This document shows, in pieces, positions 1 through 42,693 of a DNA stretch of 42,693 nt (position 1 is the stretch's first letter; every line of letters starts with the position of its first letter). This DNA is from Bacteroidales bacterium (GTDB taxonomy: Bacteria; Bacteroidota; Bacteroidia; Bacteroidales; UBA7960): assembly GCA_007125585.1 (NCBI GenBank), contig SLCY01000045.1, positions 1-42,693 on the forward strand, written 5' to 3'. The position numbers and the translations under genes were made by a program. A model generated the notes under the pieces. The model was given only the letters and a program-made list of their open reading frames with translations. It had not been told where the DNA came from and did no database searches.

Positions 1-59
1 ATTTTGTAAAAAAACAATATACAAAATGCTGGTGTACAGGAGGAACCGCTTCGCTTTCA

Positions 60-111
60 CATGATCTTTTTTCATTCGTCTGTGTGTAATTTCGAATGAA
101 AAAAAATCATG
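60..111. repeat. 19-bp inverted repeat (one mismatch) upstream of the COG2403-like GTPase gene
   Basis: CATGATCTTTTTTCATTCG (60-78) / CGAATGAAAAAAAATCATG (93-111), 14-nt loop. Confidence 0.8.
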
Positions 112-119
112 TATATTTG
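112..119 (+). promoter_or_regulatory. Bacteroidota-type -7 box TATATTTG
   Basis: Matches TAnnTTTG, about 55 nt upstream of the likely ATG at 174. Confidence 0.6.
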
Positions 120-173
120 TAAAGCCATATTGTTTTGCTATTCATTTATCATCAAACCATAAACCCCATATAT

Positions 174-1532
174 ATGCAAGAGAACCGAAAGAACGTGATC
201 ATTATTGGTGCGGCAGGCAGGGATTTTCACAACTTCAATACCTATTACCGCAACAATGAGAATTACAATGTGGTGGCCTTCACAGCGGCCCAGATCCCCG
301 ATATTGACGGGCGCAAATATCCGACTGAGTTGGCCGGTGCCCTTTATCCTGAAGGGATCCCTATATATGCACAGGGAGAGCTGTCAAAACTTGTTGCAGA
401 ACTGAATGTGGATGTCTGTGCTTTTTCCTACAGTGACATTTCCTACGGAGAAGTGATGTCCATATGTGCCGAAGTCAATGCCGCCGGCGCAGACTTTCTG
501 TTGATCGGTCCCAAAGAGACCATGATCAAAAGCACCAAACCGGTGATCGCTGTTGGTGCGGTGCGCACCGGTTGCGGAAAGAGCCAAACCTCACGTCGCA
601 TTATTGAAGCATTGATGGAACACAGGATGAAGGTGGTCGCCATTCGCCATCCCATGCCCTACGGCGACCTTGTGGCCCAAAAGGTACAACGGTTTGCCAC
701 CATCGACGACCTGAAGAAACACAACTGTACCATCGAAGAAATGGAAGAATACGAACCCCATGTGGTTCGCGGCAATGTGATCTATTCCGGTGTCGATTAT
801 GAAGCCATCCTCCGGGAAGCAGAAAAAGAGGCCGACGTCATCCTGTGGGACGGTGGTAACAACGATTTTCCGTTCATTAAGCCCGACTTGATGGTGACGG
901 TTGTAGATCCGCACCGTCCGGGACATGAACTCAACTACTATCCCGGTGAAACAACCCTCCGCCTGGCCGATATCGTCGTGATCAATAAGATGGACAGCGC
1001 AGGACCTGAAGGCATTCAGACCGTCAGGGACAGCATTGCCCTGGTCAACCCAGAAGCCAAAGTGATTGATGGTGCCTCACCGCTATCCGTTGACAAGCCT
1101 GAGTTGATCAAAGACAAGAAAGTTCTGGTAGTGGAAGACGGGCCTACCCTAACACATGGCCACATGAAAATTGGAGCTGGCACCGTCGCCGCTCAGAAAT
1201 ATGGCGCCGCTGAACTCGTTGATCCACGCCCCTATGCCGTCGGCCGCCTGCTGGAAACCTTTGCGATTTATCCCGATATCGGGACCCTGCTCCCGGCCAT
1301 GGGATACGGCGCACAGCAAATTAAAGATTTGGAAACAACCATAAACAATGCCGATTGCGACACCGTCATTATTGCCACGCCCATCGACCTTTCCAGGGTG
1401 ATCAACATCAATAAACCCATCGTGAAAGTGGGGTATGAACTACAGGAGATCGGACATCCCCGTTTCTGCGAACTGGTATGCGACTTCCTGAAAAGCAAAA
1501 ACCTGATCCGCAGCGACTGCGGATGTAAATGA
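174..1532 (+). CDS. Predicted GTPase related to cyclic 2,3-diphosphoglycerate synthetase (COG2403-like)
   Basis: ORF 135..1532; P-loop-like VGAVRTGCGKSQTSRR, INKMD motif; ATG at 174 preferred to 135. Confidence 0.7.
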   Translation: MQENRKNVIIIGAAGRDFHNFNTYYRNNENYNVVAFTAAQIPDIDGRKYPTELAGALYPEGIPIYAQGELSKLVAELNVDVCAFSYSDISYGEVMSICAEVNAAGADFLLIGPKETMIKSTKPVIAVGAVRTGCGKSQTSRRIIEALMEHRMKVVAIRHPMPYGDLVAQKVQRFATIDDLKKHNCTIEEMEEYEPHVVRGNVIYSGVDYEAILREAEKEADVILWDGGNNDFPFIKPDLMVTVVDPHRPGHELNYYPGETTLRLADIVVINKMDSAGPEGIQTVRDSIALVNPEAKVIDGASPLSVDKPELIKDKKVLVVEDGPTLTHGHMKIGAGTVAAQKYGAAELVDPRPYAVGRLLETFAIYPDIGTLLPAMGYGAQQIKDLETTINNADCDTVIIATPIDLSRVININKPIVKVGYELQEIGHPRFCELVCDFLKSKNLIRSDCGCK

Positions 1533-1540
1533 TTATTTAT

Positions 1541-1566
1541 GGGGCTTTTTTAAGCCCCTTTTTTTT
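1541..1566 (+). terminator. Intrinsic terminator
   Basis: GGGGCTT-tttt-AAGCCCC followed by T-run. Confidence 0.9.
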
Positions 1567-1612
1567 GTCCGCACATGTCATGAACCGTTGCAAATAAAAA
1601 AACACAAAACAG

Positions 1613-2521
1613 ATGAAGAACAAAAGCCTGGTATCCATCAATGACTACACCAAGGAGGAGCATATCCGCATCCTTGATCTGGCAAAGGAGTTTGAAAAAA
1701 ATCCCGTTCAAAACATCATGCAACACCATGTGGTAGCTTCCTTGTTTTTTGAACCCTCCACCCGTACCCGACTGAGTTTCGAAAGCGCCGTCAACAGGCT
1801 TGGAGGAAAAATTGTTGGATTCTCCGAAGCTACCAACACGAGCGTCAAAAAAGGAGAGTCGCTGCGCGATACCATCCTTACCGTCGCCAACTATTCCGAC
1901 CTCATCGTAATGCGCAACCCCATCGAAGGAAGCGCCCGTTTTGCATCGGAAATTTCGCCCGTGCCCATCATCAACGCCGGCGACGGGGCCAACCAGCATC
2001 CCACGCAAACCTTGCTCGACCTCTACAGCATCCTCAAAACGCAAGGCACACTCGACAACCTGCACATCGCCATGGTCGGCGACCTGAAATATGGACGGAC
2101 CATACACTCGCTGGTGATCGCCCTGTGTAACTTCAATACCACCTTCCACCTGGTATCACCTCCCGAATTAAAACTGCCCAGCTCGGTAAAAATGCATATC
2201 AAGGAAAAGAACCTGGCCTACCATCAGTACACCGAGATGGATGAGGTGTTGCCCCGAACCGACATCCTCTACATGACCCGTATTCAGCAAGAACGTTTCA
2301 GCGACCCCCTGGAATACGAACGGATCAAAAATGCCTTCAACCTGCATCAGGATATGATCGCCGATACCAAAGAAAACTTCAGGGTGCTCCACCCGTTGCC
2401 AAGGGTTAAGGAGATCAACATCAACGTGGACAAAAGTGCCAAAGCCTATTATTTTGAACAGGCCCTGAACGGGGTGTTTGTACGCCAGGCACTGATAACC
2501 TCAATTCTGGGTATTAAATAA
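1613..2521 (+). CDS. pyrB: Aspartate carbamoyltransferase catalytic subunit
   Basis: FFEPSTRTRLSFESA, HPTQTLLDLYSI, HPLPRV motifs. Confidence 0.97.
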   Translation: MKNKSLVSINDYTKEEHIRILDLAKEFEKNPVQNIMQHHVVASLFFEPSTRTRLSFESAVNRLGGKIVGFSEATNTSVKKGESLRDTILTVANYSDLIVMRNPIEGSARFASEISPVPIINAGDGANQHPTQTLLDLYSILKTQGTLDNLHIAMVGDLKYGRTIHSLVIALCNFNTTFHLVSPPELKLPSSVKMHIKEKNLAYHQYTEMDEVLPRTDILYMTRIQQERFSDPLEYERIKNAFNLHQDMIADTKENFRVLHPLPRVKEININVDKSAKAYYFEQALNGVFVRQALITSILGIK

Positions 2522-2559
2522 AACATCTGCATGTTTCACTGAGAAATCCATCACAAGCC

Positions 2560-3024
2560 ATGAACCATAAAAAAATAAGAGAGCTCAAAGTGTCGGCCAT
2601 CGAAGACGGCACAGTGATCGACCATATCCCCTCCAATGCTGTTTTTCAGGTGATCAGAATATTAAAGCTGGAGGTTTTCGACAACATGGTGCTCTTTGCC
2701 ACCAACCTGGAAAGCAAAAAATACGGCACCAAAGGCATTATCAAAGTGAGCAACAAATTCTTTGCGCCCGAAGAGCTCAACAAGATCGCCCTGGTAGCGC
2801 CCCATGCCTCCATTATCGAGATACGTGGCTACCAGGTGCAGAGCAAAACCATCGTCGAAACCCCGGATCGCATCAAAGGGATCGTGAAATGCTTCAACCC
2901 CAACTGCGTCACAAACATGGAAGAGGTGGCGGCCATATTCACCGTGGTAGACAAGGAAGACACCCGTCTGAAATGCCATTACTGCGAAAAGATCACCACC
3001 AGGACGACGATGGAATTCCGGTAG
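2560..3024 (+). CDS. pyrI: Aspartate carbamoyltransferase regulatory subunit
   Basis: KVSAIEDGTVIDHIP; C-terminal four-Cys zinc site CFNPNCVTN...CHYCE. Confidence 0.96.
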   Translation: MNHKKIRELKVSAIEDGTVIDHIPSNAVFQVIRILKLEVFDNMVLFATNLESKKYGTKGIIKVSNKFFAPEELNKIALVAPHASIIEIRGYQVQSKTIVETPDRIKGIVKCFNPNCVTNMEEVAAIFTVVDKEDTRLKCHYCEKITTRTTMEFR

Positions 3025-3099
3025 CGGGAGGTGTCACAGTGACAGGATGCCCGGGCTCCGGTACCAAAATAAGCCAGGAGGATCAACAACAGTTTACAA

Positions 3100-4116
3100 T
3101 CAGAAAAGAAGGTCTTCGAGGGCTTTCACCTCGACAGCAGGCTCCGCTCTGTTGTACAGGATGTTGTACACAGCATCCACAATGGGCATCTCCACGCCGT
3201 AATCCGTGTTCATCTCTTTGATGCATTTGGCAGCATAATAACCTTCTGCAACCATGTTCATCTCCATCTGGATATACCCCGGACTATACCCTCTGGCGAT
3301 CATCTGTCCGTAGCGCCTGTTGCGGCTGAACTGGCTGTAACAGGTCACCAGCAGGTCGCCAAGATAAACCGATCTGTCGATATCGCGCAGTCCCGGCTTG
3401 ACAGCATCCATAAAGCGGCGGATCTCCTGGATGGCATTGCTTATCAGGACCGCCTGGAAGTTGTCGCCGTAACCCAGTCCGCTGCATATGCCGCTGGCAA
3501 TGGCAATGATATTTTTCAACACCGGGGCATATTCGGTCCCGAAAATGTCGTCTGAAAGGCTGGTCTTGATGTACCGGCACGCAAACAATCCTGATACTGC
3601 AGCAGCATTGACACGGTTCGCCGAGGCTACCGTAAGGTATGCCAGCTTTTCCTGGGCCACCTCTTCAGCGTGACTGGGGCCGCTCACCACCACAAATTGT
3701 TCATACGGGATGCCAAAACGCTTATAAAAGTAATCGGCCATGATGTCGTTGTACTCCGGGATGATGCCTTTGATGGCGCTGACCACCGGTTTGCCGCGCA
3801 ACAGTGAAGCGTGCAATCCTTCCAAAGAGAGGTGCAAAAAGGCAGCAGGGATACAAAACACGGGGATGTCCGCTTGTTTTAATACCCGGTTTAATTCATG
3901 GGAAACGTTCAAACGTTGTACATCAAAGGTAACTGAACTCAGGTAGTGTGGGTTATGACCATACTGCATCAGGTGGCTTGCGATTTCCTTCTCACGCACC
4001 CACCAGTGCACCTTCTCAACATTGTTGAGAAGGATCTTGACGATCGCTGTGGCCCAACTGCCTGACCCGATGACTGCCACCTGTACTTTTCGCATGGTTC
4101 CGGTTGTTTTAGACAC
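3100..4116 (-). CDS. gpsA: Glycerol-3-phosphate dehydrogenase [NAD(P)+]
   Basis: VIGSGSWATAIVKIL Rossmann start; VVSGPSHAEEV; KNIIAIASGI. Confidence 0.93.
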   Translation of the reverse strand: MSKTTGTMRKVQVAVIGSGSWATAIVKILLNNVEKVHWWVREKEIASHLMQYGHNPHYLSSVTFDVQRLNVSHELNRVLKQADIPVFCIPAAFLHLSLEGLHASLLRGKPVVSAIKGIIPEYNDIMADYFYKRFGIPYEQFVVVSGPSHAEEVAQEKLAYLTVASANRVNAAAVSGLFACRYIKTSLSDDIFGTEYAPVLKNIIAIASGICSGLGYGDNFQAVLISNAIQEIRRFMDAVKPGLRDIDRSVYLGDLLVTCYSQFSRNRRYGQMIARGYSPGYIQMEMNMVAEGYYAAKCIKEMNTDYGVEMPIVDAVYNILYNRAEPAVEVKALEDLLF

Positions 4117-4268
4117 TCTGTTTGTTTCTTTGCTCCTGACGTCTGTCCGTTTTGTGATCCTTCCAGTCCCTGCAGCACCTCACCATCCCAGGTCGCCCCA
4201 TTTTGCTCATCCTTTCATCCCCTGCCCCTTTCGTATCTCTTTTGCTTCCTTGCCTCCCCCGAAAATGT

Positions 4269-5969
4269 TCAGAGCCGGACATCGAGTGTATGTTCTTCAT
4301 CCTCCCTGACCACCACCACGCTGACGGTTTCACCGGGAGAAAGGCTCCCCAGGGCCTCCATATAGGAATGTATCTCCATCACCGGCATGTCGTTGATGCG
4401 TATGATCACATCCCCGTTTTCCATCCCCGCTTTGTGCGCCGGCTGGTCGTCGGTAACAGACAACACCCGCAACCCTTCACCATCAAAACCATGATCAGGC
4501 ATCAACCCCAGGGTCACCATCCCTTCGCGGGTGCGCCCGGGACCAGGCTGATCGGCACTGGAAAAAGCAAGCCTATCCGTATCATCCAGTGACCTTATCA
4601 TGTCGAGGGCAAAACCAGTGATCTCATAAGCCCCGTCGTAGTTGATCTTATCGGCTGTGTCGCCGGGCCGGTGATAGTCCTCATGCACCCCGGTAAAAAA
4701 GAAGAGCACAGGGATGTCCTTGACATAGAAAGAAGTGTGGTCTGACCCGCCACGGCCGGCAGGGTTTTTGCGAACGTTGAAATGTTGTGGGGTATGGCTG
4801 TCGATCAGCGCATCCCACGCAGGAGACGACCCCGTTCCGATCATCGTAAGGGTGTTGTCCTCCATCCGTCCTATCATGTCAAGGTTGAACATGTAGTTTA
4901 TCCTGTCTATGTCGTAGGCCTCGCTGTTGGTAAAATAACGACTGCCAACGAGGCCCTTCTCCTCTGCCGAAAAAGCGATGAAAAGGTAGTTATGCCCATT
5001 CAGCGTGGAGCTGGATATATACCTTGCCGCCTCGAGCACACCTGCTGTCCCGCTGGCATTATCGTCGGCACCAGGGTGAACGGCACGTACTCCGGGACTC
5101 ATCGAACCCCGGCCACCATAGCCCACATGGTCGTAATGGCCTCCGATAACCACCGTCGTTTCCGCGCCATTGTCAATGTATCCGGCCACATTGATGCCGG
5201 TATGTTCTTCCCTGAAGATGTCAACCTCCACATCTATCCTGCCCGACTGATCGGTCATCAGGTACTTCAGCACGTGATCTTCGGCAAACAACAGGGGGAT
5301 GTCGAAGGCCCGTCTTGACAGGCGGATGTTGACAGGCGGATCATCCCTTTCAGACCTGGTGTTCACAAAAAGGATCCCCGCAGCACCTTTTTCCTGTGCC
5401 GTATTGACCTTTTGAAACAGAAGCTGGTAAATACGCCTGTCTTCCAGGGTATCCAGTGCTTCCGGCATGAAAAACTCCATCACAAAAAATTTTCCTTCCA
5501 GGCGGTCGCCATGAAGAACATAATCGCAGTGATCCTCAAAACCTTCCACCTCTTCCAGGCCTGAGAGGCCAAAACCAACATGTACAAAAGGGGCCGAGAA
5601 CTTTCCGCTCACTGAGCCGGGCAGGGCATAGTAATCCACGCCATGCTCCAGGGTGTGCCCCATGTATGTAAAATAATTATCATCACCCCAGATCCATTCG
5701 CCAAGAAAGGGGAACTCCTGATAATAGGAGCCCTCAAATAAGGGTTCCAAACCGGCCTCCTGCATGCGCATTTTCAGATACGCCGCTGCTTTCCGCTCCC
5801 CTTCAGTACCTGCCTCACGACCCTCCATCTCCTCGGAGGCAAGGGTGTACACGTCCTCTTTAAGACGGCCAATGACCACCTCTTCAGAAAAATCAAAGAC
5901 CTCCTGTCCATAGACCGGCAGGCAAAAAACAGCAATCAATACAGAGATTAAAAAACCAAACAATTTCAT
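4269..5969 (-). CDS. M28-family metallopeptidase with C-terminal PDZ domain, secreted
   Basis: Signal peptide; GGHYDHVGYG, HPGADDNASGTAGVLE, FSAEEKGLVGS; PDZ-like QPAHKAGMENGDVIIRIND. Confidence 0.92.
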   Translation of the reverse strand: MKLFGFLISVLIAVFCLPVYGQEVFDFSEEVVIGRLKEDVYTLASEEMEGREAGTEGERKAAAYLKMRMQEAGLEPLFEGSYYQEFPFLGEWIWGDDNYFTYMGHTLEHGVDYYALPGSVSGKFSAPFVHVGFGLSGLEEVEGFEDHCDYVLHGDRLEGKFFVMEFFMPEALDTLEDRRIYQLLFQKVNTAQEKGAAGILFVNTRSERDDPPVNIRLSRRAFDIPLLFAEDHVLKYLMTDQSGRIDVEVDIFREEHTGINVAGYIDNGAETTVVIGGHYDHVGYGGRGSMSPGVRAVHPGADDNASGTAGVLEAARYISSSTLNGHNYLFIAFSAEEKGLVGSRYFTNSEAYDIDRINYMFNLDMIGRMEDNTLTMIGTGSSPAWDALIDSHTPQHFNVRKNPAGRGGSDHTSFYVKDIPVLFFFTGVHEDYHRPGDTADKINYDGAYEITGFALDMIRSLDDTDRLAFSSADQPGPGRTREGMVTLGLMPDHGFDGEGLRVLSVTDDQPAHKAGMENGDVIIRINDMPVMEIHSYMEALGSLSPGETVSVVVVREDEEHTLDVRL

Positions 5970-6228
5970 CTGTGACTTATTTTGTTTCTGATTAAAAATT
6001 CAATGATTTGTTCATTTGTTGGATATTGACTGGCTCTTTGAGCCAAAAGCCAACAGCCTAAAGCCTTCCAGGCCTTTGGGGCTTCAAATGATCACACCTT
6101 GCCGGGCAGCCAACCAGAATGTCCTGCCGGCCCTTCAACCTACAGGGGAGATCTTCCCGTATCAGCGCAATCACGAAATAATGTTTAAAATTACGTATTT
6201 TTGGTGAGATGGAAAAAAACGCCAAGCT

Positions 6229-6489
6229 ATGGAACAGAAAAAGAACAGCATTTTGTTTTGGGTGATCAACGGACTGATCGCCCTGGTAGTATTGATTTTC
6301 ATCATTCAAAACTGGGGACCGGTAAAGTTTAACTTTCTTGGATTACGCCTGGAGGGCTATGGGTTCCTTGTTTTCCTGGTGATCTTTCTGCTGGGTTTTT
6401 TCAGCGGATGGTTATGGGCATACTTCCGTGGCCGAAAAAACCGGCACAACGAGAAAAAAGGGCAGGAAACACATTACCTGGAACAGTAG
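6229..6489 (+). CDS. LapA-like / DUF1049 membrane protein
   Basis: Two TM segments; FIIQNWGPVKFNFLG...GFFSGWL. Confidence 0.75.
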   Translation: MEQKKNSILFWVINGLIALVVLIFIIQNWGPVKFNFLGLRLEGYGFLVFLVIFLLGFFSGWLWAYFRGRKNRHNEKKGQETHYLEQ

Positions 6490-6591
6490 CCGGCGACAGG
6501 CCGTTTTCGCATCTATGTGTCTGCGCCGTACCTTGATTGGTGTGCAGATCCTGCCATGGCATGGTTGCAGCTCGTGGCCAAACGTTGATGG

Positions 6592-7743
6592 TCACGAAAG
6601 CTTTCCTTTATAGTCCTCATACCCGAATGTCCGGAGCAGTTCAAAGCTGCCGTCTTTGCGCAAGATGCCGATAGAAGGATGTCTTACACCATTGAAGAAG
6701 GTGGTCTTCACCATGGTGTAATGGATCATATCATCAAAGATGACCTTGTCGCCAATTTTTAATTCTTTTTCAAAGCGGTAGTCGCCCATGCCCATATAGT
6801 CGCCGGCCAGGCAGGTAGTTCCTCCCATACGATACACATGCTTGCCTTCCCGGGCATCGGTGGCGTTGAGGATGCGCGGCTTGTAGGGCATCTCCAGACA
6901 GTCGGGCATATGGGCCGAGAAACTCACATCCAGCATCGCGATACGGGTGGTTTTGTTATGGACGATATCCTGAACGGTCGATACAAGGTATCCTGTCTGC
7001 CATCCGATGGCCTCTCCCGGCTCCAGGATCAACCTTTTCAGGTTGGGATAACGCTTTTTGAATGCCTGCAGCAGTCCCACAAGATGCTTCACATCATAGT
7101 CCTTACGGGTGATGTGGTGGCCCCCGCCCATATTGAACCACTGGCACTGTCGGATGAGCGGCCCAAAAGATGCTTCCACCCGTTCCAGCGTACGTTCCAG
7201 CACGAAGCTGTCGTTCTCACACAGCACATGAAAGTGCAGGCCGTCGACATTCGCAGGCAATGTATCAGCGAGCTGGTCGCGTGTTATGCCAAGCCGTGAG
7301 CCTGGCATGGCCGGATTGTAAAGGTCCGTTCCCACTTCAGAGTATTCCGGATTGATGCGCAACCCGACCGACACCGGTTTTTTGAAGGCTTTCACCCGGT
7401 CGATAAAGCGACGATACTGCGACAAGGAGTTGAAGGTTATGTGACTGCTGTAGTGCAGCACCTCATCCATCTCATTCTCGTAGAACACCGGGGCATAGGT
7501 ATGGGCCTCACAACCCATCTCTTCGTATATCAGCCTTGCTTCATGCAGTGAGCTGGCAGCGGCCCCGGAAAGGGTTTGCCCGATCCGGGGGAAGGTGCTC
7601 CACATGGCGTACCCCTTAAGGGCGCATATGATATCGACACCTGCCTCTTTCTGCACCAGGTCAAGGATCTGCAGGTTGATGTCAAGCAACTCCTCCTCCA
7701 GCACAAAGCATGGTGATGGAATACTTTCAAAGTTTTCTATCAT
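6592..7743 (-). CDS. nspC: Carboxynorspermidine/carboxyspermidine decarboxylase
   Basis: PSPCFVLEEELLDINL start; FNMGGGHHITRKDYD; LEPGEAIGW. Confidence 0.92.
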   Translation of the reverse strand: MIENFESIPSPCFVLEEELLDINLQILDLVQKEAGVDIICALKGYAMWSTFPRIGQTLSGAAASSLHEARLIYEEMGCEAHTYAPVFYENEMDEVLHYSSHITFNSLSQYRRFIDRVKAFKKPVSVGLRINPEYSEVGTDLYNPAMPGSRLGITRDQLADTLPANVDGLHFHVLCENDSFVLERTLERVEASFGPLIRQCQWFNMGGGHHITRKDYDVKHLVGLLQAFKKRYPNLKRLILEPGEAIGWQTGYLVSTVQDIVHNKTTRIAMLDVSFSAHMPDCLEMPYKPRILNATDAREGKHVYRMGGTTCLAGDYMGMGDYRFEKELKIGDKVIFDDMIHYTMVKTTFFNGVRHPSIGILRKDGSFELLRTFGYEDYKGKLS

Positions 7744-7813
7744 GTTTCACAGATCAGGGTTGATGGCACTGGCCAGCAGCCAGGAGCCAAAAGTCATTCT
7801 TCGTTATCACCCC

Positions 7814-9016
7814 CTATTCACGCTCTGCCGGAAGCGGCTCATCCACCCGCTCATGCCAGGGTAGGCCGTGCCTTGGAAGCTTCTCCATAAACGGGTCCGG
7901 GTCGAACTCCTCGACATTGAAAACGCCTTTGCCCGCCCACTTGCCTGTCAGGGCCATCATTGCGCCTATCATGGCAGGCACACCGGTGGTATAGCTGACG
8001 GCCTGTGCTTCTACATCGCGGTAAGCCTCAGCGTGATCGCAGTTGTTCCAAATATAATAGGTGCGTTCCTTGCCATCCTTGACTCCCCGGATCTGGCATC
8101 CAATGGAAGTCTGACCCTTGTACCCTTCTCCCAGCGATGAGGGCTCAGGCAATACCGCCTTCAGGAATTCCAGTGGGACAATGTCCACGCCTTTGAAATT
8201 GATGGGCTTGATGCTTGTCATGCCCACTTCCTGCAGCACGTTGAGGAAAGTGATGTATTGCTGTCCGAAGGTCATCCAGAACCGGGCACGCTTCAGGCCG
8301 GGGAAATTCTTCACCAGCGACTCCAGCTCTTCATGGTACAACAGGTACGATTCCCGCTCGCCTATACCAGGATACTCAATGGGCCTGTGTATCTCCAGGG
8401 GTTTTGTTTCCACCCATTCGCCATCTTCCCAGTACCGGCCATTCTGGGTGATCTCACGGATGTTGATCTCCGGATTGAAGTTTGTCGCAAAGGCCTTGCC
8501 ATGGTCACCGGCATTGCAGTCGACAATATCCAGCGTATGCATCTCATCAAAATAATGCTTTGCCGCGTAAGCGGTAAAAACACCTGTCACGCCAGGGTCG
8601 AAGCCGCACCCCAGCACCGCCATGATGCCTGCATCCCTGTACCTGTCGTGATAGGCCCATTGCCAGCTGTACTCAAACTTGGCCACGTCGCGTGGTTCAT
8701 AGTTGGCGGTATCGAGGTAATGCGTCCTTGTCTCCAGGCAGGCATCCATGATGGTGAGGTCCTGGTATGGGAGGGCCACATTCACCACCATGTCCGGCTT
8801 GAATTTGTTGATCAGGTTCACCAGCTCAGGCACATTGTCAGCATCGACCTGTGCGGTCGCGATGCGGTCGCCACCCACAGCACGGGCAATCTGCTCACAC
8901 TTTTCCAGGGTCCGGCTGGCAAGCATGAGTTCAGAAAAAACCTCAGGAACACGTGCACATTTGCGGGCAACAACATTGCCCACGCCGCCGGCGCCGATAA
9001 TCAATACTTTGCTCAT
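7814..9016 (-). CDS. Saccharopine dehydrogenase-like carboxynorspermidine/carboxyspermidine dehydrogenase
   Basis: VLIIGAGGVGNVVARKCA; GCGFDPGVTGVFTAYA; directly upstream of nspC. Confidence 0.9.
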   Translation of the reverse strand: MSKVLIIGAGGVGNVVARKCARVPEVFSELMLASRTLEKCEQIARAVGGDRIATAQVDADNVPELVNLINKFKPDMVVNVALPYQDLTIMDACLETRTHYLDTANYEPRDVAKFEYSWQWAYHDRYRDAGIMAVLGCGFDPGVTGVFTAYAAKHYFDEMHTLDIVDCNAGDHGKAFATNFNPEINIREITQNGRYWEDGEWVETKPLEIHRPIEYPGIGERESYLLYHEELESLVKNFPGLKRARFWMTFGQQYITFLNVLQEVGMTSIKPINFKGVDIVPLEFLKAVLPEPSSLGEGYKGQTSIGCQIRGVKDGKERTYYIWNNCDHAEAYRDVEAQAVSYTTGVPAMIGAMMALTGKWAGKGVFNVEEFDPDPFMEKLPRHGLPWHERVDEPLPAERE

Positions 9017-9185
9017 GGGTCAAATGGTTTAATGGTTCCTAACAAAAATAAGAAATCCATGCAAACCATGACGGTTTTGATTGAAGTTTCCGGGGGATTG
9101 GGTTCTTGGCATTGCGCGATGGGGATCTTTCTGCTCCACCTTCGTTACACCTGCATGCCGGCCATACCGGCAGCACATCGCCCCA

Positions 9186-10727
9186 TCAGACCACTGCCCA
9201 GTCTCTGCGGTCCAGGCTGCGGTAATGGATCGCTTCTGCCAGGTGTTCTGCCTTGATTGGGTCACTGTTACCCAGGTCAGCGATGGTCCTTGACACCTTT
9301 AGTATCCTGTCGTAGGCACGTGCGGAAAGATCGAGTTTTTCCATGGCTGTTTTCAGCAGCAGCGATCCTGCAGAATCGATTCGGCATACGTCATGCATCT
9401 GTTTTGCCTGTATCTGGGCGTTGCAATATATCCCCTGCGAGTTTTTATAGCGGGCTGCCTGTATGGCACGCGCCTTCACCACCCTGTCACGGATCGTACG
9501 GCTTTTTTCTGTTGGCTTCGTGAGGCTCAGTTCATTGAAAGGGACGGGCGTAACCTCGATGTGGATGTCTATCCTGTCAAGCAACGGCCCTGAGATGCGG
9601 TTCAGGTATTTCTGGACGAGGCCAGGGGCACATAAACATTCTTTCTCGGGATGGTTGTAAAAGCCGCATGGGCAAGGGTTCATTGAAGCCACCAGCATAA
9701 AACCGGCAGGGTACTCCGCCGAGAAACGTGCGCGATTGACTGTCATGACGCGGTCTTCCAGGGGCTGACGCAGGACCTCCAAAACTGTCCGTTTAAATTC
9801 AGGCAACTCATCCAGGAACAGCACTCCGTTATGTGCCAGGGATATTTCACCTGGCTGAGGATAGGATCCGCCCCCTACGAGAGCAACATCGCTGACGGTA
9901 TGGTGCGGGCTCCGGAAAGGGCGCACCGCCAGGAGGGAAGTATGGTTTTCAAGTTTGCCAGCAACACTGTGTATCTTTGTTGTTTCCAGGGCTTCCTGCA
10001 AGGTGGGCGGGGGCAGTATCCCGGGCAGCCTTTTGGCCAGCATGGTCTTTCCCGATCCCGGCGGACCAATGAGAAGCACGTTATGCCCGCCGGCAGCTGA
10101 CACTTCGAAAGCACGTTTGATGTTGTCCTGTCCCCTGACCTCGGAAAAGTCAAATGCAAAATCCTCCGTCTGTGAGAGAAACACCGCCTGGGTATCGACG
10201 CTTACAGGGGTCAGTTCTGTCTTGCCATTGAAAAAATCGATGACCTGCCTGATATTGTCAACGCCATAAACCTTCAGCTTATCCACCACCGCCGCCTCCC
10301 TGGCATTGACCCTGGGAAGGATAAACCCTTCAAACCCTGCCTCCCTGGCCCTGATGGCAATAGGCAGAGCCCCTCTTATAGCCTGCAAACCACCATCAAG
10401 CGACACTTCCCCCATGATCATGAACCGGCCTGCATTTCCACCCTCCATCTGCCCGGTGGCCGCGAGGATGCCCACGGCAATGGTCAAATCATAGGCCGAA
10501 CCTTCCTTGCGTATATTGGCCGGTGCCATGTTGACCACAATACGCTTGCCGGGGATCTTATATCCATGGTGCTTTAAAGCCGCCTCAATACGGTGATGGC
10601 TCTCCTTTACCGCATTGTCAGGCAACCCAACAATGAAAAAGTTAACACCCGCAGCCACAGATATCTCTACGGTCACAATGGTTGCATTCACCCCCTGAAC
10701 AGTGCTGCCATATGTTTTTACCAGCAT
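9186..10727 (-). CDS. YifB/ComM-family Mg-chelatase-like AAA ATPase
   Basis: GPPGSGKTMLAKRLPGILPP, NGVLFLDELPEF, MNPCPCGFY. Confidence 0.95.
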   Translation of the reverse strand: MLVKTYGSTVQGVNATIVTVEISVAAGVNFFIVGLPDNAVKESHHRIEAALKHHGYKIPGKRIVVNMAPANIRKEGSAYDLTIAVGILAATGQMEGGNAGRFMIMGEVSLDGGLQAIRGALPIAIRAREAGFEGFILPRVNAREAAVVDKLKVYGVDNIRQVIDFFNGKTELTPVSVDTQAVFLSQTEDFAFDFSEVRGQDNIKRAFEVSAAGGHNVLLIGPPGSGKTMLAKRLPGILPPPTLQEALETTKIHSVAGKLENHTSLLAVRPFRSPHHTVSDVALVGGGSYPQPGEISLAHNGVLFLDELPEFKRTVLEVLRQPLEDRVMTVNRARFSAEYPAGFMLVASMNPCPCGFYNHPEKECLCAPGLVQKYLNRISGPLLDRIDIHIEVTPVPFNELSLTKPTEKSRTIRDRVVKARAIQAARYKNSQGIYCNAQIQAKQMHDVCRIDSAGSLLLKTAMEKLDLSARAYDRILKVSRTIADLGNSDPIKAEHLAEAIHYRSLDRRDWAVV

Positions 10728-10752
10728 ATCTTTGGATTTTTTCCAAAGATAT
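10726..10752. repeat. 11-bp perfect inverted repeat over the yifB start/promoter
   Basis: ATATCTTTGGA-TTTTT-TCCAAAGATAT. Confidence 0.85.
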
Positions 10753-10896
10753 CATTTATTTTGGTTAAAACAATATTTTTTTCACTTATATAAAACTTAT
10801 TTTTCGTTCTGATCATATACATCGGTATTTTAATCCGCATCAGGCAACACAAACTGCTGCATCCCCCGCAACCGCTGCCTGTTGTTCGATGTCTTG

Positions 10897-11283
10897 CTAC
10901 TGTCCACTGCCGGCAGCGATGCAGCTGATCTCCACGTCGACAAATTTGGGCAACGCCCCTACCTGGACGGTTTCCCGGGCAGGAGGGTCTTCCCTGAAAA
11001 AGGAGGCATAGACCTCGTTGACCTTTGGAAAGTCATTCATGTCGCTGATAAATATACTGCATTTGACCACATGGCTGAAGTCCATGCCGGCTGCTTCCAG
11101 GATGGCCTTCATGTTTTCCATCACCAGGCGGGTCTGATCACGCACATCTCCCTTAACAAGTTCGCCGGTTGCCGGATCCATCGGGATCTGCCCGGAAACA
11201 AACAACAGGTCTTTGTGCCTTACTGCCTGGTTATACGGGCCTACAGGCTGCGCCGCTTTGTCTGTTTTGATGATCTCTTTCAT
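10897..11283 (-). CDS. ridA: RidA-family reactive intermediate/imine deaminase
   Basis: AAQPVGPYNQAV, LFVSGQIPMDPATGELV; ATG at 11283 (MKEIIKTDKA) preferred to ORF start 11382, which lies in the repeat. Confidence 0.93.
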   Translation of the reverse strand: MKEIIKTDKAAQPVGPYNQAVRHKDLLFVSGQIPMDPATGELVKGDVRDQTRLVMENMKAILEAAGMDFSHVVKCSIFISDMNDFPKVNEVYASFFREDPPARETVQVGALPKFVDVEISCIAAGSGQ

Positions 11284-11358
11284 TGTCTTTGGGGTTTTTG
11301 TTTTTAAAGGATGATGGGGCCGCGGCCAGGGCTGATGTTGAAGCCGGGGACTGTCCTT

Positions 11359-11366
11359 CAAAAGTA
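11359..11366 (-). promoter_or_regulatory. -7 box TACTTTTG at the end of repeat copy A, directed at ridA
   Basis: Minus strand reads AAAAAAAATCATGTACTTTTGAAGG; about 76 nt upstream of the ridA ATG. Confidence 0.6.
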
Positions 11367-11542
11367 CATGATTTTTTTTCATGTACTTTTTCTTTGGCTA
11401 CCCTCCTCGTTGCCTGCTTGCAGATGGCCCGCCCTGCTGAAGTGGCCTTGTTTTTGACGCAGATCCATCAAAGGCGGAATTTGTCCCCCCACAGTCCCAG
11501 CCTTTTTATGTGTTTGCCGATGCCCACACTGTTGAAACTGTC

Positions 11543-11606
11543 TTCCGTTCCATCGCTCTTTCGTTCTTTCGCTCTATCGTTCCTTCGTTCCTTCGCTCTT
11601 CCGTCC
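11543..11606 (-). repeat. 8-nt tandem array, 8 units (copy A)
   Basis: Minus strand: GGACGGAA GAGCGAAG GAACGAAG GAACGATA GAGCGAAA GAACGAAA GAGCGATG GAACGGAA, then GACAGTTTC. Confidence 0.9.
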
Positions 11607-11689
11607 TCCATCAGCACACAAGATGCCGGAGGTTTTTAGAGGAGAAAATTAACTATTTTTGCAAGCCGACACACACCTTTTTCAGGCAG

Positions 11690-12286
11690 ATGAAGATCCT
11701 GATCATAGACAACTACGACTCTTTCACCTACAACCTTTACCACCTTGCTGAGGCTGTGATGCCTGCGGACTTTAGCCTGACAGTGAGGCGCAACGACGAA
11801 ATACCGGTAGAAGGTGCCGGCCATTACGACAAGATCATCATTTCGCCCGGGCCGGGTTTGCCAAAGGATGCCGGCATCACCTGTGCCCTGATCCAAAGAT
11901 ATGCTGCAGAAAAAAGCATTTTGGGCGTTTGTCTTGGTCATCAGGCCATGGCGGAGGTGTTTGGCGGCAAGCTGCTGAACCTTCCGGAAGTGCTGCACGG
12001 CAAAGCGGTCAGGACGCATGTGGTGAACAGGTCGGAACCCCTGTTTTTTGACTGCCCGGAAAGCTTCGATACCGGCCGGTATCATTCATGGGTGATAGAC
12101 CCTGCACACATGCCTTCCGTGTTTGATGTGTGCGCTACCGATGAGCTGGGACTGATCATGGCCATCAGCCACAAGGAATATGACCTGAAAGGGGTGCAGT
12201 TTCATCCGGAAAGCGTCATGACAAAGGTTGGAAGGCAAATTATCAGGAACTGGGTACATGCTACCCCTGGTAATATACGCGCTTGA
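11690..12286 (+). CDS. Class I glutamine amidotransferase, anthranilate/aminodeoxychorismate synthase component II
   Basis: IIDNYDSFTYNL, GVCLGHQAMAEVFGG, GVQFHPES; start trimmed from 11510 because the upstream part is repeat sequence. Confidence 0.92.
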   Translation: MKILIIDNYDSFTYNLYHLAEAVMPADFSLTVRRNDEIPVEGAGHYDKIIISPGPGLPKDAGITCALIQRYAAEKSILGVCLGHQAMAEVFGGKLLNLPEVLHGKAVRTHVVNRSEPLFFDCPESFDTGRYHSWVIDPAHMPSVFDVCATDELGLIMAISHKEYDLKGVQFHPESVMTKVGRQIIRNWVHATPGNIRA

Positions 12287-14753
12287 CCCGCTGCGAAACG
12301 GAGGTAAACACTTCATAGGGGATCGTGCCGAGGTCCCGCGCCATCTCTGTAACCGGCATCTCACCGCCAAAGACGATCACCTCATCGCCTTCTTTCACGT
12401 TGATGCCCGTAACGTCTATGGCACACATGTCCATGCTGATGTTTCCCACAATGGGCGCTTTTCTTCCATTCACCATCAACTTGCCCCTGCCGTTGCTCAA
12501 CCGCCGGTTCAGTCCATCGGCATAGCCCACCGGGACAATGGCCACAGTCATGTCTTTGCCGGCCACACCTGCACGGTTGTATCCAACGGTATCCCCTTTG
12601 GCGATCTGTTTCACCTGCGACACGACCGACCGGAAGCTGCTCACATGCCACAACAAGGCTTGCACTTCAGGGTCGCCACTTACGCCGTACAGCCCGATCC
12701 CCAGGCGTACCATGTCGAAGTGGGCTTCAGGAAACCGGGAAATAGCGGCTGAATTGCAAATATGACGGTTAAACGGATACCCCAGGGCACCTTCAAGGGC
12801 TTGACAAAGATCGGAAAACATGGCAACCTGTTTTTTCGTAAAGGGGTCTTGTAACGTATCCTCACTGGCCGCCAGATGCGAAAATACGGAAGCCACCCTG
12901 ATGTATGGATGGTTTTTCAGTGCCGACGCCAGGTCTGCCACCTGGTTAGCCATAAACCCCAGCCTGTGCATCCCGGTGTCGAGTTTTATATGCACCGGGA
13001 AGCGCTCCTGCCGTTTCCCGTCCGGAAGCTTGTCAATCGCTTCCATGAACCTGCGAAGCAAGCGAAACCCATATATCTCCGGTTCCAGGCCGTAGGAGAA
13101 CAGGGTGTCGAAGGACCTCACTTCGGGGTTCATCACCACAATGGGCACGTGCACGCCACCCTGGCGCAACGTTTTGCCCTCATCAGCATAAGCCACTGCC
13201 AGGCAATCCACTTGATGGTATTGAAGCGTCCGGGCTACCTCAACGCTGCCGCTGCCGTAAGAGAAGGCCTTCACCATGCCCATGACCTTCACCCCGGGAG
13301 CAAGGACCGACCTGAACACATTCAGGTTGTGCGTCAGCCCATCCAGGTCGATCTCCAGGATGGTTTGATGATCCTTCTGCTGCAACAGGTTGCTTATGCG
13401 CTCAAAGCCGAAAACCCTGGCCCCTTTCAGCAAGATGGCCTCATCGCGGAAAGCTGAGAAATCAACGTTTGAGATGAAGTCCTCTGTATCCTTAAAAAAT
13501 GTTGCCGGCATAGTAAACTTATCCGCCTGGGAAGATATTTCTGGGCCGATACCGATGAAGCGTTCAACATCACCGGATCCCGCCAAAGAGGCAACCTCTG
13601 TGTAGAGCACCTCTGGTGGGATACCGCTTTGCAGGATATCAGACAGGATCAGTGCCTTTTTTTTGTTTGGCGTTTGGCTACCAAGAAAGTCGAGTGCAAT
13701 GGCAAGAGAATGCAGATCGGAGTTGTAGCTGTCATTGACAATGGTGGAATTGTTCACACCTTCTTTCATTTCAAGGCGCATGGCAACCGGTTGCAAGACC
13801 GCAATTCTGCGGATGATAAAGGCATCATCATAGCCGGCATGTTTCATGAATGCCGCTGAATGCAGCGCATTCTCCACAGATGCATCATCATGAAAAGGGA
13901 TGGAAAGCATCATGCGGTCGCCCCCAACCATGAGAGACACCAGGGTGCTGTTGCCTTCCCTTTCCTGTCCGACGACCTGCATGCCGGCCCGGCTGTCACG
14001 CCCCCAGGAAAATAACCGCACCGTGGGGTGGTCATGATGCCAATCCATAATTTCATCATGAACCGACTGATAGTCAATGCAGTAGATTAAGGAGTGGCAA
14101 CCTGTAAACAGCTCAAGCTTCTCGCGGATCTTTTCCCTCCGGGAGGCAAACCCCTCATCATGTGCCGGCCCGATATTGGTGAAGATGCCCGTGTCGGGCT
14201 GCAGAATTTTTTGCAGCCGGTGCATTTCACCGGGCCGGGAGATGCCTGCTTCGAATATCCCCATCTCATGCCGGTCCGTCATCAGCCATACCGACAATGG
14301 CACACCGATCTGGGAGTTATAGCTTTTGGGGTTCCTGACAATGTGGTGTTTTTCACATAACGACTGGTAAAGCCATTCTTTGATCACCGTTTTACCATTG
14401 CTGCCTGTGAGGGCAACCACCGGATAAGAAAAGCGGGAACGGTGTTCAGCGGCGAGGGCTTGCAGTGCCGACAGGGTGTTTTCCACCTTGATGAAACAAG
14501 CATCGGGGTATTCAGACAACAGTTTGTCAGGGACATTCTCAACCACAAAGGAGCGCACCCCTTTGCGCAACAGCTCTTCAATGTAGCGATGCCCGTCATT
14601 TTGTTTGGTTTTCAGGGCAAAAAAGAGGGTGCGTGCCGGCCAAAGCAGTTTACGGCTGTCGATCAGCAGATAGGAGATCGTGTGGATGGGGGGTGGTCCC
14701 CCAACACATCTGCCATTTACAATGCCGGCAACATCGACACTACCCATTGTCAC
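12261..14753 (-). CDS. murF-alr: Bifunctional UDP-MurNAc-tripeptide:D-Ala-D-Ala ligase / alanine racemase
   Basis: MurF half (ALTGSNGKTVIKEWL, NDSYNSD) fused to Alr half (MVKAFSYGSG, HIKLDTGMHRLGF, VGYADGLNRRLSNG). Confidence 0.95.
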   Translation of the reverse strand: MTMGSVDVAGIVNGRCVGGPPPIHTISYLLIDSRKLLWPARTLFFALKTKQNDGHRYIEELLRKGVRSFVVENVPDKLLSEYPDACFIKVENTLSALQALAAEHRSRFSYPVVALTGSNGKTVIKEWLYQSLCEKHHIVRNPKSYNSQIGVPLSVWLMTDRHEMGIFEAGISRPGEMHRLQKILQPDTGIFTNIGPAHDEGFASRREKIREKLELFTGCHSLIYCIDYQSVHDEIMDWHHDHPTVRLFSWGRDSRAGMQVVGQEREGNSTLVSLMVGGDRMMLSIPFHDDASVENALHSAAFMKHAGYDDAFIIRRIAVLQPVAMRLEMKEGVNNSTIVNDSYNSDLHSLAIALDFLGSQTPNKKKALILSDILQSGIPPEVLYTEVASLAGSGDVERFIGIGPEISSQADKFTMPATFFKDTEDFISNVDFSAFRDEAILLKGARVFGFERISNLLQQKDHQTILEIDLDGLTHNLNVFRSVLAPGVKVMGMVKAFSYGSGSVEVARTLQYHQVDCLAVAYADEGKTLRQGGVHVPIVVMNPEVRSFDTLFSYGLEPEIYGFRLLRRFMEAIDKLPDGKRQERFPVHIKLDTGMHRLGFMANQVADLASALKNHPYIRVASVFSHLAASEDTLQDPFTKKQVAMFSDLCQALEGALGYPFNRHICNSAAISRFPEAHFDMVRLGIGLYGVSGDPEVQALLWHVSSFRSVVSQVKQIAKGDTVGYNRAGVAGKDMTVAIVPVGYADGLNRRLSNGRGKLMVNGRKAPIVGNISMDMCAIDVTGINVKEGDEVIVFGGEMPVTEMARDLGTIPYEVFTSVSQRVKRVYYQG

Positions 14754-15819
14754 TTCCCTCTTGTTCCTGACTGAAATTTAGGGGGTTTGCTGATTCTTCT
14801 TCGTGCATCTTCCTGTTTCTCACAATATCGATGGCCAGGTATACCGCTTCCCGGAAGGCATCGGGAGATGCCGTGTTTTTCCCTGCCATATCAAAGGCGG
14901 TGCCATGTGCCGGGGAAGTGCGTACCACCGGCAGGCCTGCGGTGAAGTTCACCCCACTCTTGAAGGAGAGTGTTTTGAAAGGGATCAGGCCCTGGTCATG
15001 ATACATCGTGAGGATGCCGTCGAAATCGCTAAAGGAGGATGACCCGAAGAAGCCGTCGGCCGGATAAGGGCCAAAGACCAGCAAGCCATCATCAAAGGCC
15101 TCACGGATGGCAGGAACGATCACTTCCTGCTCCTCAATACCAATAACCCCTTTGTCACCAGCATGGGGGTTCAATCCCAGAACGGCTATTTTTGGCTTGC
15201 TGATGTAAAAATCCCTTATCAAAGAATTGTTAAGGATATGCAACTTGTTCAGAATACGCTCCCTGCTGATCTTCCCGGGTACCTCACGGAGCGGTATGTG
15301 GCCTGTGATCACACCGATGCGTGTTTTGTTGCTCACCATCAGCATCAGGCTCTCTTCGGCCCCAAACTTCTTGGTGAGGTATTCGGTGTGTCCCGGGAAA
15401 TCAAAGTCCTTGCCCTGAATGTTTTGCTTGTTGATCGGGGCTGTCACCAAAGCATCTAAATGGCCCTTCGCCAGATCATCGGTGGCAAGTTCCAGGGCGT
15501 GGAGCGCAGCCTTCCCCGCTATTTCGGAGGTCTGCCCCAGGTCGACCTTGATCTCTTCCTGAAAGATGTTGAGCAGGTTGGCCTTGCCTTTCTGAGCCTG
15601 GTCGGCACTGCGGACCACATGAAAATTAAAATCATGGATGCCAAGCATCTTCTTGTGATAAGATGCAACCTTCGAGGATCCATACACGACGGGGGTGAAA
15701 AACTCCAATATCCTGGAGTCGCCAAGGGTTTTCATGATGATCTCATAGCTGATGCCATTCACGTCGCCCTGAGTGATCCCTATCCTGATGGATTGTTGTT
15801 GTTCCGGTTCACGTTCCAT
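14740..15819 (-). CDS. pdxA: 4-hydroxythreonine-4-phosphate dehydrogenase
   Basis: IGITQGDVNGISYEI, FPGHTEYL, LNPHAGD, YHDQGLIPFK, RTSPAHGTAFD. Confidence 0.96.
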   Translation of the reverse strand: MEREPEQQQSIRIGITQGDVNGISYEIIMKTLGDSRILEFFTPVVYGSSKVASYHKKMLGIHDFNFHVVRSADQAQKGKANLLNIFQEEIKVDLGQTSEIAGKAALHALELATDDLAKGHLDALVTAPINKQNIQGKDFDFPGHTEYLTKKFGAEESLMLMVSNKTRIGVITGHIPLREVPGKISRERILNKLHILNNSLIRDFYISKPKIAVLGLNPHAGDKGVIGIEEQEVIVPAIREAFDDGLLVFGPYPADGFFGSSSFSDFDGILTMYHDQGLIPFKTLSFKSGVNFTAGLPVVRTSPAHGTAFDMAGKNTASPDAFREAVYLAIDIVRNRKMHEEESANPLNFSQEQEGSDNG

Positions 15820-15958
15820 TACAATTCATTATTGGGATAAGTGCAAAGGTAATGATATGGCGCTGAAAAGACGACAGTTTTTTTAACAATTGTTTGCCGC
15901 AATAATTTATATGGATTTCTCCTGTAAAAAAACACCGGCATTTTGTGTGTTGACGTAA

Positions 15959-16030
15959 GAACGATGGAACAAAGGAACGAAAGAGCGATGGAACGACAGA
16001 ACGAAAGAACGAAAGAGCGATGGAACGGAA
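15959..16030 (+). repeat. 8-nt tandem array, 9 units (copy B)
   Basis: GAACGATG GAACAAAG GAACGAAA GAGCGATG GAACGACA GAACGAAA GAACGAAA GAGCGATG GAACGGAA, then GACAGTT. Confidence 0.93.
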
Positions 16031-16217
16031 GACAGTTAACAGTGTGGGCATCGGCAAACACGTAAAAGACCGGGCCCGTGTGGCGGATAAACACGCATTT
16101 GAAGGATCTGCGGCAAAAACAAGGCCGCTTCAGCAGGGAGGCCATCTGCAAGCAGGCAACAAGGAGGGTAGCCAAAGAAAAAGTACAGGAAAAAACAAAA
16201 ACAGGTAAAAAATCGTG

Positions 16218-16225
16218 TACTTTTG
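16218..16225 (+). promoter_or_regulatory. -7 box TACTTTTG at the end of repeat copy B, directed at ruvC
   Basis: AAAAAATCGTGTACTTTTGC; TAnnTTTG match. Confidence 0.6.
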
Positions 16226-16272
16226 CATGGTTGTGGGTTAGCGAGCAATCCGGACACATTTTATCACATTCT

Positions 16273-16836
16273 GTGGATCACGAAAAGATCATATTGGGCA
16301 TTGACCCCGGGACCAACAACATGGGGCTGGGAGTTATCGGGATTGACCGGGCTTCCATCCGTCTGGTTGCCATGGACATTCTAAAGCTGGGGAAAATGGG
16401 GGGTCAGGCCCTGAAGCTGAAAAAGATCTTTGAGACGGTATTGCGCAATATTGATGAGTACCATCCCGACGAGCTGGCCATCGAGAGCCCTTTTTATGGT
16501 AAGAATGTGCAGTCTATGCTTAAGCTTGGCCGGGCCCAGGGGGTGGCCATTGCCGCGGCATTGCACCGGGGGATCCCGGTATTTGAATACTCACCGAGAA
16601 AAGTGAAACAATCCATTACCGGGAAAGGGGGTGCTTCCAAAGAGCAGGTGGCTGCCATGCTCTGCCGGATACTCGGCATAGAGGGGGTGCCCGACAATCT
16701 CGACATCACCGATGCCCTGGCCGTGGCACTTTGTCATCATTTTCAAGGCGACAACCCACCATCCGGCGACAAAAAGAGCTACAGCGGCTGGAAAGCGTTT
16801 ATCAGCGACAACCCCGGCCGTATTTCAGAAAGGTAA
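16273..16836 (+). CDS. ruvC: Crossover junction endodeoxyribonuclease RuvC
   Basis: IILGIDPGTNNMGLGVI, AIESPFYGKNVQSMLKLGRAQG, DALAVALCH; likely GTG start at 16273 (no in-frame ATG nearby), ORF start 16078 lies in the repeat. Confidence 0.9.
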   Translation: MDHEKIILGIDPGTNNMGLGVIGIDRASIRLVAMDILKLGKMGGQALKLKKIFETVLRNIDEYHPDELAIESPFYGKNVQSMLKLGRAQGVAIAAALHRGIPVFEYSPRKVKQSITGKGGASKEQVAAMLCRILGIEGVPDNLDITDALAVALCHHFQGDNPPSGDKKSYSGWKAFISDNPGRISER

Positions 16837-16862
16837 GTTATTGATACACTTTTGCAGGACCC

Positions 16863-17282
16863 CTATTTCATTGCACCGGCAATGCGCCGGGCGATGAGTC
16901 CAAACTCTTCACTGCCAAGCTCCAGCTTGGGTTTGCTGAAATCTATATCATATATTCCATGGATGGGTACCAGGTGGATATGTGCATGAGGCACCTCCAG
17001 GCCAATCACTGCCACGCCTATCCGCTCACAGGGCATCGTTTTGTCAAGCGCCACAGCCACCTGCTTCGCAAACAGCCACAACCCCGTATAGGTGTCCTGG
17101 TCAAGGTCGAACAAGTTGTCCACTTCCTTCTTGGGAATCACCAGCGTATGCCCCTTAGCCAACGGCTGAATGTCGAGAAAAGCCAGAAAACGGTCATCCT
17201 CTGCCACTTTGTGCGATGGGATTTCGCCCTTGATGATCTTGGTAAAAATGCTTGCCATGTCAATGGGGTTTTGTTGGTTCAT
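16863..17282 (-). CDS. HIT-family hydrolase
   Basis: MASIFTKIIKGEIPSHKVAED, VPHAHIHLVPI (HxHxH); start may be 17258. Confidence 0.95.
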   Translation of the reverse strand: MNQQNPIDMASIFTKIIKGEIPSHKVAEDDRFLAFLDIQPLAKGHTLVIPKKEVDNLFDLDQDTYTGLWLFAKQVAVALDKTMPCERIGVAVIGLEVPHAHIHLVPIHGIYDIDFSKPKLELGSEEFGLIARRIAGAMK

Positions 17283-17328
17283 AAAGCAACCTGGAACATG
17301 GGCTGCATATATCGCGCATTTTTGCTGC

Positions 17329-17802
17329 CTAACGGGAGATGTCCATTATTTTGAATGTCATCATCCCTGCAGGCACCTGAATAGCCACCTTGTCTCCGGC
17401 CTCCTTGCCAAGAAGGCCTTTTGCAATGGGAGAGTTTATCGAGATCTTCGCGTTTTTTATGTCTGCTTCATTTTCAGGAACGAGGGTGTACTCCACCAGG
17501 GCGTTGTTGTTAAGGTTTTTCAACTTAACCTTTGAAAGGATGGAAACCTTGCTTGTATCAAGCTGGCTCTCATCAATGACCCGTGCGTTGCTCAGGGTCT
17601 CTTCAAGCTTGGCAATGCGAAGCTCCAGCATCCCCTGTTCGTTCTTCGCTGCATCGTATTCGGCATTTTCAGAAAGATCACCTTTTTCACGCGCTTCAGC
17701 GATCATATTTGACACGGCAGGACGCTCCACCGACTTAAGCTTTTCCAGCTCATCCTTCAGCTTGTCAAGTCCCTCCTTCGTAAAATACTTTACCTGGTTC
17801 AT
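17329..17802 (-). CDS. greA: Transcription elongation factor GreA
   Basis: YFTKEGLDKLKDELEKL, AREKGDLSENAEYDAAK, SPIAKGLLGKEAGD; ATG at 17802 (MNQVKYFT) preferred. Confidence 0.95.
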   Translation of the reverse strand: MNQVKYFTKEGLDKLKDELEKLKSVERPAVSNMIAEAREKGDLSENAEYDAAKNEQGMLELRIAKLEETLSNARVIDESQLDTSKVSILSKVKLKNLNNNALVEYTLVPENEADIKNAKISINSPIAKGLLGKEAGDKVAIQVPAGMMTFKIMDISR

Positions 17803-17992
17803 ATCGACTGCTATTAAAATAATACCAGACATTCATTAGGTGCCGCAAGCAAACCCGAACGCCTGGAAAAATGGTTTGTTGACCTGCTTTTAAATTGTTT
17901 CCCCTGAATCCATAAAAAACCGCAGGACTTGCCTGAACCTTTCCGGCTTACAAACAAGCCCATCCGCTATAATTACGAAAACAGGGGGCTTA

Positions 17993-18032
17993 CAGAAAAA
18001 AGACCTGACTTTGGAAAAACTCCAAGATCAGG
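17993..18032 (-). terminator. Probable intrinsic terminator of the 18098-18679 gene
   Basis: Minus strand CCTGATCTTGGAGTTTTTCCAAAGTCAGG followed by TCTTTTTTCTG. Confidence 0.65.
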
Positions 18033-18097
18033 CTGTTATAAAAATTGTTTGATTGTTGAAACAAAGATAAGCAATAATTCGATGATTTTCAAAAAAA

Positions 18098-18679
18098 TCA
18101 TTGATATTTTCTGTTCAATATTTCAGAAAAGATCACTGCCGTTCTCAAATCAAATTCAGGGATTCCCTCTGAAGGCTGATAATCAGCATCTTCTTCTTCC
18201 ATGGCAAGCCTTTTGGCCTCATCCTCCTTATACGATTGTATCATCTCTTCAATGGTCAGCTTCTTCCCTTCTGAGACAAACTCAAAATCCTCAGAAACCC
18301 CTGTCTGCCCTTCAACCCCCTCAAAAACCCCTCCTTTTGTGTCCTGTCCTTCATCCCATGATTGTTCTTTGTCCGCCTGCTGCCGCTCTGACCATTCCCT
18401 TTCACGACGACCCTCATGGCCATAGGTATCCCTTCGCTCCTTCCTTTCAGCAGCTTCATAGACCGGCTCCTTTTTAGGCTGCTTCTCTTCCTTCTTTTTT
18501 CCGCCGCCAAAAAACTCCTCCAGCACCTCTTCAACACTTGCCTCATCATCCGGCGGGGCTGTTTGCTCCTGTGGTACAGGCTTCGGCTTCCCTTCCGGTC
18601 TGTCCTTTTTGGGCTTGCGGCGCAAAAAGCTGACCAAAAGCCAGATAACAACCAGTACGATATATATTAACTCTTCCAT
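18098..18679 (-). CDS. Hypothetical protein, N-terminal membrane anchor with charged low-complexity region
   Basis: N-terminal TM IYIVLVVIWLLVSFL then K/E-rich linker; good upstream -7 box TAATTTTG. Confidence 0.7.
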   Translation of the reverse strand: MEELIYIVLVVIWLLVSFLRRKPKKDRPEGKPKPVPQEQTAPPDDEASVEEVLEEFFGGGKKKEEKQPKKEPVYEAAERKERRDTYGHEGRREREWSERQQADKEQSWDEGQDTKGGVFEGVEGQTGVSEDFEFVSEGKKLTIEEMIQSYKEDEAKRLAMEEEDADYQPSEGIPEFDLRTAVIFSEILNRKYQ

Positions 18680-18799
18680 AGTCGAGGGTTTAAAATGAAC
18701 CGCAATAACAAAATTACCAAAAAATGGTAACTTTACAGAGAAATATTGTGATCATTTTCCGGGCCTCTGAACCGGGGCTCACCCGTAAGTTTCAACAAC

Positions 18800-19261
18800 A
18801 TGATCATCGACCGGTATTCCACGATCAACAAATCATACGCCCTGCTGGCCCTGGTGGCAATCCTTTCAGCAGGCTTTCTCAATGCCTGCGACAAGGATCG
18901 TGAACATCCCGTACCCTATGTTCATGTTGAATTCAACTTCAACATCATCCATTACAACCTGAATAGCCCGGGTTTGTCGCACCAGTTTTCACAGTCTGAG
19001 TCGGGAGGTGTTCAGGGCATTATTGTTTACAGGCTGTCAATGGATGAGTTCAGGGCCTACGACCGTGCCTGTCCCTGCGACCCGTTTCATTGCAAGGTAA
19101 GCATTAAAGAGGACGACCTTTTGCGGGCGACCGACCCATGTTGCGGATCCGTCTTCCTGCTGATTGACGGCACCGTGACCGAAGGTGACGCAGGGTTCCC
19201 CCTGAAAACATACCGCACCGAGTTTAATGAACAAACCAACCGGCTGAGGATCACAAACTAG
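18800..19261 (+). CDS. Putative lipoprotein with degenerate Rieske-like domain
   Basis: Signal peptide plus lipobox-like LNAC; IVYRLSMDEFRAYDRACPCDPFHC...DPCCGSVFLLIDGTVTEGDAGFPLKTY resembles the Rieske fold layout. Confidence 0.65.
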   Translation: MIIDRYSTINKSYALLALVAILSAGFLNACDKDREHPVPYVHVEFNFNIIHYNLNSPGLSHQFSQSESGGVQGIIVYRLSMDEFRAYDRACPCDPFHCKVSIKEDDLLRATDPCCGSVFLLIDGTVTEGDAGFPLKTYRTEFNEQTNRLRITN

Positions 19262-19299
19262 ATGCTGTTGTGTCGGTTAAGTCACAGAAATTTTTTCTC

Positions 19300-19367
19300 A
19301 GGTAAAAAAAAGAAAATCTGCGCTGACATTTCAACAGCCGGACAACCCGGCTGCTGTCTCAACGCAG
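19300..19367 (-). terminator. Nested hairpin with T-rich tract on the minus strand, possible ahcY terminator
   Basis: CTGCG-ct-GACA-tttcaa-CAGCCGG-acaac-CCGGCTG-c-TGTC-tcaa-CGCAG (19318-19367); minus strand continues ATTTTCTTTTTTTTACC. Confidence 0.5.
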
Positions 19368-19506
19368 CACCCCCATGATTGGCAAGGGGATCAGGATGCA
19401 AGTCCCCAGACAGGGCACTGAACGCCTTTCGCCTGACCGGAGAAAAGGGTCACAGGCCTTCCCTCACCGGGACACCTTTCTGTCCTGGCATTCGGGAATG
19501 GAAGTC

Positions 19507-20928
19507 CTAATAACGATAATAGTCAGGCTTGTAAGGCCCTTCTTTGCTTACACCGATATAGGTGGCTTGTTCCGCAGACAGCTTTGTCAGCCGCACACCG
19601 ATCTTCTCCAGGTGCAGCCGGGCCACTTCTTCATCCAGGTGTTTGGGCAGGCAATAGACACCGAGCTCATAGTCCTTCTTCCAGAGGTCTATCTGAGCAA
19701 GCACCTGGTTGGTGAAGCTGTTGCTCATCACGAAAGAGGGGTGGCCGGTGGCACATCCCAGGTTGACCAGGCGGCCTTCTGCGAGAAGGAATATTTCATG
19801 GCCGTCGGGAAAAATGTATTTGTCGACCTGGGGCTTGATATTGACCTTTTTGATGCCTGCCCACGCCTCCAGCTGCTCTACCTGTATCTCGTTGTCGAAG
19901 TGTCCTATGTTGCAGATGATTGACTGGTCTTTCATCTTCGCCATATGTTCGGCAGTGATCACATCCTTGTTGCCCGTGGCGGTAACAAAGATGTTTCCTT
20001 CATCCAAAACGTTTTCTATCGTCTTCACTTCAAAGCCTTCCATTGCAGCTTGAAGGGCACAGATAGGATCGATCTCTGTCACGACCACCCGGGCACCGTA
20101 GCTGCGCATGGAGTGTGCACACCCCTTGCCCACATCGCCATAACCGGCAATGACAACCACTTTGCCAGCAATCATCACATCCATGGCCCTCTTGATGCCA
20201 TCGGCCAGCGATTCACGGCAACCGTACAAATTATCGAACTTTGACTTGGTGACGGAGTTGTTCACATTGATGGCCGGCACCAGGAGCTCGCCTTTTTCCA
20301 TCATCTGGTAAAGACGGTTGACGCCTGTTGTGGTCTCTTCCGAAATCCCTTTCAGGTCCCCTGCAATACGGTGCCATTTTCGCGGATCATCGGCGTGTAT
20401 GGAACGGATAAGCTCCTGTATGATGGCTTCTTCCTTGTTGTCCGGCTTTTTGTTGAGCACCGACGGGTCTATTTCTGCCCGGTAACCCTGATGCACCAAC
20501 AAGGTGGCATCGCCACCATCGTCAACAATCAGATGCGGCCCCTTCCCCTCAGGGAAGGTAAGGGCCTGGTTGGTACACCACCAGTACTCTTCCAGGGTCT
20601 CTCCCTTCCAGGCAAACACAGCAATGCCCGCCTTCACCATGGTCGCCGCTGCATGATCCTGGGTAGAAAAAATGTTGCAGCTGGCCCAGCGTACATCGGC
20701 ACCCAAAGCCTTCAGGGTCTCCATCAGGACAGCCGTCTGCACCGTCATATGCAACGAGCCGGTGATGCGGGCACCCTCCAGGGGCCGCTCACGACCATAT
20801 TTCTCCCGCAACGACATCAATCCCGGCATCTCCTTCTCCGCAATCTCAATCTCCTTGCGTCCAAAATCAGACAGTGAAAGATCTTTTATCTTATAATCCA
20901 GTTTACTTTGCGTTAACGCCTTTTCCAT
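19507..20928 (-). CDS. ahcY: Adenosylhomocysteinase
   Basis: [39 protein letters not shown]-terminal KPDYYRY. Confidence 0.98.
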
Positions 20929-20949
20929 ATTTTTGTGCCTTTATATTCT

Positions 20950-20965
20950 TATTTTTGCAAAGATA
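20950..20965. promoter_or_regulatory. Two abutting -7 boxes facing opposite directions (PPTase plus strand, ahcY minus strand)
   Basis: TATTTTTG (20950-20957, plus) immediately followed by CAAAGATA (20958-20965, minus TATCTTTG). Confidence 0.55.
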
Positions 20966-20997
20966 ATATTTATTGTGGACATCGTAAACAGGGACAC

Positions 20998-21636
20998 ATG
21001 GGGCTTTTCCTGAAAAAAACCATACCACATGGCACCCTGGGCATCTGGGAAATTGTGGAACCCCTCGGGGAACTATACCGGAAGGCCAGCCTGACAACCG
21101 CCGAACAAAAGTTTTATGCCTCCCTGCTTTCACCCCTCCGGAAAAAGCACTGGCTCAGCTACCGGTTAATCCTGCCATACCTCTTAGAACCGGATTCGGC
21201 CTCGGGCATCTCCTACGATCAATACGGAAAGCCACACCTGGACAATGGCGCCGGGCATATTTCGGTAGCCCACTCAGGAAAGTATTCTGCCCTCATCACC
21301 AGTCAAACGAAAGCCGTGGGGGTTGACATTGAAGCATTGCATCCAAAAATATTCAAACTAACACACAAGTTCCTCTCCGATGAAGAGCTTGAATACAAAT
21401 TCAACACCAACGCCTGGGAGAGCCTCTATCTAATCTGGTGTGCCAAAGAAGCCCTTTATAAGCTTTATGGGAAAAAGGGGCTCTCATTCAGAGAACACAT
21501 ACTTATCGAACCCTTTGTCTTCACCGGCAACGGAAAAATTACAGGCCATATCAAAACACAAGAAACATCAGGTCGCTATAGCCTTTTCTATGAAAGCATT
21601 GAGAACTATCTCCTGGTCTACACCATCGACATTTGA
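20998..21636 (+). CDS. 4'-phosphopantetheinyl transferase superfamily protein
   Basis: ISVAHSGKYSALIT, AVGVDIEAL, WCAKEALYKLYGKKGLSF; ATG at 20998 preferred. Confidence 0.9.
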   Translation: MGLFLKKTIPHGTLGIWEIVEPLGELYRKASLTTAEQKFYASLLSPLRKKHWLSYRLILPYLLEPDSASGISYDQYGKPHLDNGAGHISVAHSGKYSALITSQTKAVGVDIEALHPKIFKLTHKFLSDEELEYKFNTNAWESLYLIWCAKEALYKLYGKKGLSFREHILIEPFVFTGNGKITGHIKTQETSGRYSLFYESIENYLLVYTIDI

Positions 21637-21771
21637 TGCAAGGCATTATTCACAATGAACAATTCAAGCTGCTGATTTGCCCCTGGTAATGCACCACCGG
21701 CCCCGGTACAGGGTAAAGAGGCCGTAGATTCTAGCAGGTGCATCAGAAGCGGTGATCTTTCTTTTTGGCAG

Positions 21772-21802
21772 CTTTTTCTTTGGATGGGAGCCAAAGAAAA
21801 AG
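21772..21802. repeat. 12-bp perfect-stem hairpin inside copy D
   Basis: CTTTTTCTTTGG-atgggag-CCAAAGAAAAAG. Confidence 0.9.
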
Positions 21803-21843
21803 TACATCGAACGTCAAAAAAAAGCACAAGAAAAAAATTCATG

Positions 21844-21851
21844 TATATTTG
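21844..21851 (+). promoter_or_regulatory. -7 box TATATTTG at the end of copy D, directed at the S8 protease gene
   Basis: TTCATGTATATTTGG, 36 nt before the ATG at 21887. Confidence 0.6.
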
Positions 21852-21886
21852 GACGTCCATTCTAATTATTAATCAAAACAACCATT

Positions 21887-24800
21887 ATGAAACGAAAGAT
21901 TTTTACATTGTGTTTGCTGGTCATTTTTGCAGTGACCGGTTCATCTTCTGTGTATGGCATGCATGGCAGCGAGACCTCATCGGGCAGCTCCATCACCTTA
22001 TTTGGAGAGCGCCCGCCGGTCAAATGGCAGGATGTTCCTGCTGATGCTTTTGAACCTGGGTTGATCCAGATCAAGTTTCACCCCGGCATGACGAAGACCC
22101 TTTCAAGGGGTATTTTTGAAAGCAGGGAAAATGAGGTTGTAATCATTGGACACCCTGACATTGACGCGTTGAACCAGCGATTTGGGGCAACACGCTACAA
22201 GTCCCTTATATATGGCCTGTATGACAGATCGCCCAAAAGCAGGGGCTTAGAGGCAAGACATCAGTCATGGGGCCTGCATCTGTGGTATGAGGTTCAGGTT
22301 GATCAGAGGGAGGACTTGATGACCATCATTGAGGCTTTCAGGCGACTGCCTGAAGTGGTTGTCGCAGAGCCGGTGCTTATAAAACAAAAGATTGAGCCGG
22401 TTGCTACATCAACCATCAGGGAACAGGGAGCCACAGGTGAAAAGATGAGTCCCAACGACGAGTTTTACGGCCTGCAGTATGGATTTAAAAACACCGGTCA
22501 GGATATCCGCGGTGTTACCGGCACCCCGGGTGCCGATATCAGCGCCGAGCCTGCCTGGGACATTGTGACTGGCAATCCGGATGTAATTGTTGCCGTTATC
22601 GACGGCGGCATTCAATACGATCACCCCGATCTTGCCGGCAATATCTGGCCGGGTATCGGTCCCGACGGCACCAATACCAAAGCCGATGACCATGGAACCC
22701 ATGTGGCAGGTACCGTGGCCGCCATGACCAACAACGACATCGGGGTGGCCGGATCGGCCGGAGGTGACGGAACACCCGAAAGTGGGGTGAAACTGATGAG
22801 CCTTGACCTTTTTGATGGTTCGCACGGGTTGAATACCCTGCAAATGAACATGTACGCAGCAGATAACGGAGCAGCAGTATCACAAAACAGCTGGGGGTAC
22901 CGGAATCCGGGCGTTTATAACCAGTCTGACCTCGACGGGATAGACTATTTCAATGCCCATGGTGGTGGCGAGGTGTTGAATGGTGGTCTGACCGTTTTTG
23001 CCGCCGGCAACAGCAATGACGACGGACAGTGGTACCCTGCATATTATTCCGGTTCCATGGCGGTAGCATCAACTGACAATCGCGACCAGAAGTCAAGCTT
23101 TTCCAATTATGGCTCATGGATCGACCTGTCGGCTCCCGGCACCGATATTGCCAGCACAGCATCCGGTAACAGTTATGTATGGATGTCAGGAACCTCTATG
23201 TCATGTCCGCATGTTTCAGGTATCGCCGCCCTGGTTCTTTCCTATGCACCCGGCGCGATGTCCAACCAGGACTTGTGGGATCTGCTGGTTGCCACAACAG
23301 ACAATATCGACAGTCAGAACTCCAACCATGTGGGTCTGCTGGGATCGGGCAGGTTAAATGCTTACCAGGCCATACAGGCAGCCCAGGCTTTTCTTGGTGG
23401 CGTTGAGCGGCCTGCAAGCCTCAGTGCAACCACCCTGGGTGAAGATGCCATAACACTCGCATGGCAAACCAACGCCAACAATGATGCAGTGCTTTTAGCT
23501 TTCTCTGAGAATGGAGATTTTGGAACACCCAACGACGGCACCACCTATTCTTCCGGACAAACGATTAACGGAGGAGGCACGGTACTCTACTACGGGCAGT
23601 CGCAAACCAGTATGACACACAGTGATCTCGATTATGCAAGCACCTATTACTACAGGGCATGGTCGTACGATGGAAACGAATATTCGGGACACCGGGCAGC
23701 ACAGGCAACCACCTTCCCACCAGACAACTTCCCGCTTCCATTTACAGAGAGTTTTGACGATTCGCCGGAAATTCCCCTGGGCTGGTCAACATACGGGACC
23801 GCTGAATGGTCAGTAGGCACCTTTTCCAACGGTGTGACCGGAACCACAGGCAATTATGCATATGTGGAAATGAGCGGCAACACGGCCAGGACAGCACACC
23901 TCGAAAGTCCGAACCTTGTTTTCAGTGATTTCACCGATATACGCCTGGAATTTGAGCACCGTTACAACCATGAGAGAAGCACAGCCATCCTGGCCTACAG
24001 CCTCAATGACGGAGGCAGCTGGACAACCATTCAGGCATGGTCGGGCAATACCGGAACCGCGAGTTTCGATCAGGTCATCGGTGAACTGGCCGGGCAACCC
24101 AATGTAAGGTTCCGCTGGACATTGGCATTTGAAGGTGGTGGACCACCTCATAGGTCAAGAAGCTGGAGCATCGATGATGTATCTGTTACCGGTACAACGG
24201 CAGGGACAACCTATACCATCACAGCGACGGCCGGAACCGGAGGTTCAATCAACCCGGCGGGTAACATTACCGTGGCCGAGGGGGACAATCAAAGTTTCAG
24301 CATCACCCCTGCAGATGGATTTGAAATCGAAGATGTGGTGGTCGACGACACCAGCGTGGGGGCAGTCACGGAATATACGTTCAGCAACGTTACAGCCGAC
24401 CACACCATTCACGCCACCTTCGAAGAAGTCCCTGTGATCACCTTCACCATCCTGGCATCGGCCGGCGACGGGGGCAGCATCAGTCCTTCGGGAACCATCA
24501 CCGTGGCAGAAGGTGATGACCAAAGCTTTTCCATTACTGCCGACAGTGGTTTTGAAATTGCTGATGTAGTTGTGGATGGTAACAGTGTGGGTGCTGTCAC
24601 AGCCTATACATTTAACAATGTTACAGCCGATCACACCATCCATGCTGCTTTTGAAACAGCACCGGAAGATCCGTGTCTGATCACCTCATTACCCTACCTG
24701 CAAGACTTTGACGCTGCAGCAGCCATTCCGGAATGCTGGGAAAGTGTGACCAATGAAGGTGATGTTGCATGGCAGGTGGGTACTTTCAACGGCGGTTTGA

Positions 24801-25477
24801 GCGGCACCACTGGTAATTATGCCTATTTCTATTACCAGGGTAACCGGGGCAGAAACGCTGACCTGATCAGCCAGCCCTTCGATTTTAGCGATTATATAGA
24901 CATCAACCTGGCATTTACCCATTACCATGTGGCAAGCCGGAGTTCGGTCGGACTCTATTACAGCACCGACGGCGGCAATAACTGGAACACGATACAGACC
25001 TGGAGCAGCAGCACCAGCAATCCGGCAAGCTTCAGTCAAAGTCTGCCCGCACTGGCAGGCGAGCAGCATGTGATCTTCCGCTGGAACATGAATTATCCCG
25101 GTGGCGGTCCGCCAAGGGAGTCCAGAAGCTGGAGTGTGGATGATATTGTCGTAAATGGAGCAACTACTCAGGGCGGAGATGAAGCACCTGAGCCTTTAGC
25201 CGGGGACACGGACATTTCAGAACTCAGTGATTTGGAAATGATCTGCTTCCCGAATCCTGCAACCGATCAGGTGAACATCTCTTTCAACCGTGATGTGAAA
25301 AATGGAACGATCATTTTTACCGATATCTCAGGAAGAAATGTATATCAACTGACCATAACGGAACTGTCTGAACAGGAAACTGTCAGCATCAATACAGGCA
25401 ACTGGCCCGGTGGACTTTTTGTGGTCCGTCTGATCACCAACGATGGAACAACCACGCAGATCATTGCCATAAAATAA
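21887..25477 (+). CDS. Secreted S8 (subtilisin-like) serine protease, multidomain, T9SS type A sorting tail
   Basis: Signal peptide; VIVAVIDGGIQYDHPD, DDHGTHVAGTVAA, MSGTSMSCPHVSGIAAL; FN3-like, two MAM/jelly-roll-like and two InlB-type repeat modules; C-terminal FPNPATDQVNI... Confidence 0.95.
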   Translation: MKRKIFTLCLLVIFAVTGSSSVYGMHGSETSSGSSITLFGERPPVKWQDVPADAFEPGLIQIKFHPGMTKTLSRGIFESRENEVVIIGHPDIDALNQRFGATRYKSLIYGLYDRSPKSRGLEARHQSWGLHLWYEVQVDQREDLMTIIEAFRRLPEVVVAEPVLIKQKIEPVATSTIREQGATGEKMSPNDEFYGLQYGFKNTGQDIRGVTGTPGADISAEPAWDIVTGNPDVIVAVIDGGIQYDHPDLAGNIWPGIGPDGTNTKADDHGTHVAGTVAAMTNNDIGVAGSAGGDGTPESGVKLMSLDLFDGSHGLNTLQMNMYAADNGAAVSQNSWGYRNPGVYNQSDLDGIDYFNAHGGGEVLNGGLTVFAAGNSNDDGQWYPAYYSGSMAVASTDNRDQKSSFSNYGSWIDLSAPGTDIASTASGNSYVWMSGTSMSCPHVSGIAALVLSYAPGAMSNQDLWDLLVATTDNIDSQNSNHVGLLGSGRLNAYQAIQAAQAFLGGVERPASLSATTLGEDAITLAWQTNANNDAVLLAFSENGDFGTPNDGTTYSSGQTINGGGTVLYYGQSQTSMTHSDLDYASTYYYRAWSYDGNEYSGHRAAQATTFPPDNFPLPFTESFDDSPEIPLGWSTYGTAEWSVGTFSNGVTGTTGNYAYVEMSGNTARTAHLESPNLVFSDFTDIRLEFEHRYNHERSTAILAYSLNDGGSWTTIQAWSGNTGTASFDQVIGELAGQPNVRFRWTLAFEGGGPPHRSRSWSIDDVSVTGTTAGTTYTITATAGTGGSINPAGNITVAEGDNQSFSITPADGFEIEDVVVDDTSVGAVTEYTFSNVTADHTIHATFEEVPVITFTILASAGDGGSISPSGTITVAEGDDQSFSITADSGFEIADVVVDGNSVGAVTAYTFNNVTADHTIHAAFETAPEDPCLITSLPYLQDFDAAAAIPECWESVTNEGDVAWQVGTFNGGLSGTTGNYAYFYYQGNRGRNADLISQPFDFSDYIDINLAFTHYHVASRSSVGLYYSTDGGNNWNTIQTWSSSTSNPASFSQSLPALAGEQHVIFRWNMNYPGGGPPRESRSWSVDDIVVNGATTQGGDEAPEPLAGDTDISELSDLEMICFPNPATDQVNISFNRDVKNGTIIFTDISGRNVYQLTITELSEQETVSINTGNWPGGLFVVRLITNDGTTTQIIAIK
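24213..24656 (+). repeat. Tandem duplicated ~70 aa module within the S8 protease
   Basis: YTITATAGTGGSINPAGNITVAEGDNQSFSITPADGFEIEDVVVDDTSVGAVTEYTFSNVTADHTIHATFE and TFTILASAGDGGSISPSGTITVAEGDDQSFSITADSGFEIADVVVDGNSVGAVTAYTFNNVTADHTIHAAFE. Confidence 0.92.
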
Positions 25478-25511
25478 GCGAGAACAATTTTTGTTTTCGC
25501 ATGCATATGCA

Positions 25512-25555
25512 CTGAATGAGCGAGGCTGCCCATTTTGGCAGCCTCGCTCATTCAG
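25512..25555. terminator. 19-bp perfect hairpin downstream of the S8 protease gene; terminator-like but without a T-tract
   Basis: CTGAATGAGCGAGGCTGCC-catttt-GGCAGCCTCGCTCATTCAG. Confidence 0.6.
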
Positions 25556-25637
25556 CGAAATATGGAGTACCATGGCCAGATTGAAATGCCGGCCGGATAG
25601 GCCTGCGCAGACTGAAGTGGCCGTGGTTTTTAGCAGA

Positions 25638-25750
25638 TGCATCAGAAGCGGTGATCTTTCTTTTTGGCAGCTTTTTCTTTGGATGGGAGCCAAAGAAAAA
25701 GTACATCGAACGTCAAAAAAAAGCACAAGAAAAAAAATCATGTATATTTG
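25638..25750 (+). repeat. 113 bp direct repeat, copy E, upstream of lpdA
   Basis: 112/113 identical to 21739-21851; contains the same hairpin at 25671-25701. Confidence 0.95.
25743..25750 (+). promoter_or_regulatory. -7 box TATATTTG at the end of copy E, directed at lpdA
   Basis: AAAAAAAATCATGTATATTTGAC; about 50 nt before the ATG at 25800. Confidence 0.6.
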
Positions 25751-25799
25751 ACTTGTCTTACGACATTCCGACATTTTAATGAACATAAAACCAGATGAC

Positions 25800-27191
25800 A
25801 TGAAATACGATCTGATAGTTCTGGGCAGCGGCCCGGGAGGCTATGTGGCAGCCATCAGGGCCTCACAACTGGGCATGAAGGTAGGCGTGGTGGAAAAAGC
25901 TGAGCTTGGCGGCGTATGTCTCAACTGGGGATGTATCCCCACCAAGGCTTTGTTGAAAAGCGCACAGGTGTTTGAATATTTGCAGCATGCCGCCGACTAT
26001 GGTGTGACCGTCGGGGGTGAAGCAAAAGCCAAACTGCCCGACATGGTAAAAAGAAGCCGGGGGGTGGCTGCCGGGATGAGCAAAGGGATACAGTTCCTCT
26101 TTAAGAAAAACAAGATCGACCACATCCAGGGACATGGAAAGGTGGTCTCCGGGAAAAAAGTAGCTGTCGAAGGCGACGATGGCAAGGCCACCGAATATCA
26201 GGCAAATCATATCCTGATCGCTACAGGCGCCCGCAGCCGGCAGCTTGACAGCCTGCCGCAGGACGGCAAGAAGGTGATCGGCTACCGCGAGGCCATGGTG
26301 CTTGACAAACAACCCGAATCAATGGTCGTGGTGGGCTCCGGAGCCATCGGGACGGAGTTTGCCTATTTCTACAACGCGATCGGCACAAAAGTCACATTGG
26401 TGGAATTCCTGCCCAACATCCTGCCCCTGGAAGATGAAGAGGTATCCAAACAGCTGGAGCGCACCTTCAAGAAGGCAAAGATCAAGGTGATGACAAACAG
26501 CTCGGTTGAAACCGTCGACACCAAAGGGAAGAAATGCAAGGTGAAGGTAAAGACAAAAAAAGGGGAAGAGACGATCGAGGCCGACGTGGTATTGTCGGCG
26601 GTGGGCATCAGCCCGAACATCGAAAACATCGGACTGGAAGAGACGGGTATAAAGACTGAACAGGGAAAGATCGTGGTGGATCAATTCTACCGTACCAACA
26701 CCGAGGGTGTTTACGCCATCGGAGATGTTGTGTCCGGCCCCGCCCTGGCACATGTGGCTTCTGCTGAAGGCATCATCTGCGTTGAACACATTGCCGGGAA
26801 AAATCCCGCCCCGTTGGACTACAACAATATCCCCGCCTGTACCTACTGCTCTCCCGAGGTGGCCTCGGTAGGGTATACGGAAAAAGCCGCCAAAGAAGCC
26901 GGCTACGAGCTGAAGACAGGCAAGTTTCCGTTCTCCGCTTCCGGCAAGGCCAGTGCTGCCGGTGCCAAAGAAGGCTTTGTAAAGGTGATCTTCGATGCAC
27001 GGTACGGCGAACTGCTGGGCGTGCATATGATAGGCGCAAACGTTACGGAGATGATCGCGGAGGCTGTGGTGGCCAGAAAGCTGGAAACCACAGGCCACGA
27101 AATGATCAAGGCCGTCCACCCCCACCCCACCATGTCGGAAGCCATCATGGAGGCCGCTGCCGCCGCTTACGGCGAAGTCATACACATGTAG
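25800..27191 (+). CDS. lpdA: Dihydrolipoyl dehydrogenase
   Basis: YDLIVLGSGPGGYVAAIRASQLG, GGVCLNWGCIPTKALL, HPHPTMSEAIMEAA; ATG 25800 preferred to 25779. Confidence 0.97.
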   Translation: MKYDLIVLGSGPGGYVAAIRASQLGMKVGVVEKAELGGVCLNWGCIPTKALLKSAQVFEYLQHAADYGVTVGGEAKAKLPDMVKRSRGVAAGMSKGIQFLFKKNKIDHIQGHGKVVSGKKVAVEGDDGKATEYQANHILIATGARSRQLDSLPQDGKKVIGYREAMVLDKQPESMVVVGSGAIGTEFAYFYNAIGTKVTLVEFLPNILPLEDEEVSKQLERTFKKAKIKVMTNSSVETVDTKGKKCKVKVKTKKGEETIEADVVLSAVGISPNIENIGLEETGIKTEQGKIVVDQFYRTNTEGVYAIGDVVSGPALAHVASAEGIICVEHIAGKNPAPLDYNNIPACTYCSPEVASVGYTEKAAKEAGYELKTGKFPFSASGKASAAGAKEGFVKVIFDARYGELLGVHMIGANVTEMIAEAVVARKLETTGHEMIKAVHPHPTMSEAIMEAAAAAYGEVIHM

Positions 27192-27237
27192 GAAAAGGCC
27201 GGGGCAACAATCCCCCTTAACGCCAAACAACAAACCC

Positions 27238-27780
27238 ATGACCGTCACCCCAACCCCATTCCGCGGACTGTACATCATTGAGCCACAAGTCTTCACCGAC
27301 AACAGGGGCTACTTTTTTGAGTCCTGGAACAAAAAAGCTTTTGCCAAAGCGGGGGTGCCCTTCGACTTTGTGCAGGATAACGAATCGGGTTCGGCACGTG
27401 ACGTGATCCGCGGATTGCATTTCCAGGTGCCTCCCCATGCCCAGGGCAAGCTCGTACGGGTCCTGAAGGGTGCACTGCTTGACATTGCTGTTGACCTGCG
27501 GCGCGGCGAACCAACTTACGGCAAACACTTCAGGATACACCTGGCCGCGACAGACAACAAAATGCTCTATATCCCGCCGGGCTTTGCCCACGGCTTCCGA
27601 ACCCTCGAAGACGATACCGTGTTCTTGTATAAATGCACCCACCATTACAACAAAGAATGCGAACGGACTATACGCTGGGACGACCCTGACCTGGCCATCG
27701 ACTGGGGGACAGATGCACCGCTGCTGTCGCAGAAAGACAGGAACGCAATGCCCTTCCGCGACTTTCAAAGTCCCTTCTGA
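27238..27780 (+). CDS. rfbC: dTDP-4-dehydrorhamnose 3,5-epimerase
   Basis: VFTDNRGYFFESWN, QDNESGSARDVIRGLHFQ, IPPGFAHGF. Confidence 0.96.
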   Translation: MTVTPTPFRGLYIIEPQVFTDNRGYFFESWNKKAFAKAGVPFDFVQDNESGSARDVIRGLHFQVPPHAQGKLVRVLKGALLDIAVDLRRGEPTYGKHFRIHLAATDNKMLYIPPGFAHGFRTLEDDTVFLYKCTHHYNKECERTIRWDDPDLAIDWGTDAPLLSQKDRNAMPFRDFQSPF

Positions 27781-27783
27781 TGA

Positions 27784-30747
27784 CTATATCTGAAAGGTGA
27801 ACAACAGCCTGAACAACATATCTCCCTCATCCGGCAGGTAAATGGCCCGAACCCCCATGTCGACGGGAGCAAAAAAGCGTAAAAAGTGGACCTTCCCGAC
27901 CAGGTCAACCCCGGCCGAAAACAAGTCCTCCTCCTTAAGATAAGGCCTTCCTTCCTCAGGGGTCACCCTCCTGGTCGCCCTGGCATAGTCGGCAAACATG
28001 TTGAGGTGCAACCGTTTCAGGTAAATCACCGGGGCAATGGTCCACTCCGGATAAGCCAGAGGGAAAGCATAATCGGCCGAAAAGCTGTAGGTGCGCTCAT
28101 CAACCCTGCCGGTGATACCCCTGGGATAATTGATCAGGGTGGGAAAAGTGTAACGGATGGTCCCTGTTTTGTGTTCGCCCCGGTCATGCTCCTGGTAGGC
28201 GGCTGACAGCCGGAGGCTGTGATGCCTGGCGATGCCGGGGAAAAGACCTGTGATACGCCCCGCGAACACCGACCCCATATCGCTGCCGGCAAAGGGCGTA
28301 TGCCGGTATTGAAGATCTATTGCCTGTGCCCATCGCGGGCGAATATCGCGCAACACGGAACGTTTCTGACGATAGGCCAACACACGGTATTCAGTGGGGG
28401 CAACGTTGTGCGGCACAAAAAAACCGGGGGCGTCACGCACGGTTCCGGCACGGGTAATGCCAAGCCTTACAGAGGGTGTGATGCCAAAAAACAACGGGCC
28501 ACGACGGTAACGCAACGGGATGCTGATGCCAAGCTTTAACGAACTTTCTCTCCAGAGAAAAGGCTTCAGCTCGTCAGGGTCATCCTGCTCACGGTAATAT
28601 GACCTCCTTTGCCCGCTTTCCGCCACAATATCCAGCACGGGATAACGGCCTGCATAGCTGTAGTTGACATAATATTCCCCAAGCCTTTCATTGACATCCC
28701 ACGCATAACCCACGGCTGCCACGGAGGTGCTCAACGCATTCTGGGAAAAGAACGACAGCCCCGGGCTGGCCTCCATGTTATCCACATTTATGGTGAACGG
28801 GCCCCAGCTGTGAAAGTTGAAGAGATGCCTCCCTTTTTTATAGTCAAACACGGCATGGTGATGTCGTGCAATATTTCTTTCCGCAACGATGACACCCTCC
28901 TGGTCTGCCAGCGTACGATAAAAAGCCACCGAATGGTCTTCCACCTCCTCAAGCGGCCTGGCTTCGGGCCATGGCCCCTGATGATGCACCGCACGGTAGC
29001 CCATGGCGGTATAGTCCGACCACACCAGCAAGTCGCCGTCTTCATGAAACAAAGCATCTGCCGCTCCAAACCGTGAAGAGATGAGCCTTCCCACTGTTCC
29101 GCCGGCCTCATCAAGAATATAAACGTTGTCGACACCGGAAAACGCACCGTTGAAGACAATCTTCCCCGGACGAAGATATCGCGGACGGCTGATATCGGTA
29201 TGCCCGGAATAGAACAAAGTGCTCACGATCTCCTTTTCCGGTTCGACAGACAATAGGCGTTTCCCCGATCCATCCTGTGCGATCACAATCAGATGGTTCC
29301 CGCCAGGGTGCCACTGGGGGTGCATAAGGTAGGCGTTGCGGGGGGTGAAATATTTGTAAACCGTTTCACCGGTAACGGCATCGATGACCACAAGGGAATA
29401 TTCATCCCGGGCCGTCACTTCCGTAACGGCAATCTTTTTCCCATCGGGCGATACGGCGGGAGAGAAGAACCTTGTCGCCCGGGTAACGCGTCTTTTTATC
29501 CCGGTTGCGATGTCGTATGTATGGATCTCCGACCAGCTGCGGTGTTCCCAACGGGGATCCACCCTGATCTCGCTCCAGGCAATGATGTCGCCCCCTCTGG
29601 AAAAAACCTCGGAATTGTAAAATCCTGGTGTGAAGAGCACCTCCTCATTTCCGTCGAGGCCGAGGCTTATCACCCTGGGGATATCGCCCATGCCGGTTTT
29701 TAATGTCACCAGGGTGGTATCATTCAAAAAGGCCATCGGCCGGTAATGGGTATATAGTTTCTTGCTCCTGTTGACAGGCTGGCAGGGGGTATATTCATGG
29801 CTTTCTGCCTGTGCCGTCCACGCCGAGTCCAGCATTTGAAAGGTGTTGTCGTAATGTTCATCGATGGAAAGCCCGGCATGTTTTCTCAGTCCATTCGACA
29901 TGGTCAACAGGGTATAGGGACGGCGTGCGATATTTGTTATCACCTTATCCCATATATCAGCCCCGTATGCTGCCCTTGCCGAAGCCACCAGCTGGTATCC
30001 CAGCTCGTAATGGCTGGGCACATGGTCTTTCAATGAACCCAGCATGGCCTTGTCGTAAGGGTACACCTCTTTTTCCAGCACCTGCGCCCTCAACCCCTGT
30101 TCAAAGGAAGGCTGACGCCCCCGGCCACCATGGGTCAGGGCTGTCTCAACGGCTACCGCATCCCCTTCCAGCAACCATAACGGCATAAACAGCCCCAACG
30201 ACACACCGGTCGCATGCTCGCCAAACACCCGTGAGAAAAAGCCGGTGACTCCCTGGTTCAGCTTGTCTATCTGCACCACATGGCGCAGCTCATGCACCGC
30301 CAGCCGCTCCAGCCAGCCATGTGTGTCATTGCCGGGCGGCGGATTGCTGAACATCTCCAGGCGCGCAGGCGCCCAGCTCACAAAACCGTTGGGGACCACC
30401 GTTTGATTATGCAGGATGACAGGCACCTTGCGTGGCTGATGACCCAGCGAAGCGGAAACAGGCACATAACTGTATTCCAGGATGTCGGCAACATAATGTG
30501 CACGACCCGCATAGTCCTCAGGAAAGATGATACGAAAGTGACCGGTCTCTATCTGTTGCCAGCGAATGCCCGACGGATCCTGTCCGCGGACATAATATTG
30601 CGCACAGGCAGGAGAAACATTGAAAAAGGCACTGAACAAAGACAACGCCGCAATGGCCAAAGAAACAGCCGAAGCAGACAAGCTGCCGCCAAGGGTATGC
30701 GATACCAGGAATCGTCCCGGCCCTGACTTTTGTTTTTCAGCTGACAT
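27784..30747 (-). CDS. Large surface/outer-membrane protein: HExxH gluzincin-like domain, TolB/PD40-type propeller, putative C-terminal beta-barrel
   Basis: LAVHELRHVVQIDKL...LWLLEGDAVAVET; propeller repeats (SPDGKKIAVTEV, PQWHPGGNHLIVI); aromatic-rich C-terminus ending RLLFTFQI. Confidence 0.75.
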   Translation of the reverse strand: MSAEKQKSGPGRFLVSHTLGGSLSASAVSLAIAALSLFSAFFNVSPACAQYYVRGQDPSGIRWQQIETGHFRIIFPEDYAGRAHYVADILEYSYVPVSASLGHQPRKVPVILHNQTVVPNGFVSWAPARLEMFSNPPPGNDTHGWLERLAVHELRHVVQIDKLNQGVTGFFSRVFGEHATGVSLGLFMPLWLLEGDAVAVETALTHGGRGRQPSFEQGLRAQVLEKEVYPYDKAMLGSLKDHVPSHYELGYQLVASARAAYGADIWDKVITNIARRPYTLLTMSNGLRKHAGLSIDEHYDNTFQMLDSAWTAQAESHEYTPCQPVNRSKKLYTHYRPMAFLNDTTLVTLKTGMGDIPRVISLGLDGNEEVLFTPGFYNSEVFSRGGDIIAWSEIRVDPRWEHRSWSEIHTYDIATGIKRRVTRATRFFSPAVSPDGKKIAVTEVTARDEYSLVVIDAVTGETVYKYFTPRNAYLMHPQWHPGGNHLIVIAQDGSGKRLLSVEPEKEIVSTLFYSGHTDISRPRYLRPGKIVFNGAFSGVDNVYILDEAGGTVGRLISSRFGAADALFHEDGDLLVWSDYTAMGYRAVHHQGPWPEARPLEEVEDHSVAFYRTLADQEGVIVAERNIARHHHAVFDYKKGRHLFNFHSWGPFTINVDNMEASPGLSFFSQNALSTSVAAVGYAWDVNERLGEYYVNYSYAGRYPVLDIVAESGQRRSYYREQDDPDELKPFLWRESSLKLGISIPLRYRRGPLFFGITPSVRLGITRAGTVRDAPGFFVPHNVAPTEYRVLAYRQKRSVLRDIRPRWAQAIDLQYRHTPFAGSDMGSVFAGRITGLFPGIARHHSLRLSAAYQEHDRGEHKTGTIRYTFPTLINYPRGITGRVDERTYSFSADYAFPLAYPEWTIAPVIYLKRLHLNMFADYARATRRVTPEEGRPYLKEEDLFSAGVDLVGKVHFLRFFAPVDMGVRAIYLPDEGDMLFRLLFTFQI

Positions 30748-30750
30748 GTC

Positions 30751-31491
30751 TCACATTGCTTGCGACTGTTCAAAAAACCGCCATAAAGGATCCCTTTGCG
30801 GAAACGGGGCAACTACCTTCAGCTTTTGCTGGTTCACAGGATGAACAAACGCCATGGAGCGCGCATGGAGGTGGACGCTGCCATCTTTGTTTGACCTGTC
30901 ATGGCCATACTTCAAATCCCCCTTTATGGGACACCCAATGGCCGACAACTGTGCCCGGATCTGATGATGGCGACCGGTCAGCAACCTGACATCCAAAAGG
31001 TAATAATGATCGCTGCGGGAAATGACACAGTAATGAAGCACGGCTTTTTTTGCGTCGGGAGTGCGTTCATCTACCACATAGGACTTGTTTTGCTTCTCAT
31101 CCTTTTTCAGGAAATGGGTCAGCGTGCCTTCAGACGCTGGTGGTTTTCTCTGTACCACTGCCAAATATTTTTTTTCGATCTCCCGGTCTTTGAGCATGGC
31201 ATTCAGCCTGGCCAGTGCTTTTGAGGTACGTGCAAAGACAACCGCGCCGCTTACCGGACGGTCAATGCGGTGGGACACACCCAGGAAGACATTGCCGGGC
31301 TTATTGTATTTCTCCTTGATATAGGACCTTACCAGGTCAGCCAGTGGGGTGTCACCGGTTTTGTCGCCTTGTACGATCTCTGAAGGGAGCTTGTTCACAA
31401 TGATCAGGTGGTTGTCCTCATACAACACCCTGCCGGCGAGTCCGGCAACACTGGTATCCACTGAAGGTGGCTTAATATTGCTCCTTTTCAT
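30751..31491 (-). CDS. RluA-family pseudouridine synthase
   Basis: [49 protein letters not shown]. Confidence 0.95.
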
Positions 31492-32323
31492 TGGGAAACC
31501 GCTGGAATTTCACGTCGGCAATGTAGCTTTCCACCGAATCTTTGATCTCTTGATACAGGTTGTGGTACCTCCTCAGGAAGCGTGGAGAGAACTCCTGGTT
31601 GATGCCCAGCATGTCGTGCAGCACCAGGACCTGTCCGTCCACCTGGCTGCCGGCACCGATTCCGATGGTGGGGATGCTGATCTCTTTGGTGACTTTTTCA
31701 GCCAGCAGGGCGGGGATCTTTTCCAGCACGAGGGCAAAGCAGCCTGCTTCGGACAGCAGGTGCGCATCTTCCACCAGCTTTTTGGCTTCCTCTTCCTGGG
31801 TGGCACGCACCACATAGGTGCCGAACTTATTGATCGATTGCGGGGTAAGTCCCAGGTGCCCCATGACAGGGATCCCCGCCGACAGGATACGGTCAACCGA
31901 CTCAATGACCTCCCGCCCCCCTTCCAGTTTTACCGCATTTGCATTGGACTCCTTCATGATGCGGATGGACGACAGCAGGGCTTCACGACTGTTGCCCTGG
32001 TAAGTGCCAAAAGGCAAGTCGACCACCACCAGGGCCCGCGACACGGCACGCATCACCGAACCGGCATGATAGATCATCTCATTCAGGGTGATGGGCAGGG
32101 TGGTCTTGTAACCGGCCATTACATTGGCAGCCGAGTCACCCACGAGGATCACATCGATGCCGGCACTGTCGACAATACGTGCCATGGAATAGTCATAGGC
32201 CGTGAGCATGGAGATCTTCTCCTGCCGGAGCTTCATCTCCTGCAATACATGTGTGGTAACCTTGGGTGTTTTGGAAGCCTTCATGACGCCTGGTTTATTT
32301 CTGATGATAACACGATGTGCCAA
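31472..32323 (-). CDS. panB: 3-methyl-2-oxobutanoate hydroxymethyltransferase
   Basis: [46 protein letters not shown]. Confidence 0.97.
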
Positions 32324-32337
32324 ACATTAAAACGAAA

Positions 32338-32844
32338 TCAGAATGGCCAAAAGTTGTTATCGTACCAAACCTTCTCGGTCAACTGGTGGTTCAAATCTAT
32401 CAACAGCTTGTGATGGCCTTTCTCCCAGTTGGCCAGCCACTCAAACAACTCCTTCTCATTGGGGTCTGTGGTCTCGGCTGCACGTCCGGCATAAGCCTCG
32501 ACAGACTTGTTTTCCATGTCAATGGCAGCAGAAATGGCAGCAGCCTCAAAACCCGAACCGGAAATGTCCTCCACCATGTCGTCCGTCAAAATAGTGTTGG
32601 CAATGGCATCATACCCGGGAGCCTTCTCCAGGTCATTCTTGTCAAAACTGCCTTCTTTGCCATAATGCTTCAGTTGCTTCTGAAGAAAATCAATATGCGT
32701 CTGCTCTTCTTGCGCCATCACATTGAAGATCTTCCGGACATCTTCATTCTTTGTCTGGCTGGCAACCTGTTCGTAAAGAGATTTGCCCCTGTGCTCCATG
32801 ATGATGGCCTGCTTTAAAATATCGGTGACCCCTTTTTTACTCAT
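32338..32844 (-). CDS. Ferritin-like/rubrerythrin-type diiron family protein
   Basis: IIMEHRGKSLYEQVA...AQEEQTHIDFL and AIDMENKSVEAY...WEKGHHKLL helical-bundle motifs. Confidence 0.85.
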   Translation of the reverse strand: MSKKGVTDILKQAIIMEHRGKSLYEQVASQTKNEDVRKIFNVMAQEEQTHIDFLQKQLKHYGKEGSFDKNDLEKAPGYDAIANTILTDDMVEDISGSGFEAAAISAAIDMENKSVEAYAGRAAETTDPNEKELFEWLANWEKGHHKLLIDLNHQLTEKVWYDNNFWPF

Positions 32845-32924
32845 ATCGGTGAATTATTTGATTGAATGAATGAAATTACCAGAAACAAAAATAACGTATT
32901 TTTGTGAACAAAGCAGCCAATACG

Positions 32925-34376
32925 ATGGAATGGAAAGTAGAAAAGGTCGTTAATGATCTGTTTGCCGGATGGTATGGGGGCATGCCTGAAACGATCACAG
33001 CACTCCCTCCCTCCGGTTCGAGCCGGCAGTATTTCAGGCTCGGGGCCGGCGACATGACCGTGATTGCAGCTTTTAACCCCAACCCGCATGAGAACCGGGC
33101 CTTTTTAAAACTCACAAGCTGCTTCTTGAAATTGGACCTGCCGGTGCCCCGCATCCTGGCCGAAGACACCGACGCCCACTGCTATCTTCTGACCGACCTG
33201 GGCGACACCACGCTGTTTTCGTTGTTGCCGCACCAACAAAACGTCGGTGCCTTCAACAAAGAGATCATGGCTCTCTACAAAAAGGCGATCAGCTTTTTGC
33301 CGGCCTTTCAGCTCGACTCCGTCAAAGAGATAGACTTCAGCATCTGCTATCCGCGACATGCCTTCGACCGGCATTCGATGATGTGGGACCTGAACTACTT
33401 CAAATATTATTTTTTGAAAATCTCGGGCATCCAGTTTGACGAACAACTTCTGGAAGACGACTTTGAACGCTTCACCAGCCGCCTGGAAGAATACCCGTCC
33501 GAAGCCTTTATCTACCGCGACTTCCAGTCGAGGAACATTATGATCGTTGACGGGCAACCTTATTTCATTGACTACCAGGGTGGCCGCAAAGGCCCGCCTG
33601 GATATGACATTGCTTCCCTGCTGTTTGATGCCAAAGCCAACATCCCTTTTCACCAAAGAGAGGAACTGCTGGAATTCTACATGGACAGGCTGGCAGAAAA
33701 AACCCCGCTGGACAGGGCCTCTTTCCGTCGCTCATTCTATGATCTCGTGGTGATGCGCATCCTGCAGGCACTGGGCACCTATGGGTTTCGCGGCGGCGTG
33801 GAGAAAAAACCATTGTTTTTGCAAAGTGTCCCGTATGCCCTGAAAAACCTGTCATGGATGGACGACCAGGGACTCCTGCCGGACGATATCCCCCACCTGG
33901 GCAGCATTATCCGGAAAATTGCCCTGCAAAAAAGTGCCGGGATACTGCCTCCGCCCGACGACAGATTGACGGTCACCGTGTGCAGTTTCGCCTATAAAAA
34001 CGGGATCCCTCCCGACAATTCAGGCCACGGGGGCGGCTTCGTGTTCGACTGCCGGGCATTGCCCAATCCGGGAAGGCATCAGGAGTACAAAGACCTCTCA
34101 GGCAAAGATGAAGAGGTGGTCCGTTTCCTGGCCCCCGAAAAAAGCGTCAGGCAATTCCTGGATGCCGCCACAGCCTTGGTGGAACCATCAGTACAAACCT
34201 ACCTTGATCGCGGGTTTAACAGCCTGTCAGTATGCTTCGGATGCACCGGCGGCCAACACCGGTCAGTGTATTGCGCCGAAAACCTGGCCAACAGGCTCCG
34301 GAAAAAATACAATATCAACGTAACATTGAAACACTTTGAAGAAACAAACTGGCCAGGCCCGAAGACTACCTATTGA
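32925..34376 (+). CDS. Fusion: AmgK-like aminoglycoside-phosphotransferase-fold sugar kinase + RapZ C-terminal domain
   Basis: YRDFQSRNIMI...FIDYQGGRKGPPGYDIASLL kinase motifs; C-terminal VCSFAYKNGIP...FDCRALPNP...GCTGGQHRSVYCAE RapZ-type motif; ATG 32925 preferred to GTG 32904, which overlaps the -7 box. Confidence 0.85.
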   Translation: MEWKVEKVVNDLFAGWYGGMPETITALPPSGSSRQYFRLGAGDMTVIAAFNPNPHENRAFLKLTSCFLKLDLPVPRILAEDTDAHCYLLTDLGDTTLFSLLPHQQNVGAFNKEIMALYKKAISFLPAFQLDSVKEIDFSICYPRHAFDRHSMMWDLNYFKYYFLKISGIQFDEQLLEDDFERFTSRLEEYPSEAFIYRDFQSRNIMIVDGQPYFIDYQGGRKGPPGYDIASLLFDAKANIPFHQREELLEFYMDRLAEKTPLDRASFRRSFYDLVVMRILQALGTYGFRGGVEKKPLFLQSVPYALKNLSWMDDQGLLPDDIPHLGSIIRKIALQKSAGILPPPDDRLTVTVCSFAYKNGIPPDNSGHGGGFVFDCRALPNPGRHQEYKDLSGKDEEVVRFLAPEKSVRQFLDAATALVEPSVQTYLDRGFNSLSVCFGCTGGQHRSVYCAENLANRLRKKYNINVTLKHFEETNWPGPKTTY

Positions 34377-34485
34377 ATAAAAGAGAGAGGAGCTGTTCAC
34401 TTTTATCTGTTGGCTCCTGACTCTTGGGAAGAATGCATTGGGTCTTTTGGTGACGCAGGATATAGACAAACACCATCGTTGTTGT

Positions 34486-35220
34486 ATGAAGGCAATGATC
34501 TTTGCAGCCGGTCTTGGGACCAGGCTGAAGCCCCTTACCGACACTCTGCCAAAAGCACTTGTGACAGTGGATGGCAAGCCCATGCTTTTGCATGCTGCAG
34601 AGAAACTGATGGCCGCCGGTGTCAGGGACATCATCGTGAATGTGCACCACCATGCCGGCCTTTTGAAAACGTTTGTCGCCGGACTGGATTATCCGGGTAT
34701 CCGCTTTCACATATCTGATGAAACAGGGCAGTTGATGGATACGGGGGGTGGACTGAAAAAAGCGGCCGGATCACTGAAAGGGGAGGAAGCTTTTTTCCTT
34801 TACAATGCTGATATCTTGTGCGAAATAGACCTTGATGACATGCTGAAGGAGCACCGCCGCCAGCGTCCCATAGCCACACTGGCAGTAAGCAGGCGCCAAA
34901 CCCCAAGGAATTTCCTCTGGCACGAAAAAAGACTGGCAGGATGGGAAGACAGCCGGAGCGGCGACCGCATCCTTTGCACAGATGCGACCAGGGAACAATT
35001 GAAAGCGATGGCCTTCAGTGGCATCCACCTGGTGGAACCCCATCTGCTGGACCTCATCCGGGAAGAAGGCCCGTTCCCCATCACCCGGCTTTACCTGAGG
35101 CTTGCAAAAACATACGACATCATGGCCTATGAACACAAGCCCGGTCAATGGGCCGACATCGGCACACCGGATAAGCTGGAACGCGCAAGGGAAATGGTAA
35201 AAAACCGCAAAATATATTGA
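34486..35220 (+). CDS. Sugar-1-phosphate nucleotidyltransferase, MurU-like
   Basis: MKAMIFAAGLGTRLKPLTDTLPKALVTVDGKPML; MDTGGGLKKA; C-terminal WADIGTPDKLERARE; ATG 34486 preferred to 34438. Confidence 0.88.
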   Translation: MKAMIFAAGLGTRLKPLTDTLPKALVTVDGKPMLLHAAEKLMAAGVRDIIVNVHHHAGLLKTFVAGLDYPGIRFHISDETGQLMDTGGGLKKAAGSLKGEEAFFLYNADILCEIDLDDMLKEHRRQRPIATLAVSRRQTPRNFLWHEKRLAGWEDSRSGDRILCTDATREQLKAMAFSGIHLVEPHLLDLIREEGPFPITRLYLRLAKTYDIMAYEHKPGQWADIGTPDKLERAREMVKNRKIY

Positions 35221-35235
35221 AAAAGATCCGGAAAC

Positions 35236-38118
35236 ATGCAAAGCTTTCTTGAAGAAGTTACCGACCATATCCTCGAAAACTACCCGGACAGCACCGGTGA
35301 CCTGTGCATCGTCACGCCAAACCGCAGGGCGGGCCTTTTCTTCCGCAAATATTTCGGTGCAAGGATCAACACCCCGATGTGGGCACCGGAGGTCCTGAGC
35401 ATTGAAGACTTCATCAACAAGGTCTCCGAATGTACCGTTTGCGACCAACTGACATTGCTTTTTGAGTTTTATACGGTTTACCGGGAACTTGAAAAAGAGC
35501 GCGCCGACACGATCGACACCTTTTTTTCGTGGGCGCCCACCCTCCTGCGCGACTTTGACGATATCGACAATGCGCTGGCAAAGCCTGAAAAGCTATACGC
35601 ATACCTGGAAGACATCCGTTATATCGACACGTGGAACCCGGACGGTGCGGAGCTTACATCTTTTCAAAAGGATTATCTGGGCTTCATCAAAAAGTTGCAT
35701 CCTTTCCACAAAGCACTGGGCGCCCATATGGCGAACATGAACATGGCCTGGCAGGGCTTCTCTTCGCGTCGCGCCGCCAGCAGGATCGCTTCAGGCGAGG
35801 CGGAGATGCCCTGGGAGAAGATCATCTTTACCGGCTTCAACGCCCTGACCCAGGCCGAAGAAACAATCATCCAGGCCTTATTAGAACAAGGGCGCGCCGA
35901 ATACCTTACCGATACCGACCCTTTTTATGAAGACGACCCCGGGCACGAAGCCGGACGGTTCATTCGTAAATACAGGGAAAAATTCCGTACAGACAGGGAA
36001 AAACATGGCAACGGATTTTTTCGCACAACGACAAAGAAGATACGCATCTTCGGGGTGGCAAAGAACGCCAGCCAGGCAAGGCTGGCTGGCAACCTGCTTC
36101 AACAAATGCCAGGCCTCAACGATGACGAAAGCACCGCCGTGGTCCTGGCAAACGAAAACCTGCTCATCCCAATGCTCAACGCGTTGCCCGCAAACACAGA
36201 CAATATCAATGTGACCATGGGCTATCCGCTTTCGAAAACCAATATGTTCGAGTTTTTCGACACCCTGCTCAAACTGCACCTGAGGGCAATAACATCCACC
36301 ACAGCCAAAAAGGAACAGCCAGCATACTACCATAAAGACCTGTACCGCTTGTTTTCACACAGCAACAGCAGCCTGCTGTGGGACCCGGATCAAGGGGTGG
36401 AGCTGACAACAGACTTGTTGAAAAAGCTCAGCGCCTCCAGCCAGGTTCTATGGCACTTCGATGAGCTGGCAGCCTTGTCGGAAGACCCCATGCGTTTCGC
36501 TCAATCCTTCTCTTTCCTTAAACAAAACTGGCAACAACATCCGGATGACATCTTTCCGGCATTCATTGAACTGGCCGGACAGCTCGACAAACTTTTCAGG
36601 GAGAAAGCAGGTAAACAGGGCAGCGACATTGTAAACACACCATTTTTTGTGGACTTTGAGTCCCTGTACTATTTTGCAAAGACCTTCCGGCAGGCGGAAA
36701 GCTATCTTGCCCGTTTCCCGTTCCTCGCCTCCCTGAAAACTCTTTACCGGCTGATGAAGCAGTCGGCTTCCGAGACCCGGCTTTCCTTCTCCGGCGAGCC
36801 CCTGAAAGGGCTGCAGGTGATGGGCATGCTTGAAACACGGAGCCTCGACTTCAAGAATATCATCCTGCTCTCTGCCAACGAAAATATCCTGCCCAAGCCC
36901 AAAAGCAACTACTCATTCATCCCCTATGAAGTGAAAAAAACATTCGGGCTGCGCCTCTATCACGAACAGGACGCCATTTATGCCTATCATTTCTACCGCC
37001 TCCTCCAGAGGTCAGAGAACATCAGCCTGATCTTTAACACCCAGGCACAGGACCTCGGCAGCAACGAAAAAAGCCGTTACATCACGCAGCTGCAACACGA
37101 ACTGGAGGGATACAACCCCAACATCAGCATCCGCGAAGAAATTGTCTCCATGCCACCACCTGTTGATGCAAGCAGTCATGCCATCAGCATCCCAAAAACA
37201 AAAGAGATCATGCAACACCTGGAAGAGATTTCCGGGAAGGGCTTCTCTCCATCCGCATTGAGCCGCTATATTAACTGCCCTTTACAGTTTTATTTTGAAA
37301 GGCTGGCGCGACTGGAAGAGGCCGAAGAGGTGGAAGAGACCATGGAGGCCCGTACAATAGGGACCGTGGTACACGGTGTCCTGGAAGACCTTTATGGCGG
37401 TCTCGAAGGACAGGTGTTGAAAACGGAAGATGTGGATGCCATGAAGCAACAGCTCACCAGGGTGCTCAATCAACGTTTCGGGAAAGAGTACCGGGGTGGC
37501 AATATCAGTACCGGGAAAAACCTGCTGCTCTACCACCTTACCCAACGCTACCTCGAAAACCTCCTGAAAGCCGAAAAGACGGCCATAGAGAAAGCCGATG
37601 AGAACAACCAGGTGATCACATTGCTTTCGCTGGAAGAGTCCTTGCGTGCAACCCTTGTGCTTGACCAAAACGGGGGACAGGCCAGGGAGGTTATCATCGC
37701 CGGGAAAGCCGACCGCATTGACCGCCTGGGCGATATGGTCCGCGTCATCGACTACAAAACCGGAAGGATCGGCCCCTACGAACTCAGCTATCAGGAGTGG
37801 GACATCCCGTTTACCAACAGCGACAAGGCCAAGAACTTCCAGTTGCTATGTTATGCATGGCTATACGACCAAAGCCATCCCGGCGAAAGGAAAATTGAAC
37901 CCGGCATCATCTCCGTGCGCTATCCGGCAAGGGGATCGCAGACCATGAAGTATCCAGGTGGCCAGGGTGCACTGGAGCCTGATCACCTGGCTGCTTTTGA
38001 AAAGGAGTTGAAAAAGCTGATCGCCGGCATCCTGGACGCCACACTGCCCTTCAGCCAGACCAAAGAAGAGAAGAACTGCCGTTATTGTGCGTTCAGCACC
38101 CTTTGCCGGAGGTTTTAA
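35236..38118 (+). CDS. AddB/PD-(D/E)XK nuclease family protein with C-terminal Fe-S-type cysteines
   Basis: LCIVTPNRRAGLFFRKYF; YINCPLQFYFERL; VIIAGKADRIDRLGDMVRVIDYKTG; NCRYCAFSTLCRRF. Confidence 0.88.
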   Translation: MQSFLEEVTDHILENYPDSTGDLCIVTPNRRAGLFFRKYFGARINTPMWAPEVLSIEDFINKVSECTVCDQLTLLFEFYTVYRELEKERADTIDTFFSWAPTLLRDFDDIDNALAKPEKLYAYLEDIRYIDTWNPDGAELTSFQKDYLGFIKKLHPFHKALGAHMANMNMAWQGFSSRRAASRIASGEAEMPWEKIIFTGFNALTQAEETIIQALLEQGRAEYLTDTDPFYEDDPGHEAGRFIRKYREKFRTDREKHGNGFFRTTTKKIRIFGVAKNASQARLAGNLLQQMPGLNDDESTAVVLANENLLIPMLNALPANTDNINVTMGYPLSKTNMFEFFDTLLKLHLRAITSTTAKKEQPAYYHKDLYRLFSHSNSSLLWDPDQGVELTTDLLKKLSASSQVLWHFDELAALSEDPMRFAQSFSFLKQNWQQHPDDIFPAFIELAGQLDKLFREKAGKQGSDIVNTPFFVDFESLYYFAKTFRQAESYLARFPFLASLKTLYRLMKQSASETRLSFSGEPLKGLQVMGMLETRSLDFKNIILLSANENILPKPKSNYSFIPYEVKKTFGLRLYHEQDAIYAYHFYRLLQRSENISLIFNTQAQDLGSNEKSRYITQLQHELEGYNPNISIREEIVSMPPPVDASSHAISIPKTKEIMQHLEEISGKGFSPSALSRYINCPLQFYFERLARLEEAEEVEETMEARTIGTVVHGVLEDLYGGLEGQVLKTEDVDAMKQQLTRVLNQRFGKEYRGGNISTGKNLLLYHLTQRYLENLLKAEKTAIEKADENNQVITLLSLEESLRATLVLDQNGGQAREVIIAGKADRIDRLGDMVRVIDYKTGRIGPYELSYQEWDIPFTNSDKAKNFQLLCYAWLYDQSHPGERKIEPGIISVRYPARGSQTMKYPGGQGALEPDHLAAFEKELKKLIAGILDATLPFSQTKEEKNCRYCAFSTLCRRF

Positions 38119-38307
38119 TCTTCAAACCCGGCATCCCCCTGTTGTATTAACCCCTGCAAAAACCGGCCATGGCCTGCCTCATTCTCATTCACAAGGAAAC
38201 CACGTACACACAACACCCGGGCTGCTCCGGCAAGGGGTTCCGCTGTTTCCGGGTTATCCGGGTTTTCGGGCTGTCCGGATTCCAGGCACTGGTGTTTCCG
38301 GGCATCG

Positions 38308-40947
38308 TCACCCATCCCCTTCATTTTTCCTGAGCAGCAATTCGCGGCACTCCGCCAGCACTTTATCCAGGCCACTTGCGTCCTTGCCTCCCGCGGTGGC
38401 AAAGAATGGCTGTCCCCCGCCACCGCCCTGGATATGCGATGCAAGCTCACGGACAATGTTTCCTGCATGCAGGCCTTTCTCCTGCACCAGGTTTTCAGCA
38501 ATCATGACGACGATGCCGGGTTTGCCCATCGCCGCATGCCCAAGGGCAAGGAACAGGTTTGGCACCTTACCCTTGACCTGGAAAGCAAGGTCTTTGGCGG
38601 CTTTGGCATCCATGTTGACATTGGCGGCGATAAAGTTGACCCCGTTGAGCTCCTCGGCACGGCCAACCAGTTCATCCACCAGCTGATTGCGCTGCAACTG
38701 CTGCATGGCAGCGAGCTCTTTCTTCATGGCTTCATTCTGTTCGAGCAACTGCTGCAGTGCCCTGACATTGTCCTTCGGTTGCTTTAAGAGGCTTTGCAGT
38801 GTGGCGAGCTCATCCAGCCTTGACTGGATGTGTTGTTCTGCCGCACGGCCTGTGACAGCTTCCACCCTCCTGATACCGGCAGCGATAGCACTTTCAGATA
38901 CAATGACAAAAAGCCCGATCTGGCCTGTGGCTTGCACATGTGTGCCCCCGCATAGCTCCGACGAAAAACCGCTGTCAAAAGACACCACGCGGACCTCTTC
39001 GCCATACTTCTCACCAAACAGGGCCGTGGCCCCCATCTTTTCAGCCTCTTCCATGCTGAGTCCATGGTGGTCTTCCATGGCTATGTTCTCCCGGATCTTC
39101 TCATTCACCAGCATCTCAACAGCCCGTATCTCCTCATCCTTCATTTTCCCGAAATGGGAAAAGTCAAAGCGCAGCCGCTGGTCATCGACCAGGGAGCCCT
39201 TTTGTTGCACATGGTTTCCCAATACAGTTTTTAAAGCCGAATGCAACAGGTGGGTGGCCGTATGGTTGTTTTCTGTCAACTGCCGTCTGCGCTCATCCAC
39301 GACAGCCTTCACCTTTTCCGGCCACTGGTCAGGCACCTTCGGCATGACATGGATGGTGAGGTTGTTCTCTTTGCGGGTGTCGATCACAGGATAACTGTCA
39401 CCATTGACCATCAAGCTGCCCTTGTCGCCGACCTGACCGCCCGATTCAGCATAGAACGGGGTCTGGTCCAACACCACATGGTAAAGGGCTTTTTCACTGA
39501 CACCCACCTTCCGGTATTTTACCACCTCTGCCTCCGACCGCAGCTTCTCATATCCCAGGAAACGAGTGTCCTCCTGGCGGGGATGGACCTCCGTCCATTC
39601 TTCAGTATCCGTAACAGCCGCTGCACGGCTGCGCAACTTCTGGCCGGCCATCCCCTCTTCAAAGCCTTGCATGTCAACCTCCCAGCCTTTCTCCCTGGCC
39701 ATCAATGTGGTCAGGTCAACGGGGAAGCCATAAGTGTCGAAAAGCTCAAAAGCAAAGGCACCATCAACAACTTTTTTGCCGGGATTGGCGGAGATGTACT
39801 GTTCGAACTTCTGTATGCCGACAGCGAGGGTACGCAGGAAAGTCTGCTCCTCTTCGGCGATCACCCTGGTGATCAGCTCCTCCTGGGCTTTCAGCTCGGG
39901 AAAGGCATCACCCATATGCTGCACCAGCAATGACACCAGCCGGTGAACAAAAGGTTCACGGAACCCAAGAAAAGTATAACCATACCGTATCGCCCTTCGC
40001 AAGATGCGACGGATCACATACCCCCCCTTGTTGTTGGAAGGCAACTCCCCGTCGGCAATGGCAAAAGAGACAGCCCGCAGATGATCCGAGACCACCCGCA
40101 TGGCAATATCAGGGTCTTGCCCCTCACCATAGGAGATACCGGCAAGTTTCTCCAGCTCATGAATATAAGGAAAAAATACGTCGGTGTCGTAGCTGGATTG
40201 CCTGTTTTGTAACACCATGCAAAGGCGCTCAAAGCCCATGCCGGTATCTACATGCTTCGCAGGCAAGCTTTTCAGGCTGCCGTCTGCCATCCTGTTGAAC
40301 TCAATGAATACCAGGTTCCAGATCTCAATCACCAGGGGATGCTCTTTGTTGACCAACGCAGCACCATCAAGCTGGCTGCGTTCATGGTCATCACGCATGT
40401 CGACATGGATCTCCGAACAGGGGCCACACGGGCCTGTCTCCCCCATCTCCCAGAAATTGTCTTTTCTGGATCCATAAAGGATATGGCTGTCATCAAGAAA
40501 AGGCCTCCAAAGATCATATGCCTCCTTGTCCTCCGACAACCCTTCATCAGGTGATCCCTCAAAAACAGTTGCATACAAACGGTCCTTGTCTATCCTGTAT
40601 ACCTCTGTCAACAGCTCCCAGGCCCAGGCAATGGCTTCTCGCTTGAAATAGTCGCCAAAACTCCAGTTTCCAAGCATTTCAAACATGGTATGGTGATAAG
40701 TGTCGTGACCAACCTCCTCCAGGTCATTGTGCTTACCCGATACGCGCAAACATTTCTGGGAGTTGACAACCCGCTGATGCCTGGCATTGGTGTTCCCCAG
40801 AAAAATATCTTTGAACTGGTTCATCCCCGCATTGGTAAACATCAACGTGGGGTCGTTCTTTACCACCATGGGTGCAGACCGGTAAATGACATGGTTTTTC
40901 CTTTCAAAAAACCTTAAAAAAGAAGCCCTTATTTCCGAAGATTTCAT
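38308..40947 (-). CDS. alaS: Alanyl-tRNA synthetase
   Basis: SSEIRASFLRFFERKNH, NAGMNQFKDIFLG, HTATHLLHSAL, ELCGGTHVQATGQIG. Confidence 0.98.
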   Translation of the reverse strand: MKSSEIRASFLRFFERKNHVIYRSAPMVVKNDPTLMFTNAGMNQFKDIFLGNTNARHQRVVNSQKCLRVSGKHNDLEEVGHDTYHHTMFEMLGNWSFGDYFKREAIAWAWELLTEVYRIDKDRLYATVFEGSPDEGLSEDKEAYDLWRPFLDDSHILYGSRKDNFWEMGETGPCGPCSEIHVDMRDDHERSQLDGAALVNKEHPLVIEIWNLVFIEFNRMADGSLKSLPAKHVDTGMGFERLCMVLQNRQSSYDTDVFFPYIHELEKLAGISYGEGQDPDIAMRVVSDHLRAVSFAIADGELPSNNKGGYVIRRILRRAIRYGYTFLGFREPFVHRLVSLLVQHMGDAFPELKAQEELITRVIAEEEQTFLRTLAVGIQKFEQYISANPGKKVVDGAFAFELFDTYGFPVDLTTLMAREKGWEVDMQGFEEGMAGQKLRSRAAAVTDTEEWTEVHPRQEDTRFLGYEKLRSEAEVVKYRKVGVSEKALYHVVLDQTPFYAESGGQVGDKGSLMVNGDSYPVIDTRKENNLTIHVMPKVPDQWPEKVKAVVDERRRQLTENNHTATHLLHSALKTVLGNHVQQKGSLVDDQRLRFDFSHFGKMKDEEIRAVEMLVNEKIRENIAMEDHHGLSMEEAEKMGATALFGEKYGEEVRVVSFDSGFSSELCGGTHVQATGQIGLFVIVSESAIAAGIRRVEAVTGRAAEQHIQSRLDELATLQSLLKQPKDNVRALQQLLEQNEAMKKELAAMQQLQRNQLVDELVGRAEELNGVNFIAANVNMDAKAAKDLAFQVKGKVPNLFLALGHAAMGKPGIVVMIAENLVQEKGLHAGNIVRELASHIQGGGGGQPFFATAGGKDASGLDKVLAECRELLLRKNEGDG

Positions 40948-40989
40948 TAAAAACGAAACTTATTTTAGTTTTTTTTTGTCATTAGACGA

Positions 40990-40997
40990 CAAAATTA
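40990..40997 (-). promoter_or_regulatory. -7 box TAATTTTG upstream of alaS
   Basis: Minus strand AAAAAAAATCATGTAATTTTGTCG. Confidence 0.55.
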
Positions 40998-41108
40998 CAT
41001 GATTTTTTTTAGCTTTGTGGATTGGTGCGGCTTCTTTTGAAGCATTGCTTATTCATTGATCAGTTTTTGCAGAAATAATTTGCTGTCTTAAAAGATTAAT
41101 TAACCGGT

Positions 41109-42077
41109 ATGGGCAAGGTTCACTATCGTTTTAATACAAAATCACTTGCTGTAGAACGTGTAAACAAAACCTTGAGAGACAGGTTAAAGGTTGTTGTACG
41201 TTATGCGCTGGCTGGTTTGGTGTTTTCGGCGATCGTCCTGGTGATCGGGTTTACATTTTTCGATTCCCCGAAGGAGCGCATGCTGCAGCGGGAAATTAAC
41301 CAGTTCAAGCTACAATACGAGATCCTCAATGACAGGATTAATGTTCTTGACAATGTGCTTGCGGACATTCAGGAGCGTGACGACCAAATTTACCGTGTTA
41401 TTTTTGAGGCAGAACCCATCCCCCGCCCCATTCGCGAGGCAGCGTTTGGCGGTCACGACAGGTATGCGCACCTGTCGGGCTATCAAAACAGCCAGCTGAT
41501 CTCCGAGACCATGCAACGTATCGATCAGCTGGCGAGTCAGCTGTATGTTCAGTCCAAATCGTATGATGAGGTGTTTGACATGGCCATCAACAAGGCCGAC
41601 ATGTTGTCCTCTATCCCTGCAATTGTACCCGTTTCCAAAGGCACTGAAAGGTTGATGTCGGGTTACGGCATGCGTATCCATCCGGTTTACAAAACCATGC
41701 GGATGCACCATGGTGTAGATTTCACCGCACCCTCAGGAACACCAATTTATGCTACCGGCAACGGCGTTGTGGCCAGGGCCGAGAGAAACCGCCATGGCTA
41801 TGGCCTCATGGTTGAGATAGACCACGGCTATGGTTACCTGACAAGATATGCCCACATGAGCCACATAGAAGTCACCCGCGGCCAGAAAATAAATCGGGGT
41901 GAGATCATCGGCCGCGTTGGCAACACAGGCACATCAACCGCCCCCCACCTCCATTACGAAGTGCATCGCAATGACAGGTCCGTCAACCCCGTGCATTATT
42001 TTTTCAATGACCTGACCCCCGAAGAATTTGAGATCATCATCGAACGCGCCTCACGGGTGAACCAGTCAATGTCATAG
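41109..42077 (+). CDS. M23-family metallopeptidase, membrane-anchored
   Basis: N-terminal TM; SGYGMRIHPVYKTMRMHHGVDFTAPSGTPIYATGNG...GTSTAPHLHYEV. Confidence 0.95.
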   Translation: MGKVHYRFNTKSLAVERVNKTLRDRLKVVVRYALAGLVFSAIVLVIGFTFFDSPKERMLQREINQFKLQYEILNDRINVLDNVLADIQERDDQIYRVIFEAEPIPRPIREAAFGGHDRYAHLSGYQNSQLISETMQRIDQLASQLYVQSKSYDEVFDMAINKADMLSSIPAIVPVSKGTERLMSGYGMRIHPVYKTMRMHHGVDFTAPSGTPIYATGNGVVARAERNRHGYGLMVEIDHGYGYLTRYAHMSHIEVTRGQKINRGEIIGRVGNTGTSTAPHLHYEVHRNDRSVNPVHYFFNDLTPEEFEIIIERASRVNQSMS

Positions 42078-42135
42078 TTCTCTAATGGCCAGGTCTTGAT
42101 CCTTTCCCTTTTATGTTCATTACTGGAAACGGAAT

Positions 42136-42429
42136 CTACAGCGACAGGTAAAAGTCGTTGTCGTAGTATTTTTTTCCGTGACCGGGCTGGTCTTCAGAAT
42201 AGGGTCCGTAGATCTCACATATTCTGTTGAGGTAGTGTTGCAAGAGGTTGTTTGGGAGACCCAGGGCCCTGATCCGGTATTTTGCATCCTCTTCAAGGAA
42301 CATCAAAAAGCTCCGTGGGCTGCCAATTTCATCGATCGTGTAGGATGTAATAATATGCATCAACTCTTCCTTTTCAGCCTCAAGGATTTTTTCAGCCTGC
42401 AGAATTTTATCATCGATCAAGGTAGCCAT
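42136..42429 (-). CDS. Hypothetical protein, 97 aa
   Basis: Complete ORF with no larger competing gene; amphipathic N-terminal helix. Confidence 0.55.
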   Translation of the reverse strand: MATLIDDKILQAEKILEAEKEELMHIITSYTIDEIGSPRSFLMFLEEDAKYRIRALGLPNNLLQHYLNRICEIYGPYSEDQPGHGKKYYDNDFYLSL

Positions 42430-42569
42430 CTCCGGGACAATTTGTTTGACGAATATACCGAAAATAAATCAGCGTTTCAACCCAAAACAAGCTTGCCCCC
42501 CACGCAACGCTTTTGCCATTGTTTTGTCCACCGGAACAAAACCGTTGCCCTTATCCAGGTGGGGAAATC

Positions 42570-42693
42570 TGCAAAAAAGCCCCATCATCTTGTATGTTGA
42601 CAGATGAACGACGGAACGAAGGAACGAAAGACAGTTTCAACAGTGTGGGCAACTGCAAACATGTAAAAGACCGGCCCTGTGGGGGGATAAATC
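42570..42693 (+). repeat. Dispersed repeat copy C, truncated by the window end
   Basis: CATCTTGTATGTTGAC, 8-mer array, GACAGTTTCAACAGTGTGGGCAACTGCAAACATGTAAAAGACCGGCCCTGTGGGGGGATAAAT matches copies A and B. Confidence 0.85.
42606..42629 (+). repeat. 8-nt tandem array, 3 units (copy C)
   Basis: GAACGACG GAACGAAG GAACGAAA then GACAGTT. Confidence 0.85.

Follow-up and report, generated by a model that had tools for sequence, protein, structure and literature searches.

Why does a stretch of about 300 bp recur between genes in the 42,693-nucleotide Bacteroidales contig analysed here (the window), and what kind of DNA is it? We consider it likely that its three copies (A, B and C) are decayed composites belonging to a family of small mobile elements in Bacteroidales, elements that are non-autonomous, target promoters and replace them, and the best reading is that the family is new, being previously uncatalogued and outside the named families tested. 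An initial annotation had described a dispersed repeat of ~300 bp and suggested a non-autonomous or a structured intergenic element. The repeat is real: A and B, on opposite strands, align end to end as described there, with 248 of 280 aligned positions identical (89%; by blastn, 84% over 285 columns, E ~1e-77), all the motifs quoted for the copies are present in the sequence, and we likewise found no typical transposase ORF in the copies. Copy C does repeat the left part and run off the window; as the window is a complete contig (G000:C116), it stops at 42693. The three copies listed in that annotation hold, but three further pieces had been overlooked, giving the following set:

11360-11644, minus strand: copy A, a composite of left end, 8-nt array, truncated K hairpin element and right end with candidate promoter, lying 5' of a RidA/L-PSP gene (~10899-11283, minus strand; Pfam Ribonuc_L-PSP)
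15919-16224, plus strand: copy B, the same composite as A, lying 5' of ruvC (start ~16273; Pfam RuvC)
42569-42693, plus strand: copy C, with the left end (left third), a short 8-nt array and the beginning of a 70-nt unit
1-119, plus strand: two-hairpin parent form (type III), left side cut by the contig end, right end TATATTTG
21703-21851, plus strand: right part of a K/type I copy with the candidate promoter end TATATTTG, 35 bp 5' of an S8-like protease gene (21887)
25588-25750, plus strand: right part of a K/type I copy with the candidate promoter end TATATTTG, 28 bp 5' of a gene for an FAD-dependent pyridine nucleotide-disulphide oxidoreductase (start 25779; Pfam)

The limits of A and B were set by empty sites in sister species and by sequence comparison. 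The piece at 1-119 matched the covariance model of the family with 124.7 bits (E 1.8e-26, model positions 22-137) and faces a gene starting at ~174. In the carrier genome (G000; 2.57 Mb in 120 contigs, 96.5% complete), there were at least 62 matches to copy B at E <= 0.001, at least 44 to the right end and at least 41 to left ends, far more than chance would produce and all of them lower bounds since the searches score a limited number of candidates. Many family matches lie at contig ends, as expected because repeats break assembly. Outcomes that the initial annotation had named as refuting were thus checked and did not occur: copies abound elsewhere in the genome, and no Rfam family reached its gathering score in the window. 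In related loci, the Rfam search yielded a tRNA elsewhere and otherwise just miRNA-like hairpin matches below threshold.

The repeat of ~300 bp turned out not to be the basic unit, as A and B are composites of three nested parts. With interior insertions removed, the parent unit (type III) is 137 bp long and consists, in order, of a left hairpin starting at base 1 (stem ~21 bp), the motif GAACCGCTTCGCTTTC, a right hairpin (~17 bp) with the loop TCTGTGTGTAATTT, and the end CATGTAnnTTT. A long form of 230 bp (L208, L191, L166) carries additional stem-loops and a terminator-like stem followed by T's, 5' of the right hairpin. In a MAFFT alignment of 20 copies (A1), 93.5% of cells paired, compared to 41-55% in slid controls. 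In a model-based alignment of 29 copies that included other families (A2), two-sided changes occurred at 25 of 38 pairs, 94.4% were paired compared to 41-52% when slid, and 0 of 500 shuffles reached any of the measures; the A2 pair counts lean towards structure because this alignment was built with the model itself, and A1 is therefore the cleaner test, weaker in outcome and of the same sign. Folding of the parent DNA gave z-scores of -5.8 to -7.7. Compensatory changes maintain the hairpin pairing in the parent element, and the left hairpin and motif are conserved to the same degree as the right hairpin. The earlier suggestion of a structured element thus applies to the parent, with its two covarying hairpins, but not to copy B as it stands, which folds like shuffled DNA (z -0.09); the idea that A and B are themselves structured was rejected. 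Comparison of the left end CTCCTGTAAAA with the reverse complement of the right end AAATATACATG gave no match, i.e., no terminal inverted repeats. Where two right hairpins enclose one left hairpin (the R-L-R arrangement; L168, L172, L184, L044, L180, L254), the two R copies differed locally very little or not at all, as though they had been duplicated jointly or homogenised, a comparison whose permutation test mixes species. At L160 (G013:C50), the left-flanking right hairpin had an inverted loop, ACACACAGACGCATGAAAAAAATTCATG, as if the palindrome had been flipped.

All fetched copies shared a single left end, CTCCTGTAAAAAACCACCATCATTTTGTGTG, followed by alternative interiors. The type I interior, found in A, B and C, comprises an 8-nt minisatellite (GGAACGAA/GGAACGAT), GACAGTTTCAACAGTGTGGGCATCTGCAAACA, one to several 70-nt units and then the structured element K, while type II comprises an 8-nt array followed by an array similar to TTTAAACC and by a conserved stretch whose last bases are AACGACCGGGTGAAAGACCTTGAG. 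K is a hairpin of ~175 nt with a terminal hairpin (TGTACTTTTTCTTTGG/CCAAAGAAAAAGTACA) and a fold of about -75 to -106 kcal/mol. In A and B, the interior parts are placed as follows, the K remnant of A being judged against full-length K in L033, L041, L123 and L124:

11552-11609, minus strand: 8-nt minisatellite of A
11382-11478, minus strand: nested K remnant of A, 5' arm retained and 3' arm of the large hairpin deleted
15957-16033, plus strand: 8-nt minisatellite of B
16094-16187, plus strand: nested K remnant of B

The joint of the 3'-arm deletion is apparently the same in A and B, which is consistent with the composite moving as a unit.

Empty sites in relatives, proposed earlier as a check, were found in sister species and located the insertion point. 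The site of A is element-free there (TACGTAATTTTG / TAATTAATTTTG), and at least six sister species are empty at this locus, with TAATTTTG-type boxes at the orthologous intergenic place. For ruvC, empty sites were found in G015 and G012, whose orthologous promoters read CATAGCTTTG, a fit less clean than at A. At an ECF sigma gene, the element is missing in G015, G018 and G013, and the empty GGTATTTTTGTCCCTATG corresponds to the filled GGTATTTTT/element TATATTT/GTTCCCATG (G015, GATTATGGTATTTTTGTCCCTATG; carrier genome, GATTATGGTATTTTT, then the element ending in TATATTT, then GTTCCCATG); the TATTTTT on the left is native, the TATATTT on the right is the element consensus, and the target G is present once. 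A deoxynucleoside kinase gene is empty in G018, G008, G015 and G005, with AAAAAGAAAATGTATTTTTGCTTC in G018 and AAAAAGAAAATGTATATTT, the element and GTCTTG in the carrier genome. Carbamate kinase and HPT loci were dropped as empty sites since their promoters were too diverged for placing the junction. The empty-site alignments are clear at A, sigma and kinase and weaker at B, because the sister species are ~70-80% identical. Target-site duplications were looked for at the empty sites, and none was seen at the ECF sigma locus or locus A. TAnnTTTG is the -7 box consensus of the Bacteroidota primary sigma factor (PMC7366714), and the empty sites therefore place the insertion between the TAnnTTT and the G of a -7 box, with no duplication seen. 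In agreement, 17 of 21 solo copies have TAnnTTT directly before their left end, compared to 3 of 798 positions of the same flanks; copy C and a few others have a left flank without a clear -7 box. The boxes at the two ends of A and B are:

11645-11651, minus strand: native -7 box remnant (TAATTTT) of A, adjoining its left end
15912-15918, plus strand: probable native ruvC -7 box remnant (TGGATTT) at the left junction of B
11359-11366, minus strand: right end of A, TACTTTTG, a candidate for the new -7 box by the TAnnTTTG consensus (PMC7366714)
16218-16225, plus strand: right end of B, TACTTTTG, a candidate for the new -7 box of ruvC, its last base, G, lying outside the element

Because native promoters could share the right-end consensus, the mobile part of the right end is delimited from the sigma and kinase loci. 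The many copies, the empty sites in sister species and the internally deleted composite common to A and B together support the earlier proposal of a dispersed non-autonomous element.

At the right end, the TAnnTTT of the element itself recreates TAnnTTTG at the usual distance from a gene, the ATG mostly lying 20-60 bp past the new box. Judging from this consensus and distance, the right end is a candidate outward promoter of the following gene. A same-direction gene came next in 42 of the 45 right ends with a scorable neighbour (one-sided binomial ~4e-10), and the orientation of left neighbours was 17:17. ORF-calling artefacts or a native promoter probably account for some of the three exceptions. 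The true unit, the candidate right-end promoter and the insertion point in the -7 box are all points that the initial annotation did not contain.

With the covariance model, the element was found in 19 of 394 Bacteroidales genomes. Strong matches (~60 bits or more) came from the genus of the window and four other families (f38, f98, f49, f111), with weaker ones elsewhere, and the parent architecture is present in at least five Bacteroidales families. Between groups, the stem sequences differ almost entirely, while the motif and ends are kept (f38, f98 and f49 with the same architecture). The motif GAACCGCTTCGCTTT occurs 25 times in the carrier genome, where the backwards-read pattern occurs 0 times, and at most once in each of 397 other genomes of the phylum, the four inspected hits lying in unrelated contexts. 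Among named genomes, the motif-based pattern was found in Bacteroidales MAGs from soda-lake sediment only; the exact A/B core had no match there, and the plasmid and phage collections gave none either. A diverged subfamily (L261, L262, L263 and L265, in f111, f66, f15 and f117) has the motif ACCGCTTCGCTTTC or a near variant and the ends TTCATTTC/TTCGTTTC, and the copies seen were not obviously 5' of a co-directional gene.

A promoter-targeting mobile element was weighed against four other origins. The right hairpin covers the -33 to -7 region of a promoter, tandem units exist, and right-hairpin copies flanking one left hairpin are closely similar (mean 0.97; 0 of 2002 permutations, in the test that mixes species), all of which would suit an immobile, ancient cis-regulatory promoter palindrome (an operator) kept by selection and multiplied by ordinary duplication and gene conversion. 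We nevertheless find this improbable, given that the same genes have plain promoters in sister species, that the genes downstream of copies are functionally unrelated, that whole composites (A, B) recur at unrelated genes, and that conservation is no lower in the left hairpin and motif than in the right hairpin. An origin as a non-autonomous element of IS200/IS605 type (PATE) or as a REP/RAYT repeat, moved by a Y1 HUH transposase, is suggested by the hairpin at both ends, by insertion 3' of a short fixed motif, TAnnTTT on the left, that is repeated at the right end, and by the one-sidedness of this target with no duplication seen. This origin is unlikely, as Y1_Tnp (PF01797) is absent from G000 (96.5% complete), G002, G009, G017, G073, G352, G414, G184 and G278, in a search that took in five f38 genomes (>=90% complete) with several copies, and the Y1 hits of genus genomes, inspected by eye, have different ends. 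IS605 ends have a 5' guide, and a left hairpin that begins from base 1 leaves no space for a guide of this type. The element also differs from PATEs and REP/RAYT repeats in that most carriers lack the Y1 transposase, the target is a promoter box, a candidate promoter is supplied, and the left hairpin begins at the terminus.

The promoter-like box at the right end also brings to mind a non-autonomous element of IS110 type, in which a circle-junction promoter drives a bridge-RNA-like transcript from the left end; transcription across a right-left junction would enter the structured left region, and the long form, with its terminator-like end, looks similar to a small RNA. We hold this to be very unlikely, since PF01548 was not found in G000, G002, G009, G013, G017, G073, G352, G184, G278 and G234 and was present in 3 of 17 genomes searched. 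Extremely unlikely, finally, is a classical MITE of a DDE transposase, such as BrickBuilt or Correia. The family does share small size, an intergenic location, a candidate promoter and internal tandem repeats with what was reported for BrickBuilt (PMC4596501), but its two ends do not form an inverted repeat, and no target duplication was seen at its empty sites.

How a promoter-replacing mobile element of this kind might work can be outlined from its ends. Insertion may be a conservative, single-strand-type reaction in which the TAYATTT end of the element is joined to a TAnnTTT target, perhaps on the non-template strand exposed in an open promoter and perhaps by an enzyme acting in trans. In the open promoter complex, the non-template strand is single-stranded exactly at the -7 region, which makes insertion into the transcription bubble an attractive idea; because the insertion point is where RNA polymerase melts DNA, target choice by the bubble is directly testable. 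Outside tandem copies, a circular junction of the element would read TATATTT-CTCCTGTA. Transcription into the element may still start from the native -7 box, which has become TAnnTTTC, and that of the downstream gene would start from the candidate right-end promoter. Insertion would in that case be tolerated, which would explain accumulation 5' of housekeeping genes such as ruvC. The interior would later have gained the 8-nt minisatellite, the 70-nt tandem unit, the TTTAAACC array or the large-hairpin K, giving the 300-bp mosaics. We put forward more tentatively, as possible but rather doubtful, a whole element class that hits active promoters through their single-stranded -7 region, with a hairpin-ended strand inserted after TAnnTTT, brings along both a replacement promoter and a gene for a structured RNA whose end resembles a terminator, and owes its movement to an enzyme outside the known Y1 HUH and IS110 transposases. 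Most carriers lack the transposases that usually handle hairpin ends, which points to a mobilising enzyme so far unrecognised. A long autonomous copy would show as a right end far from the motif, and a scan of every motif occurrence in the retrieved loci found none; a multicopy gene for the mobilising enzyme could be hidden by MAG fragmentation.

By entering a -7 box and bringing a new one, such an element would have a precise way for selfish DNA to inhabit host promoters harmlessly. Elements could then pile up in a genome without silencing genes, and they would rewire the expression of dozens of genes (ruvC, ridA, a sigma factor and metabolic genes), in one step each. BOX elements of Streptococcus pneumoniae are small, dispersed and modular, with a variable number of middle units. 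The element here is likewise a modular repeat with a variable middle-unit number, but it is unrelated to BOX in sequence, and BOX has no known promoter-box target. The closest in effect are Correia and BrickBuilt, both promoter-bearing intergenic MITEs. Correia elements have terminal inverted repeats and a TA target duplication. They are small, non-autonomous and intergenic, often lie just 5' of genes and carry outward promoters (PMC10969869). Our element resembles these Neisseria repeats in being small, non-autonomous, intergenic and gene-proximal, with a candidate outward promoter, but has two separate hairpins, no terminal inverted repeat and no duplication seen, and is inserted inside the -7 box with its orientation fixed relative to the gene. 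BrickBuilt, from Porphyromonas gingivalis (also Bacteroidales), consists of a leader, a tandem repeat array and a tail and had promoter activity in E. coli (PMC4596501). A composite intergenic build with a tandem repeat array is common to both, but the IS5-type terminal inverted repeats (GAGACCTTCGCA) and the 23-nt repeat of BrickBuilt have no counterpart here.

Parts of the mosaics were also seen by themselves. Stand-alone K occurs in sister species at L123 (G010:C83) and L124 (G001:C135), where it has the TGTACTTTTTCTTTGG terminal hairpin and the entire 228 nt fold with -99 to -106 kcal/mol; in G001, it lies 5' of a polA-like gene. K looks like a second dispersed family in its own right. Intergenic arrays of the 8-nt unit and other short purine-rich tandem repeats were found without the hairpin element at L064, L111, L113, L115 (G009) and L125 (G049), so the minisatellite seems to spread independently. 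Its 8-nt units are stop-free in all six frames, and at L063 (G000:C96:5000-8500, minus strand, ~1427-1606) the minisatellite lies in frame within a 414-aa NAD-dependent epimerase-like ORF, adding roughly 75 residues (ERKNDGTTERWNDG...). Finally, at 21637-25778 of the window, the gene for the 1196-aa S8-like protease (21887-25477) stands between genes that are directly adjacent in eight sister-species loci, with directly repeated K right ends on both of its sides (21703-21851 and 25588-25750).
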